Assembly: GCF_024609215.1 (NCBI RefSeq)
Contig: NZ_JANIPD030000023.1
Location: 204,962 to 268,961 of the forward strand
Direction: 5' to 3'
Length of the DNA stretch: 64,000 bases
DNA from: Curtanaerobium respiraculi
Lineage (GTDB): Bacteria; Actinomycetota; Coriobacteriia; Coriobacteriales; Eggerthellaceae
Translations under genes and position numbers: made by a program
In this document: piece after piece, positions 1 through 64,000 of the stretch
How positions within the stretch are numbered: the stretch's first letter is position 1
Layout of the letters: each line of letters begins with the position of its first letter
The notes under the pieces: model-generated
What the model was told of the DNA's origin: nothing
Seen by the model: only the letters and a program-made list of their open reading frames with translations
The model's database searches: none

Positions 1-138
1 ATAGCCCGTCGTGGCGCTGCCGAAGTCGATGCTTTCTGGCGTGACGGATATCGCCCAGGTCTCCGGCTCGAAGACCATCGTCAGAGTCACATCGCCCGCC
101 AGGCTGTCGAGAAACCCCTTCCATCCATTCAAGCACAC
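1..138 (-). CDS. Partial reading frame running off the left edge; possible surface-protein fragment
   Basis: An open minus-strand frame of 46 codons continues past base 1. Its last 30 or so codons read like real protein (...TLTMVFEPETWAISVTPES then IDFGSATTGY), a style seen in Ig-like or anchor segments of secreted surface proteins. The first 12 codons lie inside the terminal inverted repeat of the 114-bp element at 101-214, so the true 5' end may have been replaced by that element. No convincing ribosome site is visible. It could be a truncated gene or chance coding. Confidence 0.3.
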   Translation of the reverse strand, partial: MCLNGWKGFLDSLAGDVTLTMVFEPETWAISVTPESIDFGSATTGY

Positions 139-214
139 ACATAATGTCTACCTGTTTCTTGAAACACTATATGCCGTATGAGCAGAAGTCTCAGAGGGGG
201 TTTCTCGACAGCCT
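101..214. repeat. MITE-like 114-bp element, copy 1
   Basis: The ends are perfect 18-bp inverted repeats: AGGCTGTCGAGAAACCCC at 101-118 and its reverse complement at 197-214. The core contains TTTCTTGAAACAC followed by TATATGCCGTATGAG, which recurs in copies at 10182-10295 and 60092-60207. There is no coding capacity. It lies downstream of prfA. It could be a non-autonomous transposable element or a dispersed structured RNA or terminator unit; no transposase is in the window. Confidence 0.8.
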
Positions 215-343
215 CCCGTGGTCGCGTTTGAAAAATCAACCTACGGTTTTCTCCGAGCGGCCCCGCCTAACCTCAATCCGCCGTATGCCGGGCAGGCGCA
301 CCCGGGTCCCCCTTCATGCGGGAAGGGGCGCGCGGACCCCCGC

Positions 344-1417
<1,074 letters not shown>

Positions 1418-1537
1418 GTCTTCCTCCGTTACCTCGATCAGCGCCGCATGTCCGCACCCCGGCATCGGCCTCCAGCGCGCCGCCGGGGTGCGGCAATCCG
1501 GCAACGCACGGAAAAAGAGGCCGAAGCCCCTTCGAAC

Positions 1538-1575
1538 CGCAAGCCGCAACCCTGCGATCGGGATTGCGGCTTGCG
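1538..1575 (-). terminator. Hairpin between trxA and prfA, candidate terminator
   Basis: Perfect 12-bp arms CGCAAGCCGCAA (1538-1549) and TTGCGGCTTGCG (1564-1575) flank a 14-base loop, 15 bases after the trxA stop. There is no strong U-tract on the minus-strand transcript, so it may act as a processing or partial terminator signal. Confidence 0.5.
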
Positions 1576-1589
1576 AAAATGCAGTTCAG

Positions 1590-1895
1590 TTAGAACAAGG
1601 AGAGAACGTTCGCCTTCGGCTGCGCGCCCAGGGTCTGATTCTTGACCTCGCCGTTTTCGAACACGATGAGCGTCGGAATGCTCATGATGCCGTAGCGACC
1701 GGCGATATCGGGACACTCGTCGACGTCGACGCTGTACACGGCGGCTTCGCCGGCCTTCTCCTTGGCGATCTCGTCGATGACGGGGGCCATCATCTTGCAG
1801 GGGCCGCACCACGTCGCGAAGAAGTCCACCAGAACGGGGGTTTTGGCCTTCAGGACCTTCTCCTCGAATTCGGCGGAGGTGATTTTCTGGGTCAT
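1590..1895 (-). CDS. trxA: Thioredoxin
   Basis: A small cytoplasmic thiol-disulfide oxidoreductase that reduces protein disulfides, with electrons from thioredoxin reductase. The 101-residue product is a single thioredoxin fold with the active site WCGPCK (cysteines 30 and 33) and the conserved cis-proline in SIPT (Pro74). The start at 1895 is chosen because AGGAGA lies just upstream; a longer frame to 1946 adds 17 residues that thioredoxins lack. It is slightly shorter at the C terminus than the usual 105-110 residues, ending ...KANVLSLF. Its neighbours give no special clue; the gene is probably housekeeping and transcribed from its own promoter in the gap to the right. Confidence 0.95.
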   Translation of the reverse strand: MTQKITSAEFEEKVLKAKTPVLVDFFATWCGPCKMMAPVIDEIAKEKAGEAAVYSVDVDECPDIAGRYGIMSIPTLIVFENGEVKNQTLGAQPKANVLSLF

Positions 1896-2396
1896 CGTTT
1901 TCTCCTGTCCTGCCCCTTTTGGGCAACCGGTTTCGTCCGCGTGCAACTATACCACGGCAGCCGGCAGTTCAGCGATCCTGCATAACCCCGACACGCAGCC
2001 GTTGCCTACCGCGTCCGCGCGTAACTTTTCATCTCAAGCGCAACACTAGCGGGGTGCGGTCATATTGGAAGCTACCACCGCGCCCGGAGGGTCTGGAGGT
2101 TTTCATCCATGACTTCTCGGGAAACTTCCTCGGTTTCGGGAGAGGCCGTGATGCGAGAGCCCGACGAGGGTGGGCGGCATTTCCCGTTTCCTCGGAATCG
2201 GCACCATGGTCGGCGCCGTGTGCGACACCGGGACGGGCGAGAGGATGCGTTCGGACGATCGGCGGCAAGTCCCCCTGCTGTCGCGATGGTCTGGCACGAG
2301 GGATCGGCCCGCGGAAAGCCGGCCGCCCCGGAAGCCTGGACGTGCAGCGCATCGCGGATGATCGGAGGCCCGAAGGCGGCACGTGCCGCCCGAGTT
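1896..2396. other. Non-coding gap upstream of trxA
   Basis: About 500 bases between the GNAT gene end and the trxA start. Open frames on both strands are composed of Arg/Pro/Gly-rich sequence typical of GC-rich non-coding DNA and resemble no family I know. The trxA promoter should be here, but I cannot point to a convincing -35/-10 pair. I see no riboswitch I can name. Confidence 0.5.
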
Positions 2397-2912
2397 TCAG
2401 GCTCGGTCGGAAGAAGGGCCCGCCGCAGCGTCCCGCCCGCCTCGCCCCGCGAGCTTCATGTAATCCCGCATGGGCTCGAAGCCCGCCTTGGCGTACAGCG
2501 GCCGCGCCATATCGGTGGTCTCCAGATATATCTTCCCCGCCCCGGCACCGCGAGCCTGCTCCACCAGCCAATCGACAAGCGTCCCCGCCACCCCGCGGCC
2601 GCGGGCGGCGGGCAGGGTGAACACATTCATCAGGTACGCACAACATCCGGTGCGATTATCCGGCGATGGCATCTCGTCGTACAGGCAGATCGCACCGCAT
2701 CCCGCGGCTTCGCCATCGAGCAGCGCAAGCCCGGCGACATGGCTGCCATCGGCAAGATGCTTCTCGTAGTACGCGCGGTTCATATCGAGCAGGCCTGCGT
2801 CCACGGGCTTCCCATCGGGAAGGTCGAACACGCTGCGCAGCACGCGCTCGCGCCACTCCATGAGCAGATCGAGGTCGTGCGCCCCCAGCCGCCTGATCGT
2901 CACGTCGCTCAT
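2397..2912 (-). CDS. GNAT-family N-acetyltransferase
   Basis: A 171-residue acyl-CoA-dependent acyltransferase of the GNAT fold. The acetyl-CoA binding motif A is visible as LPAARGRGVAGTLVDWLVEQAR (R-x-x-G-x-G/A type). It is followed by the strand and helix KIYLETTDMARPLYAKAGF with the typical 'Y.K.GF' ending of the domain. The substrate is unknown. Its start codon overlaps the end of the upstream adenylation-domain gene by four bases, so the two are translationally coupled and probably act on the same small molecule or aminoacyl product. The last 15 residues are a Gly/Ala/Asp-rich tail with no obvious role. Confidence 0.85.
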   Translation of the reverse strand: MSDVTIRRLGAHDLDLLMEWRERVLRSVFDLPDGKPVDAGLLDMNRAYYEKHLADGSHVAGLALLDGEAAGCGAICLYDEMPSPDNRTGCCAYLMNVFTLPAARGRGVAGTLVDWLVEQARGAGAGKIYLETTDMARPLYAKAGFEPMRDYMKLAGRGGRDAAAGPSSDRA

Positions 2913-4378
2913 GCGGACCTTCTCTCCACACGGGGCAGCGCATCATCGTCTACCTTGCCGTTCGGCGTGAGGGGCATCTTCTGAAGCTCGACGAACCTCT
3001 CCGGAATCATATAAGGGGGAAGCCGCTTCGCCATCTCGGCGCGCAGGACCTCTTCGGTGACATCATCGCTGGCAACATAATAGGCGACCAGATAGGATGC
3101 GAGCCCGCGTTCGTCTTGATAGGAGCGGACCACACCGGCCTTCACCTCGTCGCATCCGCACAGCACGCTTTCCACGCCTTCGGTCTCCACGCGCCTGCCC
3201 CATACCATGACCTGCGTGTCCTTGCGGCGAAGGAATGCGATGTCGCCGCTGGGCAGCTCATAGCCCATATCCCCGGAACGGTAGATGCGCGTTCCGTCGG
3301 GCGCCTCGGTGAAATACGCCGCCTGCCTGTCGGCGTTGCCGATGTAACCGCGGGACACGCCGCCGCCTGTGATGCAGATCTCGCCGGTCTCCCCTTGCGC
3401 GACCGGCTTCAAATCGTCATCCAGGATATGCACGCCCGCCCCCGAGACCGCATGCCCCACGGGATAGGTGCCATCCGCCAACTCCGCGCCGGGCAGGCAG
3501 CGGAAATATGTTGCGCACACCGTGGTTTCGCTAGGGCCGTACGTGTTGTAGACAGCCGCCTTCCCCACCAGGTTCGCAACATAGCTCGCACGGAGCACGT
3601 CTCCCCCGCTGATGAGAAGCCGCAGCGAAGATGGGATCTCCGGCAACTCGTTCATCTCCATGAGCAGGTAGGGGAACCCCGAGAGCATCGTCACGCCGTG
3701 CCCTTCGATGAACGACATGAGCGAGCCCAGATCGTCCTTCGTGGCCGCGGAGGGGATGGCAAGCGACGCGCCGTTGAGCAGCGAGGCCAACACCTCCTCC
3801 ACGAATATGTCGAACGAGCACACGGAATGCTGCAGCATCACATCGCCCGGGCCGTTATGGAATTCGCGATTGAAGGCGCACGCGTAGTGGCATACATTGC
3901 GCTGCTCGACGGCCACGCCCTTGGGCCGTCCCGTGGAGCCCGACGTGTAAAGCACGTACGCCAGGTCCTCGGGACGGGAACGGGCGGGTTCGGGCAGGGT
4001 ACCGGACGGCCCCGTATTCGGATGCACCAGCGCCAGCGGCGCGATTCCGGCCAACCTGCCTGCGTATTCCGCCTGCGTGACGATGGCACCCGCCCCGCAG
4101 TCCCCCATCATGAACCGTATGCGGTCCTCGGGGAAATTCGGCTCCACGGGCACATAGGCAGCACCCGCTCGCAGAACCCCCATGATCGCCGCGATCTGCA
4201 TGGCGCCGTGGTCCATGACCACGCCTACCCGCCCAGCGTCTGCGGGGATCAAACCTTGCACGGTCGCGGCCAGCGCATCCAGCTCGGCGAACGTGAGGGA
4301 GCGGATCTCGTCTTCAACCGCAACCGCATCCGCCCGCGCCGCAACCTGTTCCGAAAACAGCCCGTATATCGTCTCCAC
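2909..4378 (-). CDS. Stand-alone amino-acid adenylation (NRPS A-domain-like) enzyme
   Basis: An ANL-superfamily enzyme that activates a carboxylate as its acyl-adenylate. The core motifs are in order: YVPVEPNFPEDRI (A2), LYTSGSTGRPKG (A3), YNTYGPSETTVC (A5), GEICITGGGVSRGY (A6), YRSGDMG (A7), and the C-terminal catalytic lysine region PLTPNGKVD (A10). The start is uncertain. GTG at 4378 is preferred because AGAGGGG precedes it by about ten bases and the product (489 residues) then matches free-standing A domains such as DltA. Longer frames begin at 4501 (ATG), 4603 (ATG) or 4621 (GTG). No carrier-protein, condensation or thioesterase gene is nearby. The gene overlaps the GNAT gene downstream, suggesting activation plus acylation of an amino acid. 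The substrate code was not decoded. Confidence 0.85.
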   Translation of the reverse strand: METIYGLFSEQVAARADAVAVEDEIRSLTFAELDALAATVQGLIPADAGRVGVVMDHGAMQIAAIMGVLRAGAAYVPVEPNFPEDRIRFMMGDCGAGAIVTQAEYAGRLAGIAPLALVHPNTGPSGTLPEPARSRPEDLAYVLYTSGSTGRPKGVAVEQRNVCHYACAFNREFHNGPGDVMLQHSVCSFDIFVEEVLASLLNGASLAIPSAATKDDLGSLMSFIEGHGVTMLSGFPYLLMEMNELPEIPSSLRLLISGGDVLRASYVANLVGKAAVYNTYGPSETTVCATYFRCLPGAELADGTYPVGHAVSGAGVHILDDDLKPVAQGETGEICITGGGVSRGYIGNADRQAAYFTEAPDGTRIYRSGDMGYELPSGDIAFLRRKDTQVMVWGRRVETEGVESVLCGCDEVKAGVVRSYQDERGLASYLVAYYVASDDVTEEVLRAEMAKRLPPYMIPERFVELQKMPLTPNGKVDDDALPRVERRSA

Positions 4379-4692
4379 CCTGTCGGTTCCCCTCTCGCGG
4401 ATCCCGGTCCGACCGCCTATCAGGGCCGAACGCACTCCGTGATGATAACGCTCGCATCGGCCCGCCGCGTTCGCGATGGCCTCGCGTTTCGCGGCCGTCA
4501 TTTTTCCCGCAGACGGGGATGATGGCGGCAGGAGGCGACTATGATCATCGATACCGGCGCGGCTCGCATCCGTATGCCATGCCCGCAAAGAGGCTGGAAC
4601 CATGAGATCGCCGCCGAACACGCTACTTCAGGAGAGACCGCTGGTTAGGGCGGCGCTGCCGTCGGGGAACCATGGGGTCGCCCTCGAACACG
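4379..4692. other. Gap between TetR and adenylation genes
   Basis: If the adenylation gene starts at 4378, this stretch is non-coding leader. The in-frame extension it could encode is Arg/Ala/Gly-rich and has no family match. It contains the imperfect direct repeat at 4596-4702. No clear promoter was recognised. Confidence 0.4.
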
Positions 4693-4702
4693 TTACTTCA
4701 GG
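4596..4702. repeat. Imperfect 37-bp direct repeat, 70-bp period
   Basis: Bases 4596-4632 and 4666-4702 match at about 32 of 37 positions (both begin GGAACCATG and end CACG(C/T)TACTTCAGG). The second copy covers the last codons and stop of the TetR gene, so the first looks like a duplicated gene end left by a small tandem duplication. Confidence 0.6.
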
Positions 4703-5370
4703 GTCGATTCGATTCCGTTGAGCATCGAGCGGATGATGAGGGTGAAATACCGGTCGCTCATCTCGCCGGCGCCCTCCCCCCGGTCCTGCTCGGCAAGCGG
4801 GGCCATGAACGTGGACAGAAACTCGGAAAGGGCTTGCGAGCCGGCCGCATGCTCCCCGAGCTCGCGCACCGTCTGAGCGAGGTCCACTTTCTGGTTCCGC
4901 TCGTTTGCCGAACGGTGGTCGCGCGCCGCGATCGCGCCCAAGGCCGTGTTCATGATCATCGCATACGCATACGGGGTCAGATCGCCGAAGCCCGCTTCCC
5001 GGAGCTTGCCGACGCCACCTTCGGCTATCGGCACTAAGCTGAGGGGAAACCGGTTGACGAGCAGGAGATCGGCCACCCCGTTGTGGGCGAGCAGCGCCTT
5101 CCTCATGCTGAGGGAGACAGCGAGAAACCAATCCTTCCAAGGCAGTTTGCTATCGGGAACCTCCACCATGGAGCCCACGCGTTCGAGAACGGCCGTGCAA
5201 ATCGCCTCCCGGTTCGGGAAGTAATGGTACACGACCGACGGGGAAACGTCCAATTCCGCAGCGAGGTCGCGCATGCTCCACCCGTTGATCCCCTTGCAGC
5301 CCGTCAGGCGGAGCGCCCCTTCGGCGATCTTATCCTCGTTCAAACCGGCTCGATAGCCCGTCGATCTCAT
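4693..5370 (-). CDS. TetR-family transcriptional repressor
   Basis: A one-component regulator of 225 residues. An N-terminal TetR helix-turn-helix (roughly residues 8-55) includes MRDLAAELDVSPSVVYHYFPNREAI, the hallmark of the family; the remaining alpha-helical C-terminal half would form the ligand and dimer domain. The start ATG at 5370 is preceded by GGGGGA five bases away; a GTG fifteen bases further up lacks this. The gene is divergent from an MFS exporter, with a perfect 35-bp palindrome between them, the standard layout for a repressor of its own gene and of an efflux pump. The inducer is unknown, probably a hydrophobic toxic compound exported by the pump. Confidence 0.9.
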   Translation of the reverse strand: MRSTGYRAGLNEDKIAEGALRLTGCKGINGWSMRDLAAELDVSPSVVYHYFPNREAICTAVLERVGSMVEVPDSKLPWKDWFLAVSLSMRKALLAHNGVADLLLVNRFPLSLVPIAEGGVGKLREAGFGDLTPYAYAMIMNTALGAIAARDHRSANERNQKVDLAQTVRELGEHAAGSQALSEFLSTFMAPLAEQDRGEGAGEMSDRYFTLIIRSMLNGIESTLK

Positions 5371-5448
5371 ATCGTCCCCCGCCACGCCTGCTCATCCGAA
5401 TGCGGGACCAACATGGTCGATCCCCATTGACTTTCTAGAACTATGCCC

Positions 5449-5483
5449 TACTTTATACTAGAACATAGTTCTAGTATAAAGTA
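5449..5483. promoter_or_regulatory. Palindromic operator between tetR and MFS gene
   Basis: Perfect 16-bp arms, TACTTTATACTAGAAC (5449-5464) and its reverse complement (5468-5483), are separated by ATA. A related half-site, TCTAGAACTATG, lies just to the left at 5434-5445. The right arm contains TATAAA, which is well placed as a -10 only a few bases before the MFS start at 5490, so repressor binding would cover the promoter. Binding by the adjacent TetR protein is inferred from context. Confidence 0.85.
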
Positions 5484-5489
5484 GCAACC

Positions 5490-6725
5490 ATGAACGAACC
5501 GGAACCCACTCCCGTCTCGCCCGCCCGGAAAAAGCAGCAGACGGGGATCCTGCTCGTCGTCGTGGTCCTCGCCTACATGGGCCAGATGATCCTCAATCCT
5601 GTCCTCGCGCCGCTTGCGCGGACCCTCGGCATGGAAGAATGGCACGTTGGAGCCATCATCTCGATGTCGGCCCTCGTCGTCACGCTGCTCAGCCGTTTCT
5701 GGGGTACGTATTCCCAGAAAGTCGGGGCGAAACGCGTGCTCATGATATCGATGCTCGGCGGATTCGCCTCGCTGGGGGCATTCGCGCTCGTCGCGCATTT
5801 CGCCGACCGGGGGTTGATAGCCGGGTTCTGGCTCGTATTCGGGGCGATCGCCACGCGCGGCGTCCTCTACGGCGGCTCCATCTTGGGCGTCATGCCCGCA
5901 GCGCAGTCCTACGTCGTCCTCCAATCGGAATCGGAACAGGAGCGCGTCAAATCCGTGGGTGCGCTGGGGGCGATGAACGGCCTTTCGGGAATCCTCGGAT
6001 CGCTCGCCGGGGGCGCGCTCTCCATGATCGGGGGGCTGATGCTCCCGCTCGCCGTGATGCCGCTCATGATGCTCGTCGCGTTCGCCGTCGTCGCGTTGGC
6101 GTTCAAGCCGGTCCGCGGGGCCGGAACCGCCGAGAATCCTCGCAAGGTCCGTTACTTCGACCACCGCGTGCTGCCCTTCCTCCTCGTCGGGTTCGCGCTC
6201 TTCCTCCTCTTCTCATCACTTCAGACCGTCTTCGGGTTCATGGTGCAGGATCGGCTCGCCCTCGACCCGGCGCAGACGGCCGGCCACACCGCTGCCCTGA
6301 TGATCGTCATGTCCGTGGTCATGATCGCATTCCAGGCTGCGATCGCCCCCAAGCTGGGGCTTCCGGCGAGAAGGATGATCCTCGTCGGGTTCGCGCTCCT
6401 GGTGGCGAGCGCGGCGATCTTCCTCTTCGCCGGCGATCTGCCCTCCATCGTCGCCGCCACGGTCGCGATGGGTGCGGGGACCGGGTTCGCCATGCCGGGC
6501 TACAATGCCGCGCCGACGATGGAGGTCGATGCCGATGAGCAGGGCGGCCTCGCGGGCCTCATCATGGCCAACAACAGCCTGACCTACATCATCGCACCGA
6601 TACTCTCAACCTTCCTGTACGGCCTTGATCCGCTCTCCCCCTTCGTGCTCAACCTCGCGCTGGCAGCGGCCGGCCTGATCCTGTGCATCGCCCACCCCCG
6701 ACTGCGTTCCGGCTCGAGGCAGTAG
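5490..6725 (+). CDS. MFS-family efflux transporter
   Basis: A 411-residue integral membrane protein with about 12 hydrophobic segments, in two groups of six separated by the charged loop after FKPVRGAGTAENPRKVRY. The loop between helices 2 and 3 has the MFS motif A position as GTYSQKVGAKRV (a G-x-x-x-x-x-G-x-K/R pattern). Together with the divergent TetR gene and the palindrome, this suggests a proton-coupled exporter of a drug or host-derived toxic compound, induced when its substrate releases the repressor. The start ATG at 5490 has no clear Shine-Dalgarno and lies about ten bases after a TATAAA, so a leaderless transcript is possible. The substrate cannot be read from the sequence. Confidence 0.88.
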   Translation: MNEPEPTPVSPARKKQQTGILLVVVVLAYMGQMILNPVLAPLARTLGMEEWHVGAIISMSALVVTLLSRFWGTYSQKVGAKRVLMISMLGGFASLGAFALVAHFADRGLIAGFWLVFGAIATRGVLYGGSILGVMPAAQSYVVLQSESEQERVKSVGALGAMNGLSGILGSLAGGALSMIGGLMLPLAVMPLMMLVAFAVVALAFKPVRGAGTAENPRKVRYFDHRVLPFLLVGFALFLLFSSLQTVFGFMVQDRLALDPAQTAGHTAALMIVMSVVMIAFQAAIAPKLGLPARRMILVGFALLVASAAIFLFAGDLPSIVAATVAMGAGTGFAMPGYNAAPTMEVDADEQGGLAGLIMANNSLTYIIAPILSTFLYGLDPLSPFVLNLALAAAGLILCIAHPRLRSGSRQ

Positions 6726-6763
6726 ACGCTGCCGGAGCGCGATGCGGCGGCCCTCCGCGGCTG

Positions 6764-8824
6764 CTACCGGCCGTGGCACCTGCGGTAGGGTTTGCCGCTG
6801 CCGCAGGGGCAGGGGTCGTTCGGCCCGATGCGCATCTCGCCGCCGTCCTCGTCGTAGAAGATAGTGCGCCCGGTAAGCCACTCGGTCAGCTCGCGCGGGG
6901 ACCAACCGTTGTTCTCCCAGCTCGGGACATTGTTGTATAGCATCTCGATCAGCTGGGGCAGCTTAGACCGGTTAGAATCGCCTTCAAGGAGCCCCAGCTC
7001 GCGCACGTACTCGAGCGGCGCCTCGCTGTGGCCCGACTCGATCATGAGCATCACGATCTCCTCCACCACGCTCTCCGCGTAGAAGAAATCGTCCTGCCCG
7101 TCGGGCATGTGCTCGTCGATGTAGTTCCGCACGGCGACGGCAGCCGGCGCGCTCAGCAGCGCGGACATCGCATCGCCGGAGAGCATGTCCGCCGGAAGGG
7201 GCCGCATGGCGTAACGCTCGTGCTCGGCGACCAGGTAGAGCAGAAGCTCGTCGAGGCGGTCGAGGTCTTGCGCGACGGCAGAGCGGACCATCTCGTACAT
7301 GCGGTTCGCCATCTGGTCGGGATTTTCGTCGGGCGCGGTGCTCTCGAAGTGGAAGGCAAGCTCCTGCTGGCGGCTGCCGTTCAGGGACTGGCGCGCCACG
7401 TAACGACGGTCGAGCGTGAAATGGATGATGAAGTCCTCGTCGGTCTGCGGGTTGCGCCACAGCTCGTAGGACAAATCGCCGAAGCTCGCCTCGTCGGCGA
7501 GGATGGCGGCGAACTCCTCTTCGTGGAGGGTGCCGGGGAAAGCGGCTTCGTACTGGGCGAACGCGTCGCCGAACGACACCGCTCCGCAGCATGTGGCGCA
7601 TGCGTCGGCGATGCAGAGCACGTTCGAGACGAGGGCGCGGCGCGCCTCGGCCGCCCCGAAATCGACGTCGGCAAGCATCGCGAGCACCTCGGGGGGCACG
7701 ACGAAGGAGAGCCCCTCGCCCTCTTGGATGAAGAACGAGTACGGCTCGATGGGCTCGAGGGGCGAAGGCCCGCCGATATCCTTGGGAAGCAGCGCGACCG
7801 CATATGCGGAAGCCTCCTCCCCCGAACCGCCGCCCGCGCGCGCCGCCTCGCGCATGCGGGAGAAGGTCGCCTCGCGCGCGTGGACCAGCGCATCGTCCAG
7901 CTGTTCGGGATGGGAGAGGACCGAGCTTGCGAGCGCCTGCGCGAGATGCGCCTTCCCCAACCGCGCCGCGGAGGGAATGCCCCATTCGACAGCCGCCTGA
8001 GACAGGCTCGCGCGGTCATAGCCGAGCAGGATTTTGGCCAGGGGGGCGGAGGACTCGACATTGAGCGCGATCTGCCGGTACGCCTGCATCACGCTCCCCC
8101 GCTCCGCCTGCTCGATCTCGCGCACGTGTCCGGCAAGCGCCGCGGCACGGTCCTCGCCCGCAAGGCCCGCGAGCGCGCCCCGGTGGAAGCCCTCGGGAAG
8201 GTCGACGGCCGAATCGGAGTCCCCCAGCCCGGCAAGCCAATCGTCCATCTCGCGCGCCTGGCGCTCACGCTGCCATTCCCTCACGCGATGGATGAAGGCG
8301 GGGGCATCGGCGACGATTCCTTGGGCAACGCGCCGTTCGAATTCGTCCTCTATCTCGCGCTCGACGGCGAGGCCGACGTCGCCCGCCGTCAAGAACCCGT
8401 CATAGATGACCTGCCCCTCGAACGGCAGGAGCGTCGCCCGCACCGTCGCCGGGGCGCGGCCGATCACCTGGTCCATATCCTCATCGATGCCGCAGACCGC
8501 GAATATGCCGACCTCGCTCATCAGCAGCGCCCGCCCGGCTTGGTAGCGCACGAGCGTGAACGTGCCCGGCAGGGCGAGCTTCCAATCGGCCGCTGCGGTA
8601 AGGTCGCGCGCGGGCAGCCGGAAGGGGTTCTCGTGGACGAAATCGTCGATCACGGCGGTGTTGCGCCACAGCTCGGCGGCGATCAGCTGCGCCTTGTCCT
8701 CCGCCAACGGGTCGTCGTAGTCCATCGCGAAATCGGGCGTCACGTCGAAACGCCCGTTCACATACGTCAGCAACGCATCCATGATGTCGAAGAACCGATC
8801 GCCCTGCTCAAGCGAAAGATGCAC
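6764..8824 (-). CDS. SEC-C motif protein, function unknown
   Basis: A large (686 residues) acidic soluble protein. The only motif I recognise is the C-terminal zinc-binding SEC-C signature, PNDPCPCGSGKPYRRCHG, named after the SecA C terminus; such motifs mediate metal or protein contacts. The rest is predicted mostly helical, with no signal peptide or membrane segment, and a possible second cysteine cluster in ADACATCCGAV. The start GTG at 8824 is chosen for the near-ideal GGGGAGG four bases upstream; an ATG at 8884 has no such site. It is convergent with the MFS gene and upstream of nothing obvious. No specific function is assigned. Confidence 0.8.
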   Translation of the reverse strand: MHLSLEQGDRFFDIMDALLTYVNGRFDVTPDFAMDYDDPLAEDKAQLIAAELWRNTAVIDDFVHENPFRLPARDLTAAADWKLALPGTFTLVRYQAGRALLMSEVGIFAVCGIDEDMDQVIGRAPATVRATLLPFEGQVIYDGFLTAGDVGLAVEREIEDEFERRVAQGIVADAPAFIHRVREWQRERQAREMDDWLAGLGDSDSAVDLPEGFHRGALAGLAGEDRAAALAGHVREIEQAERGSVMQAYRQIALNVESSAPLAKILLGYDRASLSQAAVEWGIPSAARLGKAHLAQALASSVLSHPEQLDDALVHAREATFSRMREAARAGGGSGEEASAYAVALLPKDIGGPSPLEPIEPYSFFIQEGEGLSFVVPPEVLAMLADVDFGAAEARRALVSNVLCIADACATCCGAVSFGDAFAQYEAAFPGTLHEEEFAAILADEASFGDLSYELWRNPQTDEDFIIHFTLDRRYVARQSLNGSRQQELAFHFESTAPDENPDQMANRMYEMVRSAVAQDLDRLDELLLYLVAEHERYAMRPLPADMLSGDAMSALLSAPAAVAVRNYIDEHMPDGQDDFFYAESVVEEIVMLMIESGHSEAPLEYVRELGLLEGDSNRSKLPQLIEMLYNNVPSWENNGWSPRELTEWLTGRTIFYDEDGGEMRIGPNDPCPCGSGKPYRRCHGR

Positions 8825-8926
8825 GTTTCCTCCCCTATGCTCGAAAAACGACCCGCCAAGATGGATGCCCATCCGGCAGGTCATTCGCGGACGGCCGCGG
8901 TGCCGCCCGCGCAGTTGCCTCGCCCG

Positions 8927-10045
8927 CTATGCGACCGTGACGCCCAATTCGCGCTCGACCAGGTCGAACGCGGCATCGATGGCCTTGTCCATGTCGTAGT
9001 ACTTGTACCCGCCCAAACGACCGGCGAACACGACCTCGCCCTCGGATTTCGCCAGGTCCTCGTAGCGCGCGTACAGGGCGGAATTCGCCTCGTCATTGAT
9101 CGGGTAGTACGGCTCGTCGCCCGGCTTCCAGTCCGCCGGGTACTCGCGCGTCACCACGGTCTTGGGCTGCTCTCCGTACTCGAAATGCTTGTGCTCGATG
9201 ATGCGCGTGTACGGCACCTCGCGCTCGGTGTAGTTCACCACGGCGTTGCCCTGGTGGTTCTCCTCGTCCAAAACCTCGCTCTCGAAGCGCAGGCTGCGGT
9301 ACTCCAGCCGGCCCAGCTTGTAATCGTAGAATTCGTCGATAGGGCCGCAGTAGATGATGCGGTCGGCCGCATCGGGGTTCGCGGCGATGAAGTCGCGGTA
9401 CTCGGTGTTCAAGCGGATCTCGGTGCCACCGAACATCCTCTGGACCATCTGGGTGTAGCCGCCCATGGGGATTCCCTGCCAACGGTCGTTGAAGTAGTTG
9501 TTGTCGAAGCGGAAGCGGCACGGAAGGCGCTTGATGATACTCGCCGGCAGGTCCTTGCAATCGCGGCCCCACTGCTTTTCGGTGTAGCCGCGGATCAGCT
9601 TCTCGAACACGTCGCGGCCGACTAGGGAAAGCGCCTGCTCTTCCAGGTTCTGCGGCTCGACGATGCCGGCCTCGGCAACCTGCTCGGCGATTCGAGCCTG
9701 CGCTTGCGCGGGCGTGCGCACGTCGTGCCACATCTGGGCGAAGGTGTTCATGTTGAAGGGCAGGTTGTACAGCTCGTCCTTGTACACGGCCACGGGGCTG
9801 TTGATGTAGTTGTTGAACTCGGCGAAGCGGTTCACGTAATCCCATACGCGGCGGATGCTGGTGTGGAAGATGTGCGCACCGTACGTGTGCACGTTGATTC
9901 CCTCGACGACCTCGCAGTATACGTTGCCCGCGATATGAGGGCGGCGGTCGATGACCAGGCAGGTCTTCCCCGTCTCGGCGGCCTCGTGCGCGAACACGGC
10001 GCCGGTGATGCCGGCGCCGACGACAAGATAATCGTATTGAGCCAC
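8927..10045 (-). CDS. glf: UDP-galactopyranose mutase
   Basis: A flavoenzyme that interconverts UDP-galactopyranose and UDP-galactofuranose, the donor for galactofuranose polymers. The 372-residue product begins with the FAD-binding Rossmann motif VVGAGITGAVFAHEAAETGK and contains the family stretches HTYGAHIFHTS, GYTEKQWG and the C-terminal GRLGGYKYYDMDKAI. The start is GTG at 10045, with AAAGGA six bases upstream; the longer frame to 10105 lacks a site. It stands apart from the galactofuranosyltransferase GlfT2-like gene (51029-52888) but almost certainly supplies it. Length and motifs are normal. Confidence 0.96.
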   Translation of the reverse strand: MAQYDYLVVGAGITGAVFAHEAAETGKTCLVIDRRPHIAGNVYCEVVEGINVHTYGAHIFHTSIRRVWDYVNRFAEFNNYINSPVAVYKDELYNLPFNMNTFAQMWHDVRTPAQAQARIAEQVAEAGIVEPQNLEEQALSLVGRDVFEKLIRGYTEKQWGRDCKDLPASIIKRLPCRFRFDNNYFNDRWQGIPMGGYTQMVQRMFGGTEIRLNTEYRDFIAANPDAADRIIYCGPIDEFYDYKLGRLEYRSLRFESEVLDEENHQGNAVVNYTEREVPYTRIIEHKHFEYGEQPKTVVTREYPADWKPGDEPYYPINDEANSALYARYEDLAKSEGEVVFAGRLGGYKYYDMDKAIDAAFDLVERELGVTVA

Positions 10046-10181
10046 AACTGGTCCTTTCCATAAGCAACGGGACCCGCGAGCCCCGTTGAAATTCCGCATA
10101 TGCAACTATACACGCACCCATGCCAAACGCCGGCAGCTGCGCAAAAACTACCACCTGAGCAGCCCCCGCGAACCCCCCGCT

Positions 10182-10295
10182 AGGCTGTCTAGAAACTCCT
10201 ATCAATCTGCTCAAGCATGCCTCATATAGTGTCTATATGTTCCTTGAAACATATATGCCGTGCGAGTAGCAGTCTCAAGAGTTTCTAAACAGCCC
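10182..10295. repeat. MITE-like 114-bp element, copy 2
   Basis: Terminal inverted repeats GGCTGTCTAGAAACTC (10183-10198) and GAGTTTCTAAACAGCC (10279-10294) differ at one position. The internal sequence again has TTCCTTGAAACATATATGCCG. It lies between glf and a lipoprotein gene remnant and forms the left border of the A/T-richer glycan island; copy 3 borders the right side. It has the same length as copy 1. Confidence 0.8.
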
Positions 10296-10313
10296 CCCGC
10301 GGGTTTTGCCACG

Positions 10314-10510
10314 CTACTGCTCGGGAGCCGCCTGGGACTTGGCGGCCTCCTGCTCTGCCGCCACCGCCGCATCGAATCCGTCCACGGTGTTGCCACCGCG
10401 ATCCGTATACGTCAGGTAACCGACTCCCTGCTTGAAGCACACGTCCGCATTCGAAAGCCCCATCAGGTTGATATCGCGCAGCATGATGAGCGAATCGCCC
10501 GACGCTAACA
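10314..10510 (-). pseudogene. 3' remnant of a lipoprotein gene paralogous to the one at 26889-27491
   Basis: About 65 codons encoding SGDSLIMLRDINLMGL... then GVGYLTYTDRGGNTVDGFDAAVA, which aligns with the C-terminal end of the lipoprotein at 26889-27491 (EGGSLIFIREIDLANL... GIGYATYVDDSGHEVDNLAFA). The N-terminal half with signal peptide and lipobox is missing; the frame continues upstream to about 10541 only as unrelated sequence. Its stop codon lies 19 bases from the repeat element copy 2. It is probably a leftover of recombination at the island edge and is not expected to make a functional protein. Confidence 0.65.
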
Positions 10511-10573
10511 TCGGTCGGACACCACTAATCTTGGGCCGCAACCGTCATCCACCAGTGCGTCTGGATTATGCGC

Positions 10574-11116
10574 CTATCGCCTGCTTGGGGAGAAATCCTC
10601 CTCCAACATGCTGAACCAAATTAGGTCGACGAATCCAGCACCGCCCTTATTCGCCATCCCATCTCGAGAAACGCCTTCCCGGAGGAATCCGACCTTGTCG
10701 TAGAACGCGATAGCCCGAGTATTGTCCGCCCTTACGTCAAGGAACACCCGATGAAGATGCAACTCTTCGAAGGCATAGCGGAGAACATCGATCGTCGCAC
10801 CGTACGCAGCACCTGTCCCATGGGCGCACCTTCGGGTGCTGATCGCATATTCTGCACTTCGATTGACCATGTCGATGTGCTTCAGACTGACCGTTCCGAG
10901 ATAAGCATCGTTCTGGTCCGTGATGGCAAAATGGCGCGATTCGGTCGTTTCAGCGCTCTCCTCGATGAACCGTTCGGCTTCCGCGATTCCAAATGAAGAA
11001 AAATCGACTTGAAACCAATTGGCAACGTCGCCATCCCCCATCCATTCGAGCATACCATCGGCATCTCGCTTCTCAAGCGGGCGGATGGAACCGTATGTTA
11101 TTGCCTTATCGGACAC
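10574..11116 (-). CDS. GNAT-family N-acetyltransferase (RimJ/RimL type)
   Basis: A 180-residue acetyl-CoA-dependent transferase of the RimJ/RimL-like group. The order is recognisable: an N-terminal IRPLEKRDADGMLEWM, a central beta-strand LGTVSLKHIDMVNRSAEYAI, then YAFEELHLHRVFLDVRADNTRAIAFYDKVGF, the typical ending with the acceptor-facing FYDKVGF. In motif A the usual glycine-rich R/Q-x-x-G-x-G/A appears as CAHGTGAAYGA. It is the first gene inside the island. Because an FdtC-type acetyltransferase is not seen beside fdtA/fdtB, this enzyme might acetylate the amino sugar. That is a guess from context; antibiotic or protein N-acetylation is equally possible. Confidence 0.8.
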   Translation of the reverse strand: MSDKAITYGSIRPLEKRDADGMLEWMGDGDVANWFQVDFSSFGIAEAERFIEESAETTESRHFAITDQNDAYLGTVSLKHIDMVNRSAEYAISTRRCAHGTGAAYGATIDVLRYAFEELHLHRVFLDVRADNTRAIAFYDKVGFLREGVSRDGMANKGGAGFVDLIWFSMLEEDFSPSRR

Positions 11117-11153
11117 TATGAACCCCTAACAGATGCCAATGAAAAGAACGATG

Positions 11154-12440
11154 TCACTGCCGTGCAGCATCACTAATGATATCTTCCAGTATCAATTGCG
11201 GCGCAGAGCTCAGCGTGTCGCCCCAAATTTCTTCAATAATCTCGCGCCGCATATCCCGCAGCGGGTCTTCCCCCGCCGACAGCATCGTTACATAATCCGA
11301 CACCTCATCGAAGGTGTGGGCAATATACATGCCATCGAGCATGCGGTTGAGGGTTTCCACGTAATCTGGAGCGCCTATGCCAGTCGGAGGGCAAAAGACC
11401 ACTGGTTTCCCTGTGACAAAATACTCAAACAGCACACCGGAGATATCGGTAACAAGAGCATTCGAGCTCCAGAACGAAGCCGCATATTCACCGCTCTCGT
11501 CGAGAACGACATTGCTCAACGCCCTGCACGCCCGCCGATACTCCTTGACTTGCTCTGCTGTCATTTCCCCCGTTTTCACAAAATGCGGGAAGGTCAAGGG
11601 ATGCGGTCTGAACAGAAAGCAAACATCCTCTCTACGCTGCGCCAGATCGAGAAACAGCTTTTCATAGACGAGGAAGTTGCTACCCCCTACGACTGGATCC
11701 GTCGACCAACGTGGGGTCCATATAACCTTGAACTGTCCGGTATGATTGCCCCACGCGCCGGAATCCGCAGAATCCTTCCGCTCCACCATATTGGTAACCC
11801 CTGGATAGCCTAGGAAAATCGACCTCTGAGCGGTGTTTCGCTGAATGTCGCTCTGGTAAAACTCAAGGTCCTCGGAAGTCGATGCATAATAGCAATAGCA
11901 GTATGCATAAAAATCCTTGTTCATCACGGGAGCAACCTGCGTCTTGTTTGTATGCATGCCATACAGAATGTTGCACACTTTTGAGTAGGAACTCACGACG
12001 CTGCTTCTATAACACCTGGGAAGATACACATTATACGGTCGTGAGTAGAACGTATATGCGCAGTTGAGTTCACGCAGGTCCAACCAACTTCCATCTGACT
12101 GCTTCGCGTTCACGCACTCATATCCCTTGCCTTGGAAGAACCGAAGGACATCGTTCTCGTCCGGCGCGCACCCAAGGTCATTGGGAACGCATACGATGAC
12201 AGGCCGCGTCCTCTCATCGGCAAGAAGCAACGCATACAGCGACTCGAACTTGTTCCAAGCTTGCACATATTGCATGAGAAAGCAAACCTTGACCGGCAGG
12301 ACACCTGGTTGTACCCGTTCTTTTTCCAATCGGAACTGTCGACGCGCATGGAAATACGCGTAGCGATTCGCGGCCCTTCTGTAAAGACGGGCTAAGTCCG
12401 GAACAGCCGCCGCAAGCGCATCTTTAATATCACTTTGCAT
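11154..12440 (-). CDS. CDP-glycerol glycerophosphotransferase-family protein
   Basis: A 428-residue protein resembling the catalytic half of TagB/TagF-type polyol-phosphate transferases, which move glycerol- or ribitol-phosphate from CDP-polyols onto a lipid-linked or sugar acceptor. Recognisable pieces are VIWTPRWSTDP, CFLFRPHPLTFPHF (the R-x-H-P histidine region) and ALVTDISGVLFEYFVTGKPVVF (equivalent to the TDYSS...FDY loop). The start at 12440 follows GGAGG four bases away. The gene end of the upstream flippase (12475) is about 35 bases away, so they are probably co-transcribed. A CDP-polyol donor could come from the cytidylyltransferase at 18282-19628. The exact donor is unknown. Confidence 0.72.
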   Translation of the reverse strand: MQSDIKDALAAAVPDLARLYRRAANRYAYFHARRQFRLEKERVQPGVLPVKVCFLMQYVQAWNKFESLYALLLADERTRPVIVCVPNDLGCAPDENDVLRFFQGKGYECVNAKQSDGSWLDLRELNCAYTFYSRPYNVYLPRCYRSSVVSSYSKVCNILYGMHTNKTQVAPVMNKDFYAYCYCYYASTSEDLEFYQSDIQRNTAQRSIFLGYPGVTNMVERKDSADSGAWGNHTGQFKVIWTPRWSTDPVVGGSNFLVYEKLFLDLAQRREDVCFLFRPHPLTFPHFVKTGEMTAEQVKEYRRACRALSNVVLDESGEYAASFWSSNALVTDISGVLFEYFVTGKPVVFCPPTGIGAPDYVETLNRMLDGMYIAHTFDEVSDYVTMLSAGEDPLRDMRREIIEEIWGDTLSSAPQLILEDIISDAARQ

Positions 12441-12474
12441 TATTCCTCCAACAAGCAGTTCGAAGCATTCAACA

Positions 12475-13911
12475 TTAGCGGATCTTTTCAACCAATGTCA
12501 TAATCTGTTTTCTGCGGATCAGGCCGACAACGGCAAGCGCCGCAAGGGCGATCGCGCGCAGAAGCACATACGGGTACAGCGCCATTCCAACGAATCCCAA
12601 TACAACGAACACGCCCAAAATCGCAAGAAGTTGATGCAAATCATAGGCATCCTGTGCCTTCCCCTGGATAGACAGGGTCTGCTTCAGCGCCAGATAATTG
12701 CTTCCCGCAAACACAATATAACTGGCAAAAGTCGTATAACCAGCTGCAACAAACCCGAATATCGGAATGAGCCACGCATTCAAGAGGATATTCAAAACCG
12801 CAGCGCCAATGGATGCGAAAACCAAATGGCGTTTCTGCTCGTAATAAAACTCGACATTGATGAAGAGCTGCGCGTAGAACAACAGCAGCAAGCTCATCGC
12901 AATCGGCGGAATCACGTAGGCGGCCTTGGCGTACCGGGAACCGCCCAGAATGAAGACCAATTCGGGTGCGAGCCAATCGACCATCAGGACCAAAGCCGCC
13001 AGCAACCCCGCAATGGCGGTAGCGACCGGCTTGTTCTCGGATTGGGCTCCCACTTTGATTTTCCCATACAACCAGGGAATGTATGAGTTATTGATCGCAT
13101 TCAGCAAAAACGTGAGCACCATCGCTATGTTGTAGGCAACACCGTACAGAGCTGCCGCGTCCGGTCCGACAATCGCGTTGATCATGAGCCGGTCGGACTG
13201 GTTGAAAACCACCTGAGACAGGTAGTAGGCTAGCAACGGAATGTTGAACGCAAGCGCATACTTCCAAAAACGCTTCTCGAACACGCGCCTGCCCTGGACG
13301 AGGTTGAACACGAACACGGCACCGCCGAGCACGATATTCGTTATTGCAATCCCCAGGATGTACGCATAGCCCTTCTCGTTTGTATTCAATACCAGCAGCA
13401 GGGCCACGAGCGGGGCGATTGCGGCATTCGCCAGATTGAGCGCAACCACTCCCTTGTACTTGTATTCGAACTGTTTTTTACCGCACCATAAGGCGATGCC
13501 ATACTGCCCTACGATTTCGAGCACCATCACGATAATCAGGGGCGTGGGCAAATCGAAAAGCATATTCCACAGGTCGGCGAAGGAAAGGTAGACCGCAACG
13601 AATATGGCGGCGAGGGCGAGGCAGATTCCCTCCACCGACGCAATATAGGCATCACGCTCGCTTTCGAATTTGGCCATGGCGGGCGCGAACGACCCATACG
13701 CCAGATTTAGCGTGATGAAAATGCAGACAATGCTCTCCCACGACAGGTAAATGGTGAACTGCCCGTACTGCTCAGTTGTGAGCAGGCGCGTGAACAGAGG
13801 GAGCGTGAGAAACGCAATACCCTTCTGCAAGATGCTAGAAACTGCGTACGCTGACGCAGCCTTAGCGGGCAAAGGAACATTTTGTGTTTTCCGTTTAAGA
13901 GCATTCAGCAT
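12475..13911 (-). CDS. Polysaccharide flippase (Wzx-like, PST/MOP superfamily)
   Basis: A polytopic membrane protein of 478 residues with about 12-14 hydrophobic helices. The N-terminal SSILQKGIAFLTLPLFTRLLTTEQYGQFTIYLSW is the classic opening of Wzx/RfbX flippases (helix 1, then 'P.FTR.L...YG'). It would move undecaprenyl-diphosphate-linked repeat units across the membrane. It sits at the downstream end of the fdtA-fdtB genes and just before the CDP-glycerol-type transferase, so the repeat unit probably contains a dTDP-derived amino sugar. No clear Wzy polymerase was recognised near it. The ribosome site upstream of 13911 is weak. Confidence 0.88.
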   Translation of the reverse strand: MLNALKRKTQNVPLPAKAASAYAVSSILQKGIAFLTLPLFTRLLTTEQYGQFTIYLSWESIVCIFITLNLAYGSFAPAMAKFESERDAYIASVEGICLALAAIFVAVYLSFADLWNMLFDLPTPLIIVMVLEIVGQYGIALWCGKKQFEYKYKGVVALNLANAAIAPLVALLLVLNTNEKGYAYILGIAITNIVLGGAVFVFNLVQGRRVFEKRFWKYALAFNIPLLAYYLSQVVFNQSDRLMINAIVGPDAAALYGVAYNIAMVLTFLLNAINNSYIPWLYGKIKVGAQSENKPVATAIAGLLAALVLMVDWLAPELVFILGGSRYAKAAYVIPPIAMSLLLLFYAQLFINVEFYYEQKRHLVFASIGAAVLNILLNAWLIPIFGFVAAGYTTFASYIVFAGSNYLALKQTLSIQGKAQDAYDLHQLLAILGVFVVLGFVGMALYPYVLLRAIALAALAVVGLIRRKQIMTLVEKIR

Positions 13912-13971
13912 TGTCGTAAAACCAGAAACAGAAGAGGGGTAGAAATTCGAATAAGTCCGTGCCGCAAAAGT

Positions 13972-15072
13972 CTAGCACCCGAAGGAATTAAGCGCGTCAA
14001 CCACGTAGGTGATTTCTTCGTTGGTCATTCCATAATACATGGGAATGCTGAGTTCAGTGCGGCTGATCTCCTCTGCTATAGGAAGCGAGCCCTCTCCCAG
14101 GCCCAGGTTCTTGTAGGCGCCTTGCAAGTGCATGGGGATGGGGTAGTGCATATTGGTCGCAATTCCGTTGTCGGCTAAGTACGCGGCAAGCGCATCACGG
14201 TCGTTGCAGCGAATCGCAAAAATATGCCAGACAGGCACGACATCGGGAATCACGAACGGAAGAACAAGCGCCTCGTTCGTGATCTCGTCCAAATACCGCT
14301 GGGCAATCCGGCGACGCTCCTCATTGACATGATCGAGCAGCGGAAGCTTGGCTGCCAGGAATGCTGCCTGCAATTCATCCAGACGGGAATTGTTCCCCTG
14401 ATAGATATGGTGGTATTTATAGTCGGAGCCGTAATTCGCCAGCGCGCGAATCTTATCGGCAACTGCCCGGTCGTTTGCAACGACTGCGCCGGCGTCGCCC
14501 AAGGCGCCCAAATTCTTACCCGGGTAGAAGCTAAACCCCGCAGCAGCGCCAAAGGAACCGACAGTCTTACCCTTGTACTGCGCCCCATGAGCCTGAGCGC
14601 AATCTTCAACGACTTTCAGACCGTGCTGCTTCGCCACTGCGAGAATAGGATCCATATCGGCAGGCTGACCATAGAGGTGGACGGGCACGATCGCCCGCGT
14701 CTTGCTCGTGATCTTTTCCTCGATCCGTGCGGGATCGATGTTGAACGTGCGGATGTCCGGCTCCACGAACACCGGCGTTGCACCAACGTAGGAAACCGCG
14801 AGCGCTGTGGCAATGAATGTATTCGAGGGAACGAGAACCTCGTCCCTCTCCCCAATGCCAAGCGCCTTGAGCGAGAGCAACAACGAATCCAGCCCGTTTC
14901 CGCATCCTACGCAATGCGAAACGCCGCAGTAATCGGCAAAAGCTTTTTCAAAGGCCTCGTCTTCAACACCCTCGATGTACCAGCTACGCTCGAACACGCG
15001 TTTAAATGCACCTCTGAGCTGGGAATCCAATTCCTTCTCCAGGGGTTTGAAGCTGACGAAGGGAATATTCAC
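13972..15072 (-). CDS. fdtB: DegT/DnrJ/EryC1-family sugar aminotransferase (FdtB/QdtB-like)
   Basis: A PLP-dependent transaminase (366 residues) acting on a keto-sugar nucleotide. The PLP lysine is K186 in [15 protein letters not shown]. The conserved aspartate that holds the pyridine nitrogen is in [11 protein letters not shown], and YGQPADMD and [10 protein letters not shown] are family landmarks. It sits three bases after the fdtA-like ketoisomerase gene; that pairing points to 3-amino-3,6-dideoxyhexose synthesis (Fuc3N or Qui3N) on dTDP, using the RmlA/RmlB intermediates encoded elsewhere in the window. Whether the product has fuco or quino configuration cannot be read from the sequence. 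The symbol is tentative. Confidence 0.85.
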
Positions 15073-15075
15073 AAT

Positions 15076-15480
15076 CTACTCCTGATCTACGGCGTAACGC
15101 AGGAATTCGTCGTAGTCCCTGATGTAATCCGCCTCATCGTATAATTCGGAAGCAAGCACCAGAAGCACTGCGTCGGGGGAAAAATCGTACATCTCGCGCC
15201 ACATACTATTCGATACGTACACGCCTTCGTAGGGCTTCTCGAGGGGCACTTCCTTTTTCTCGTGCCCATTATCGAGCAAGATTTTGCAGCTGCCGTGAAT
15301 GCACACAAGAATCTGTTCAAGCGATTTGTGCGCGTGCTTTCCGCGCACAACTCCCTCGCCCGTATCATACATGTAGTAGACACGCTTAATGCTGAACGGG
15401 ATGTCCTTGAACTCTTCCAGGGCAACAAGCTGGCCGCGGTCGTCGCCATGCGGCTGAAAGACGTATTTCATTACTTGCAT
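15076..15480 (-). CDS. fdtA: FdtA/QdtA-family dTDP-4-keto-6-deoxyhexose 3,4-ketoisomerase
   Basis: A small cupin (134 residues) that moves the keto group of dTDP-4-keto-6-deoxyglucose from C4 to C3, making the substrate for the adjacent aminotransferase. Family signature RGKHAHK (catalytic histidines 49 and 51) followed by EQILVCIHGSCKILLDNG; the N-terminal HGDDRGQLVALEEFKDIPF is also typical. A GAGGTGAG ribosome site precedes the ATG at 15480. It would depend on RmlA (32871-33773) and RmlB (46722-47741). The gene is the first of the fdtA-fdtB-wzx-transferase series, probably with its promoter in the 130-base gap to the right. Confidence 0.88.
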   Translation of the reverse strand: MQVMKYVFQPHGDDRGQLVALEEFKDIPFSIKRVYYMYDTGEGVVRGKHAHKSLEQILVCIHGSCKILLDNGHEKKEVPLEKPYEGVYVSNSMWREMYDFSPDAVLLVLASELYDEADYIRDYDEFLRYAVDQE

Positions 15481-15608
15481 AAAATCTCACCTCATATGGA
15501 CCGATGAGCCATTGTAGCGTGTTTTCGCAGCCGATTAATACGGGCTCCTAATCCACGGGGATTAAACGCAGTCGCTAGGCAGCACCACTCGAAACAGACG
15601 CGGTTCCG

Positions 15609-16595
15609 CTATTCGCCAAGAAGCCTGAGCTTTCGTCGCAGCATCAGCAACGCATCATAGGCAGCAAAGGGGAAATGGCTCAGAATGAGTCCCGTTTTCT
15701 GGGCAGCACTCATCGAGCTCCACCCGGTCTTTTTCAGAAAATAACGGCAACCGGCGCGCTGCAACGCGTTGTTCACCACCTGAAACATGCCATAGCGGGT
15801 GTCATTCGGGAAAATGTAGTCCTCGTAAATCGTCATCATATCCTTGAAGAACTGCTCATTGTAATTCCCGGTGCTCGTCGATCCACTCAACTTATAGTCG
15901 ATCATTACTTCGTCGATAAGCCCGATGCGCACCCCATTGTGGGAAAGATTCAGCACAAAGGGATAGTCCTCCATCAGGCAGATCGATTCCGGAAAGTAAC
16001 CGAACTCGTCGAATATCGATCTCTTCACAAACATCGCGGGCGCTGGTAGGCAGTTGTTCTTGAACAGACGTTGCTCCATCTGCACAGGAGTCAACGAACT
16101 CAAGGCCTCAAAATCACGGCCGCATACCCGGTGATTGTAGAGACGCTTGCCCTCCACCGTTACCGCGCACATCTTTCCGAAGCAGACGGAAAGGCCCGTC
16201 TCGACAAGATAAGAGACGTAATCCATGATTACACGTTCATGCGTGAAACGATCGTCCGCGCCAATCAACTTTACATACTCACCATGCGAAGCTCGAATTG
16301 CTCCGTTGATGTTCTTTACCGTGCCCTTATTTTCCCGGGGATGAAGGATGATGGCATTCTGAATGTTTTGCCCTTTCTTTTCGTCGATATAACGACGCAG
16401 GGGCGCAACTTCGCCGTCGAAACCGGGAGTGCCATCATCGGCGATAATGATTTCGAGTGCGGGATAGATTTGGGAAAGGACGCTCTCAAGCGTCGTGTAA
16501 ACCCCATCGGTATTCTTATACGAGAGAATAATGACGGTAACTAAATTCAGCGGCTCATCGCCACCTGCAATAGCGCGCATTCCGGTATTATGCAT
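15609..16595 (-). CDS. Family 2 glycosyltransferase
   Basis: A GT-A fold sugar transferase of 328 residues. The N-terminal nucleotide-sugar domain starts VTVIILSYKNTDGVYTTLESVLSQIYP, with the metal-binding acidic pair in IIIADDGTP and the second acidic motif in KLIGADDRFTHERV. The catalytic-base region is LMEDYPFVLNLS (ED motif). No signal peptide or membrane helices are obvious apart from a basic C terminus (LLMLRRKLRLLGE) that could contact the membrane. It would add one sugar to the lipid-linked repeat unit in the cytoplasm. Donor and acceptor are unknown. The gene lies upstream of fdtA on the same strand. Confidence 0.88.
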   Translation of the reverse strand: MHNTGMRAIAGGDEPLNLVTVIILSYKNTDGVYTTLESVLSQIYPALEIIIADDGTPGFDGEVAPLRRYIDEKKGQNIQNAIILHPRENKGTVKNINGAIRASHGEYVKLIGADDRFTHERVIMDYVSYLVETGLSVCFGKMCAVTVEGKRLYNHRVCGRDFEALSSLTPVQMEQRLFKNNCLPAPAMFVKRSIFDEFGYFPESICLMEDYPFVLNLSHNGVRIGLIDEVMIDYKLSGSTSTGNYNEQFFKDMMTIYEDYIFPNDTRYGMFQVVNNALQRAGCRYFLKKTGWSSMSAAQKTGLILSHFPFAAYDALLMLRRKLRLLGE

Positions 16596-16697
16596 ATTCG
16601 CAAATCCTATTTGTTGAAATCATCAGCAAAATTGTACACACCGCAAGGCAAGGAACAACCCGTAAGCAATCCCCATCCAGGAAATTCACTTTAGAAA

Positions 16698-17158
16698 CTG
16701 CAGAGCATCGAGCTCGACGTTCTCTCCGTGATTGATCGGCTTTGCCGGGACAACAGCATCGATTACTTTATCGACAGCAACACTTGCTTGGGAGCCATAC
16801 GTTACGGCGGATTCACCCCTTGGGGCGACGAAATCGATTTCGGGCGCGATAGCCCCCGAAATACTGCCCGCCGATTACTCGTTGCGTACTTCGCTCAATA
16901 CGTCAGGATTTTCCACCCTATGGCCGAAAGTGTCCAAAGACGGCACAGGATTAATCGATGACAACGCCGATGAGACGGGATGCGAGCAGGGCATCTCCGT
17001 GGACGTCTTCGCGTATTGCCAGCTCGACGAGAATCCAGATAAAGAGAAGAAGCGATGCGGCAAGGCGCGCACCTCACAGCTGAAATCGTATCTGAAACAT
17101 TTTCCCGCCCGAGAGCGGCCCTTACAAGCACGCTCCGCTCGTGCTCGACTTTGGTTGA
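16698..17158 (+). pseudogene. Decayed licD gene (phosphocholine transferase remnant)
   Basis: The sequence aligns with the intact licD at 25876-26733 in three frames. Frame 1 gives LQSIELDVLSVIDRLCRDNS then IDYFIDSNTCLGAIRYGGF. After a short deletion near 16850, frame 2 gives DYSLRTSLNTSGFSTLW...GISVDVFAYCQLDENP...KSYLKHF. After a large internal deletion near 17110, another frame ends PYKHAPLVLDFG and a stop, matching the C-terminal THAPVILDFG of licD. The 5' end is also missing (a stop precedes CTGCAG). It is non-functional, and is on the opposite strand from the surrounding operon. Confidence 0.85.
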
Positions 17159-17180
17159 ATGCGATCGAGGAACCGCAAGC

Positions 17181-18254
17181 TTAGAGCAGTCCGCGTTTGT
17201 TCATGTCGGCAAAAGCCGCTTCCAATGCGGCGGTGTCCTGAGCGGAAATCGTGCCGATGTGGCCCACACGGAAGACTTCGTCGGCAAGGGAGCCCCCGTT
17301 GGGGCACAACCAGATTCCGTATTCATCCTTCATGGTGTCGTTGATTGAGCGGGCGCCCACGTTCAGAGGATGCAGCGCTGTGACTGTGTTCGACGGACTT
17401 TCCGACACCAGCTCAAAGGGATAGTCGGCTATGAACGTGCGGAAACGCCGGGCTCGGCCGCGAATGACCGCCTGCTCGGCTTCGACACCGCCCGCCGCTT
17501 CGATTGACTTGAGACGTGCGTTGATTTCCAGCAGCGTGGTAACTGCCGGCGTGAAAGGAGTCTGACCGCGCGCGCCGTTGCTCAACGCCTGTTTCAAACT
17601 CAAGTACAGGCACTTCTCGGGATTCTTCTCCACCCATTCAATCGCCTGCGGGGCAAGCGCCACCACGGCAATGCCAGGATGCACGGCTAGGGCCTTCTGC
17701 GATCCCGTGATCACCACTGCCGCGCTCAGGGCCGTCATATCGAGTTCGTCGGAAATGAAGGCGCTGATGGCATCGACCACCAGCAGCATGCCGTTCGCCT
17801 GACAGAACTCGGCGATCAGCGGCATGTCGTACAGCGTGCCAGAAGACGTTTCGTCCATATTCACCAACAGCGCGGTAAAACCCTGGCCGGTGCATTCCCC
17901 CAATTGTTCCGCACGTATCTGATGGCCGAATGGCACCTTGATCTCTAGATACTCCAAACCGTGCAGTGCGCACAGGTCCACGAATCGCTGGCCGAAACTA
18001 CCGCCGTTCACCACCAGCACCTTGTCGTCGGCGCTGAGTACGTTCATGACAACGGACTCCATGGCCCCCGTTCCCGACGTGGTCAGGAACACGCAACGGC
18101 TCCCCTTCGGCGCATGCAGGAATCGCAGCATAAGCCGCTCGTTCTCGAGCATGGTCTGGGAGAACTCGGGCGTGCGAAAGTACGGCGCGGACTGGCTGCC
18201 TACCTTCAGCACCTGGGATTCGGACATTACAGGACCTACCGTGAAATTCAGCAT
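17181..18254 (-). CDS. Class V aminotransferase (PhnW / alanine-glyoxylate aminotransferase-like)
   Basis: A PLP enzyme of about 357 residues. It opens LNFTVGPVMSESQVL, typical for the 2-aminoethylphosphonate/serine-glyoxylate group. It has the phosphate-binding TTSGTGAMESVV, the aspartate in LLVVDAISAFISD, and the PLP lysine in ITGSQKALAVHPG. It is the last gene of a tight operon starting at 23083. The start is taken at 18254, with AAAGG upstream; an ATG at 18275 is an alternative that lies almost directly behind the previous stop. Its likely job is interconversion of an amino alcohol, amino phosphonate or amino acid with its aldehyde or keto form, linked to the CTP-dependent enzymes upstream. 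No PEP mutase or phosphonopyruvate decarboxylase is in the window, so phosphonate synthesis is unproven. Confidence 0.82.
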   Translation of the reverse strand: MLNFTVGPVMSESQVLKVGSQSAPYFRTPEFSQTMLENERLMLRFLHAPKGSRCVFLTTSGTGAMESVVMNVLSADDKVLVVNGGSFGQRFVDLCALHGLEYLEIKVPFGHQIRAEQLGECTGQGFTALLVNMDETSSGTLYDMPLIAEFCQANGMLLVVDAISAFISDELDMTALSAAVVITGSQKALAVHPGIAVVALAPQAIEWVEKNPEKCLYLSLKQALSNGARGQTPFTPAVTTLLEINARLKSIEAAGGVEAEQAVIRGRARRFRTFIADYPFELVSESPSNTVTALHPLNVGARSINDTMKDEYGIWLCPNGGSLADEVFRVGHIGTISAQDTAALEAAFADMNKRGLL

Positions 18255-18281
18255 GGAAAAGCCTTTCGCACACATTCGCGC

Positions 18282-19628
18282 TTACGCCAGCTCGAACAAA
18301 TCGTTCTTTGCGTAGAAGTCAGCAATGATCCCGGACGTCGCCAGCGAGACCGCATCGTCTATATATGCATCGGTTTTGCCAGTCTGAATCTGCTTCAGGA
18401 AATCGACGAGCATGTAACGGATTCCCTCGCCGTCCAACTTATAAAAATACCGCTTTGTATCGGCTAGGTCTTCGTAGCGCACTTCAAAATACTCGGTCTT
18501 CCACCAGGGCGACGGCACGTACACGTATCCGCACGTCCCGGTGATCACTAAGTCGCCTTCCGATTTGGCTCCCTTACCAACCTTGATCGAAGCGACAGCG
18601 TGGGGGTAAAGGAAGTCGATCTTGGTGAACGAGTCGAACTCTTTACCGGGATCTGCAAAATGGGTGACGATACGTTTCGAGAGGTATTCCGTTCCCAGCA
18701 GTTGGAACACCGGTAGCAGTGCCGTAGGACCCCACTCGCAGATACTGTTCCACACGCGCGACATCTGGCGCTCGTCGTCAACATCGACCGCACGCAGGCT
18801 GGTGCAGGCGGCATCTACCGAGCGCACTTGGCCGATGCGTCCGCTCTTCACCAGCAGCAGCAAACGCTCGTAGGCCATGGAATAAGCTGTGCGCAGGGCG
18901 TTCACCAGCACGCAGCCCTTCGACTGCGCAAGAGAGCGCAGCTCGCGCTCTCGATCAGGGTCGGTAACCACGGGCGACTCGCACAACACATGCACGCCCG
19001 CCTCCAACGCCTTCCTGATTTGCTCGTAATGCTCGCTCGGGTGCGAAATCAGAAAGACCGCGTCTACGGAATCCAGCAGCTCATCGTAGTCCTCTGTGAC
19101 CACCGGCAAATCCCGTAGATCTTCGGGAACGACTTCTACATCGCTCGAGAACACGCCTCGCACGTCGATTCCGTTCACATACGCGCTTTCCCGTAGGAAC
19201 TTGGCCAAGTACGCATGGCTGCCGACCAGGCCCATGCGCAGTGCACGCTTGTCGGAGCGAATCTGCGTGCTGGAAACTCCCTGCGTGCGCGGCAGGTACA
19301 CGACTTTGCAGAACTCGTTTAGATAGTCGAAATTCCCAACCCAATCGTTGCCGACCGTGAAGATGTCGATGCCCAAGCGCTTGATGTCATCGATCTTCTG
19401 GCCTTCGTATTCTTCCACGATAATCTCGTCGGCAAGGCCGGTCTCACGCACGGCGGCAATGCGCTCAATAAGCGATTGCTGCACGTTGATTTTGCCGCGC
19501 GCACGGTCGAAGTCATCGGACGTTACGCCCACGACCAGGTAATCACCTAAGGCTTTCGCCCGCTCGAGCAAGCGAATATGTCCTCGATGGAGCAGGTCAT
19601 AGGTACCGTAGGTGATTACCTTTGTCAT
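18282..19628 (-). CDS. Cytidylyltransferase - Gfo/Idh/MocA oxidoreductase fusion
   Basis: Two domains in 448 residues. Residues 1-130 are a TagD/GCT-type cytidylyltransferase: GTYDLLHRGHIRLLERAKAL holds the H-x-G-H motif and RTQGVSSTQIRSD the second nucleotide motif. Residues 135-448 are a Gfo/Idh/MocA-like oxidoreductase beginning MGLVGSHAYLAKFL. The family's E-K-P motif reads VLCESPVVTD here, so the usual lysine is a serine and the domain may be catalytically altered. The ATG follows directly after the stop of the transporter gene. A plausible product is a CDP-activated polyol or amino-polyol. The combination with an aminotransferase and a LicC-LicA protein is unusual; the substrate is unknown. 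Confidence 0.8.
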   Translation of the reverse strand: MTKVITYGTYDLLHRGHIRLLERAKALGDYLVVGVTSDDFDRARGKINVQQSLIERIAAVRETGLADEIIVEEYEGQKIDDIKRLGIDIFTVGNDWVGNFDYLNEFCKVVYLPRTQGVSSTQIRSDKRALRMGLVGSHAYLAKFLRESAYVNGIDVRGVFSSDVEVVPEDLRDLPVVTEDYDELLDSVDAVFLISHPSEHYEQIRKALEAGVHVLCESPVVTDPDRERELRSLAQSKGCVLVNALRTAYSMAYERLLLLVKSGRIGQVRSVDAACTSLRAVDVDDERQMSRVWNSICEWGPTALLPVFQLLGTEYLSKRIVTHFADPGKEFDSFTKIDFLYPHAVASIKVGKGAKSEGDLVITGTCGYVYVPSPWWKTEYFEVRYEDLADTKRYFYKLDGEGIRYMLVDFLKQIQTGKTDAYIDDAVSLATSGIIADFYAKNDLFELA

Positions 19629-21065
19629 TTACACGATCTCCAAATCATCCCTGTCGCGCAGCATGATGTCCCTGAGTGAGGGGACCTTCGACGCGAGCCA
19701 ATACAGGAATCCGCCGAACACCGCGGTGAAACCCGAGCCGGTGGTGAAGTTGAAGACCACGCTCTGAATCTCGCCAGTGACGGGGTTGTAGACCATGAAC
19801 AGCGCAACGAACAGCGTGAGCAGGATCACCACAACGCCAATCCAGTTGAACCCGCCCTTGAAGTCGTAGGCGTCGTGGCCTTCCTGGTAATAGAGGCTCT
19901 TAATCGAGAACCTGCGCTTGCGCAGGATGATGTAGTCCACGAACATAATGCCGATGATGGGACCCTGGATGTAGGCGGCGATGGAGATGAACTGTCCGAA
20001 GTTCGCCGTAACCTGGCCGGAGTAGGTGAGCACGGCAACGTAGATGGCGGAAAGCAGCACGAGCACCTTGTAGTCGACCTTAGGCCATGCGGCCTTGAGC
20101 ACCATGTCGTTCACGTAGCCGCCCACGGCCTGGGTGCCGATGTTCGCAAACGCGACCAGCATGAGGGACAGCAGAGCGACCTGCGGCCCCAAGGTTGCCA
20201 GCATGACGGTGGGGTCGTCCACATACACACCCGTGGTGACGAACATGACGATGGCCATCACACCTCCGATGAACACAAAGAACGGCGCCACGATCGCATA
20301 CCCTGCAAAGGTACCCCAGTAGCCGCCGCGCTCGGTTTTAGAAAGACGCGGCAGAACGATCGCTTGGGTGGACCAGCTGAAGGAGAACGCCGCCATTCCC
20401 TCGGCCGCCATTGCATACGCCTCAAAATTGTTGCCACCCACGGATGACAAATCCGGCCTGTAAGCGATGACCTGATCTATCGGCGCTATGGTGAAGCACA
20501 TAAAAAATACGATGACCCCGATGGCGAGCAGCAGCGTGACCAGGATACGCGACGTCCATTTGATGGCGGAAGGACCGGCGATCGCGATAAGCGATCCTCC
20601 TGCCACGCTGATGATCGAAATCCACCGTACGGCCTTGTCCGGAACGATAATCCCGAATCCAGCGCAAATCTGAGCAATCGAGGATCCGAACATGTTCGCA
20701 GCAACCGCATACCAAAACCAGTTCCCCAGTATGACGAGAGTTGCGAACACCTTCACACCGTTCTTCCCCAAAACGGCGCGGAGATACACCCAAAGATCCA
20801 CCCCATAGCGCACGGCGAAGATAACCGGCAAGCATTCAATGATGAGGAAGATGCCGCCCATTGCGAATGTGACGATAAGCGTCTGCCAAAAATCGAGATA
20901 ACTCGCAGAGAGGGCTCCCTGCGAATAGCACAAAGTTGCGATGGCAAAGCCACTCGTTACAAGAAGCGTATCCCAAAAACCGTACGAGCGCTCACTCTTC
21001 TTGACCGGAACGAGCCCGAATATGGTTTCCTGGTTGACGTATTCCTCCATGGTCTGCTTGGACAT
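19629..21065 (-). CDS. NCS1-type permease (purine/cytosine permease family)
   Basis: A 478-residue membrane transporter with about 12 helices in the LeuT-like NCS1 arrangement. It begins ETIFGLVPVKKSERSYGFWDTLLVTSGFAIATLCYSQGAL, the usual NCS1 entry with conserved glycines, and has the mid-protein MAAEGMAAFSFSWSTQAIV and AAYIQGPIIGIMFVDYIILRKR near helices 8-10. Known members import nucleobases, allantoin, hydantoins or thiamine precursors by cation symport. In this operon it takes the place that the choline transporter LicB occupies in lic loci, so it may bring in the amino alcohol or base used by the LicA domain. The GGAGGTGAGGGC ribosome site is shared with the end of the small gene upstream. 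Confidence 0.82.
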   Translation of the reverse strand: MSKQTMEEYVNQETIFGLVPVKKSERSYGFWDTLLVTSGFAIATLCYSQGALSASYLDFWQTLIVTFAMGGIFLIIECLPVIFAVRYGVDLWVYLRAVLGKNGVKVFATLVILGNWFWYAVAANMFGSSIAQICAGFGIIVPDKAVRWISIISVAGGSLIAIAGPSAIKWTSRILVTLLLAIGVIVFFMCFTIAPIDQVIAYRPDLSSVGGNNFEAYAMAAEGMAAFSFSWSTQAIVLPRLSKTERGGYWGTFAGYAIVAPFFVFIGGVMAIVMFVTTGVYVDDPTVMLATLGPQVALLSLMLVAFANIGTQAVGGYVNDMVLKAAWPKVDYKVLVLLSAIYVAVLTYSGQVTANFGQFISIAAYIQGPIIGIMFVDYIILRKRRFSIKSLYYQEGHDAYDFKGGFNWIGVVVILLTLFVALFMVYNPVTGEIQSVVFNFTTGSGFTAVFGGFLYWLASKVPSLRDIMLRDRDDLEIV

Positions 21066-21077
21066 GCCCTCACCTCC

Positions 21078-21251
21078 CTACAGGAATTCGCCGATAACAA
21101 GCAGAATGAGGGAAACGATAGGGCAAGCGACGATCAGCGCCCAGTCCACCTTCCCCAACGCCCGGGGGAACTCATAACCGGACTCTTCCATGATCGCCAG
21201 GCGTTCGCGAACCTCGCGATCGAGCTCTTCTTCAAAGTTATTATCCGGCAT
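21078..21251 (-). CDS. Small single-pass membrane protein upstream of the NCS1 transporter (57 aa)
   Basis: The product starts MPDNNFEEELDREVRERLAI, continues through a charged helix to EFPRALGKVDW, and ends in one hydrophobic helix (ALIVACPIVSLILLVIGEF). The ATG at 21251 has AAGGAGAG a few bases upstream, and its stop is 12 bases before the transporter ATG, so it is translated just before the permease. Charged helix plus one transmembrane segment next to a transporter resembles small accessory subunits of other symporters. Function is inferred from position only; no family recognised. Confidence 0.75.
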   Translation of the reverse strand: MPDNNFEEELDREVRERLAIMEESGYEFPRALGKVDWALIVACPIVSLILLVIGEFL

Positions 21252-21322
21252 TAACTCTCCTTCGGCCGTCTCGGGGATTTTTTACGATGCGCCGCACGCA
21301 AGCGCCGCAGCACGCAGAAGAA

Positions 21323-23083
21323 TCAGTCGCTAAGGCACAGCTCCGCGTACCTCTTCGCCGAGCGATACCAGAGGTAAACCCACGACCCGACTTGACCGCC
21401 TTCAGACTGCTTGTAAAGAGCCCAGACGTACCAATAGTACGAGCAGATAGCCACGTATCCGAAGCAATGACGCATCTCTTCGGGAGTCGGGGTTCGCCCG
21501 AAATATTCCCGCACGACGCCTTCCGCCTCCTTTGGGGTATAGTCGGAACAGCATATGAACGTGCCCAAATCACTCGCGTAATCTGCCATCGCGGAATACT
21601 CCCAATCGATGAGATCCATCCCACTTGCGTGGACAAGGAAGTTCGGGGCGTACATATCATTGTGGCACAGGCACAGTCTGTCCGCATCGGAAGCGACCAG
21701 GTCATGCACTCGGTCGATGCTCTGGGTAAGGGAGTCAAAGTCGACGGGCTTCGGATACGATCTATCCTCTAGGGATTCGACGATCTCGCGAGCCTTTGCG
21801 TACACGTCGAATGACCACTCCGACTTGACATCGCAGGTGTGAAGCTTGCGAGCTATGCCGAGAGCGGCAGAAACGTGCGCGGGATCGTGGTAATCGAACG
21901 GAACGCAGTCCTTGATGAAATACGACAGTTTCCAACCGTGCTCGGAATCTTCATAGAGAAACGTCGAGTCGACACCCAGATCCTTCGCCACCTTCTGGGA
22001 GAATGCTTCGCTATCCCTGCAGATTATCGCCTCCGTGCCAGAACCGGGATGCCGATAGACATAGGTCTTTTCGCGAAGCGAGAATCGAAAGGAAAGGTTT
22101 GTGATCCCTTCCTTGATGGGAACGACGTTCGAAAGGTCTTCGCGATCGCACGAAAAGAAATTACAAATGTTGTCCAAAATAGATGAGTCGACATTCGCGA
22201 GGAAGTCTTTATCGAATGCTCGGACGTCCTCCAGCGAATCGAACTCGAAAATTATACCTGACTCGTATTCTTTGCGTGCCATCGACAGTTCATGGACATG
22301 CTCAGCGAAGATATCCTCCCAGAGTTTCGGAGCAGTTTCGGGCAGATCGTATTCGGCTTCCAATATTTCGACGAACTTCTTCGAGAACGCCCGGTCGAAG
22401 TAGACATGCCCCAGCATGCACCACGCATCATTCCCCCCATTCACACCAACCTTGGTGATACGTCCATGAGGTCCGGTTTCAACTACGTATTCGTCAGTCG
22501 GGCCCGCGAAAAAGACCGTCGAATAATACGCCCGATATACGTAGCGCGTGAAGGGATTCTGGGTGAAATAGTCATCCGACGAGCAGATGTAGGTATTGCC
22601 GAGGATATTGCGCACCAGATGGAGGGTCGAATTATTGTTGCGCTCGGCAAAATGCTCATTGACAACGATCTTCACACCGAATAGGTCCTCCAGGTAGAAG
22701 AAAGCCTCTTTCATGTAGCCGACGACCAACGTGATATCCGTAATTCCGGCTTCGTGCAGCTGGCGAATTTGCCGTTCGATCAGAATCTCGCCCCGAATGC
22801 GCATCATACCCTTCGGTTTTTCGTACGATAGGGGAACGAAGCGTGAAGAGAGTCCTGCGGCCATGATTACTGCGTTTTCGACACGGTAGGGTTCGAGCGC
22901 AGTAACACCCGACTCGGTAATCCCCTCGCGGCCAGCAAGCCCGTCTTTCACGCATCGAGAGAACGCTTTGTTGACCGTACCCAACGAAAGACCCGTCATA
23001 CGAGCCATCTCCCGCTGGGGCATGGAGGAGCCAGCGGTATCCAACGCCTGGAGAACCTTGAATGAATTCTCATCAAGTTGCAC
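21323..23083 (-). CDS. Winged HTH - LicC-like cytidylyltransferase - LicA-like kinase fusion
   Basis: Three parts in 586 residues. Residues 1-62: winged helix (QREMARMTGLSLGTVNKAFSRCVKDGLAG). Residues 68-310: LicC-type nucleotidyltransferase starting VIMAAGLSSRFVPLSYEKPKGM, with ICSSDDYFTQNPF as the acidic metal site. Residues 330-586: choline-kinase/APH fold with LCHNDMYAPNFLV (H-x-D...N) and LIDWEYSAMAD. It would phosphorylate choline or a similar amino alcohol and convert it to the CDP derivative; a LicD-type transferase then puts the phospho-amino alcohol on a glycan. The DNA-binding head suggests the enzyme also regulates its own operon. It is the first gene of the operon down to 17181. 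Not a frameshift artefact: one clean frame. Confidence 0.88.
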   Translation of the reverse strand: MQLDENSFKVLQALDTAGSSMPQREMARMTGLSLGTVNKAFSRCVKDGLAGREGITESGVTALEPYRVENAVIMAAGLSSRFVPLSYEKPKGMMRIRGEILIERQIRQLHEAGITDITLVVGYMKEAFFYLEDLFGVKIVVNEHFAERNNNSTLHLVRNILGNTYICSSDDYFTQNPFTRYVYRAYYSTVFFAGPTDEYVVETGPHGRITKVGVNGGNDAWCMLGHVYFDRAFSKKFVEILEAEYDLPETAPKLWEDIFAEHVHELSMARKEYESGIIFEFDSLEDVRAFDKDFLANVDSSILDNICNFFSCDREDLSNVVPIKEGITNLSFRFSLREKTYVYRHPGSGTEAIICRDSEAFSQKVAKDLGVDSTFLYEDSEHGWKLSYFIKDCVPFDYHDPAHVSAALGIARKLHTCDVKSEWSFDVYAKAREIVESLEDRSYPKPVDFDSLTQSIDRVHDLVASDADRLCLCHNDMYAPNFLVHASGMDLIDWEYSAMADYASDLGTFICCSDYTPKEAEGVVREYFGRTPTPEEMRHCFGYVAICSYYWYVWALYKQSEGGQVGSWVYLWYRSAKRYAELCLSD

Positions 23084-23460
23084 GTTTGCCTCTTCTCATA
23101 TGGGCATCGAGCTGCACGTTCAGAAATGCCGAAAAGAGAATAGACCCTGAACAAGCACGTGCGAATCGGTCCGACGATTATTCACTCAACCTTCAACCGA
23201 GAGGCGCAAAGGAAACGAGAATCGGGAAGAACCATAAATCGTCCCCCGACCACTCAAGTCGGTTGAGCATTAGCCAATCCGGCGAATCGCAGCCTATGGC
23301 AAACCGCTCGCCGACCGGCGAGCACAGTTCCGCGCTCCTTTTTGCAGCCTAAGAATTTCTGCCCAACATTCGTACCATCTTCCAGTGGGGTACGATTTTC
23401 GCTTATCCAGCGCTTGGAACGCTTGCACCATAGAATAAGAACCGCACCTGCAAAATCAAT
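23084..23460. promoter_or_regulatory. Regulatory gap upstream of the HTH-LicC-LicA operon
   Basis: This holds the 3' end region of the transpeptidase transcript and should hold the operon promoter. A perfect hairpin GCTCGCCG-AC-CGGCGAGC lies at 23306-23323, and a weaker CGTACC/GGTACG pair at 23371-23394. The first may end the transpeptidase message or serve as a binding site for the winged-helix domain; I cannot decide. No convincing -35/-10 pair was picked. Confidence 0.4.
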
Positions 23461-25290
23461 CTAGTAGTACACGTGAACCGTCGTGCCTAGGGGAACGTTA
23501 TCGTAAATCCATCGCGCATTATCGACATCAACGCGAACGCAGCCGTGGGAGAGATAACGATACGAGCCGAGCTCATTTCCAGTCCCCAGTATGCTGTGGA
23601 TAAAATACGCCCCGTAGAACTGCGTGCACCACCGCGCTGTGTATGCAGTACTCAGGTGTGGCTTACGGGATAGTGTCGAGAACGTCCCCGTCACCGTTGG
23701 CGTAGAAGGCTTTCCCGGACTCGCCAGCCAATAGTACCAATTTGACCAATTCCCCTGCGAACCCGAATAGATTCCCATCATCGCGGTTGAAAGATTGATC
23801 ATGATGAGCTTGTCCGTCGCACTCCACAGCCCTTGCGCAGCCTGGTTCATGTACCAATGCGCAGGGGGCGTACTCTTTGTCAGAACGCCATCGTTATCGC
23901 TGTGGTACCAGGTAGACCCTTGGTTGATGAAGTCGTTTCGCAAGACGTAACCCTGGCCGCCTACTCCGTAGTACTTCTTTCCATCTACTTTGAAGAACGA
24001 AGTCCGCATAGCATGATCCGAACCAATGTAATAGTATCGTTGCCAACCCCCGTCGTACTTTTTCGTGACAAGCCAGCCGTCCTTACCATCGGGAGTACTG
24101 GCAAGAACGCCGTTTTTGTCGGCGACATAAACGCGAGCATGCCCATTGTCCCACTTCCCACGAACGATACATCCGTCAGGCCTTGCGTAGGAATAGCAAC
24201 CTGCCCCCTCTTCAGGGGTGATAAGGCGATCCTTCGCAACCTGTGCATCCGAGGCAACCCACTGCCATTCTCGACCATGCGATGTGAGAGTGGTTAGCCA
24301 TCGCGGCTCAAAAGGTAGTTTCACCCCGTCGACAGCACGCCAGGCAATCCCCTCGGGAATCCATCCAATGCGAGCAAGAGCACGATCTTCAACTTCGGAA
24401 GTGGTGAAGTTGTGAGCACCCGCTACCGCATTGGGATTGTATTGGCGCAGGACGGCAAGCCCCGACTCGTCATGCGAATACCAGCCGACTCCCTCATAGA
24501 TCCAGCCTTTAGAGCGCAATGAATTCCGCTCTTTGACGGAAACGGTGTAATGATGGTCCCCGGCGTTGGGATTGTAAAGGCGGTACACGGGGAAAGACGA
24601 CTTCTTCGGGGCAACCCAGCCGACCCCTTCCCACACCCACCCCGCACGGGTCACATTCTCTGCCTCTTTCTCGCTCGAAGTGTAGAAATGCTCACCGCTA
24701 TTTGGGTTGTAAAGGCGGATCATATTGACGCAGTTCTCTGCAGGATCAGATTTGGGAGCAGGCTTCGCAGCGGACTTCGCCATAGGCTTTGCAGAATCAA
24801 TAGCGGCTTCATCAGTGGTTTTCTCCACCGCGTCAACCTTAGCGTGACTTTCTGCTTTTACGGAAGCCTTTGCGGAGCTCGAAGTCTCGTCAACCAATGC
24901 GCCAGCCGATGCCGATTTGGTCTCTCCCGTTACTTCGGATTGCGGCTTGCTCGCCATCCCAACAGTCTTTTCGTCCTTCTTCACGGATGAATCGGGCGTA
25001 TTTTGCGTATCGATCGCGGGTGCAATCGCATTCGAGTCCCCGGCCTGGGAGGCGGAGGAAGACGATCCGTTTTCGGATGGCTCGGAAGAAGGCTTGGCTT
25101 CGACGGCTCCAGAGGTACCAATTTTAGAAGGCGTATCAATGATAACAGCCGGTTCATCCACTGATCTGGAAGAAGCAATCTCGTCAGCAAACGCGTACGA
25201 TCCGCACGACAGCATTAAAGCTATAGCGATACATGCCGAAACGAAAACGAGAAAACTGGATGACAGGGTCTTTCGATTAGGACTGTTCAC
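23461..25290 (-). CDS. Secreted L,D-transpeptidase with three wall-binding repeats and choline-binding-like repeats
   Basis: A 609-residue exported enzyme. Signal peptide: KTLSSSFLVFVSACIAIALM...AFA before DEIAS. A long Ser/Ala/Lys/Glu-rich linker (about 40-185) is followed by three about 46-residue repeats starting IRLYNPNSGEHFYTSS, VYRLYNPNAGDHHYTVS and LRQYNPNAVAGAHNFTTS. Next come Gly/Trp/Tyr-rich segments (GWLVTKKYDGGWQRYYY, FKVDGKKYYGVGGQGY) similar to choline-binding-type repeats. The C-terminal YkuD domain has SHGCVRVD with catalytic Cys584. It would cross-link or trim peptidoglycan outside the cell, held by its repeats. The choline-binding-like part is striking beside phosphocholine-type genes. 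Confidence 0.92.
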   Translation of the reverse strand: MNSPNRKTLSSSFLVFVSACIAIALMLSCGSYAFADEIASSRSVDEPAVIIDTPSKIGTSGAVEAKPSSEPSENGSSSSASQAGDSNAIAPAIDTQNTPDSSVKKDEKTVGMASKPQSEVTGETKSASAGALVDETSSSAKASVKAESHAKVDAVEKTTDEAAIDSAKPMAKSAAKPAPKSDPAENCVNMIRLYNPNSGEHFYTSSEKEAENVTRAGWVWEGVGWVAPKKSSFPVYRLYNPNAGDHHYTVSVKERNSLRSKGWIYEGVGWYSHDESGLAVLRQYNPNAVAGAHNFTTSEVEDRALARIGWIPEGIAWRAVDGVKLPFEPRWLTTLTSHGREWQWVASDAQVAKDRLITPEEGAGCYSYARPDGCIVRGKWDNGHARVYVADKNGVLASTPDGKDGWLVTKKYDGGWQRYYYIGSDHAMRTSFFKVDGKKYYGVGGQGYVLRNDFINQGSTWYHSDNDGVLTKSTPPAHWYMNQAAQGLWSATDKLIMINLSTAMMGIYSGSQGNWSNWYYWLASPGKPSTPTVTGTFSTLSRKPHLSTAYTARWCTQFYGAYFIHSILGTGNELGSYRYLSHGCVRVDVDNARWIYDNVPLGTTVHVYY

Positions 25291-25719
25291 AGAGCACTCC
25301 TTCTACTTAACTGCGATAGCAACCATAGATGTATGTATAGTCTATCTTAATTTGGAAACACGTAAGCTAGAAAATTGATGCGACGAGTAGCGCCTCATCG
25401 AACTCGATTGCAGAGATTGCAGCAGCGCGATCAAACCCCCAGGGAAATCGATCTGATTTTCCAGCCTGCCCACCAAGATAGCATTCGCACCTTCTGCGCT
25501 CTTGCAACCTCTACAATGCGTCGCTCGGAGCGATATGGCAGCCGCGGGCACAATAGCATATGTATAGAAAATGCCGTATCGAACCTCACGTATCTATCTG
25601 CATTTGCATCGCTTTCTGTCTCTTCTTCATTGCGGAAGATGGGCTCGAAGGACGGTGGATGATGGGCTGCTATACTTTCGTTCCACTACGAAAACCTCTT
25701 CAAGGAACGGGGAGTTGCC
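25291..25719. other. Gap between divergent transpeptidase and GT4 remnant
   Basis: About 430 bases. Short frames on either strand look like chance. Near the right end is TATACT at 25671-25676, overlapping a small perfect inverted repeat TTTCGT/ACGAAA at 25676-25693, about 45 bases before the remnant ATG at 25720. This may be a surviving promoter for the plus-strand remnant and licD. The transpeptidase promoter should also be in this gap, but I could not place it. Confidence 0.4.
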
Positions 25720-25854
25720 ATGAGGATCCTCCATGTCATTGGAGCCATGGACCAAGGCGGCGTCGAGACATTCATCATGAACGTCTATCGCAGAATCGAT
25801 ACATCGCTCCTTGAAGGCTTCTACGTTCGAGCTTATCAAGACGCAACCACCTAA
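25720..25854 (+). pseudogene. 5' fragment of a GT4 glycosyltransferase gene
   Basis: The first 27 or so codons (MRILHVIGAMDQGGVETF, then IMNVYRRID) are the textbook N terminus of a GT4-family glycosyltransferase, with the glycine-rich donor-loop start. After that the frame runs 17 unrelated codons to a stop. An intact GGGGAG ribosome site precedes the ATG, so a 44-residue peptide may still be made. The rest of the gene has been deleted, and licD follows 21 bases later. It is probably a recombination junction. Confidence 0.7.
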
Positions 25855-25875
25855 TACGAGGATAAGGAATCTGAA

Positions 25876-26733
25876 ATGGGAGATAATCCCTATCCGAATT
25901 CAACTCTTCAACGCCTGCAAGACGTTGAACGTGAGATCTTGGCAATTATCGATAAGATCTGTCGGCGGAACGACATCGATTACTTTATCGATGGAGGCAC
26001 TTGCCTAGGCGCGGTTCGCCATGGGGGATTCATTCCCTGGGATGACGACATAGATATCGGCATGCCTTACAGTGACTACATGAGGTTCTGCGAAATCGCC
26101 CCCCTCTTGCTTCCCGAGGGATACTCTCTTCATACTTCTACGAACACAAAAGGGTTTTCCGCGCTTTGGGTTAAGGTGTTCAAAGATGGAACGCGTTTCA
26201 TCGACGACAATGCCCAAGAAGCAGGCTGCAATCAGGGGATATTCGTCGACGTATTCGCTTACTGCCAACTTAATGCAAACGAGAACATCGCGAAGAAGCA
26301 ATGCGCACGCGCACGTAAGGCACAGGTGAAATCGTACCTCAAACATTTCTCTCGCCCCAAATTGCCCAAAGGAACCCCCGCGAGACATCTTGTTTCATTT
26401 GCATGCAAGCTTATACATGCAAGCGTTGCAAAATTATGGTCGCAAGATGAATTGCAGCGCGCATTCGACCGCTCATTCGATTCGAACAATCCGGGTAAGC
26501 GGTGGATTGAAGCAGCTTATCCCGATTGGGGATCGCATGATGCAGAAACATTGTTCCCAACCCAGGATATACGTTTCGACGAACTCACCGTGCGAGCACC
26601 CCATAACTGCGACGCATATCTTTCGACGCTGTATGGCGACTGGCGGCAGGTTCCCCCTTCTGATGGACGATACACCCATGCGCCTGTGATTCTGGATTTC
26701 GGAGACGGGGCCAACGTTATGGATGTGCGATGA
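25876..26733 (+). CDS. licD: LicD-family phosphotransferase
   Basis: LicD proteins transfer phosphocholine or a related phospho-alcohol from a CDP donor to a sugar of a surface glycan or teichoic acid. This 285-residue protein shows the LicD/nucleotidyltransferase signature RNDIDYFIDGGTCLGAVRHG and then GFIPWDDDIDIGM (the acidic D-D-D-I-D metal motif). It also has FVDVFAYCQLN and a conserved C-terminal YGDWRQVPPSDGRYTHAP. AAGGA precedes the ATG. It is on the plus strand, opposite its neighbours, behind a truncated glycosyltransferase gene; a decayed paralogue lies at 16698-17158. The likely donor-making enzyme is the LicC-LicA fusion at 21323-23083. The acceptor sugar is unknown. Confidence 0.9.
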   Translation: MGDNPYPNSTLQRLQDVEREILAIIDKICRRNDIDYFIDGGTCLGAVRHGGFIPWDDDIDIGMPYSDYMRFCEIAPLLLPEGYSLHTSTNTKGFSALWVKVFKDGTRFIDDNAQEAGCNQGIFVDVFAYCQLNANENIAKKQCARARKAQVKSYLKHFSRPKLPKGTPARHLVSFACKLIHASVAKLWSQDELQRAFDRSFDSNNPGKRWIEAAYPDWGSHDAETLFPTQDIRFDELTVRAPHNCDAYLSTLYGDWRQVPPSDGRYTHAPVILDFGDGANVMDVR

Positions 26734-26747
26734 ACGGGATTCGAAGC

Positions 26748-26876
26748 TTATGAGCTGGCTGCCGGCTCCCCATCCTTCTTCGTCCTCATTTGCCGGGAAA
26801 TATCCCATGCAAGCAAAACGGAAAGCAGAGCTACCGCCCCGATGCACGCCGCAATGCGAGCACATGGGGAATGCAT
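26748..26876 (-). CDS. Possible small membrane protein (42 aa)
   Basis: A short frame directly after the lipoprotein gene on the same strand. It reads MHSPCARIAACIGAVALLSV then LLAWDISRQMRTKKDGEPAASS: one hydrophobic helix followed by a basic, cytoplasm-type tail. The ribosome site is poor: GGAGG is about 15 bases upstream, inside a small hairpin. It could be translated by read-on from the lipoprotein gene 12 bases away, or could be chance coding. No family recognised. Confidence 0.35.
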   Translation of the reverse strand: MHSPCARIAACIGAVALLSVLLAWDISRQMRTKKDGEPAASS

Positions 26877-26888
26877 CGTAAGACGGAG

Positions 26889-27491
26889 TTACCTCCGCTC
26901 CTCGTTTGCCCGCTCGTTGGCGGCCGCTTGGGCCTCCGCCTCTTTGGCGAACGCCAGGTTATCTACTTCGTGCCCCGAATCATCTACATAGGTAGCATAT
27001 CCGATTCCATTTTCGAAGCAAAAGGCGGGATCCTTCAAATTGGCGAGATCGATTTCGCGGATAAAAATCAGGGAGCCGCCCTCCATGATCAATTTCACAT
27101 CCAAGGACGAAGAGCCTCGCGCCGCAAAGGAAAGCGAAAATTCCGACCCGGCAGGAATCGAAACATGTTCGAAGGTCTGATTATCCGAGAAATCCGCATC
27201 GGTATGGGGTTTGATGGCGATGCCGCGAATCTCCATTCCAGTGGCATTCACGATAGATGCAGTCGCATCCCCCGTTCCTATCGAGATCGCCGCCTTAGAC
27301 GATGAGAATGGCGAGCCGACCGAAACGACCGATGATGAGTTGGACGACTCATACAACGGCAGCGAGGAAGACGTGGCTTCGTTCGCATCTTCACTCGTCG
27401 GGGAGCAACCTGCTGCCACGGATATGCATAATGCCCCGAATGCAGCAACCATAAGGACCGCAGCCCATTTCATAACCAAGGTTTTCGTCAT
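26889..27491 (-). CDS. Predicted lipoprotein of unknown function
   Basis: A 200-residue exported lipoprotein. The N terminus has a basic start, a hydrophobic stretch and the lipobox VAAGC, so the cysteine would be lipidated and the protein anchored outside the membrane. A Ser-rich spacer (TSSSLPLYESSNSSSVV) precedes a beta-rich domain of about 120 residues ending in a charged tail AKEAEAQAAANERANEERR. The start at 27491 is preceded by AGGGG six bases away. A remnant of a paralogue is at 10314-10510, so the family has been duplicated in this genome. No enzyme motif; the role is unknown, possibly binding an envelope component. Confidence 0.8.
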   Translation of the reverse strand: MTKTLVMKWAAVLMVAAFGALCISVAAGCSPTSEDANEATSSSLPLYESSNSSSVVSVGSPFSSSKAAISIGTGDATASIVNATGMEIRGIAIKPHTDADFSDNQTFEHVSIPAGSEFSLSFAARGSSSLDVKLIMEGGSLIFIREIDLANLKDPAFCFENGIGYATYVDDSGHEVDNLAFAKEAEAQAAANERANEERR

Positions 27492-27548
27492 TCTCATCCC
27501 CTGTTCAAAATCGAAGCGTGGAAACATCATATACACGAGCCCGCACAT

Positions 27549-28685
27549 CTAAGAGATAGAAGAGAATACATTCTCCAAGAGGCGCACGGTATTCGACCAT
27601 GAGCAGTTCTCGCGAACGAATTTGACAAGGCCTTCCCTTTCCTTAGCGGCATCCTCGATACCGCGTATTGCATCTGCAATAGCCGAAGGCTCGATCCCCG
27701 TCAGATAAGCTCCGTAACGGGGAGGATTCCCCATGACCTCGTCTGTGCCGCCGACGTGAGTCATCACAGGGGGTATACCCCATGCAGAGGACTCCAAGAC
27801 GGACGTGCAGAATCCTTCAGAACGTGACGGAAGGCAGAAGATATCCGAATCTCGCAAGAGGGCAGACAGGTCAGCCTGGGAAAGATTGCCCAGAAGAGCG
27901 ACATTGGGCAATCCCAGAGCCTCGATTTTTTCACGTTGGCCCCCCTCCCCCGCAAGAGCGAGGACATATCCTTTTCCAAGTTGCTCCGAAGAACGGGCGA
28001 ATTCGTATACGCCTTTCTCCGGCTCGAGACGTCCTACGAGCGAAGCGAGCTTGCAACCGCTTGAAATGTCCAACTCCCTCCGAAAATCTCGTGGGGAGGC
28101 AATCGACTGGAATGCGTCAACGTCAATTGCGTTGGGAATGACATAATCGGTCTCGATATCGAAATGCCGCAGCCAGACGGTGCTGGCACGGGATATGCCG
28201 GCGAACGTCGGGCGGAACCGCTTGACCCGCTCGGTGATGCCGTGCTCGTACCCTTCGACGAACCGATCGAGAAAGGCATTCCCTAGCGTGAGGTGGGCCG
28301 ACCCGTGGTCGAGGATGACTACCGGCGCGCCCATCCGCCGGGCGAAGCGCAATCCCTCAAGCGAGTGCCGGTAGAACCGCGTGTTCACCAGAACCCGTGT
28401 AATCCTGCGTTGCTCGAGATCGCGCATCTCATGTTTATACTCGCCGTTCTTGCGGGAAATGGGCAAGCGGCCCGCCATGAGGGAGAAACAGGGCAGGCGG
28501 TACACCTCTACCCCATCCGCCTGGACTTCATAAGCAGGCGAGTTGTCAAGAAGAGACGTTACGACAACCGCGCCATTCCCCTCGGCAACCAATTGGTGGG
28601 CAAGGCGCTCGGTAAAGGATTCGACTCCGCCTGCATGCGGGCGGTACTGGGCGGAGAACAGGGCGTAGACAGAACTCGGTTCCAT
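27549..28685 (-). CDS. GT4-family glycosyltransferase
   Basis: A GT-B fold retaining sugar transferase of 378 residues. The N-terminal domain has YRPHAGGVESFTERLAHQLV (the GGxE donor loop). The C-terminal domain has YVIPNAIDVDAF, SLVGRLEPEKGVYEFA, and the nucleotide-sugar motif FCLPSRSEGFCTSVLESSAWG (E-x7-E type). It adds a sugar during assembly of the envelope glycan in the cytoplasm. ATG at 28685 is used; a GTG at 28700 overlaps the end of the upstream DUF2304 gene and is also possible, implying translational coupling. It forms a run with DUF2304, a DPM-like GT2 and a DUF2142 protein. Sugar specificity unknown. Confidence 0.88.
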   Translation of the reverse strand: MEPSSVYALFSAQYRPHAGGVESFTERLAHQLVAEGNGAVVVTSLLDNSPAYEVQADGVEVYRLPCFSLMAGRLPISRKNGEYKHEMRDLEQRRITRVLVNTRFYRHSLEGLRFARRMGAPVVILDHGSAHLTLGNAFLDRFVEGYEHGITERVKRFRPTFAGISRASTVWLRHFDIETDYVIPNAIDVDAFQSIASPRDFRRELDISSGCKLASLVGRLEPEKGVYEFARSSEQLGKGYVLALAGEGGQREKIEALGLPNVALLGNLSQADLSALLRDSDIFCLPSRSEGFCTSVLESSAWGIPPVMTHVGGTDEVMGNPPRYGAYLTGIEPSAIADAIRGIEDAAKEREGLVKFVRENCSWSNTVRLLENVFSSIS

Positions 28686-28692
28686 AAGCGCC

Positions 28693-29073
28693 TTATTCAC
28701 GCAGCGAAGCCTCGCGGGATTCGGCCTGCTGCTCGAGATCGCGCACCCGGTGCTCCAGCAGCGCCGAGGTCTGCACGAGGCTCCGGATGTACCGCGCTTG
28801 CCAGCTCACGACCATGCTGAGGCTGAGCGCAATGACAAGCACGGAAACGATGCCGACCGAGAATATGAAATTCGAGGAGTACTCAAACCCGAAGAATCCG
28901 GTCATCGCCGAAACCAGGGAGGGAAAGAGCGCGCAGACGACCATAAGGACGACGAGGACCATCCAGAGCAGCGCATAGCGAATCTGCAAGCGTCCCCGGC
29001 CGATGAGGCGGAACACCGCCAGCAAGAGCGCCACGCAAAGGACAAGCAGGGTTATTCGAAGAGCAATCGTCAT
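28693..29073 (-). CDS. DUF2304 small membrane protein
   Basis: A 126-residue membrane protein with three hydrophobic helices (LRITLLVLCVALLLAVFRLI; LLWMVLVVLMVVCALFP; FSVGIVSVLVIALSLSMVV) and a C-terminal coiled-coil-like cytoplasmic tail (LLEHRVRDLEQQAESREAS). The pattern, including the RLQIRYALLWMV segment, fits DUF2304, usually found next to dolichol-phosphate-mannose-synthase-like GT2 enzymes as it is here. Its likely role is a membrane partner or stabiliser of the GT2 at 29081-29806. The gene ends within the start region of the next GT4 gene. Confidence 0.85.
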   Translation of the reverse strand: MTIALRITLLVLCVALLLAVFRLIGRGRLQIRYALLWMVLVVLMVVCALFPSLVSAMTGFFGFEYSSNFIFSVGIVSVLVIALSLSMVVSWQARYIRSLVQTSALLEHRVRDLEQQAESREASLRE

Positions 29074-29080
29074 ATCGCAC

Positions 29081-29806
29081 CTACCGTCTGCGCCCTCGGG
29101 ACAGCCTCGTCGTGATAATCGCCAGCGTAACGCTGATCATATAATAGGCGCTTTTGAAGCCTCCGATGGACGAGGTACCACCCTGCCGCTCGTGCATGAG
29201 AACCGGAACTTCCCTAATGGAGAAGCCTCGATTGCCAGCGTACACTATCGATTCCGGCTCGGGATAATCGGCTGGATAATAGCTGCAGAACAGCTCGATC
29301 GCACGCCGACTGCAGGCCCTGAATCCCGAAGTCACATCGAGTACCGTAAGGCCCGTGCAAAGTCTGATCCAAAATGAAAGCCATTGTATGCCGACGCGCC
29401 TGAGCCATGTTGACTGGAAGCCCTCCGTCCTTTCGACGAACCGCGATCCGATGACTAGGTCGGAGCCTTCCGAGATAGCCTCCAGCAAACGAGGAACATA
29501 GGAAACATCGTGCTGCCCATCCCCGTCAAACTGGATATCGACATCGTATCCGTGTTCGAGCGCATAGCGATGGCCTGCCTGCACCGCCCCTCCGATTCCG
29601 AGATTTTTTGAAAGGTTCAGATGGTTGAGGCGGTGCTCTCGGCAAATATCAAGCGTGCCATCGGTTGACCCGTCGTTCACGATGACGTAATCATACCCCG
29701 CATCCTCGATGCCGCGTGCTACCGTGAGGATGTTCTTTTCCTCATTATACGCCGGAACGATGAGGAGAACTTTGTATGGCCGTTTCGAATCTTGCATGGT
29801 AGACAT
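29081..29806 (-). CDS. DPM1/GtrB-like family 2 glycosyltransferase
   Basis: A 241-residue GT2 resembling dolichyl- or polyprenyl-phosphate sugar transferases, which load a sugar on the lipid carrier at the inner membrane face. Motifs in order: LLIVPAYNEEKNI, YVIVNDGSTDGTLDI (D-x-S), VDIQFDGDGQHDVSYVP (D-x-D metal site), and FRACSRRAIEL with YPEPESIV. It has no C-terminal transmembrane helices of its own, which fits the DUF2304 membrane protein encoded seven bases downstream. The polyprenyl-phosphate sugar may be used by the multi-spanning DUF2142 protein encoded just upstream. The transferred sugar is unknown. Confidence 0.88.
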   Translation of the reverse strand: MSTMQDSKRPYKVLLIVPAYNEEKNILTVARGIEDAGYDYVIVNDGSTDGTLDICREHRLNHLNLSKNLGIGGAVQAGHRYALEHGYDVDIQFDGDGQHDVSYVPRLLEAISEGSDLVIGSRFVERTEGFQSTWLRRVGIQWLSFWIRLCTGLTVLDVTSGFRACSRRAIELFCSYYPADYPEPESIVYAGNRGFSIREVPVLMHERQGGTSSIGGFKSAYYMISVTLAIITTRLSRGRRR

Positions 29807-29824
29807 GGTATCCGATTGAATCCG

Positions 29825-31462
29825 CTACGCGAGCAGAACACACGTGGAAATATAACTGAGGTATAGGAAGTTGAAACTTGCAAGCGTCAGAATGAGTGGA
29901 AAACCGGTGTTGGCGGTTATTTTCACGCAACGCGGACGCAAGGCGAGCAACCCCAGCGGCAACAATGGGATGAAATACCTACCTTGCACGCCTTCGATTA
30001 CCCCAGATGTATCATACGTCCAGCCAATAGTTAAAGAGAGAAAAATCGCGAGGGCCCCCGCTGCGAAAACCAATCCGAACACGATGCGCATCCTCAGGGG
30101 GAGCACCTCGTCTGAGTCCAGGGACCGGACGACAGAAAGCACAAGAAGCATAAGGAGAGCAACGGACAATTGGGTTGGGAGCGCAATATCGCCTTGGAAC
30201 CAGCCGAGCATCCCGCCGACAATCTGGACGAGATAACCCCAGCCATGAACTTCCAGCGTAGAGTCAAGCAATTTGAACGATGAGAGCGGATGGAGAAGAA
30301 GCCCCGAGAGCGTGTAATACGATCCACTTGTCCCATCAGCCCGTACTGCTTCGGGGCTGCTGCCGGTTGCGTATTCGACAAGTGCAGATAGGCGAACTGC
30401 GCCGATGAATATCAGGGGGACGATCAACACCCCCGCTTTAAACAGAATCGCTGACCGATGCGAAGAAAACCTCTGGGACGGAACGAAAAGAATAGCGATA
30501 CCGAGTACGACATACACCACCTTGCAGGGGGCTAGAAGCGCCGCGACGACGATAATCCCCGCGCAGGACGCTTTCGAAATCTTCCCCGTCCCAAAAATCG
30601 CCTGCAAAAGCAACGCGGTGAGCAAGAAGGACATCCCGATTATTCCGACATCATATGAGTACGAGCCCAGAAGATGCAATGTCATGGGAAGAAGCGCGAG
30701 CACTATGAACACGTTCTTCCCCACCGGGGTGATGCGGACAGCTGCGATAATGAGAAAAACGCCGAAAAGCAGGTTCCCAAGCCGTCCTAGATAAAACAAG
30801 GGGACGGCTCCGAGTCCGAAAACCTTGGCAATCAAGATGCCTAGGGCGGCAGGGATCTCCAGCTGAACCGGCGAAAGCCCCATGTACACCACTTCATCAT
30901 CCGCCGAAACCGAGATGGAACTTCTAGCAAACTCAGTATCGATAAACGTCGTGCGGTCCGAGGCGAGCAAAGAAAAACCACCGGAAACCGCATCCCAATG
31001 TTCTGCGGTGACGCCGGCAGAAAGCTCCAATCCGTCATGCATGAAATCATAATCTGCGGAGCGCATAGTGTGAATATCTTGCAACCCGATGATGTTTGCA
31101 TAGCGATAGGCGTTTTTAAAATGATAGGGCTCATCCGGAATAGACCCCGGAGGGAAGAAGAGGGCAAAGCTCAAGGCACCCATCAGGAGAGCTATGGGAA
31201 ACAAGCGCGTAGAAACCCATTCCGGACGGTTGGAAGAGCGATGATGCCACGCCCAAAATCCAACTACCACCATACATGAGAGCAACCCAAGGCCGGCAAC
31301 ACGGAGCGCATGCGCCTCAGAATAGAAATACAGCGTCTGGGAAAAGGAGGCGAGCAGCAATACGGCAGCCAGTGCATCGGTTTTCCCTACCTTTGCCCCG
31401 AGAGAAGAAACCTTACGCGTTAAGGTATTCACCCAATGCCTCTTTCCAATCAACGGGTTCAT
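29825..31462 (-). CDS. DUF2142 multi-pass membrane protein, likely GT-C glycosyltransferase
   Basis: A 545-residue protein with about 11-12 hydrophobic helices. After helix 3 the extracellular loop carries FFPPGSIPDEPYHFKNAYRYA, the conserved DUF2142 region, where the acidic residue before P-x-H resembles the catalytic loop of GT-C enzymes that use polyprenyl-phosphate sugars. It would act outside the membrane, modifying a glycan with a sugar delivered by the GT2/DUF2304 pair downstream. The start ATG at 31462 has GAGG six bases upstream and lies inside the end of the rmlC-rmlD gene (50-base overlap). The longer frame to 31687 is Arg-rich sequence from the antisense-like register. GT-C activity is an inference. 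Confidence 0.8.
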   Translation of the reverse strand: MNPLIGKRHWVNTLTRKVSSLGAKVGKTDALAAVLLLASFSQTLYFYSEAHALRVAGLGLLSCMVVVGFWAWHHRSSNRPEWVSTRLFPIALLMGALSFALFFPPGSIPDEPYHFKNAYRYANIIGLQDIHTMRSADYDFMHDGLELSAGVTAEHWDAVSGGFSLLASDRTTFIDTEFARSSISVSADDEVVYMGLSPVQLEIPAALGILIAKVFGLGAVPLFYLGRLGNLLFGVFLIIAAVRITPVGKNVFIVLALLPMTLHLLGSYSYDVGIIGMSFLLTALLLQAIFGTGKISKASCAGIIVVAALLAPCKVVYVVLGIAILFVPSQRFSSHRSAILFKAGVLIVPLIFIGAVRLSALVEYATGSSPEAVRADGTSGSYYTLSGLLLHPLSSFKLLDSTLEVHGWGYLVQIVGGMLGWFQGDIALPTQLSVALLMLLVLSVVRSLDSDEVLPLRMRIVFGLVFAAGALAIFLSLTIGWTYDTSGVIEGVQGRYFIPLLPLGLLALRPRCVKITANTGFPLILTLASFNFLYLSYISTCVLLA

Positions 31463-32858
31463 ACCCAACCTCTTCGATCTTTCGAAGGGCAAGCCCGCTG
31501 TGCGTCGGACGCGGCGATACCGGACCTGGCGCATTCTTTGCATATTGGCTCGTAGATACAGGGGCGACCGCTTCGGGATTTCCGTTGACCCGCCTGAATA
31601 CCTCCCGTGCAATCTCATACCAGCTTGCGATATCACCGGAATTCGAAACGTTATACGCACCGTACGGGACCCCTGCATCGAGCACATGCAAGATGGCTTC
31701 GGCGAGGGTATCGGCGAAGGTAAGGCGCCCGAACTGATCGTCCACGACGGTAATCTGGCTTAGGCGATTATCCACTTCGGCGGGAAGCGCGCAGCGATTC
31801 GAAAGAGACGCCATGGTGCGAACGAAGTTATTGCCTTCCCCGACAACCCAACTTGTCCGAAGTATGTAATGCCGGGGCACGCAGGAAACAACGCAGTCCG
31901 CCGCTGCTTTCGTTTGGCCGTACACCCCCAAAGGAGCGAGCCTCTCCTCCTCGGAATGAAGCTCTTGGACGCCATCGAACACGTAATCGCTTGATATATG
32001 GACCAGGGTCAAGTTATGCTCAAGGCAGATTTTCGCAAGGTTGGCAGGACCGGAAACATTCACCGACCACACCGTCGCCTTTTTTTCAGGAAGCTCGGCT
32101 GCATCGACCGCGGTGAATGCAGCACAATTGATCACCGTTCCGTACGCATCCCAGTCAAGGCGGGCGAGCGCTTCCGCATCGGTGATATCCAGCTCGTCCG
32201 CATCCGCAAACTCCCAGCCGACCAAGCTGCGCTGATCGGCAAGCTTCTTCAAAGCCGTCCCCACTTGCCCCCGTCCTCCGGTTACAAGCACGCGACGGGG
32301 ATTCATGGGAATCGCGTTCTCCAAAGTCGGATGATTCTTATCAGCTTCGCTCAAAATGGCGTCTTCGAGCGGGATAGGCCAATCTATACCCAGGGATGGA
32401 TCCGCCAGATTCACGAAAGTGTACTCGCTCTTACGATCCGCCGACCAATGGGCGTTCACCAGGTACGAATACACTGTCCCATCTTCAAGAGCCTGATAGC
32501 TATTCCCCACACCGCGAGGAACATATATCGCCTTAGAGGGGTCGATCACGCACGTGCACACTTGGCCGAAGCTTTCACCGGGACGCAAATCAACCCATGC
32601 CCCGAAAACGCTGCCCGATGCAACGCTGATGAATTTATCCCAAGGTTCTGCGTGGATTCCCCGGGTGACTCCACGTTGAGCGTTAAAGCTCACATTATTT
32701 TGCACTGGGCCGAAATCGGGCAAACCTTCTTGGATCATTTTCGCCCGCTGCCAATTTTCCTTGAACCAGCCGCGCGCATCTCCGTGAACGGGTAGGTCGA
32801 ACACAAGCATGCCCGGGATATTGGAAGCTCTTCCGATAAGCTCCTTTTCGAATTCCAT
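31413..32858 (-). CDS. rmlCD: RmlC-RmlD fusion: dTDP-4-keto-rhamnose 3,5-epimerase and reductase
   Basis: A bifunctional enzyme (481 residues) for the last two steps to dTDP-L-rhamnose. Residues 1-185 are the RmlC cupin (HGDARGWFKENWQ, FNAQRGVTRGIHAEPWDKF, YVPRGVGNSYQAL). After NPRRVLVTGGRGQVGTALKK at about 187 comes the NADPH-dependent reductase RmlD, with ISSDYVFDG and the catalytic YGQTKAAAD (Y-x-x-x-K). The fused order C-D is known from actinobacteria. It lies 12 bases downstream of rmlA, with the 3' end overlapping the DUF2142 gene. rmlB is 14 kb away. Identity is firm. Confidence 0.95.
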   Translation of the reverse strand: MEFEKELIGRASNIPGMLVFDLPVHGDARGWFKENWQRAKMIQEGLPDFGPVQNNVSFNAQRGVTRGIHAEPWDKFISVASGSVFGAWVDLRPGESFGQVCTCVIDPSKAIYVPRGVGNSYQALEDGTVYSYLVNAHWSADRKSEYTFVNLADPSLGIDWPIPLEDAILSEADKNHPTLENAIPMNPRRVLVTGGRGQVGTALKKLADQRSLVGWEFADADELDITDAEALARLDWDAYGTVINCAAFTAVDAAELPEKKATVWSVNVSGPANLAKICLEHNLTLVHISSDYVFDGVQELHSEEERLAPLGVYGQTKAAADCVVSCVPRHYILRTSWVVGEGNNFVRTMASLSNRCALPAEVDNRLSQITVVDDQFGRLTFADTLAEAILHVLDAGVPYGAYNVSNSGDIASWYEIAREVFRRVNGNPEAVAPVSTSQYAKNAPGPVSPRPTHSGLALRKIEEVGYEPVDWKEALGEYLNA

Positions 32859-32870
32859 TCGATTGCTCCT

Positions 32871-33773
32871 TTATGCGTGCTTCCTCGGAGGAATGATACC
32901 TCCCGCGGCGACCTCACGCAGGTGTTTGCCATATTCGCTCTTGTGATACTTTTCGGCAGCCTCTTCAAGCTGCCCGTGATCTATCCAGCCGTTTTCGTAG
33001 GCAATTTCCTCGATGACGGAAACCGGCATACCTTGGCTCCGCTCCACCGCCCTGACAAAATCGCCCGCCTCGTACAGGCTTTCCATGGTGCCCGTGTCCA
33101 ACCAAGCATAACCTCGTCCGAGCGTAACTACATTTAAGCTGCCCGTATGCAGATACATTTGATTGAGCGTAGTGATCTCCAGCTCGCCGCGCTGGCTCGG
33201 TTTCACCTGCTTCGCAAAATCGCACACGCGCTCATCGTAGAAATACAGCCCCGTGACGGCATAGCTGCTTTTGGGGTGCGCGGGCTTTTCCTCGATGGAA
33301 ACAACGTTGTAATTGGCATCGAACTCCACGACACCAAAACGTTCGGGGTCGTCAACATGGTAGCCGAACACCGTTGCGCCGCCATTGCGCTCGGCGGCGT
33401 CGACCGCCGTGCGCAAGTGGCGCTTTAATCCGTTACCGTAGAAGATATTGTCGCCGAGAACCAGGGCGCACGGCTCCCCCGCGATGAAACTCTCTCCGAT
33501 GATAAACGCCTGGGCAAGGCCGTCGGGAGACGGCTGTGCGGCATAGCTTAACGAAATGCCGAACTGGCCTCCGGTTCCCAGCAACCGTTCGAAATTCGGC
33601 AAATCATCGGGGGTGCTGATGATGAGGATGTCGCGAATACCCGCCATCATAAGGACGGAGAGGGGATAGTAGATCATCGGCTTGTCATATACGGGCAGCA
33701 ATTGCTTGCTGGTCACAGTCGTCAGCGGATACAGACGGGTACCGCTGCCACCCGCGAGAATAATGCCCTTCAT
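32871..33773 (-). CDS. rmlA: Glucose-1-phosphate thymidylyltransferase
   Basis: Converts glucose-1-phosphate and dTTP to dTDP-glucose, the first step for rhamnose and for the amino sugar made by FdtA/FdtB. The 300-residue product has the signature [31 protein letters not shown], with [10 protein letters not shown] as the metal site, EEKPAHPKS, and [16 protein letters not shown] near the C terminus. AAAGGAG precedes the ATG by four bases. It leads the rmlA-rmlCD-DUF2142 transcript; a weak promoter-like TTGGCA/TACAAT pair (15-base spacer) is seen on the minus strand around 33834-33860. Allosteric control by dTDP-rhamnose is usual in the family. Confidence 0.97.
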
Positions 33774-33899
33774 AAGACTCCTTTAATCGTAATAAGCAAA
33801 CAGACCGGCAAGCCAGTATTTCTGCATCTCTCTATTGTAGAGCAAGGGAACGCCTGCCAACCGTAGTCGCAAGAACAAACAGAACGGCTGTTAAGGTAA

Positions 33900-36410
33900 T
33901 CAGAATTCCCAGTTAAGCCCGTAATACGCGGATCCTGCAGCGATATTCATTCCGTACAGCGGATCGCCCAAACCAAGATAGTTCGCCCATCGGGTTTGGA
34001 ATTTGCCCGCTTCACGCGCATTGCGGACACGGCGCTCCTTTCCCACGTAATCGAGCCCACGCGATGCGGATTCAAAGTGGAATAACTCCGCATTGGGCTC
34101 CATCACCACATGATGCCCGCGATCTTGCAGGCGAAGGCAAAAATCCACATCGTTGTAAGCAACGGCAAATCCCTCGTCGAAGCCTCCAACATCCTCGAAC
34201 GCCGAGCGTTTCACCATCATGCACGCGCCCGTGACCGCCGAAACCTCGCGCGCATTCTGCACGATCCCGAAATAGAAGGGATAATCGCTAGGGAGCGTGC
34301 AGGCAACATGCAACGGAGCGCTACGGGGGATGACAACGCCGATATGCTGGATGGTCCCATCGGGATAGAGGAGCCGCGCACCCGTGCACCCGACTTCCGG
34401 CCGCTGCATGGGACCCATCAGGCGCTCCATCCAATTCGGCGTGATGACCTCCATGTCATTGTTCAGGAACAGGAAGTAATCGCCGGAGGCACGCTCGGCT
34501 CCAAAATTGCAGATAGCCGAGAAATTGAACTTGCCCGAATACGTCGCCACCTTCACCTGCGCATGTTCGCGTTGTGCGTGCTCATAATAGGCGAAGGTCT
34601 CATCGTCCTCGCTGTTGTTTTCAATCAGAATCACTTCGTAGTCATCGTACGTGCTTTTTTTGAATAAGGAGCGCAGCAGGCGGTCGAGCAGATCGGTATG
34701 GTCCTTCGTCGGGATGATAATCGAAACCCTCCCCGGATGATCTGGAAGGATATAGTCGATCCGATGCATGTTCGCCGTATGCCCATCGGAAATCGAAACG
34801 GGAATGCCTATGCGGTCGAAATGACGCTGTACGGCCTTCTCCCCGGCGATATGCGTCCACGGCTTTGCATCGGCACCTGCCGCAGCGGAAGCAGCGTGCA
34901 TTCGCCAATGGTAGAGCACCTTCCGCACATGGAAGATATTGCGGGCCTTCTCAGCGACTTTCATCGTCATGTCCCAATCCTGAGCGCCTGAGACATCGTC
35001 ATCGGAAAGCTCGACCTCATCGACTATCGACTTGCGGACCGTCAATAAATGGCAAATGTAATTGTTAGTTGCAAGCAGCTCCCAGCTGAAGTCCGGCTTC
35101 AGGAAACCATCGACGTAATGCCCGTCACGAAGCTTATCTTCGTCGCAATACAGCAGATCCGTCTCCGGATAACGGTTGATCGCGCTCACGTACTCGAAAA
35201 GGATCCCCGGCTCAAGCACATCGTCATGATCGAAGAAGCAGAGGAAATCCCCACGCGCAGCCCGTATCCCCTCGTTCGTGTTCAGGGAAATTCCCCTATT
35301 CCCCTCGAGGGTGATCGACTTGATGCGCGAATCCCGCTGGACCGCCCCATCTACCGCATCGAGCAACTCCCCGTCCTCAGGAGAAGCGTTCACCAAGATA
35401 AGTTCAAACCGTCCATAGGTCTGAGATAGCACCGAGTCGAGCATTTCCTCGAAGAAATCACGAGGCGTTTTATAAAGCGGAACGATGATGGAAAAAAGAG
35501 GAACGTACTCGAAGCGAACCCGCCTTTGGGCAGCAAGCATAACATTGGTTTGCCTCTGCCGCGCGAAAAACCATTTTTCGTATTCGCCAAACTGCCCTGT
35601 CCCCGTCACCTTCTCCGAGAACCGAATACGGGCCTCCTCTATAGACCACGGCTCCATGCCGACAAAACCGTCAGGCAATGCGCTCCCGGGGAATGCAACC
35701 CGCACGAAGAACGCATCCGACCCTGCTGGCTTGCGAAACGATATCTCCATCCGTCGAACCAGGTAATCAGCATGTTCGTACACCGGCTCCACCGTATCAT
35801 CCAGAACGGTAATACGCGTTGCATGCAGAAATTCGCCCTGACGGTCGAACACTTCCACATGCGGCGGCACATCTGCATCCTGCCTGGTCGAACATGCGAC
35901 GGACACATACGCATGCACCAGTTCGCGCCCGTCGGCGATACCGAACCCGGTAATGCGATCGACCCAGATATAAGCTTCCTCTTCCAAAGCGCCCTCGTCG
36001 ACATTCCGCACCCCGCCAACGTCGGCTTTACTTAGCGTGTTGTACTTCGAGGTAAGCGCGGACGCGATATGCCCCACCTTCCGTGTGGCAACCTCGCATG
36101 CAGCACCCATACGGTCCAGCACGGAAACCGTAATGGTTTGCTCCGTGCGCAATGCCGGCAGAATCAGCACGAAGTCTTCAACAGCATTCGGACGTTTTGC
36201 GAGAATAGCAGGCATATCGTTGCCGTTCGCACTCGTGCTGATGGCGGTTATCTTTCCACCCTCCGGGATTTCCGCTTCGACAACCTGGAAAATCTTGCCA
36301 CGTCCGCGCGTAAGCGTACCGAATCGCATGTATCCGCACTCCCCAATCAAATGAATGGATTCAACTGTCTCAGGATACCAGCCAGATGGGCAAACGAGTT
36401 TTCCAACCAT
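33900..36410 (-). CDS. Large glycosyltransferase with two GT2 domains
   Basis: A protein of 836 residues. The N-terminal 300 residues are beta-rich, with no motif I recognise, and probably bind acceptor glycan. Two GT-A domains follow. The first (FSIIVPLYKTPRDFFEEMLDSVLSQTY; FLCFFDHDDVLEP) and the second (VSIIIPTKDHTDLLDRLLRSLF; YFLFLNNDMEVITPNWM; AVAYNDVDFCLRLQDRG) both keep acidic metal motifs. Such tandem GT2 proteins assemble rhamnan- or other disaccharide-repeat backbones. The start is ATG at 36410, about 33 bases from a presumed transcription start under the palindrome at 36446; a TTG at 36437 is possible. It is divergent from a related GT2 gene at 36500. A rhamnose donor from Rml enzymes is a reasonable guess. 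Confidence 0.88.
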   Translation of the reverse strand: MVGKLVCPSGWYPETVESIHLIGECGYMRFGTLTRGRGKIFQVVEAEIPEGGKITAISTSANGNDMPAILAKRPNAVEDFVLILPALRTEQTITVSVLDRMGAACEVATRKVGHIASALTSKYNTLSKADVGGVRNVDEGALEEEAYIWVDRITGFGIADGRELVHAYVSVACSTRQDADVPPHVEVFDRQGEFLHATRITVLDDTVEPVYEHADYLVRRMEISFRKPAGSDAFFVRVAFPGSALPDGFVGMEPWSIEEARIRFSEKVTGTGQFGEYEKWFFARQRQTNVMLAAQRRVRFEYVPLFSIIVPLYKTPRDFFEEMLDSVLSQTYGRFELILVNASPEDGELLDAVDGAVQRDSRIKSITLEGNRGISLNTNEGIRAARGDFLCFFDHDDVLEPGILFEYVSAINRYPETDLLYCDEDKLRDGHYVDGFLKPDFSWELLATNNYICHLLTVRKSIVDEVELSDDDVSGAQDWDMTMKVAEKARNIFHVRKVLYHWRMHAASAAAGADAKPWTHIAGEKAVQRHFDRIGIPVSISDGHTANMHRIDYILPDHPGRVSIIIPTKDHTDLLDRLLRSLFKKSTYDDYEVILIENNSEDDETFAYYEHAQREHAQVKVATYSGKFNFSAICNFGAERASGDYFLFLNNDMEVITPNWMERLMGPMQRPEVGCTGARLLYPDGTIQHIGVVIPRSAPLHVACTLPSDYPFYFGIVQNAREVSAVTGACMMVKRSAFEDVGGFDEGFAVAYNDVDFCLRLQDRGHHVVMEPNAELFHFESASRGLDYVGKERRVRNAREAGKFQTRWANYLGLGDPLYGMNIAAGSAYYGLNWEF

Positions 36411-36445
36411 CGAAACGCCCGAATGTCCACGCGGCAATCGGGCCT

Positions 36446-36462
36446 CGGATATATAATATCCG
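36446..36462. promoter_or_regulatory. Palindromic bidirectional -10 region between divergent GT2 genes
   Basis: CGGATAT-ATA-ATATCCG is a perfect 7-bp-arm palindrome in an otherwise GC-rich gap. It carries TATAAT on the plus strand and TATTAT/TATATAT on the minus strand, about 40 bases from the plus-strand start (36500) and 36 bases from the minus-strand start (36410). It may be a shared core promoter or an operator covering one. Confidence 0.5.
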
Positions 36463-36499
36463 CTCCGAGCAAATCAATCGAAGCTAGCAAGAGGCGACT

Positions 36500-38536
36500 A
36501 TGCACCGAAAGCACAGCACAAGCACCTGCGATTCAATGTGGCACGCGACTGACGACCAGATGCCTTTTTTCGACTTCGAATCGCTCATCACTTCATTGAC
36601 CCCGGATGAACTCGCGGCCGGGGAAGCGCTCGGCATCGCACGCATCGTCCGTGCCGAACTCGCTGAAAAGCATTTGATATGGGTCCTTCTCTATGTCACG
36701 AAACGCAGTGAAAAGCCGGACGCTCCGAGGCTCTGCGGGCTTTTTTCGATTATGAACGCCACAGTAACGATGCATCGCTCGGACACCCGAATCGTTCATG
36801 CCCCCGATTCGGACGAACCATGGTACGTGCATGAATTCCACATGGTCGCACCTCATTACCTCATTGCGGCGAACATCGCATGCGGCAGCGCGCGCCTTGC
36901 TGTAGCCAAGCAGGATAAAGCGCGTCTGATTCAAGCACATTATGCGGAAACGCGCTGTGCAACCGTTGACAACGCGTATCCGAACTGGTTGATCGCGCAT
37001 CACGTGAAAATGGAACGCATCGCAACTCCCGTTTCTGGTCCCTTAATGAGCATCGTTTCCCCTCTGTACAAAACCCCGCCCCATTATCTGCGGGCGATGA
37101 TCGATTCCGTGATTTCCCAGACGTATGGCAACTGGGAGCTCGTGCTCGTCAACGCAAGCCCTGATGATGACGGGATTGCCAACGTATTGGAGCAATACCG
37201 GGATGAGGCACGGATTGTAACCATCGACCACCCGGAAAATGATGGGATCAACGGTAACACGAACTTCGGCATCGCGGCGACCCATGGCGATTACGTGAGC
37301 TTCCTGGATCATGACGACATCGTGGAGCCTACTGCATTGGCTTTGATAGTGGCGGCGATACAGGAAAATCGCGGAGAAGTCGACTTGCTCTATTGCGACG
37401 AAGACAGCCTGGACGGCACGGGCGCGTTCCGTCTTCCGCTCTTTAAGCCAGGGCTCAATGTGGATTTGCTGTACTCGAACAATTATGCAATACATTGGCT
37501 CACCGTCAGCCGGAGGGTTCTCGATGTTACCGCACGCTCCACTGGCGACCTCAACGGAGCACAGGATTACGATTTGACGCTGAAGGCCGCCGAATGTCGC
37601 GGCAAGGCGGTGCGAATCCCGTACGTGCTGTATCATTGGCGCATCCATCAGGGATCCGTGAGTGCGAACCCCGATTCGAAGCCCTATGCGCTTTATGCTG
37701 GAGCCCGCGCCGTGCAGCAACATCTTGACAGGCAGGGTTTGAAGGCGCATGTAGCGCCCGATGAAATCGTATTCACTTACAAAACGACGTTTGAAACGCC
37801 CCGGAGGGAGGAGGCCTCAATCGATATTGTGCTCAAGGGTACTGAATTGCCGCGCTCAGTGCGTATGGAGATCGATCGATATGCGGCAGAGTATGGAACG
37901 ACCTGCACGGTGCATCTCCTGGACACCCTCCCCTTAGATGGAGCCCTCATCGCCAATATGAACGGAAGCCTGCTGTGCGTGCTTCCTCCAGATATCGTAT
38001 CGCTGTCACCGCATTTCCTGGACACTATGGCAGGATATTTCCAACGTCCGGAGGTTACGTGCGTCTCACCCCACATGCTCCGCGCCGATGGCCTGCATGA
38101 CTACGCTGGATCATGCGTTTGCCCCGATGGGAACATCCTCGCGCTGAACCGGTTCCTTCCTGGGGAAGACGGCGGCTACGTGGGCCGTGCGCATCGGCCT
38201 CATGATTATTGCGCAATCAATCCCGCATGCTTCATGACGCGCACTTCGTCGCTCCATGGATTCGCACGTCAGAACAATCCGTTTGCGGGAGCGTCCTATC
38301 AAATTGCCAGGTACTTCATCGAGCAGCACGCCCAAGGCAATCTGAATGTCTATACACCATTCGCAACTGTCCAGCTAACCGGTTTTCCCAGTTTGCTCGA
38401 ATACGGCTTAATACGGGGAAAGCCCGCGGAGCGAAAGGCATTTGCCGATCGGTTCCACGAGCTCTTCCCCAAAGGCGACCCCATGCACGACCCGAATTTT
38501 GCGGCATACTCTCCGTATTACCGTTTGAATCGTTAA
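36500..38536 (+). CDS. Family 2 glycosyltransferase with a degenerate second domain
   Basis: 678 residues, related to the divergent neighbour at 33900-36410. A short N-terminal part precedes an intact GT2 domain starting MSIVSPLYKTPPHYLRAMIDSVISQTYG, with LVLVNASPDDD, YVSFLDHDDIVEP and LNGAQDYDLTLKAAE. The C-terminal 250 residues follow the plan of the neighbour's second GT2 domain (compare YFQRPEVTCVSPHMLRADG with MQRPEVGCTGARLLYPDG), but the acidic metal motif NND is replaced by LPPDIVS. This half is therefore probably non-catalytic and kept for binding or dimerisation. AGAGG lies six bases before the ATG. It is one of few plus-strand genes in the island and meets the amidase gene end-to-end. 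Confidence 0.85.
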   Translation: MHRKHSTSTCDSMWHATDDQMPFFDFESLITSLTPDELAAGEALGIARIVRAELAEKHLIWVLLYVTKRSEKPDAPRLCGLFSIMNATVTMHRSDTRIVHAPDSDEPWYVHEFHMVAPHYLIAANIACGSARLAVAKQDKARLIQAHYAETRCATVDNAYPNWLIAHHVKMERIATPVSGPLMSIVSPLYKTPPHYLRAMIDSVISQTYGNWELVLVNASPDDDGIANVLEQYRDEARIVTIDHPENDGINGNTNFGIAATHGDYVSFLDHDDIVEPTALALIVAAIQENRGEVDLLYCDEDSLDGTGAFRLPLFKPGLNVDLLYSNNYAIHWLTVSRRVLDVTARSTGDLNGAQDYDLTLKAAECRGKAVRIPYVLYHWRIHQGSVSANPDSKPYALYAGARAVQQHLDRQGLKAHVAPDEIVFTYKTTFETPRREEASIDIVLKGTELPRSVRMEIDRYAAEYGTTCTVHLLDTLPLDGALIANMNGSLLCVLPPDIVSLSPHFLDTMAGYFQRPEVTCVSPHMLRADGLHDYAGSCVCPDGNILALNRFLPGEDGGYVGRAHRPHDYCAINPACFMTRTSSLHGFARQNNPFAGASYQIARYFIEQHAQGNLNVYTPFATVQLTGFPSLLEYGLIRGKPAERKAFADRFHELFPKGDPMHDPNFAAYSPYYRLNR

Positions 38537-40060
38537 CTAGTAATTTGCATGCACCGCCTGGAACAGGCCGTATGCGAGCTTGCGAGCAAGCTTGTCGAAG
38601 TTTGCATTATATTTATCCATATCTTTGGCGTTGTCGATAAAGCAGATTTCCAACAACGTCGAGGGAAGCCCCCTGAGCACCACGAGATCATCGGTCTTCT
38701 CTCCCCGGTCGGCGATGCCCATACCGGCGACGAGTTGCTCGTGCATGATGCTCTGCAGCCCTGCTGACCGCACATGAGCCCCAGATTCGCGGCTATAGCT
38801 TTCGGAACCCGTTCCCCCGCCTGCGTTGAAATGGATCGAAACGAGTGAAGTGCAGTTATGGTTGACGGCATCGCTCTGCCGGTTCCAGAGGCTCACGCCT
38901 TTGTTGCTATTCGTGTACACGTCGAGTCCGTACGTGCTGCGCGCGTAGGAAGCAACCTTTTCGACCAGCTGGATGGTTAGATTCGCTTCGTAATAACCAT
39001 TCCCTTCTGCTCCCGAATCCCATACACCCGGCTTGCGGTTGTTCATCCCATGTCCTGCGTCCAAATAGACTTTGTTCACTTCAACGGGGGAAACGGATTC
39101 ACCCAGAGCAACCGCATACCAGCCGATGCCCTCGGCATTCCAGCCAACGGCAACGAGGCTGTCGTTTTCCACCTTGCTCGTCGTGAAATTATGGGTGCCC
39201 ACGGATGCGTTCGGATTGTATTGACGATACACGGGAATTGCCTTCCCGTCATCGGAGTACCATCCGATGTGCTCGTAAATCCATCCCGCTCGAACCAGTT
39301 GATCACGTTCATATGCGCTGAGCGTGTAATGGTGGTCGCCGGCATTCGGATTGTACATGCGGTAAACGGGTGAATTTGAAAATGCAGGGGCGACCCATCC
39401 CACTCCTTCGTTGCACCATCCGCTGTAGATGCAGTACGAACGCTCGTAAGAGCTGCTCGTGTAGAAGTGCTCACCGGAATTGGGGTTATACAAACGGAAC
39501 ATGGTGACGGTTTCAGCAGATGATCGAGCCGGCGCCAAACTTGCCGAGACTGCTTTCATTTTGGACGCGGAAGTATCTTGCGTTGCTGAAGATCGCGCTG
39601 CATCGGAGATGTCAAGTTTCGCATCCAATGTCCGTTCTGACGATTCAGCTGAATCGGCCAACCCTCTGCCCCGGGCATCTGCAGCAGGATTGTCAGCGAC
39701 GGCAGGCGTTGCTTCCTCGATATCGACGGGAGCTTTGGGGGAGTCCTTCTCAATCAAAGGAGTTCTAGATGACTCCCCCTCGTTCGAAGCAGCGGAATCA
39801 ACGGCACCCGCAGCATTATCCGTATCGGCTGGTACGGACTTCGGCGTCGTCGAGGTCCCTTCGCTCGACGATTCCGACGGCTTTTCCTTCTCGGATGAAG
39901 GGGTTATCGCCGCTTCGTCCGAAATGGCAGACGTTTCATCTGAAGTGGAAACTGGTTCCGTCATTTCTTCGGCAAACGCGGGGGCAACCGCGAAAAGCAT
40001 CATGATCGTGACAAAGACCATCGCGAATACCATATTCACCCATGTTGCTGTCTTACCCAT
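38537..40060 (-). CDS. Secreted N-acetylmuramoyl-L-alanine amidase (Amidase_3) with three wall-binding repeats
   Basis: 507 residues. Signal peptide with a hydrophobic core (VNMVFAMVFVTIMMLFAVAPAFA). A Ser/Glu/Ala-rich linker to about residue 185 is followed by three repeats (FRLYNPNSGEHFYTSSSYER, VYRMYNPNAGDHHYTLSAYE, VYRQYNPNASVGTHNFTTSK). The C-terminal zinc amidase starts VYLDAGHGMNN (first zinc ligand) and has VSIHFNAGG (His ligand) and LLEICFIDNAKDM (catalytic Glu). It cleaves the bond between MurNAc and the stem peptide outside the cell. The start at 40060 has GGAG in front; the frame could run to 40102. It shares its repeat module with the enzymes at 23461, 40140 and 42120. Confidence 0.92.
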   Translation of the reverse strand: MGKTATWVNMVFAMVFVTIMMLFAVAPAFAEEMTEPVSTSDETSAISDEAAITPSSEKEKPSESSSEGTSTTPKSVPADTDNAAGAVDSAASNEGESSRTPLIEKDSPKAPVDIEEATPAVADNPAADARGRGLADSAESSERTLDAKLDISDAARSSATQDTSASKMKAVSASLAPARSSAETVTMFRLYNPNSGEHFYTSSSYERSYCIYSGWCNEGVGWVAPAFSNSPVYRMYNPNAGDHHYTLSAYERDQLVRAGWIYEHIGWYSDDGKAIPVYRQYNPNASVGTHNFTTSKVENDSLVAVGWNAEGIGWYAVALGESVSPVEVNKVYLDAGHGMNNRKPGVWDSGAEGNGYYEANLTIQLVEKVASYARSTYGLDVYTNSNKGVSLWNRQSDAVNHNCTSLVSIHFNAGGGTGSESYSRESGAHVRSAGLQSIMHEQLVAGMGIADRGEKTDDLVVLRGLPSTLLEICFIDNAKDMDKYNANFDKLARKLAYGLFQAVHANY

Positions 40061-40139
40061 AAAACTCCATTCTTGCTCTTTGCAGCCTGAAACGCTTCGC
40101 ATGAGATCACATGTAGCCTTTCACCGTGAAAACCTTGGC

Positions 40140-41195
40140 TTACGAATAATTTGCCAGTTCATCCATGAGGCTCACTAGTTTGGTTCCGTATGAAGGATCT
40201 GAAGCCCATTTACCCGCCAACGCTTCAACCGTGGGCGCAGCGCCACGACCATACACACTCACGGCGGCATTCCACCGGGGATCGACGCAATCGTTATTCA
40301 ACGCATCGGCAGACGCATACAGCTTCAGATGCTGCACTTGCGCTCGGATGCCGGTGCGCACATCGGGAAACGTCGCGCCGTGGACGCCTCCGCCAGTAGC
40401 GCCTAAACCTGCGAAATTGCACTGGCTCAAGCTCACATCTCCGCCAAACCCCAGCCAGCCGGTCTCAAGCATGGCCTGGCAGAACACAAGATCAGCTCGC
40501 ACGCCCTCCGCATCGGCCTCCTCGACGACGATGCGTGCGAAGTCTTGAATGGCAGCTGCCCCATAGCCAGCAAGCTCAGAGGGATATGACTTGCCCTTCG
40601 CATTGAACAGGGCGGCCATAGCTTGAGCCGAAACGGGGCTCTTGCGCATAATGGGCGTACCCGATGATGGCGCACCGCTTCCCTCCGCCACCGCATACCA
40701 GGCAATGCCCTCTGCATTCCAGCCGATATTGACAAGACTATCGTTTTCAGCCTGAGATGTCGTGAAATTATGAGCGCCCGCCCATGCGTTCGGGTTGTAC
40801 TGCCGCAATACGGCAACGGTTTCGGCATCGTCGCTGTACCAGCCGATACCCTCATCGCTCCAGCCAACTGAAATCAAGTGATCCCGTTCGTAGGCGCTCT
40901 TCGTGTAGTGGTGGTCGCCCGCATTCGGATTGTACAAACGGTATACGGGGGTTTCGGACGTCGAAGGGGCCACCCAGCCTATCCCCTCCTCGTTCCAGCC
41001 GGCGGCGATCACTCGATCGCGCTCGTAAGCGCTACCCGTATAAAAATGTTCGCCGGAATTGGGATTGTACAGTCGGTACATGCTGATATTCCCCTCATCT
41101 GCGAAAGTAGAGGGCGGCAGCGTGACAAGCACGCCAATTGTTGCAACAAAGAGCAACGCAAAGAGACCTGTCGCTATCTTCTGACTCGCATGCAT
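40140..41195 (-). CDS. Secreted glucosaminidase-like muralytic enzyme with three wall-binding repeats
   Basis: 351 residues. Signal peptide ATGLFALLFVATIGVLVTL ending TFA before DEGN. The three repeats come first, directly after the signal: MYRLYNPNSGEHFYTGSAYE, VYRLYNPNAGDHHYTKSAYE and LRQYNPNAWAGAHNFTTSQ. The C-terminal domain (about 200-351) resembles GH73-type endo-beta-N-acetylglucosaminidases: VFCQAMLETGWLGFGGDV with the catalytic Glu, QCNFAGLGATGG, and FPDVRTGIRAQVQHLKLYA. It should hydrolyse GlcNAc-MurNAc glycan strands. It is next to the amidase, in the same direction, with an 80-base gap. Unlike the amidase it lacks the long linker. Confidence 0.9.
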   Translation of the reverse strand: MHASQKIATGLFALLFVATIGVLVTLPPSTFADEGNISMYRLYNPNSGEHFYTGSAYERDRVIAAGWNEEGIGWVAPSTSETPVYRLYNPNAGDHHYTKSAYERDHLISVGWSDEGIGWYSDDAETVAVLRQYNPNAWAGAHNFTTSQAENDSLVNIGWNAEGIAWYAVAEGSGAPSSGTPIMRKSPVSAQAMAALFNAKGKSYPSELAGYGAAAIQDFARIVVEEADAEGVRADLVFCQAMLETGWLGFGGDVSLSQCNFAGLGATGGGVHGATFPDVRTGIRAQVQHLKLYASADALNNDCVDPRWNAAVSVYGRGAAPTVEALAGKWASDPSYGTKLVSLMDELANYS

Positions 41196-41303
41196 GGGAT
41201 CCCCCTTTGCTCAAAAATGCGAAACTCATAATACAGGCAAAGCAAGGGCGATAAAAGCAGCAGCCCCCTCAAACGCTTTAAATCTTCGTTCTTCAGCGAA
41301 CCT

Positions 41304-41642
41304 TCAGCGAACAATCGACTGCAATTGGCCAACGAATTCGGGGAGATCCTCGAATATGATCGTATTGATTATGTCCCAATCGGTGCCCTTATAATCGTGG
41401 ACCAGCCTGTGGCGCAGGCCGGAGATTTTGGACCAGGGAATATCGGGGTGCTCTGCTTTCAGGGGACGGGATATATGAGAGACAAGCTCTCCGATATTGT
41501 AAAGGGGAGTCGTGATCGCCCACTGCACGTAGCGTTGCGTCGACACCACTTCGCGCGTAATGCCCTGCTCGAAAATCATCTCGCCTAGTTGGCTGGCAAA
41601 CTCGATGATGCGCGAGATCGCACGCTCGTCACCCGGTGTCAT
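41304..41642 (-). CDS. hepT: HepT-like toxin (HEPN RNase)
   Basis: A 112-residue HEPN-domain protein (DUF86 family). It has the active-site pattern R-x4-H-x-Y as RHRLVHDY (Arg77, His82, Tyr84). In studied systems HepT is an RNase whose tyrosine is AMPylated and silenced by the partner MntA. Its start overlaps the mntA end by four bases, the usual layout with antitoxin first. The pair lies between two wall-enzyme genes and is on the same strand as the glucosaminidase. No damage to either gene is visible, so the pair is probably active. Confidence 0.88.
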   Translation of the reverse strand: MTPGDERAISRIIEFASQLGEMIFEQGITREVVSTQRYVQWAITTPLYNIGELVSHISRPLKAEHPDIPWSKISGLRHRLVHDYKGTDWDIINTIIFEDLPEFVGQLQSIVR

Positions 41643-41938
41643 ACCAACACCAGTTCGTCGCGCTTGACACTTCGGTAGAAATCGGAGGCGGAATCGAGTT
41701 CGGACGCCTCGTAGACATCGACACGCTTGCCAGACGCCTGGTGGAGATCCTCCGCTATGGCGAAAATGTCGGTCGGATGGAACGAATCCCCGCCCTGTAC
41801 CAGAACATCGAGGTCGGAATCCGGCGTCGCCTCTCCGCGAGCGTACGAGCCGAAGAGTACCGCTCCGGAGGCATTGTATCGCGCGAGGATAGGGACAAGC
41901 ATCCCCCTGATCTCGTCTATGGTGTACACGGTATCCAT
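41639..41938 (-). CDS. mntA: MntA-like antitoxin (minimal nucleotidyltransferase)
   Basis: A 99-residue minimal nucleotidyltransferase. The signature is G-S-x10-D-x-D: GSYARGEATPDSDLDVLV (Gly30, Ser31, Asp42, Asp44). In the family it transfers AMP to the tyrosine of its HepT partner and neutralises the RNase. The start ATG at 41938 follows AGGAGGGGC; longer upstream frames run into sequence of the next intergenic region and have no homology. It is the first gene of the two-gene operon, with the toxin second and a four-base overlap. A promoter is expected in the 180 bases to the right, shared with the divergent CHAP gene. Confidence 0.88.
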   Translation of the reverse strand: MDTVYTIDEIRGMLVPILARYNASGAVLFGSYARGEATPDSDLDVLVQGGDSFHPTDIFAIAEDLHQASGKRVDVYEASELDSASDFYRSVKRDELVLV

Positions 41939-42119
41939 TGCCCCTCCTATTCTTCGCACCAGTGTAGCAGGTTCCCCTCGTCTCGATACGGAAATAGGAA
42001 GGGCAGGCAACATGCTTGCTCCGATTCCAATGGATCCCCAGTTATGGTTGTTAACGGAATTCCATCGTTCGCGCCGTATTTCTTCTTTACACTTCCTCAA
42101 ATCGAAGAGAGGTTGAAAC

Positions 42120-43136
42120 ATGGCAAAATCTCATTGGAACCAACCAGATGCTTTCCCGCGGTGCTTGCTTGCAATCATCCTGCTTGCCGTGACAGCTCTA
42201 ATCATATGTGCATCGCCTGCGACGGCGCATGCTTCATCGGCCCCACAGGGGATTCTCAATAATAGCATGGACGGCATCGAGATCGATATCAACGCCGCGC
42301 CCTATACCACGTTCGCCGGCTATTCCTACGGAAGCTACGCTTATACGAGCGAAGGCTGCGCCTGGTTCGCGTCCGCTCGAGTGAACGATTTGACCGGTAA
42401 AGGCAACAGGATATGGAGTGGGCGGAACTGGTATACCACGCAATATGCGGAATATGGGCTCTCTCGCGGCCAAGAGATACAGGCAAAGGCGCTCGCTTGC
42501 TATGAAAACCATGTGGTGGTCATCGAGAAGGTATCCGGCATCATCGTCACCATCAGCGAAGGAGGCCGTTCTTCCGCAGGGGTGGAGCACGGATGTTGCC
42601 AAATCACGCACATGACGGTAGACCAGGTCAAACAGGGGGTTAGCGGGTACGGCCGCTTCCTGGGGTTCGTTTACTTGCAATCGGCTTCCAACAATGATGA
42701 TGAAGACGATACAGACGATCCCGGCAATGGCAAATCCATGTATCGTCTGTACAATCCCAATTCCGGCGAGCATTTCTACACGTCGAGCACTTACGAACGG
42801 AACCATGTGAGAGCTGCGGGATGGGTATACGAGGGCGTAGGGTGGACCGCTCCTGCAAAGAGCACCGCACCGGTGTACCGCTTATACAACGGTAACGGCG
42901 GCGAACATCACTACACCATGAGTATCGAAGAACGAGATTCGCTCGTCTCCGTCGGCTGGTCCGATGAGGGAATCGGCTGGTACAGCGATGACGATGAAAC
43001 GACTCCGCTCTATCGCCAGTACAACCCCAATGCGTTTGCCAACAACCATAACTATACGACGAGCGTGGTCGAGAGAGACAAGCTTGTCTCTCTAGGATGG
43101 ATCCCCGAAGGTATCGGCTGGTATGGCATCGGATAG
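42120..43136 (+). CDS. Secreted CHAP-like amidase/endopeptidase with three wall-binding repeats
   Basis: 338 residues. Signal peptide CLLAIILLAVTALIICAS...ATAHA. A CHAP-type domain follows with catalytic Cys80 in YTSEGCAWFASARV and His131 in CYENHVVVIEKVSG, with the acidic residue a few positions on. After an Asn/Asp-rich hinge (NNDDEDDTDDPGNGK) come the three repeats: MYRLYNPNSGEHFYTSSTYE, VYRLYNGNGGEHHYTMSIEE and LYRQYNPNAFANNHNYTTSV. It probably cuts peptidoglycan peptides. The order is the reverse of the glucosaminidase (catalysis first, repeats last). It is on the plus strand, facing away from the HepT-MntA pair, and convergent with the next glycosyltransferase. Confidence 0.87.
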   Translation: MAKSHWNQPDAFPRCLLAIILLAVTALIICASPATAHASSAPQGILNNSMDGIEIDINAAPYTTFAGYSYGSYAYTSEGCAWFASARVNDLTGKGNRIWSGRNWYTTQYAEYGLSRGQEIQAKALACYENHVVVIEKVSGIIVTISEGGRSSAGVEHGCCQITHMTVDQVKQGVSGYGRFLGFVYLQSASNNDDEDDTDDPGNGKSMYRLYNPNSGEHFYTSSTYERNHVRAAGWVYEGVGWTAPAKSTAPVYRLYNGNGGEHHYTMSIEERDSLVSVGWSDEGIGWYSDDDETTPLYRQYNPNAFANNHNYTTSVVERDKLVSLGWIPEGIGWYGIG

Positions 43137-43167
43137 CCAGGCAGCGAAGCACCCGGTACCCCAATCC

Positions 43168-44553
43168 CTATCTGCCCGAGAAGCAGCCGTCGAACAATTC
43201 GACCAGACGGGAGATCCCCTCTCGATACGCGTGGGCCATCCCTTGGGCCAAGAGCTTGTTGTTCTCAACCATCTGGAAACGCTGATGCGCACCGGGAAGC
43301 AAGCCCGCCTCGAGATCGTCAACCGACACTCCTTGCATACCCAATTCTCGAAAATCACCGATATCGTCGCTGAGCAGGATCGGAATAACGCCGCACGCAC
43401 AATACTCGACTAATTTGGTCGGGCACGCAACTTTGTTCACGACGGAGTCATCGCGAAGCACGAATCCGAAATCGCAGGACGAATATCCCTCCACGACCTG
43501 GCTGGGAGAAGCCGTGCTAACCTCAAGAGCTGAAGGAAGCTGCCTTCCATCCCATTCGTTCCAAAACGCAGGAATATCAGGGGTAAAAATCCTGTACGTG
43601 CATGTGTCACCGGCCTTCTCGATTGCATCGCACATTCGAGGAATCATCTGCCACGCCTGCATCCCACCGGCATACACAACAACCGGCTTCGATACCGTAC
43701 TGACGTCGGAGCGATTAAGAGGCTCATCACACACCTGCAGAACGGGTTCGTCAAAAATTGGAATTGTGATGAATCTCGCGTAGCACGAAGGATATTTCCC
43801 AACGATATGCGCTCGCATCGCATCGGTGACGGTAATAATCACATCGGCGTGCTCAACCCCGTACCTTTCTCTGCCAGATAGAACAGGAACCATTCGCTCC
43901 TCCCCCATCATCTCCACCTCTTCAGGGGCAACACCATGAAAATCAAGCATCAGGCTGCAGGTTGCGGATTCGACGATAGGGGGGATGAGGTGGTAGGCGC
44001 TTTGACAATAAACGAGATCCGCATGCCCCACGACGGGAGCAAGCAGTTTTGCGAAGTTCTCATTTGAGATCGAACCGAAAAGCGCAACGTGAGCCTCATC
44101 GAAGAATTTTAGCGATACCTTCCCGGCAGCATTTTCGCCCCCGATGTACACCCTCAGCGCCTCTCTCGGGAATAACCTGTCAATCGCATGGACTCTACGG
44201 AAAAATCCATCGGATAGGTTTTCCGGCGTGAACATGGGCGCCATAACCACGATGGCGCTCTGCCCCGCCGCATGCCGCATTTCCATGAGGTCGACTACAA
44301 GGGATGCCAATTCGGACACTCGTGAATCTCTCAAATCGTACCATCGTTGAACACAGGCATCGACCGAACGACGCAATTCGTCGGCGGGAGCATCGCTCTC
44401 GACAAGCATTCGCGCTTGATGGAATGAGGCAATCGCCTGGCGTGGATGCAAGGGAATCGCAGCCCTGCAATCAGCCAATCGATCGCGCATGGACGTCCTT
44501 GCCATCGTCCAAGATTCCAAAGCGGTGTAGAGAGCATATAATGATTCATCCAC
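43168..44553 (-). CDS. Glycosyltransferase, GT-B type, family uncertain
   Basis: A 461-residue soluble protein. The N-terminal 100 residues are helical and unrecognised. Then comes a GT-B-like body: IVVMAPMFTPENLSDGFFRR, VYCQSAYHLIPPIVE, DVIITVTDAMRAHIV (acceptor domain end), and after a hinge KPVVVYAGGMQAWQMIPRM, DFGFVLRDDSVVNKVACPTKLVEYCACG (donor-binding, with the Pro-x-K-x-x-E-Y pattern seen in GT4-like enzymes). It lies seven bases from wecB on the same strand, so the two are probably co-expressed, and the enzyme may use a UDP-ManNAc-derived donor. Exact family and linkage unknown. Confidence 0.7.
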   Translation of the reverse strand: MDESLYALYTALESWTMARTSMRDRLADCRAAIPLHPRQAIASFHQARMLVESDAPADELRRSVDACVQRWYDLRDSRVSELASLVVDLMEMRHAAGQSAIVVMAPMFTPENLSDGFFRRVHAIDRLFPREALRVYIGGENAAGKVSLKFFDEAHVALFGSISNENFAKLLAPVVGHADLVYCQSAYHLIPPIVESATCSLMLDFHGVAPEEVEMMGEERMVPVLSGRERYGVEHADVIITVTDAMRAHIVGKYPSCYARFITIPIFDEPVLQVCDEPLNRSDVSTVSKPVVVYAGGMQAWQMIPRMCDAIEKAGDTCTYRIFTPDIPAFWNEWDGRQLPSALEVSTASPSQVVEGYSSCDFGFVLRDDSVVNKVACPTKLVEYCACGVIPILLSDDIGDFRELGMQGVSVDDLEAGLLPGAHQRFQMVENNKLLAQGMAHAYREGISRLVELFDGCFSGR

Positions 44554-44559
44554 AGATGA

Positions 44560-45702
44560 TCACCTCTCGCAATCGAGGAAAGATGCTACTGCACGGAGAA
44601 TGCGCTCCGAAGCATGCCCATCGCCATAGGGATTGACCGCGTGGGCCATCGCAGCGTATCGCGCTGAATCGCGGAGCAGCGCTCCAACTTCTTCAACGAT
44701 GGTGTGCGTATCGGGATGCACCAAAATCGCAGTTCCCACCTCAATTGCCTCCGGCCGCTCGGTCTCCATGCGAAGGACGGCTACCGGCTTGCCAAAATGA
44801 GGTGCCTCTTCTTGCAAACCACCCGAATCTGTCATGACAAGATGGATGCGCGGTAAAAGATTATGCATATCGAGGATATCTATCGGGCCTGTCAAGATCA
44901 CATGCGAATCATTCCCCAATAGCCTATGCACCGCATCATGAACGATGGGATTCGGATGGACAGGATAAACAAATCTGATATCCGGGAATTCGCATCCTAA
45001 CTCGGTGATCGAGGAGCAGATGGCCTCCAAATTACGGCCCCAATTCTCGCGCCGGTGAGCGGTCACCAGCACGATCCTTTGCGAAAAATCAAGTTGTGAC
45101 AGAATCGGTTCTTTGAATTGATAATCGGGTCGGACAGTATAGGCAAAAGAATCGATTACGCTGTTCCCCGTGACGATAACCTGATCGGAGATGCCCTCGT
45201 CGGCCAAGAACCGCGCATTCCCCTCCGTAGGTGCGAAATGAAGTGTCGCCAAACGGGAAATCAGCCTTCGGTTCATCTCTTCTGGAAAGGGAGAATACCT
45301 ATTTCCGGATCGCAAACCAGCTTCGACGTGGCCAACGGGAATATGTCGGTAAAATGCCGCCAACGCCGCTGCCATGGAGGATGACGTATCGCCATGGACC
45401 AAAACCAGATCGGGATGCTTTTTATTGAACACATCATCAAGGCGTTCGAGAACATCGCACGTTATCGTCGTCAGGGTTTGATTCACACGTATGATGCCTA
45501 AATCAATACGGGGGTCGATGCCGAAAGACCGAAGGACATCGAGGCACATTTGCCTATGTTGCCCCGTAATGCAAACCGTGCTATTAATTTCAGGGCAACC
45601 CTCCAACGCCTTGACGACAGGTGCCATTTTCACTGCCTCCGGCCTGGTGCCAAACACGGTAAACACGTTTGGGATCCTTCGAGCCACATCCACCTCTTCC
45701 AT
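44560..45702 (-). CDS. wecB: UDP-N-acetylglucosamine 2-epimerase (non-hydrolysing)
   Basis: Interconverts UDP-GlcNAc and UDP-ManNAc, a donor for wall teichoic acid linkage units and other glycans. The 380-residue product has FTVFGTRPEAVKMAPVV at the N terminus, LVLVHGDTSSSMAAALAAFY, GHVEAGLRSGNRYSPFPEEMNRR, VTAHRRENWG, and TDSGGLQEEAPHFGKPVAVLRMETERPEA. These are the full set of family motifs, including catalytic acidic and histidine residues. ATG at 45702 is used; a GTG at 45687 after GAAGAGGTGGAT is a good alternative start. It is located between two glycosyltransferase genes on the same strand. Confidence 0.95.
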   Translation of the reverse strand: MEEVDVARRIPNVFTVFGTRPEAVKMAPVVKALEGCPEINSTVCITGQHRQMCLDVLRSFGIDPRIDLGIIRVNQTLTTITCDVLERLDDVFNKKHPDLVLVHGDTSSSMAAALAAFYRHIPVGHVEAGLRSGNRYSPFPEEMNRRLISRLATLHFAPTEGNARFLADEGISDQVIVTGNSVIDSFAYTVRPDYQFKEPILSQLDFSQRIVLVTAHRRENWGRNLEAICSSITELGCEFPDIRFVYPVHPNPIVHDAVHRLLGNDSHVILTGPIDILDMHNLLPRIHLVMTDSGGLQEEAPHFGKPVAVLRMETERPEAIEVGTAILVHPDTHTIVEEVGALLRDSARYAAMAHAVNPYGDGHASERILRAVASFLDCER

Positions 45703-45723
45703 CGCGGCTTCCCGGAAATCTTA

Positions 45724-46716
45724 TCATGGGCGGGAAAAGAACTTGCGCAAAACCCGGAGGCGAAAGCGCATCTCGGGTGTGCAATGGGCGAGATAGACGT
45801 TCTGGTATTCGGGGAGAATCCGACGCGAGCGCATGATTGCAGCGCCATCGAGACGAGCGAATATCCGCCTGGCGCCATCTCGCGCAACGCAGCTATCGGG
45901 AAAATCGACATCGAGCATCTGGATATAGCTGCATCCGCGCGAATAATGAGCCTCCAGCACCCGAGGTGCCACCACCCCTCTTCTCTTCAGGATTTCATCC
46001 ATCTCAATCCAACGATCTCCAATGATTGACGGATCCTTCACCCCGCCGGAGAGGGCATTGTCGAACTCTCGGTAATAATAGACTGGCTCATCTACGTAGA
46101 CGATGCTCTTCGCGACAACCATGGCCTCCATCATGAAGGGGTTGTCAGCCCATCCGCTCCCGGGAATCGGCAAAAAGCGGATTTGCTCCTGCTTTAGAAA
46201 ATCCGTCCGATACAAGCCGGTCCATATGCTGGGATGATGGAAGATGAGCTCGGCATCCTGATCGATAGTGAACGGCTGGTCAACATAGGCAACCCGGTTA
46301 GCGTACCATGAAGGAGCAAGTTTTTCGTCGGCCGTACCGGCATGGGCCACGCGCGTGTAGCTGGCTTTCACGATATCGGGAAAGCCGTGGCGGCAAGCGG
46401 CGGAGTACAGCGTCTCGTACATGCACGTATCGGTCCAATCATCGGGTTCCACAATGCCGATATAGCGCCCCCGCGCCACATCGATACCCCGATTCATGGA
46501 ATCACCGTAGCCGGAATTCCGCTTATGCAGCACCTGCACGCGAGCATCGCGGGAGGCGAACCCGTCCATAATGGCAGGCGAATCGTCTGTTGAGCCGTCA
46601 TCCACGCATATGATCTCAATATCCGCCAACGTCTGACCACAGAGGGAATCCAAACATTGATGCACATACTGCTCCGTGTTGTATACGGAAACGACTACCG
46701 AAACCGCCGGTACCAT
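45724..46716 (-). CDS. Family 2 glycosyltransferase
   Basis: A GT-A sugar transferase (330 residues) with VSVVVSVYNTEQYVHQCLDSLCGQTL, IICVDDGSTDDSPAI (D-D-G/D-x-S), and RYIGIVEPDDWTDTCMYETL (second acidic motif E-P-D-D-W). The middle segment WTGLYRTDFLKQEQIRF and the GSGWADNPFMMEAMV motif are shared with the enzyme at 52915-54021 (WSALYRRDFIEGKRIRF; GGGWADNEFFYETLL), so these two are paralogues. No membrane segments. It is transcribed from the same strand as rmlB, starting five bases after its stop. Donor unknown. Confidence 0.88.
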   Translation of the reverse strand: MVPAVSVVVSVYNTEQYVHQCLDSLCGQTLADIEIICVDDGSTDDSPAIMDGFASRDARVQVLHKRNSGYGDSMNRGIDVARGRYIGIVEPDDWTDTCMYETLYSAACRHGFPDIVKASYTRVAHAGTADEKLAPSWYANRVAYVDQPFTIDQDAELIFHHPSIWTGLYRTDFLKQEQIRFLPIPGSGWADNPFMMEAMVVAKSIVYVDEPVYYYREFDNALSGGVKDPSIIGDRWIEMDEILKRRGVVAPRVLEAHYSRGCSYIQMLDVDFPDSCVARDGARRIFARLDGAAIMRSRRILPEYQNVYLAHCTPEMRFRLRVLRKFFSRP

Positions 46717-46721
46717 AGAGT

Positions 46722-48003
<1,282 letters not shown>

Positions 48004-48020
48004 GATGGAAGCTGGTGATC

Positions 48021-48920
48021 ATGGCGGAATACATTTCGGTCAAGCAGGCGGCAGAAAAATGGGGCGTGTCGGAGCGGTCGGTTCGAAATTATTGCGCACA
48101 GGGTCGCGTTCCGAGTGCGATCGTCACGGGAAAGACCTGGAACATTCCCGCCGGTGCGGAAAAGCCAAGAAGAAAGCCCTCGGGCCGAACCAAACCCCGA
48201 GGTCTGCTGCAGGTTTTGCGCGACGAGAAGGCCCCCAATATGCCGGGAGGCATCTACCATCGCTTGCAGATCGATCTTACCTACAACTCCAACCATATCG
48301 AGGGCAGCCGACTCACGCACGACCAGACGCGGCTCATTTTCGAAACCCGCACCGTTGGAGCGGGGGAAGGAGCAATCAACGTCGACGACGTGATCGAGAC
48401 GGTGAATCATTTTCGCTGCATCGATTACGTAATAGACACCGCTCGGCAGCGTCTGACGCAGGCGTATGTCAAACGCCTCCATAGGATACTGAAAAACGGA
48501 ACGAGAGATGCATCGCTTGACTGGTTCGCGATCGGCGATTACAAACGGCTGCCGAACGAGGTCGGCGGAGCGATGACCGCGGAGCCTGAAAAGGTGGAGG
48601 GCGAGATGGCGGCTCTGCTCGGCTGGTATGACGATCTCGCTTCGGTGGATCTGGATGCCATTTTGGAATTTCATTGGCGCTTCGAGCGCATCCATCCGTT
48701 TCAAGATGGAAACGGTCGCGTGGGCAGGCTCATCATGCTGAAAGAGTCTTTGAAGTATGGAGTGGTGCCGTTCATCATCTCCGATGACCTGAAAGCTTTC
48801 TATTATCGTGGGCTTGCCGAATATCCACGAGAACTGGGATTTCTGACCGGCACAGCGCTTACCGCTCAGGATCGTTTCAAGATTCTGCTTGACCGGTTCA
48901 GAATTCCGTACGATGCTTGA
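48021..48920 (+). CDS. Fic-family protein with N-terminal helix-turn-helix
   Basis: 299 residues. Residues 1-45 look like a MerR/excisionase-type HTH (EYISVKQAAEKWGVSERSVRNYCAQGRVPSA...WNIPAGAE). The Fic core follows, with the active-site loop HPFQDGNGRVGR (about 225-236), which transfers AMP or another nucleotide part to a protein hydroxyl. An inhibitory S-x-x-x-E-G helix is visible upstream as NSNHIEGSRLT, so the enzyme is probably self-inhibited (class II, N-terminal). ATG at 48021 is used; a GTG six bases earlier is possible. Its role may be regulation or a stress switch; the target is unknown. It stands alone between rmlB and the ABC exporter. Confidence 0.9.
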   Translation: MAEYISVKQAAEKWGVSERSVRNYCAQGRVPSAIVTGKTWNIPAGAEKPRRKPSGRTKPRGLLQVLRDEKAPNMPGGIYHRLQIDLTYNSNHIEGSRLTHDQTRLIFETRTVGAGEGAINVDDVIETVNHFRCIDYVIDTARQRLTQAYVKRLHRILKNGTRDASLDWFAIGDYKRLPNEVGGAMTAEPEKVEGEMAALLGWYDDLASVDLDAILEFHWRFERIHPFQDGNGRVGRLIMLKESLKYGVVPFIISDDLKAFYYRGLAEYPRELGFLTGTALTAQDRFKILLDRFRIPYDA

Positions 48921-49070
48921 TGCTAGGCGCACGCTCAGCAATCGCTAGTAAAGCACCAATCAATTCCATCACCCTGACTTGACGCTAAGATGCCCAAACG
49001 ATTTGCCCAGAGGAGCATCATCGCCATCATCATCGCCCGCGCTTCTCCTGCGTAGAAACGCGGGAACCGC

Positions 49071-49099
49071 TTATCAAGGAAGACCTCTACCGCTAGAAT
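49071..49099 (+). promoter_or_regulatory. Candidate promoter of wzm-wzt
   Basis: TTATCA (49071-49076) and TAGAAT (49094-49099) with a 17-base spacer, about 50 bases before the wzm ATG. The leader then contains a short perfect hairpin GCCGCC-ATA-GGCGGC (49122-49136) before the AAGGGGA ribosome site. Confidence 0.45.
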
Positions 49100-49150
49100 A
49101 ACGGGGTTATTTCAATAAGGAGCCGCCATAGGCGGCGCAAGGGGAAGCAG

Positions 49151-49987
49151 ATGCCACAAACCGAAACGTCGCACGCAGCCTCCGCGACGGTCCAAGATAC
49201 GCGTGACACTCGCAAAACGCAGATGTCGGAATTGGATCACAACCGCTACGTTCTCTCCGTGCTCGTGGGACGCGACTTCAAGCGCAAATACCGCCGCAGC
49301 GTGCTCGGCGTGGTGTGGAGTGTGTTGAACCCTCTGCTCATGATGATTGTCCTCACAGCAGTCTTCAGTTACATGTTCCGCTTCTCCATCGAGCACTATC
49401 CGCTGTACTTGATATTGGGACAGACGCTGTTCGCCATGATGCAGAACGCAACCACATCGGGCATGCAATCCATCCTCGAATCCAGCTCAATGATCAAGAA
49501 GATCAAAATCGAAAAAATCGTTTTTCCTTTTGAGAAGGTCTTGTTCGAACTGGTTAACTTTTTGTTTTCCATCATCGCCATCGTTGCCGTTGCGCTTTTT
49601 CTTCAGGTTTGGCCAAGCCCGCAGTGGCTTTTTCTTCCTCTTCTTCTCGTCTATGTCGTCATCTTCACCACCGGACTGGCACTCATCCTTTCCGCCCTAG
49701 CAGTGTTCTTCCGCGATGTCATCCATCTATGGAGTGTCATCTGCACTGCCTGGATGTACGCAACCCCCATCCTCTATCCGATGGATCTTCTTCCTGATTG
49801 GCTTGCCAATCTAATGGCCTTCAATCCCATGCACCAATATGTGCTGTACTTCCGCGACATATTCATGTGGCAGACGGCTCCCAGTTTGACGATGAACCTC
49901 GTCTGCCTGGGCATGGCGGTTGCCACCTTCGCCGTGGGCTTTTTGGTGTTCCGCAAGACCGAACGCAAGTTCATCCTGTACGTGTAG
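49151..49987 (+). CDS. wzm: ABC-2 type polysaccharide export permease (Wzm-like)
   Basis: The membrane half of an O-antigen/teichoic-acid-type ABC exporter. The 278-residue protein has a cytoplasmic N terminus (about 45 residues) with VLVGRDFKRKYRRSVLGVVWSVLNPLLMM, the family-defining amphipathic entry helix. About six transmembrane helices follow, with IVFPFEKVLFELVNF and ATPILYPMDLLPDWLANLMAFNPM between them. The ATPase gene begins ten bases later. The pair would move a completed lipid-linked glycan (likely galactofuranose-containing, given GlfT2 next door) across the membrane. AAGGGGA precedes the ATG. Confidence 0.93.
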   Translation: MPQTETSHAASATVQDTRDTRKTQMSELDHNRYVLSVLVGRDFKRKYRRSVLGVVWSVLNPLLMMIVLTAVFSYMFRFSIEHYPLYLILGQTLFAMMQNATTSGMQSILESSSMIKKIKIEKIVFPFEKVLFELVNFLFSIIAIVAVALFLQVWPSPQWLFLPLLLVYVVIFTTGLALILSALAVFFRDVIHLWSVICTAWMYATPILYPMDLLPDWLANLMAFNPMHQYVLYFRDIFMWQTAPSLTMNLVCLGMAVATFAVGFLVFRKTERKFILYV

Positions 49988-49997
49988 GAGGTGTGCC

Positions 49998-50822
49998 GTG
50001 GCAGAGGAAACGATCCGACAGGAACCTGAAGGCGATTTCGCCGTGTATACGGGCCCCGCGACGCCGAATGCGACGGGGCAGCTCCCCATCATCGAGCTCG
50101 ACCATGTGCACATGGTGTTCAATATGGCGAGCGAGCAGCTGAACAATCTGAAGGAGTACTTCATCAAGCTGGTGCACCACGAGCTGTTCTTCCATGAGTT
50201 CGTGGCGCTGGAAGACGTGAACTTCAACATCTACCCGGGCGACCGTTACGGCTTCGTCGGGGTGAACGGCAGCGGCAAGAGCACGCTTCTGAAGGTGATC
50301 GCCGGCGTCCTAGAGCCCACCGCGGGCGACGTGCGCACCTATGGGACCATTGCCCCGCTGATCGAGTTGGGCGCGGGCTTCGACATGGAGCTCACCTGCC
50401 GCGAGAACGTGTATCTGAACGGCGCGCTTCTGGGCTACAGCAAGCAGTTCATCAACGAGAACTTCGATTCGATCATCGACTTCGCCGAGGTGCGCGAATT
50501 CGTGGACATGCCGCTGAAGAACTACTCGTCGGGCATGGTGGCGCGCATCGCCTTCGCCATCGCCACGGCCACGACCCCCGACATCCTGGTGGTGGACGAG
50601 GCGCTTTCCGTGGGTGACTTCATGTTCCAGCAGAAGTGCGAGAAGCGCATCAACGAGCTCGTCGAGGAGCACGACACCACGCTGCTGTTCGTGTCACACG
50701 CCGTCGACCAGGTGCGCCGCGTATGCAACAAGGCGCTGTGGATCGACCACAGCAAGACGATGATGATCGGCGAGGTCAACGAGGTCTGCGACGCCTACGA
50801 GAAGGCGGTACGAGGGGAATAG
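49998..50822 (+). CDS. wzt: ABC transporter ATP-binding protein, polysaccharide export (Wzt-like)
   Basis: 274 residues. It has Walker A VGVNGSGKSTLLK, a Q-loop-region APLIELGAGFDMELTCRENVYLNG typical of Wzt/TagH proteins, the ABC signature NYSSGMVARIAFAIA, Walker B DILVVDEALSVGDFMFQ, and the H-loop LLFVSHAVDQV. The start is GTG at 49998 behind GGAGGTGTGCC. The protein stops right after the nucleotide-binding domain, so it lacks the C-terminal carbohydrate-binding domain that chain-length-recognising Wzt proteins carry; export is therefore probably of the TagGH / end-cap-independent type. The 205-base gap that follows holds nothing I recognise. Confidence 0.94.
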   Translation: MAEETIRQEPEGDFAVYTGPATPNATGQLPIIELDHVHMVFNMASEQLNNLKEYFIKLVHHELFFHEFVALEDVNFNIYPGDRYGFVGVNGSGKSTLLKVIAGVLEPTAGDVRTYGTIAPLIELGAGFDMELTCRENVYLNGALLGYSKQFINENFDSIIDFAEVREFVDMPLKNYSSGMVARIAFAIATATTPDILVVDEALSVGDFMFQQKCEKRINELVEEHDTTLLFVSHAVDQVRRVCNKALWIDHSKTMMIGEVNEVCDAYEKAVRGE

Positions 50823-51028
50823 CCCTTCCGCCGAATGCGCAGGCGATGGTCGAGGGCGATCTGCCCCCAAAAAAACGAAGCGGAACGAGAAGGCGCCCGA
50901 TGGACGACCCTCGGCGGCTGCGCCGGATCGAGTGCATCTGCCCTGTTTCTGCCCTGTCCACCCTGTCCAGGAAGTTTCGCGCGACCCTCTTCCATCCGCC
51001 CTGCAGGCGTTGGATCGCAGATGGGCCC

Positions 51029-52888
51029 CTATGCGCGGTCGGCCAGGTACCGCTTCCAAAACGCCTCGCTCGTCATGGTGGGCATGGCATCCCGGTACTC
51101 CTGCGCCACCTGCGCTCCACGCTTGCGCCAGTCGGCGCAGACGACCCGGTAGCGAGCTTCCAGCGTGCGAAAGCGCTCGCGGTCGATCGTGCGCACATGC
51201 GCGTTCTGGGCATCCGCATCCAGGGCGACCAGCGTGCGCCGCATGGCAACGACCTGCCACGGGCTCGAATTGGCGCTGTAGTCAACCGCCGCCGGCTCGT
51301 CCCGCAGCATGAAATCGGGGAACCAATGCCGGTCGTGCGGCAGGGTTTCAGCAAGCTTCAGCAGATTGCTCTTGAAGCCGCCCATACCGCCCAGCCATTC
51401 GGGATGGATGTCCAGCTGCGCGGCGATCCTCGGGTCGAGCTCCTCGATCGGCGCCATCTTCTCGTTCTTGGCGCCCTTCTCCCTCATGATGGCGGCCCCG
51501 TCGGCCCTCATCAGGAACTCCGGCCCGCGTAGGTAGTCCTCCATGCCCTCCAGCCACAGCTCGGCCGCATCGTAATTCATCACGCGCGTGTACATATGGT
51601 AGGCGCGGCGGAAACGCGCCATGAACGCCGCCTCGCTGCTGCACCGGTCGACGGCGATCACGATCATCATGTTGCGGACGTACAGATACCCGTCCACCGA
51701 CGCGCGGAAGCGGCTGTTGAAGGCGGAGTGCCATACGCAGATGCCCCCCATCGTCATGTAGGTGGGTTGGCAGCGCATGCCGTATTCCACGTCGTCGCAA
51801 CGGACGAACAGGGGCAGCGGAAGGCCGTTTCGGCGGATCGCCGCGGCGGGGATGCAGCTGAACCACCAGGCCCCGTAGCTGTTCTTGCCGTTCACAGGCA
51901 GGGTCTCGTTCAGCACGAGGTCTTCGGGATCGGTCATGTCCATGCCGTCGGCGAAGTACTTGTAACGCTGATAGCCGCCGCTCTTGCGCACGAACGAAAC
52001 GTCCTCGAACAGGATGTTCGGATGCTGCAGCTGCAGCATCGCGCCGTTCACGAACGCGTCGGCATAGGAGTCGTTCGCAAGCGAGAGCAGGTTGAAGCAC
52101 CGTTTGAAGCTTTCCGGGGAAACGCGCACGTCGTCATCCATCAGCAGCACGTGGGTGTAGCCCTCGGGGGCGTCAAGCGCGCACATCATCCCGCGCGCGA
52201 ACCCGCCCGAACCGCCCACGTTGGGGTTGGGCACCACGGTCACGTGCTCGTCGGAAAGCGCCTCCGCATCCAGCGTCCCGCCGTTGTCCACGACGAACAT
52301 GTGGAAGCGCCCGGCGATGGCGTCGGAGCTTCCGAGCACCTTACGCCGCACGATCTCGATGTTGGGGATGATGTACCGCTCGTTTTTGAACGTGGTCGTG
52401 GAAAGCGCCAGGCGCACATCGCGGATGCGCTCGGGGGGGACATCGGTCGAGAAATACGCATTGCGCAGCACCACCGCGTCGGGCGCCTCCACCTGGAACC
52501 CCACGAGCACGGCATCATCGAGGGGGATGTCGATGTCGAGGGGGGTGAACGCATCGGAGGCTTCGACCGCACGCCCCGTCCAGCCGCCCGCTCGGGTGCG
52601 GTCGAGCTTACCATCGGCGTCGGCATACAGGCGGTGGATCGCGATCGTGCACGCGCCGCCCGCGACCTCCATATGCAACCGCAAATTGTCCAAGCCCGTG
52701 TATTCACGCCATTTGGCCAGCGGGAACGCGTTGAAGTACGTGAGGAAGTCGGCCCCGCGCGCCACCGCAAGCGTGCCGGTTCTCGAATCGTAGTCGCACA
52801 TGCCCTGCTCGCGGTACACCAATTCGGGGAACTCCGCCAGGTAATCGTCGATCTCGAACAGGACGTTCGCCAATTTGAATGAGGTCAT
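51029..52888 (-). CDS. GlfT2-like galactofuranosyltransferase
   Basis: 619 residues with the architecture of mycobacterial GlfT2, which polymerises galactofuranose from UDP-Galf. An N-terminal beta-sandwich (residues 1-165) is followed by a GT-A domain with PNPNVGGSGGFARGM and VLLMDDDVRVSPESF (D-D-D metal site). FVRCDDVEYGMR (catalytic D-D-x-E) and VWHSAFNSRF (metal His) come next, and the C-terminal third is helical. The ATG at 52888 follows GGAAGAGGG. Glf (8927-10045) would supply the donor, and the Wzm/Wzt pair convergent to it could export the polymer. Overall fit is good, though the linkage pattern cannot be judged. Confidence 0.88.
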   Translation of the reverse strand: MTSFKLANVLFEIDDYLAEFPELVYREQGMCDYDSRTGTLAVARGADFLTYFNAFPLAKWREYTGLDNLRLHMEVAGGACTIAIHRLYADADGKLDRTRAGGWTGRAVEASDAFTPLDIDIPLDDAVLVGFQVEAPDAVVLRNAYFSTDVPPERIRDVRLALSTTTFKNERYIIPNIEIVRRKVLGSSDAIAGRFHMFVVDNGGTLDAEALSDEHVTVVPNPNVGGSGGFARGMMCALDAPEGYTHVLLMDDDVRVSPESFKRCFNLLSLANDSYADAFVNGAMLQLQHPNILFEDVSFVRKSGGYQRYKYFADGMDMTDPEDLVLNETLPVNGKNSYGAWWFSCIPAAAIRRNGLPLPLFVRCDDVEYGMRCQPTYMTMGGICVWHSAFNSRFRASVDGYLYVRNMMIVIAVDRCSSEAAFMARFRRAYHMYTRVMNYDAAELWLEGMEDYLRGPEFLMRADGAAIMREKGAKNEKMAPIEELDPRIAAQLDIHPEWLGGMGGFKSNLLKLAETLPHDRHWFPDFMLRDEPAAVDYSANSSPWQVVAMRRTLVALDADAQNAHVRTIDRERFRTLEARYRVVCADWRKRGAQVAQEYRDAMPTMTSEAFWKRYLADRA

Positions 52889-52914
52889 CCCTCTTCCTTC
52901 CCGCACGTTCACGA

Positions 52915-54021
52915 TTACTTGAAGCCCCTGATGCGCCCGAGCGTGTACCCCACGCCGTTCGCCCGCAGCGTGTAGGCGAGCATGCCCGCCAGATGGAGCG
53001 CGTACGCCGCATCGCTCGCCCTCGCATCGCATCCGCGCCGCTGCCCGAACAACCGCTTGAGGGCGGGGGGCAGCGTGGCGTCGGACGCAACCGCGTCGAC
53101 CGGCATGCGGTCGAACATCCGGTGCATGGCCCGCTCGATTTCCGGATCTCCCCCGCCGTTCGCCGCGAGCGCGGTCCCCAGGTAGGTGAAGCCCTTGCGC
53201 ACATGACTGCGGATGACCGGCTCGCACGAGGAAAGCCCCAGGCGCTCGACGATATCCATCATGCCCTGCCAGCGGTCGAACACGAGCAGCTTGTTGCGCT
53301 GCAGGAACCCCGCCGCCTCCTGCGGCGTCTCCTCGCGGTACACGTAGTAGGGCTCGTCGCAGTACACGATGCCCCGCGCCTGCAGCAGCGTTTCGTAGAA
53401 GAACTCGTTGTCGGCCCAGCCGCCGCCTGGATACTCCTTGAAGCGGATCCGCTTCCCCTCGATGAAGTCGCGCCGGTACAGGGCGGACCATATGGAGGGA
53501 TGGTGCTGCAGCAGGTGCTCCACGCCCGCATCGGCCATGGTGAAGGACTGGCGGAGCGGGTGGATGCGGTGACGGTAGCTGCACTGCACATGCGCGACCG
53601 GGCCGCTCCCGCGCTCCGTGCCCTCCACGGTGCGCATCTCGCGGATGTAGGGTGATTTGGCCACGTCGACCGTCCCGTCCGCCGCCTCCGCGCAGGCGAC
53701 CAGGCGCCGCAGCATATCGGGCCGGAGGTAGTCATCCGACTCCACTATGCCCAGCCACGTGCCGTGCGCCGCGGCGAACCCATCGTTCATGGCGGCGCCG
53801 TACCCGCGGTTCCGCTCATGGGAAACCACCGCGATGCGGTCATCGCGGCTCGCGAGCTCGTCTACGATGGCGCGGCTGCCGTCAGTGGAGCGATCGTCGA
53901 CGCAGATGATCTCGATATCCCTCAGCGTCTGGCGCTGCACCGATTCGATGGCCTGGCGCAGCGTGCGCTCATCGTCGTACACCGGCATCACGACCGACAC
54001 CTTGGGGGCATGTTCCGTCAT
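52915..54021 (-). CDS. Family 2 glycosyltransferase
   Basis: 368 residues. GT-A core: VSVVMPVYDDERTLRQAIESVQRQTL, IICVDDRSTDGSRAI, WLGIVESDDYLRPDMLRRLV, and GGGWADNEFFYETLLQARG. It is a paralogue of the enzyme at 45724-46716. The C-terminal 100 residues are helical and Arg-rich. The start ATG at 54021 overlaps the gtrA stop by four bases, and the product is followed closely by GlfT2, so all are part of one transcript (gtrB-like, gtrA, GT2, glfT2). It may prime the galactan or add a side sugar. Longer N-terminal frames (to 54183) are unlikely. Confidence 0.86.
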   Translation of the reverse strand: MTEHAPKVSVVMPVYDDERTLRQAIESVQRQTLRDIEIICVDDRSTDGSRAIVDELASRDDRIAVVSHERNRGYGAAMNDGFAAAHGTWLGIVESDDYLRPDMLRRLVACAEAADGTVDVAKSPYIREMRTVEGTERGSGPVAHVQCSYRHRIHPLRQSFTMADAGVEHLLQHHPSIWSALYRRDFIEGKRIRFKEYPGGGWADNEFFYETLLQARGIVYCDEPYYVYREETPQEAAGFLQRNKLLVFDRWQGMMDIVERLGLSSCEPVIRSHVRKGFTYLGTALAANGGGDPEIERAMHRMFDRMPVDAVASDATLPPALKRLFGQRRGCDARASDAAYALHLAGMLAYTLRANGVGYTLGRIRGFK

Positions 54022-54449
54022 CGCGCGCCCCCTTCCCCGCCTTGGGAAACCGCCTGGGGCGCATCGCCTGCGTCGAGGAAGATCTTCCGCGTGACGAAGT
54101 TCCACACCATGACGATGGCGGTGGCGCCGATTTTCGTGATGAGGTAGTGGATGCCCAGCAATTCGACGCCCGCCCACATGCACAGGTTGTTGATGGCCAG
54201 TCCGATCACCGACAGCACCACGAATATGGCGAACTCACGGCGTCGGGACATGCCCTCTTTGTGGGTGAACACGTAGCGCATGCTGGCCACGTAGTTGAAT
54301 ATGACCGACACCGTGAAGCTGATGGTCGCCGACACCAGGTAGTTGATGCCGAACACCTCGGTGAGAAACGCCAGCAAGCCGTAGTCGATGGCGAAGGCGA
54401 TAACCCCCACCACCCCGAATTTCATGAACTGCGCGATGAGATTCTTCAT
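54018..54449 (-). CDS. gtrA: GtrA-family membrane protein
   Basis: A 143-residue protein with four transmembrane helices. It opens KNLIAQFMKFGVVGVIAFAIDYGLLAFL, the GtrA signature (F.KFG.VG). FNYVASMRYVF (conserved N-Y) and a final helix ending VWNFVTRKIFL follow. GtrA proteins help flip or present polyprenyl-phosphate-linked sugars made by the GtrB-type enzyme, which here is encoded 36 bases upstream. A short hydrophilic C-terminal tail follows. The gene overlaps the next GT2 gene by four bases. Confidence 0.9.
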   Translation of the reverse strand: MKNLIAQFMKFGVVGVIAFAIDYGLLAFLTEVFGINYLVSATISFTVSVIFNYVASMRYVFTHKEGMSRRREFAIFVVLSVIGLAINNLCMWAGVELLGIHYLITKIGATAIVMVWNFVTRKIFLDAGDAPQAVSQGGEGGAR

Positions 54450-54485
54450 GCGTTGCTTGGCCTTTCTACCCCTGCGTCGTCAGCA

Positions 54486-55502
54486 TTATCGCAGGTCTTC
54501 CGTCTTTTGGGGAGATTCGGCCTCGTGCGCACGGCCGCGCTCGCCCGTACGCTTGGCGACGATGAAGCGCGGGCGGTGCTTCGCTTCGAGGTAGGTCTTC
54601 CCCACGTACTCCCCCACCACGCCCAGCGAGAGCGTCTGTATGCCGCCGAAGAAGCTGATGACCACGATGGTGGATGCCCAGCCGGACACCGTGATGCCCA
54701 TGATGCTGGCAGCGATTGCCCAAATGATGCCCGCAAGCCCGACGGCGCTGGCGAGGAAGCCGAACGCCGCCACGATCCGGATCGGCGTGATGGACAGGCT
54801 GGTGATGCCGTCGATCGCCAGCGCGAGCATCTTCGAGAGCGGATAATGGCTCGACCCGGCCGCGCGCTCGCGCCGCTCGTAATACACGCTGGTCGAGGCG
54901 AAGCCGACGAGCGGCACCATGCCGCGGAGGAACAGGTTGACCTCGCCGAAGTTGGCGAGCTCGCGCACCACGCACTCGGAGAGCAGGCGATAGTCGGCGT
55001 GGTCATAGACCGTCTCCACGCCCATGAGGCTCATCAGGCGGTAGAACCCGTGCGCGCTATCCCGTTTGAAGGTGCTGTCGCTGGAGCGGTCGTTGCGGAC
55101 GCCGTACACCACGTCGCAGCCACGCGCGTACGCATCGACCATGTCCTCCATCGCCGCGGGGTCATCCTGCCCGTCTGCATCGATGGAGATGGTGATGTCG
55201 CAGCGGTCGCGGCATTCCATGAGCCCCGCAAGCAGGGCGTTCTGGTGGCCCCTGTTGCGGGACAGGCCGATGCCCTCGAAAACCGGGTCGCCGGCGGCGA
55301 GCCGTTCGATGATATCCCAGGTAGCATCATCGCTGCCGTCGTTCACGAACAGGATGCGGCTGGAAGGGCCGATCTTCCCCGATTGCAGCATGCCCTCGAG
55401 GCGGGCTTTGAGCAGCCCGCTCGTGATCGGCAGCACCGCCTCCTCGTTGTAGCAGGGAACGACCACGTACAGCGTGGGCGGGTTCCCGTTTGTCGCTGGC
55501 AT
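54486..55502 (-). CDS. GtrB-like polyprenyl-phosphate glycosyltransferase
   Basis: 338 residues. GT2 domain: LYVVVPCYNEEAVLP, ILFVNDGSDDATWDII, and ISIDADGQDDPAAMEDMV (D-x-D). Two C-terminal transmembrane helices (IVAAFGFLASAVGLAGIIWAI; ASTIVVISFFGGIQTLSLGVVGEYVG) end with GEYVGKTYLEAKHRPRFIV, a hallmark of GtrB/ArnC-type enzymes. It loads a hexose on undecaprenyl phosphate at the inner face, for use outside the cell with GtrA. The start ATG at 55502 follows AAGGAGGGG. It heads the transcript gtrB-gtrA-GT2-glfT2. Confidence 0.9.
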   Translation of the reverse strand: MPATNGNPPTLYVVVPCYNEEAVLPITSGLLKARLEGMLQSGKIGPSSRILFVNDGSDDATWDIIERLAAGDPVFEGIGLSRNRGHQNALLAGLMECRDRCDITISIDADGQDDPAAMEDMVDAYARGCDVVYGVRNDRSSDSTFKRDSAHGFYRLMSLMGVETVYDHADYRLLSECVVRELANFGEVNLFLRGMVPLVGFASTSVYYERRERAAGSSHYPLSKMLALAIDGITSLSITPIRIVAAFGFLASAVGLAGIIWAIAASIMGITVSGWASTIVVISFFGGIQTLSLGVVGEYVGKTYLEAKHRPRFIVAKRTGERGRAHEAESPQKTEDLR

Positions 55503-55857
55503 ACCCCTCCTTCGCATGGATGCGCGCGGCTCCGCTTCGCGCGGATGCGCCCAACCCAAGGTTCGCATCGATTATAGAGGGGCGCGGCTCAACCGCATGT
55601 TTCTCCCGAAAAACTCTCCGCGCGGCAAAGCGGAGGCACCTGGCTCGTTGCTCCTGCCCCATCCCCTCCCTTGCCCGCATAGGGGACGATCCGGAATCGG
55701 CAAACATGGCATTCGCCCCAATCCAAGCCGCGCTCTTCGTCGATAGCGGCATAACGAACAAGGGGCAAAGCGCTCCGGCAAGGTGATGGCAAGGCGATGG
55801 CAAGGCGAACCGCACGCAAAACGGACCTGCCGAGACGGCAGATCCGTTTTCATCATC
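55503..55857. other. Gap upstream of the gtrB-like operon
   Basis: About 315 bases up to the tRNA terminator. Arg/Ala/Pro-rich open frames on both strands look like GC-rich chance frames. The operon promoter should lie here, but I see no strong pair. The only clear structure is the terminator at 55818-55850. Confidence 0.4.
55818..55850 (-). terminator. Terminator of the tRNA-Glu gene
   Basis: A long stem, AAAACGGACCTGCC (55818-55831) against GGCAGATCCGTTTT (55837-55850) with one mismatch, ending in a T-run on the transcribed strand, seven bases after the tRNA 3' end. Confidence 0.8.
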
Positions 55858-55932
55858 TGGTGCCCCTACCGAGAATCGAACTCGGGTCTAAGCCTTGAAA
55901 GGGCCTCGTCCTAACCTCTAGACTATAGGGAC
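55858..55932 (-). tRNA. tRNA-Glu (anticodon TTC)
   Basis: 75 bases including an encoded CCA. The acceptor stem GTCCCTA pairs with TAGGGGC (one G-T wobble). The anticodon arm AGGCC-CTTTCAA-GGCTT shows TTC at the anticodon, reading GAA/GAG. T-arm CCGAGTTCGATTCTCGG and the D-arm AGTCTAGAGGTTAGGAC are normal. It is followed by a strong terminator. Confidence 0.93.
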
Positions 55933-56043
55933 AAAGTGCGGTTCCTCGAAACAGCTTGCTCAGTATGCCAAACATGGCATTGCCGTGCAAGCCCCCAGCT
56001 TCCTTTCATCAAACACCCACGTTCGCGCGTTGCGCCGCGTTGC

Positions 56044-56170
56044 GGCACCGGGGGAAGTCAATTTGCGAAGTCAGCTGAACAGCCGCTGGACGATTCCGGC
56101 ACCGGGGAAAAGAGGATTTGCGATATCGCCTGAACGCCCCTTTCGAGGGTGGCGCCGGGGAAGGTCGGCC
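56044..56170. repeat. Degenerate tandem repeat (~54 bp, about 2.3 units) after rhlE
   Basis: Units begin GGCACCGGGG at 56044, GGCACCGGGG at 56098 and GGCGCCGGGG at 56151. The first two share a middle (A/G)ATTTGCGA and CTGAAC. It lies directly after the helicase stop codon, between it and the tRNA. Purpose unknown. Confidence 0.5.
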
Positions 56171-57712
56171 TTAGCCGCGACCGGCGTCTCGGGAATGCTG
56201 CTGCGTGCGACGCGCGCGCTGGCTGCGACCGGGCCGGAAGTCCTTGCCGGGCGACGCATCCTGGATGCCATGCCCGGCCGGTCTCGCCCGACGGGCTCCG
56301 CCCTCCTGCGAATTCGAGGCGGAAGCGGCGTGTTTTCGATTCACACGTGAAGCCTGGGCGCGCTTCTGGTTCTTCTTGTCCTCGCCCTTGGCGGTGCCGC
56401 GGGTCTTCACCGGCTGCTTCTTCGATGCTTGCCTCTGAGCTTCCCCCAGGGTCAAAATCTCGGAGGCAGACGAGCGCTTCTTCTTGCGTTCACGCGCCTT
56501 CTGCTCCTTCGCCGCCTGGGAGAGTTCGGGATCCCTGCGCGCGGCATTCCGCGTTGCGCGCGCCGCGATGACCTCCTCGCTGGCGGCGGGGTCGAAACCC
56601 TTCACCTCCAAGGTGGGAATCTCGCGACCGATCAGCTTCTGCACATCGCGTAGCTCGCCTTCGGTCTCGGGCGTCACGAATGAGACGGCGAAGCCCTCTT
56701 CGCCGGCGCGCCCGGTGCGCCCCACGCGATGGACGTAATCCTCGGCCTGGGTGGGCATATCAAGGTTGACCACGTAGTTCACGTCCGACACATCGATGCC
56801 GCGCGCCAGCACGTCGGTGGCGACGAGGATGTCGCACTTCCCCTCCGCGAAGGAATCGAGCGCACGTTTGCGCTGGTTCTGGCTGCGATCCGAATGGATG
56901 GGCTCCGCCTTGAAACCGGCGCGGCGCAGCTTGCGCACCGTACTGTCCACGCGATGGCGGGTGCGCGCGAACACGATGATGCGCGTGCCCCCGCGCTCGT
57001 TGAGCAGCGCGACCAGCAGGTCGTTCTTCGAGCGCTGGTCGACGCGCACGATGTACTGGTCGATGGTGTCCGCGACCTCGCCCTTGTGAGCGATCTCGAC
57101 GAACACCGGGTCGGCCAGCAGATGCGCCATGTTCCCCTCGATCGCCGCGTCGATGGTCGCGCTGAAGAGCAGCGTCTGCCTGTCGTCGGGGCACGCTGCA
57201 ACGATGCGCTTCATGTCGGGCAGAAAGCCCATGTCGAGCATGCGATCCGCCTCGTCGAGCACGAGGATGTCCACCTGGTTCAGATGGGCCGCACCCTGGT
57301 TCATCAAGTCGATCAGCCGGCCGGGGGTGGCGATCAGCACATCGCACCCGCGCTTCAGCGTCTCGATCTGCGGGTTATACGACACGCCGCCGACGAGGCA
57401 CGCGACCTTGTGATGCGTGCTCTTCGCCACGGTCTTCGCGACGTCTTCTATCTGCATCGCGAGCTCGCGCGTGGGCGTCACCACCAGCATCAGCGGGCCC
57501 TGGCCGCGGCGAGCGCGGTCGAGGCGGTCCATGGAGGGCAGGCAGAATGCGGCGGTCTTGCCCGTGCCGGTTTTTGCGGCGGCGATGACGTCGCGGCCCT
57601 TGAGGACGGAGGGGATTGCCTGCTCTTGGACAGGCGTGGGATCGGCGTAGCCCAAAGTCTCGACCGCAGCAAGGGCGCGTGCGGACAACCCGAGGTCGGA
57701 AAATGATGTCAT
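56171..57712 (-). CDS. rhlE: DEAD-box RNA helicase (RhlE-like)
   Basis: An ATP-dependent RNA helicase of 513 residues. Motifs in order: Q motif DPTPVQEQAIPSVL, I AAKTGTGKT, Ia PTRELA, TPGR, II LDEADRMLDMGF, III FSATID, IV IIVFARTRHRV, V DVLARGIDV and VI YVHRVGRTGRAG. The last 130 residues are a basic, low-complexity tail (KKKRSSASE..., KTRGTAKGEDKKNQKRAQASR, RRARPAGHG) typical for RNA binding in cold-adaptation and ribosome-assembly helicases. It sits alone, divergent from the NifX-like gene. RhlE versus other subfamilies is not certain. Confidence 0.93.
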   Translation of the reverse strand: MTSFSDLGLSARALAAVETLGYADPTPVQEQAIPSVLKGRDVIAAAKTGTGKTAAFCLPSMDRLDRARRGQGPLMLVVTPTRELAMQIEDVAKTVAKSTHHKVACLVGGVSYNPQIETLKRGCDVLIATPGRLIDLMNQGAAHLNQVDILVLDEADRMLDMGFLPDMKRIVAACPDDRQTLLFSATIDAAIEGNMAHLLADPVFVEIAHKGEVADTIDQYIVRVDQRSKNDLLVALLNERGGTRIIVFARTRHRVDSTVRKLRRAGFKAEPIHSDRSQNQRKRALDSFAEGKCDILVATDVLARGIDVSDVNYVVNLDMPTQAEDYVHRVGRTGRAGEEGFAVSFVTPETEGELRDVQKLIGREIPTLEVKGFDPAASEEVIAARATRNAARRDPELSQAAKEQKARERKKKRSSASEILTLGEAQRQASKKQPVKTRGTAKGEDKKNQKRAQASRVNRKHAASASNSQEGGARRARPAGHGIQDASPGKDFRPGRSQRARRTQQHSRDAGRG

Positions 57713-57993
57713 GAGGAGAAGATGCTTCTTTCTTTTTCAGGATAATTCGTCATATGGCGAGGTCACAAGATACCATGCGCGCGTCCCCGCAGTCTGCGGC
57801 CACACGCAATGGGGACAAAATAGGCGCCTCGAACGTTTTTCATCGCGCCAATCAACGGTAGGATTTTATCGACGAACGGCATCAATCGTCGAAATAGGGA
57901 CCAAAAAGGGCGGATAAACCCTAAAAAGCAGATTTCCGCTTTTCCCCATGCCGGTAAATGGGTATCGTATCGCACGAGGGAAGAGGAGCCTGA

Positions 57994-58332
57994 ATGAGAA
58001 TCGCAGTTGCTAGCGACGGCTTGAACGTCGCGCAATCGTTCGCACGATGCCAGAACTTCAATTACTACACGACCCGCAGCTATGAGATTGCAGAAACGCA
58101 GAACATACCTGCCCAAGGACTCACCCCTGAGCAATATGCCAAGTTCATGAGGACCGTGGGGGTTGACGCGCTCATCGCCGGATCCATCTCCCCGAACGCC
58201 CGCGATGCCTTCGAAACCCAGCACATCCAGGTTGTGCAGGACGTGCAAGGCGGGGCGTTCCAAGCCGCCTCGAACTTCGTGGCCGAATGCGCCGCCTCGC
58301 TCGAAGCGAACGCCTTCGAAGACGAGGATTAG
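57994..58332 (+). CDS. NifX/NifB-type (dinitrogenase iron-molybdenum cofactor) domain protein
   Basis: A 112-residue single-domain protein of the family found in NifX, NafY and many non-nitrogen-fixing anaerobes. It starts MRIAVASDGLNVAQSFARCQNFNYY, where the usual 'GH' before the cysteine-containing segment is replaced by ARCQNF. IAETQNIPAQGLTPEQYAKFM and the conserved GVDALIAGSISPNARDAF follow. An acidic tail ends it. It may bind a metal cluster or small ligand. No nif genes are nearby, so nitrogen fixation is not implied. AGAGGAG lies eight bases upstream of the ATG. Confidence 0.85.
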   Translation: MRIAVASDGLNVAQSFARCQNFNYYTTRSYEIAETQNIPAQGLTPEQYAKFMRTVGVDALIAGSISPNARDAFETQHIQVVQDVQGGAFQAASNFVAECAASLEANAFEDED

Positions 58333-58484
58333 CCGCCTCTCACCTTTCCGGGACACTCCAACGGGCCTTAATGCGCCGCGCTTCGCCGGGATCATCCGAC
58401 GCGACCGCGGGGAATCATGGTCCGACGCTTGCGAGCGCGAGACGTCCGGCCCCATCGTGTCCCCAAGCTATTCCACGCAACGTG

Positions 58485-58518
58485 GATCGGGTTGGAAACG
58501 CACGCTTCCAACCCGATC
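58485..58518 (-). terminator. Hairpin downstream of rplT
   Basis: Perfect 13-bp arms GATCGGGTTGGAA (58485-58497) and TTCCAACCCGATC (58506-58518) with an 8-base loop, 26 bases past the rplT stop. It lacks a long T-run but is the best candidate terminator of infC-rpmI-rplT; it could also serve the convergent NifX-like gene. Confidence 0.65.
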
Positions 58519-58544
58519 ATCGAATCCATCTCGCGGCGGGAAAA

Positions 58545-58901
58545 CTAGGCAAGCGCCTTCTTCGCCACGTCCACCAAACCGGCGAAAGCCTGGGAATCGT
58601 TGACGGCCATATCGGCCAGGACCTTGCGGTCCAACTCGACGCCGGCCTTGCGCAGCCCGTTCATGAACACCGAATAGCTCATGCCGTTGATGCGGGCGGC
58701 GGCGTTGATGCGGGTGATCCAGAGCTTGCGGATCTCGCGCTTCTTGTTGCGGCGATCGCGATACTGGTACTGCAGCGAATGCTGGACCTGCTCTTTTGCC
58801 GCACGATAGGAGCGGCTCTTCGCACCGTAGTAACCGGATGCGCGATCCAAGACCTTACGGCGCTTCTTATGCGCATTGACTGCGCGCTTTACACGAGGCA
58901 T
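58545..58901 (-). CDS. rplT: 50S ribosomal protein L20
   Basis: 118 residues with the L20 signature [30 protein letters not shown] and [40 protein letters not shown]. It binds 23S rRNA during early 50S assembly and in many bacteria represses its own operon by binding the infC leader. It is the last gene of infC-rpmI-rplT, 19 bases after rpmI. A hairpin follows the stop codon. Confidence 0.98.
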
Positions 58902-58920
58902 AGTGATCCTCCCCTATCTT

Positions 58921-59118
58921 CTAACGACGGCCGAGATTGCGGGCGAGGACCTTCTGATCGGCCTTCGCCACCTCGGTTTCGTGACGGAAATTGCGCTTGC
59001 GCTTCTGGCTCTTCTTCGTGAGGATGTGGCTCTTGAAAGCCTTGGCCCGCATGATCTTGCCGGAGCCGGTAACGCGGAAACGCTTGGCGGTGCCGCGGTG
59101 TGTCTTCATCTTAGGCAT
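58921..59118 (-). CDS. rpmI: 50S ribosomal protein L35
   Basis: 65 residues, [20 protein letters not shown] then [20 protein letters not shown], the standard L35 sequence. The start at 59118 overlaps the end of infC by eight bases, and the infC tail contains its ribosome site GGAAAGGGAAGACGAGC upstream. Small, very basic, part of the large subunit. The longer frame to 59262 is only infC read in another register. Confidence 0.97.
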
Positions 59119-59710
59119 TCTGCTCGTCTTCCTTTCCCTTTTCATCGGTGCGGTTCTTGCCACGCTGCTTGGTGGCCTTTTCCTTTTTCTTGGCCGTGCC
59201 GGGCAGCGGCGCGATGACCATGTGCATGTTGCGGCCTTCCATCTTGGGCTGGCTTTCGACAACCGCCATGTCCTTCAAGTCTTCCGCCAAACGCTCGAGA
59301 ATGCTCAGGCCCTGCTCGGGATGAGCCATCTCGCGACCGCGGAACATGATGGTGATCTTGACCTTGTTGCCGGATTCGAGGAAGCGGATCACGTGCTTCT
59401 TCTTGGTCGTGTAGTCCCCCACATCGATCTTCGGGCGGAACTTCATCTCCTTGGTCTCGATCTTGCTTTGGTTCTTGCGAGCTTGCTTGGCTTTGATGGC
59501 TTGCTCGTACTTGAACTTGCCGTAATCCATCACGCGACATACCGGAGGCTTGGCGTTCGGGGCGATTTCGACCAGATCGAGACCTGCGTTGTCGGCGACA
59601 CGTTGTGCCTCCTCGACGGCGCAAATGCCCATCTGCTCGCCATCGTAGCCGATCAAACGCACCTCTCGTGCGGTAATCGTCTCGTTGAGCCGTGGCTCTT
59701 GTGCTGCTAT
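59111..59710 (-). CDS. infC: Translation initiation factor IF-3
   Basis: IF-3 binds the 30S subunit and checks start codons. N domain: [25 protein letters not shown], then linker [17 protein letters not shown], then the C domain [22 protein letters not shown]...[10 protein letters not shown], and a charged tail of about 25 residues. Start: AAGGGGGTG, a near-perfect Shine-Dalgarno, lies six bases before ATA at 59710, which matches where IF-3 proteins begin. A GTG at 59719 lies within that site, and an ATG at 59749 has none and abuts the attenuator. infC genes of other bacteria use rare AUU-type starts that IF-3 itself rejects, giving autoregulation, so ATA is plausible here. Confidence 0.93.
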
Positions 59711-59751
59711 CGCAAACACCCCCTTCTTCGGGTTCTCGGCGCTGTCCATTG

Positions 59752-59778
59752 AAAAACCCGCAGCGCAGGCCACGGGTT
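59752..59778 (-). terminator. Terminator-like attenuator in the infC leader
   Basis: On the transcript, AACCCG and CGGGTT form a 6-bp stem around a 12-base loop, directly followed by U-residues, 40 bases before the proposed infC start. This is placed as the transcription attenuator of infC-rpmI-rplT leaders, which in other bacteria respond to L20. Whether an antiterminator form exists was not worked out. Confidence 0.6.
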
Positions 59779-60091
59779 GCACGTACAGTCGCCGGAGCGA
59801 TATTCGCAGAACCCATCAGCAGCCGAGGCGCCGAACCAGGTGGGGGCATGCGCCCCGCTTGAAAACAGCTTCGCCATAGTAGCATGGTTTGAAGGCGAAG
59901 AGCCGGCCGGCGGCGATATCGCGCTGCCGGGCAGAATTTCAACACAAAAACGGCGGGCGTCTCCGAGGTCGGGGTCCTCCGACAGCCGGATCCAGATTGC
60001 GAAATCGCTTGCGATGCACGAAACGATACGGCATCGCACGGAATGCCGGCGGGCCTTCCCCTCTCTAGCTAGCGGGCGCTCCCCCCTCGGC
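59779..60091. other. Gap holding the infC leader and promoter
   Basis: About 300 bases between the attenuator and repeat copy 3. A leader with an L20-binding fold would be expected here, but I could not confirm a pseudoknot by eye. Nothing else recognised. Confidence 0.4.
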
Positions 60092-60207
60092 GGGCTGCCT
60101 GGAAACTCATCTCAATCTAATCAAATATACAATATATAGATTCTATATGTTTCTAAACACTATATACCGTATGATAAGTAGCCTCAAAGAGAGTTTCTAG
60201 ACAGCAT
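60092..60207. repeat. MITE-like 116-bp element, copy 3
   Basis: Left end GGGCTGCCTGGAAACTC and right end GAGTTTCTAGACAGC are the more diverged inverted repeats. The core TATATGTTTCTAAACACTA and TATACCGTATGATAAG matches copies 1 and 2. The right end covers the last codons and stop (60184-60186) of the wecA/tagO gene, so the element has inserted into or next to its 3' end. It is in the same orientation as copies 1 and 2. Confidence 0.8.
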
Positions 60208-61434
60208 CTCGGGGGGCGACCCCGGTTCCGGGGAATCGGCGGGCTCCCCGTCAGACTCGCCCGTGGGAGGATCCGCGCGCGGAGAGGTCTTCGGAATCTG
60301 GCTTCCCGGCTCGTACCCCTTGGGGATGCGCGGCCCCGTCTGCCCCCGGTTGTCGTAATAATGCTGGAGGACGGGCCGGAACAGGCCCAGCTTCCAAATC
60401 GCTATGGCGACGATGGCTGCCATCGCCCCGAGCACCGCGAAGCGCCCCGGTCCGTCGATATACCCGACGGAGACGCCCGCGACGCCCAAGGCGGCCGAGC
60501 ACGTGTACAGTATGAGGACCGCCTTGCGCTGGCTGTACCCCAGGTTCAGCAGACGATGATGCACATGCCCCATATCCGCCTCGTCGATGTGCTTGTGGGC
60601 GAGTATGCGCCGCACCACGGCCGAGGCGGTGTCGATCACGGGAACCCCCGCGATGACCAGCGGCACCAGCATGAGCACGAGGCTCGCCGTGCGCGCCACG
60701 CCCATAATGGAGATGATGCCCACGATCAAGCCCAGGAACAGCGATCCGGAATCCCCCATGAACACCGTCGCGGGATAGAAGTTGTAGCGCAGGAACGCAA
60801 GGCACGCCCCGATGAGTCCTAAGCACATCGCGCTCACCGTGAAACTGCCACTGGGAATGACCAGGGCGAGCAGGCATGCCGCAACGATTGCAACCAGCCC
60901 GGCGGCAAGGCCGTCGAGCCCGTCGATCAGATTCGTCACGTTCACGAACACGAGCAGGTACAGCACCGTGAGGGGCCCGTCCAAGACGCCGAGGGGAATC
61001 AGGCTGCCGTCGAAGGGGTTGGCAACCACGTCGAACGATATCCCCGAGGCGAACACGATCGCGCAGGATGCGATCTGCCATAGGAATTTCACCTTGGGGC
61101 CCAGCTGGCGCACGTCGTCAACCAATCCCACGACGAACATGAGCGCGATGCCGCCGACCAGCAGGAAGCCGTTGACGTCGCGCTCCATCACGAAATCAAG
61201 GATGCAGTTGCCATACGTGCGCGCCAGCAGCGACACCAGCAGGAACGTCGCCATGAACCCGACGAATATGGCGATGCCGCCGCACCGCGGGATCGGCGTG
61301 CGGTTGACGCGGCGGTTGCCCGGGTAGTCGATGGCGCCCAAGCGCATGGCGATGCGCTTTGAGACGGGCACCATGATGTAGGTGACCGCGAATGCCACAG
61401 CGAGAGCGATGGCGGAATGGATCAGAAAATTCAA
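60184..61434 (-). CDS. wecA: Undecaprenyl-phosphate GlcNAc-1-phosphate transferase (WecA/TagO family)
   Basis: A polytopic membrane enzyme (416 residues, about 11 helices) that starts lipid-linked glycan synthesis by moving GlcNAc-1-P to undecaprenyl phosphate. Landmarks: DYPGNRRVNRTPIPRCGGIAI, VGLVDDVRQLGPKVKF (acidic Asp-Asp), NVTNLIDGLDGLAAGL, VFMGDSGSLFLGL, and the loop HIDEADMGHVHHRLLNLGYSQR. The C-terminal tail after IPKGYEPG is a Pro/Ser/Glu-rich extension of about 45 residues whose last six (LSRNSL) and stop codon come from repeat element copy 3. It likely feeds both the Wzx and ABC-dependent glycans. The wecA-versus-tagO label is by convention. Confidence 0.94.
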   Translation of the reverse strand: MNFLIHSAIALAVAFAVTYIMVPVSKRIAMRLGAIDYPGNRRVNRTPIPRCGGIAIFVGFMATFLLVSLLARTYGNCILDFVMERDVNGFLLVGGIALMFVVGLVDDVRQLGPKVKFLWQIASCAIVFASGISFDVVANPFDGSLIPLGVLDGPLTVLYLLVFVNVTNLIDGLDGLAAGLVAIVAACLLALVIPSGSFTVSAMCLGLIGACLAFLRYNFYPATVFMGDSGSLFLGLIVGIISIMGVARTASLVLMLVPLVIAGVPVIDTASAVVRRILAHKHIDEADMGHVHHRLLNLGYSQRKAVLILYTCSAALGVAGVSVGYIDGPGRFAVLGAMAAIVAIAIWKLGLFRPVLQHYYDNRGQTGPRIPKGYEPGSQIPKTSPRADPPTGESDGEPADSPEPGSPPEMLSRNSL

Positions 61435-61458
61435 ACCGGGTGATGCCTTCCCTCGCCC

Positions 61459-63057
61459 TTACGCGCGGCTGACGTAGATGGTGATCTGCCGCACGGTATC
61501 GGCAAGGTTGCCGCTGGCGTTCGCCGCCGTGTAGTCGTACGAGAGCACCGCCGACCACTTGTACGCGACGGAACTCGCCGTGCTCGCCCCATCGAAGGAG
61601 CACTTCTCGGAAACGCGCGTCTTCCCGTCGGTCGCGTAGGTGGTGTACGTTGACTTGTCGGGCAGGGAAACCGTTCCGTTGTCCACGGCCAAGCCCGCCT
61701 CGTTCAGCGTCTTTTCGACCACGTGCTCGTTCTTCACGGCATCCTCGAACGATAGGCTTCCGTAGCCCAAGCTGGCGGTGGCAGCGGAATATCCCGCCTG
61801 CGTGACCAGACCGCCCGCATCCAGCACCAGGTATACCGTCGGGGTGGTGTGCGACTTGTTGTCGGAGGGCTCGTCGGTGAGCATGACGGTCACGTTGGCC
61901 CCCGTCTGCGCCCCGGTGCCATCGGTCACGGGGACCGCCGTCGCAACGGCGCCGTGGCCGATTTCGGTGACCGCCTGGTCCTGCGTCTTGCCCAAAAGCG
62001 ACGTGAGCACGGGAACTTCCGTTACCTTCTGATTCTGGGAATTGGCTCCCTCGGTCGGATTCGCCCCGCTCGTGACGGCGCTCGTCTCCACCTGGGTTCG
62101 GTTGATCTGCTGCACGGCTATGTCCTGGCTCGTCTTGAACAGCTGGTAACCCCAGTACGCGAGCATGCCCAGCAGCACGATCAGCAGAAGGACGACGATA
62201 ATGAGGACGCGTCTCGTCTTGCGGCTGCGCCGCTGATGCTCGGGCATTTCCGCCTCGCGCTGCAGCTTCTGCTCTTTCCTCGTGAGCTTGCGATGCTTGG
62301 CGCCCCGCCCGCCCGTCGACGCGGACGGGCTTGCGTCGGCGATGATGTCGGTGCGGACGCCGTGCATCTTGTCGCCGTATTCGTAATAGTCGGTCTGGTT
62401 GTCGTCGACGAAGGAATCGGAATCGACGACGAACTCCTCGCCCTCGGGCTCGAACGCCTCATCCCCGTCGGTGGGGAGCGCATCGACGCCCTCGCGATCA
62501 TCCTCGCGGACGGGCACCGCATCCGCCGCGACGTCGAATGCGCGCGGTGCGGGGAAATTCCCCTCATCGGCTGCAAAATCGTAATTGCCCCGCGAGGTGC
62601 CTCCCACCTCGTCGGCTTCAGGGATTTCGGCAGACCCTTCGGATCGCTCCGCAATCGTCGCGTCGGCGCCCTCGTCCGCTATTCGATCATGCTCATCCCT
62701 CTTTTCAGAGGATTCGCCAGGTTGCACGTCATCTGCCGATCGCGCATCCTCCGCCGCCTCGTCAATGGGCTGTCCGTTGGATGCGTCAGGCGCCTCGGCG
62801 CGCGCCGTCTCGGCATCCGCATCCTTCGCGGCAGGTTCCCGACCTTGGCCGTCCGGCTCTTCCGAAAGCGAATCCGGAACCCCTTCGAACACCCCGGTCG
62901 CGTCCGGCTCGCCATCGTGTGCATGGTTATCGACCGCAGCGCCGCCGAACAGGAGTTCGGACGCCTCGACATCGTCCTCAACCTGCGCAAGGCCCTCCCG
63001 CTCCTCGGCGACCGCCCTCTCTTTTTCCTCTTGGCGTTTCTTGTTCCGTTTAAACAT
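61459..63057 (-). CDS. Large acidic single-pass membrane protein, function unknown
   Basis: 532 residues. A long N-terminal cytoplasmic part (about 1-245) is strongly acidic and low in complexity (...EAPDASNGQPIDEAAEDARS...), probably disordered. A basic patch, KHRKLTRKEQKLQREAEMPE and HQRRSRKTRR, precedes one transmembrane helix VLIIVVLLLIVLLGMLAYWG. The extracellular 230 residues include two blocks spaced like PASTA or similar wall domains (VPVLTSLLGKTQDQAVTEIG; GYGSLSFEDAVKNEHVVEKTL), and end ITIYVSRA. PASTA identity is weak. It lies 24 bases upstream of wecA on the same strand, with a smaller acidic membrane protein 24 bases further upstream; perhaps the three form an envelope-biogenesis operon. 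Confidence 0.75.
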   Translation of the reverse strand: MFKRNKKRQEEKERAVAEEREGLAQVEDDVEASELLFGGAAVDNHAHDGEPDATGVFEGVPDSLSEEPDGQGREPAAKDADAETARAEAPDASNGQPIDEAAEDARSADDVQPGESSEKRDEHDRIADEGADATIAERSEGSAEIPEADEVGGTSRGNYDFAADEGNFPAPRAFDVAADAVPVREDDREGVDALPTDGDEAFEPEGEEFVVDSDSFVDDNQTDYYEYGDKMHGVRTDIIADASPSASTGGRGAKHRKLTRKEQKLQREAEMPEHQRRSRKTRRVLIIVVLLLIVLLGMLAYWGYQLFKTSQDIAVQQINRTQVETSAVTSGANPTEGANSQNQKVTEVPVLTSLLGKTQDQAVTEIGHGAVATAVPVTDGTGAQTGANVTVMLTDEPSDNKSHTTPTVYLVLDAGGLVTQAGYSAATASLGYGSLSFEDAVKNEHVVEKTLNEAGLAVDNGTVSLPDKSTYTTYATDGKTRVSEKCSFDGASTASSVAYKWSAVLSYDYTAANASGNLADTVRQITIYVSRA

Positions 63058-63081
63058 CTTGTAGCCTCATTTCTTCGGGAA

Positions 63082-63492
63082 TCAAGATCCGATCGAAACG
63101 TTCCAATACACGATGAACGCGATGGCGACGAGCGCCGCGATGACGAGTATCCAAACGCGCATGGTGTGGAAGGGGGCCTTCTTGTGGAGGTCCTCTTCGG
63201 TTGTGAGCAGCTGCTCGGCCTCGCGCGCGCGTTTCTGCTTCATATGCAGAGCGAACTCGGCCCGCGCCTCGTCGTCGGCATCTTCAAGCAAGGCCGCGGT
63301 CTCCTCCGATACGTCGGGGAAGCGCGGGGGCGCTGCGCTCTTGGATTCGGAAGCGGCCTCCCCCTCCCCTTCACATGCGGATTTCGGCTCGCGCGGGGGA
63401 TTCTTCGCCGGCGGCACACCCGATGCGTCGACAGGCTCAGATGCGGGAACGGCCCCGGCTTGGATGACCACATCGTCCTCTTCGTCGAGCAA
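63082..63492 (-). CDS. Small acidic tail-anchored membrane protein
   Basis: 136 residues, with an acidic N-terminal half (LDEEDDVVIQ; then Pro/Ser/Ala-rich; DVSEETAALLEDADDEARAEF), a Lys/Arg-rich helix (MKQKRAREAEQLLTTEED) and one C-terminal transmembrane segment VWILVIAALVAIAFIVYW close to the end. The start is likely TTG at 63492, seven bases after GGAGGTG; a GTG at 63501 sits inside that site. It shares the style of the larger acidic protein downstream (61459-63057). No known family; it might interact with that protein. Confidence 0.7.
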   Translation of the reverse strand: MLDEEDDVVIQAGAVPASEPVDASGVPPAKNPPREPKSACEGEGEAASESKSAAPPRFPDVSEETAALLEDADDEARAEFALHMKQKRAREAEQLLTTEEDLHKKAPFHTMRVWILVIAALVAIAFIVYWNVSIGS

Positions 63493-63748
63493 AAACCTCA
63501 CCTCCCGTTCATGCGTTCAATCCCCAAAGTATAGTGGATTACCCCATTTCCGCCCCGCGCGACAACACAATGCGCATGAAACGGAATGATTGATTGATGG
63601 AAATTTATTACGCTCGGTCACGCAAATATCGTCGACGATTATCCCAACGGATGCAATCGGCTTCGATGCATACCAACGTATGGGATCTCATCGGATCTGG
63701 CGAAATCGGACCGCTGCGCGTGGAGGAGGAGTCGTATCGAGAAATACG
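63493..63748. other. Gap at right flank
   Basis: No gene I would defend. A short plus-strand frame from about 63597 (starts MEIYYARSRKYRRRL) has no ribosome site or family match and runs into the antisense of the HigA remnant. Confidence 0.35.
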
Positions 63749-63883
63749 TTACAGAGCGGCAACCGAGGGGCGCAGGCGAACCGCTTTCCTCTCAAAGCGC
63801 TGGCGCGCTTGATATAGGTCGACCGTCTCTTGGAGGTTCATCCAGAATTCCGGAGAGGTCCCCAGGCATTCCCCCAATGTCAT
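63749..63883 (-). pseudogene. 3' remnant of a HigA-type antitoxin gene
   Basis: 44 codons starting MTLGECLGTSPEFWMNLQET then VDLYQARQRFERKA. This is the C-terminal half of HigA-family HTH antitoxins, where 'A..LGTSPEFW.NLQ..YDL..A' closes the domain. The helix-turn-helix itself is missing upstream, and no higB-like toxin is seen in the window. The frame continues upstream without homology to the terminator at 63923. Probably a decayed toxin-antitoxin locus. Confidence 0.6.
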
Positions 63884-63922
63884 TAACTTAAGCGAGTGAC
63901 ATGCAAGCCGGCATCGCTTAGC

Positions 63923-63954
63923 AAAGACCCTGCAGCAGAAGCCGCAGGGTCTTT
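63923..63954. terminator. Strong intrinsic terminator-type hairpin near right edge
   Basis: Perfect 11-bp arms AAAGACCCTGC (63923-63933) and GCAGGGTCTTT (63944-63954) with a 10-base loop; A- and T-runs on both sides allow use in either direction. It may end a gene beyond the window edge. Confidence 0.75.
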
Positions 63955-64000
63955 CCGCGCCATGTGGATGCAGTGGGAATATCATCGCATCCCGCATCCG

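Follow-up and report, generated by a model that had tools for sequence, protein, structure and literature searches.

A five-gene run of Curtanaerobium respiraculi with two putative CDP-amino-alcohol modules, one served by an NCS1-type permease

Introduction

Homologues of LicC and LicA are usually taken as phosphocholine genes, and the choline permease LicB belongs to the DMT family. Kinase and cytidylyltransferase are joined in LicCA of Treponema denticola, which we take to lack an HTH domain and to serve phosphatidylcholine synthesis. EutH is an ethanolamine permease, and some symporters of the SSS family are co-encoded with a very small transmembrane (TM) protein, as in the pairs YjcH/ActP and YhdT/PanF. 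The Lic-1 pathway is given in PMC10434233 as licA-licB-licC-licD; PMC4364537 indicates that ethanolamine can replace choline in pneumococci.

Organization of the locus

The window, a stretch of 64,000 nucleotides of the C. respiraculi genome, carries five ORFs, all on the minus strand, in an operon-like run within 17181..23083, with gaps of 71, 12, 0 and 6 bases. The features of the locus are the following:

23083-21323, minus strand: HTH-LicC-LicA fusion of the Tyr type (module 1), 586 aa, GTG start
21251-21078, minus strand: 57-aa one-TM protein, predicted to pair with the NCS1 permease (module 1), ATG behind GGAG
21065-19629, minus strand: NCS1-type permease, predicted to import ethanolamine (module 1), 478 aa, PF02133, Mhp1 match
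19628-18282, minus strand: GCT-OX, a TagD/GCT-type cytidylyltransferase with a degenerate Gfo/Idh/MocA domain (module 2), 448 aa
18275-17181, minus strand: class V aminotransferase AT5 (module 2), 364 aa, relative of the solved structure 3f0h
25876-26733, plus strand: LicD-family phosphotransferase, candidate transferase for one donor, PF04991
16668..17110, plus strand: remnant of a LicD gene with a broken frame, next to the aminotransferase gene and recognized by DNA likeness to the intact LicD

The first-pass annotation had described a one-strand run of these five domain types, with a LicD gene nearby, and both were confirmed: Pfam domains are HTH_24, NTP_transf_3 and Choline_kinase in the LicC-LicA fusion, Transp_cyt_pur in the permease, CTP_transf_like and GFO_IDH_MocA in GCT-OX and Aminotran_5 in AT5, while the LicD gene matches PF04991. 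LicB was likewise correctly reported as missing from the run, where the NCS1 permease occupies its place; when the DMT permease of locus L113 was used as a stand-in for LicB, the only match in the genome had 29% identity and lay on another contig. The LicD remnant consists of pieces of 212 and 87 bases, with DNA identity of 72% and 74%, respectively, to the intact gene. No Rfam match was found across positions 10000-31000 of the window, and promoter- and terminator-like matches did not exceed chance level.

The five genes are two modules, which are also found apart. The expectation that the set would be conserved elsewhere held in part: by tblastn, which gave all gene positions in relatives, the whole set occurs on one strand in one further genome (G039, arranged as AT5, GCT-OX, LicC-LicA, small TM protein, NCS1), but the modules also occur separately. 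A single linear five-gene pathway was rejected, since NCS1 accompanies LicC-LicA in G220 and G265, both showing no GCT-OX, and since LicC-LicA finds no match in 8 of the 20 genomes with GCT-OX (G100, G146, G152, G167, G209, G211, G217 and G254).

In the scheme that we favour, to which about even odds are given, ethanolamine is converted to CDP-ethanolamine by the first module and the second provides another amino-alcohol donor, both for LicD-type decoration of a surface glycan, which the two donor-making modules would supply. The gene set, its conservation, the partner swaps and the residue patterns are observations; from these we infer every substrate, every product and the transfer step. The proposal that the locus imports an amino alcohol and activates it as a CDP derivative for glycan decoration gains support from the sequence comparisons.

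The LicC-LicA fusion and its permeases

The two catalytic halves of the fusion are clearly related to solved Streptococcus pneumoniae enzymes, LicC (1jyk, 1.5e-36) and LicA (4r77, 1.4e-23); the HTH part is probably regulatory. In the window protein residue 199, at the position of W136 of S. pneumoniae LicC, is Y, as is residue 478. Among 49 LicC-LicA genes from the class, chosen first among the matches ranked highest against the window gene and in the vicinity of GCT-OX, and then among mid-ranked ones, the W136 position is W in 26/26 genes linked to a DMT permease (8 in the first set and 18/18 in later regions), a LicB-type class that includes six matches of only 26-30% identity and was assigned with LicB itself outside the compared sequences. 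At the same position 13 of 15 genes linked to EutH or NCS1 carry Y; the reading covered the EutH-linked genes that match both LicC and LicA, not the six with a match to LicA alone. A second site, corresponding to V178, which PMC4364537 places in the choline pocket of LicA, is F or L in 24/26 DMT-linked genes and Y in 13/15 of those linked to EutH or NCS1. Exceptions are two of ten EutH-linked genes with W, both within a tandem array of G156, and the DMT-linked L175 and L176, with W in LicC and Y in LicA; the counts exclude L191 and L092, both being remote, and in the NCS1-linked gene of L191, a Clostridia-type genome, the residue aligned with the LicC site is G. Two further LicC positions, D105 and D192, named in PMC6697681, were discarded as discriminators, since the S and E of the window protein at these sites are shared by almost every LicC-LicA, whichever its type. 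A 67% "LicC" match in L063 was also set aside as no orthologue of LicC-LicA; it starts in front of a gene coding for a PntC-PEP mutase fusion.

The permease scores above the Pfam cut-off for Transp_cyt_pur (63.4 vs 23.5 bits) and below that of the NCBIfam ncs1 model (65.5 vs 353.1). Close homologues, defined by 54% identity or more, are present in 7 of 296 genomes of the class, the window's own included; five of these seven, again with the window's own, have at most 410 bases between the NCS1 gene and LicC-LicA; in four of them both genes share a strand, and in G272 they converge. EutH is lacking from all seven, and each contains a LicC-LicA of the Tyr type. A search of the 296 genomes with PF04346 (E <= 1e-10) found 17 EutH genes in 16 of them; for 15 of these genes a LicA or LicC-LicA gene of the same orientation lies upstream, at a distance of 42-135 bp. 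The tree does not settle the number of exchanges between NCS1 and EutH.

The 57-aa protein has no match in Pfam (E <= 1) or NCBIfam (E <= 0.01); it is nonetheless a real gene: in each of the seven class genomes that have a close NCS1, among them the window's own, a homologue is encoded immediately upstream of the permease. Such a homologue also precedes the NCS1 gene in two Clostridia-type genomes, and the protein is predicted to be a partner of the permease.

The partition of Tyr and Trp by permease, the position of EutH beside LicA and the association of NCS1 with the Tyr type in genomes without EutH together suggest that the substrate of module 1 is more likely ethanolamine than choline. 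Ethanolamine would be imported by the NCS1 permease with its one-TM partner and phosphorylated by the LicA half, and the LicC half would then form CDP-ethanolamine. The main alternative is ordinary phosphocholine salvage, in which NCS1 imports choline, LicC-LicA produces CDP-choline and the last two genes of the run are neighbours with no relation to it. It agrees with the genuine homology of the fusion to LicC and LicA, with the permease sitting where LicB would be and with a choline box that is mostly kept, the equivalents of Y197, W251 and W254 being retained and V178, E213 and Y268 replaced by Y, C and W, respectively, besides W136 of LicC by Y. Choline thus keeps some likelihood as the substrate, because most of the box is retained and pneumococci can have ethanolamine instead; however, the Y of the window gene at a position invariantly W with DMT partners, the many near relatives with EutH as permease and the coexistence in G272 of both kinds, the W type with DMT and the Y type with NCS1, make the salvage reading unlikely.

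The aminotransferase and the GCT fusion

The first-pass annotation had pointed to a second cytidylyltransferase with an aminotransferase, and this pair recurs well beyond the window. In the 296 class genomes AT5 is present in 15, GCT-OX in 20 and both in 13 (hypergeometric 5e-16, relatedness ignored), and a HisC-like aminotransferase, AT1, lies directly upstream of GCT-OX in five further ones. At 80 GCT-OX loci in other taxa the gene directly upstream is AT5 in 37 and AT1 in 21, with LicD within 6 kb in 45; five (L069, L087, L107, L108 and L111) have neither aminotransferase adjoining and no AT1 genome-wide, AT5 being sought as a neighbour only. The AT5/GCT-OX pair spans several phyla, in records whose titles name Bacteroidales, Clostridia, Treponema, Akkermansia and Methanobrevibacter; no assigned product for it was found in the literature searched.

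The GCT domain has glycerol-3-phosphate cytidylyltransferases as its nearest solved relatives and scores under the cut-off of the TagD model TIGR01518 (112.2 vs 165.4), and residues H14, H17, K46 and R114 are present in 93/93 aligned sequences. In Gfo/Idh/MocA proteins the lysine of the EKP motif is catalytic and a glycine-rich motif binds NAD(P). The second domain of GCT-OX, previously described as oxidoreductase-like, does belong to this family by its match to PF01408 (1.1e-14, over the Pfam cut-off), but the functional motifs are mostly lost: the EKP lysine, which the top three relatives of solved structure possess, is missing in 92/93 sequences (Lys at 218 in one) and Gly at 138 is found in 5/93. 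Residues of the domain are highly conserved, with K355 and E357 in 93/93. On this residue evidence, it is not a normal oxidoreductase and would have a non-canonical role; the aminotransferase would turn a cellular keto or aldehyde phosphate into an amino-alcohol phosphate, from which the GCT domain would make a CDP donor. That the product is a second CDP-amino-alcohol is a guess.

Synthesis could instead proceed at the nucleotide level, GCT making CDP-glycerol that the Gfo/Idh/MocA domain and the aminotransferase convert to CDP-aminoglycerol (serinol). The relationship to glycerol-3-phosphate cytidylyltransferases and the conserved second-domain residues fit this route, but the degenerate motifs speak against it and a separate TagD-like gene in the genome (C6:116014-116388) could supply CDP-glycerol, so that it appears improbable.

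A link with aminoethylphosphonate had also been considered, with the remark that PEP mutase is not encoded in the window. The absence was borne out genome-wide, where no match exceeded the cut-off (the best is a short one of 18.9 bits), and PEP mutase (E <= 1e-15) is missing from 17 of the 20 class genomes with GCT-OX, so that dependence of module 2 on this enzyme was rejected and phosphonate synthesis is disfavoured; PEP mutase was found in 21 of 50 other genomes tested. The idea is weakened rather than abandoned everywhere, since PEP mutase adjoins GCT-OX together with phosphonopyruvate decarboxylase-like and PntC-like genes in L033, L039, L040, L070 and L063; a set with PEP mutase adjoins GCT-OX in some loci of Prevotellaceae and in L063. 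These loci, the kinship of AT5 with PhnW and the PntC-AEPT fusions known from PMC6697681 could favour AT5 as an aminoethylphosphonate transaminase, with a cytidylyltransferase forming CMP-aminoethylphosphonate or CMP-hydroxyethylphosphonate from a phosphonate imported or made elsewhere; but besides the missing PEP mutase, AT5 scores 129.9 bits against TIGR03301 (PhnW), far under the cut-off of 360.8, and the usual aminotransferase partner is GCT, not PntC, which makes this the least probable of the readings.

Significance and comparison with known systems

Should ethanolamine and choline types be distinguishable by the Tyr/Trp code and the permease, sequence could serve to predict the surface head groups of many members of the class, and phosphocholine annotations could be corrected. 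The small subunit, if true, would be a new feature for NCS1 transporters, a family in which the structure of Mhp1 is solved. A bolder combined claim is put forward with considerable doubt: that an NCS1 ethanolamine importer with an obligate one-TM subunit of 50-60 aa takes the place of EutH within a CDP-ethanolamine pathway of the Lic kind, and that a cross-phylum aminotransferase, with a cytidylyltransferase that carries a Gfo/Idh/MocA domain diverted to a use other than redox, makes a CDP-amino alcohol new as a LicD donor.

The locus shares with Lic-1 the logic of uptake, kinase, cytidylyltransferase and LicD, and both catalytic halves of its fusion match pneumococcal enzymes of solved structure; differently from Lic-1, LicC and LicA are fused behind an HTH domain, NCS1 with the 57-aa protein replaces LicB and the residues point to ethanolamine. 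Treponema denticola LicCA presumably has the same fusion of kinase and cytidylyltransferase, unlike the window protein in its lack of the HTH domain. PntC-AEPT tailoring (PMC6697681) similarly couples a cytidylyltransferase to a class V aminotransferase near LicD, whereas here the genome has no PEP mutase and the cytidylyltransferase is of the GCT type, with a second, degenerate domain. Compared with the small proteins of YjcH/ActP and YhdT/PanF, that of the window has no Pfam or NCBIfam entry and goes with NCS1. Finally, EutH (PF04346) takes the same place beside Tyr-type LicC-LicA genes, but the NCS1 permease belongs to another Pfam family (PF02133) and is accompanied by a small TM partner.

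Organization of the operon

The window (contig 3, 204962-268961, of the source genome G000; 2.5 Mb in 44 contigs, 99.5% complete) carries five genes on one strand, separated by 71, 12, 0 and 6 bases, and domain searches concur with the first-pass annotation:

minus strand, 586 aa, HTH-LicC-LicA fusion
minus strand, 57 aa, one-TM protein
minus strand, 478 aa, NCS1 permease
minus strand, 448 aa, GCT-OX, a fusion of a cytidylyltransferase with a Gfo/Idh/MocA domain
minus strand, 364 aa, AT5, a class V aminotransferase

A frame-broken LicD remnant (window 16668-17110, plus strand) adjoins the aminotransferase gene; it shares 72-74% DNA identity, in two pieces, with the intact LicD at 25876-26733, and the two lie one on each side of the operon in the same orientation.

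Distribution of the two modules

The five-gene finding is real and conserved, and it comprises two modules, the first three genes and the last two. Of the 296 genomes of the class (presumably Coriobacteriia), G000 among them, 103 have LicC-LicA (E <= 1e-20), seven a close NCS1 permease (at least 54% identity) and 15 AT5 (E <= 1e-60); the GCT-OX query matches 235, mostly through one domain only, and 19 full-length fusions and a truncated one (G174) are present. In five of the seven genomes with the close NCS1 permease, no more than 410 bases separate its gene from LicC-LicA; four of these pairs share a strand, and that of G272 is convergent. In two of the five this proximity occurs without GCT-OX, G220 giving no match and G265 being absent from the matched genomes. 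AT5 is beside GCT-OX, or at most two genes away, in 13 of 15 genomes, and the 20 GCT-OX genomes are divided into 12 with LicC-LicA and eight without. The set that had been described as a single five-gene unit does recur, being found together in G000 and G039, only in these two and in different gene orders. In three congeners (G044, G056, G068) the AT5/GCT-OX pair adjoins a LicC-LicA and DMT permease pair on the opposite strand; a fourth, G174, has the truncated fusion only and no AT5.

Module 1 and its probable substrate

LicB is presumably a DMT protein, and W136 of LicC, which we take to be part of the choline box, corresponds to window residue 199 when the LicC half is aligned to solved LicC. 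In a first set of 28 class LicC-LicA genes, with permease linkage taken within 700 bases, residue 199 is Trp in 8/8 DMT-linked genes, Tyr in 5/5 NCS1-linked genes and Tyr in 8/10 EutH-linked genes; the five genes lacking all three permeases inside that distance have three Tyr, one Trp and one Gln. Fisher's test on this set (8/0 versus 2/13) gives 9e-5, kinship being ignored. A second set of 20 regions fetched later (21 genes) has Trp in 18/18 DMT-linked genes, two of which share one DMT gene, and Tyr, Tyr and Trp in three genes without permease; six of the 26 DMT assignments have just 26-30% identity to the DMT queries. Two remote loci from other phyla, L191 and L092, with neither Tyr nor Trp, are excluded from the counts. 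Both EutH-linked Trp exceptions come from L165 (G156), where LicC-LicA paralogues stand in tandem and two EutH genes accompany them. The available text of the Rice paper (PMC6697681) says of LicC only that it possesses a composite aromatic box.

For S. pneumoniae LicA, Y197, W251, W254, Y268 and V178 are described as forming the choline pocket, with E213 at the rim (PMC4364537). The window kinase keeps the equivalents of Y197, W251 and W254 and has Trp for Y268, Tyr for V178 and Cys for E213. Of the 26 DMT-linked genes, 24 have Phe or Leu at the V178 counterpart, and 13 of the 15 EutH- or NCS1-linked ones have Tyr there; loci L175 and L176 combine both signatures (LicC versus LicA sites). In a tree of 30 LicC-LicA proteins this Trp-type pair falls outside the main DMT clade (starred branch, 95/90), and the NCS1- and EutH-linked proteins group together with weak support (91/93), most of the branching order within this clade being unsettled. 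Under the starred branches the DMT and NCS1 labels must each change twice; since one NCS1 entry is the remote L191, repeated permease exchange inside the class is suggested rather than shown.

The membrane protein of about 400 aa near Tyr-type LicC-LicA genes is EutH; two such proteins, when tested, matched PF04346 with E 2e-118 and 1e-115. Across the 296 genomes, 16 carry EutH, with 17 genes in total; 15 of these genes lie 42-135 bp downstream of LicA or LicC-LicA on the same strand (in six of the 15 the query matched the LicA part alone); the exceptions are in G226, on another contig, and G094, with no LicC-LicA match. Because all seven NCS1 genomes have Tyr-type LicC-LicA and none has EutH, NCS1 is read here as occupying the role of EutH, so that their common substrate would probably be ethanolamine; module 1 would then handle ethanolamine rather than choline. 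Both types coexist in G272, the Trp-type gene with DMT and the Tyr-type gene with NCS1. With respect to Mhp1, the window permease keeps W117 and has Ala for Q121 and Gly for N318, three residues that presumably bind hydantoin.

A homologue of the 57-aa protein, which has no match in Pfam or NCBIfam, immediately precedes the NCS1 gene in all seven class genomes, its own included, and in two Clostridia-type records, G336 (order LicC-LicA, small TM, NCS1, LicC) and G339; a fragment is found at the contig end of L098, and NCS1 occurs in 3/50 GCT-OX genomes searched. At four loci with NCS1 27-28% identical to that of the window (L139-L142), a TM ORF of 73-93 aa immediately precedes the gene in each case; thus, NCS1 permeases may often have a small partner.

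Module 2

GCT-OX is widespread: the genome collection contains 354 relatives, 80 of which were kept as loci. The gene directly upstream is AT5 in 37 of these loci and AT1, a HisC-like class I aminotransferase, in 21; either is near on the same strand in nine, two have too little flanking sequence, and 11 have no same-strand AT5/AT1, three of them with AT1 adjoining on the opposite strand. LicD lies within 6 kb in 45 of the 80. AT1 was detected in 4/13 genomes whose GCT-OX has no upstream partner; across the 80 loci and this search of 13 genomes, five loci gave no aminotransferase partner. In the class, 18 of 20 GCT-OX genomes have AT5 or AT1, the exceptions being G271, where a contig end cuts the locus, and G174, with neither. 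The nearest solved relative of AT5 is 3f0h, deposited as 'Aminotransferase'.

Other arrangements were observed. In G170 (L166, 4.0-6.2 kb) a stand-alone LicC-type cytidylyltransferase gene has an AT5 relative (45%) immediately behind it, near a LicC-LicA/EutH pair; in G030 (L126/L178) a 604-aa fusion of LicC-like and AT1 parts adjoins an octopine-dehydrogenase-like gene. OCD/mu-crystallin genes accompany AT5/AT1 and GCT-OX at L016, L077, L084 and L094 (all in one cluster, with L084 as the member examined by Pfam), and an opine-dehydrogenase gene does so at L101; these neighbours perhaps serve N-carboxyalkylated amines.

In GCT-OX, the cytidylyltransferase residues H14, H17, K46 and R114 are present in 93/93 sequences, and, averaged over positions, the most frequent residue accounts for 85% of the sequences in this domain, 48% and 62% in the Rossmann halves and 66% in the C-terminal part. 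The second domain is without the EKP lysine, found at that site in the three best solved relatives, in 92/93, and in 88/93 it also lacks one Gly from the NAD(P) motif, yet K355 and E357 are kept in 93/93; from these losses beside conserved residues, it seems to be retained for a role that is not the usual NAD(P) oxidation of sugars.

The first-pass annotation had also noted a resemblance to aminoethylphosphonate tailoring; PEP mutase is not required for module 2, being present (E <= 1e-15) in just 24/72 genomes tested, namely 3/22 of the class (3/20 of those with GCT-OX) and 21/50 others, these being the genomes of 50 of the 80 loci. At L033, L039, L040, L070 and L063 GCT-OX adjoins a PEP mutase whose N-terminal portion resembles a cytidylyltransferase, with phosphonopyruvate decarboxylase-like and PntC-like genes recognised by eye; L063 also has an iron-containing alcohol dehydrogenase beside GCT-OX.

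Comparison with the Lic pathway

Among the matches listed, judged by titles and the beginnings of abstracts, no paper pairs LicC-LicA with EutH or NCS1, and none pairs GCT-OX with an aminotransferase. The words Eggerthella, Collinsella, Olsenella and EutH are all absent from the available text of PMC10434233, a survey of Lic-1. Compared with the Lic pathway, the window set is a variant, for which we infer the substrates, with a predicted new importer and joined to an added, uncharacterised second donor-making pair.
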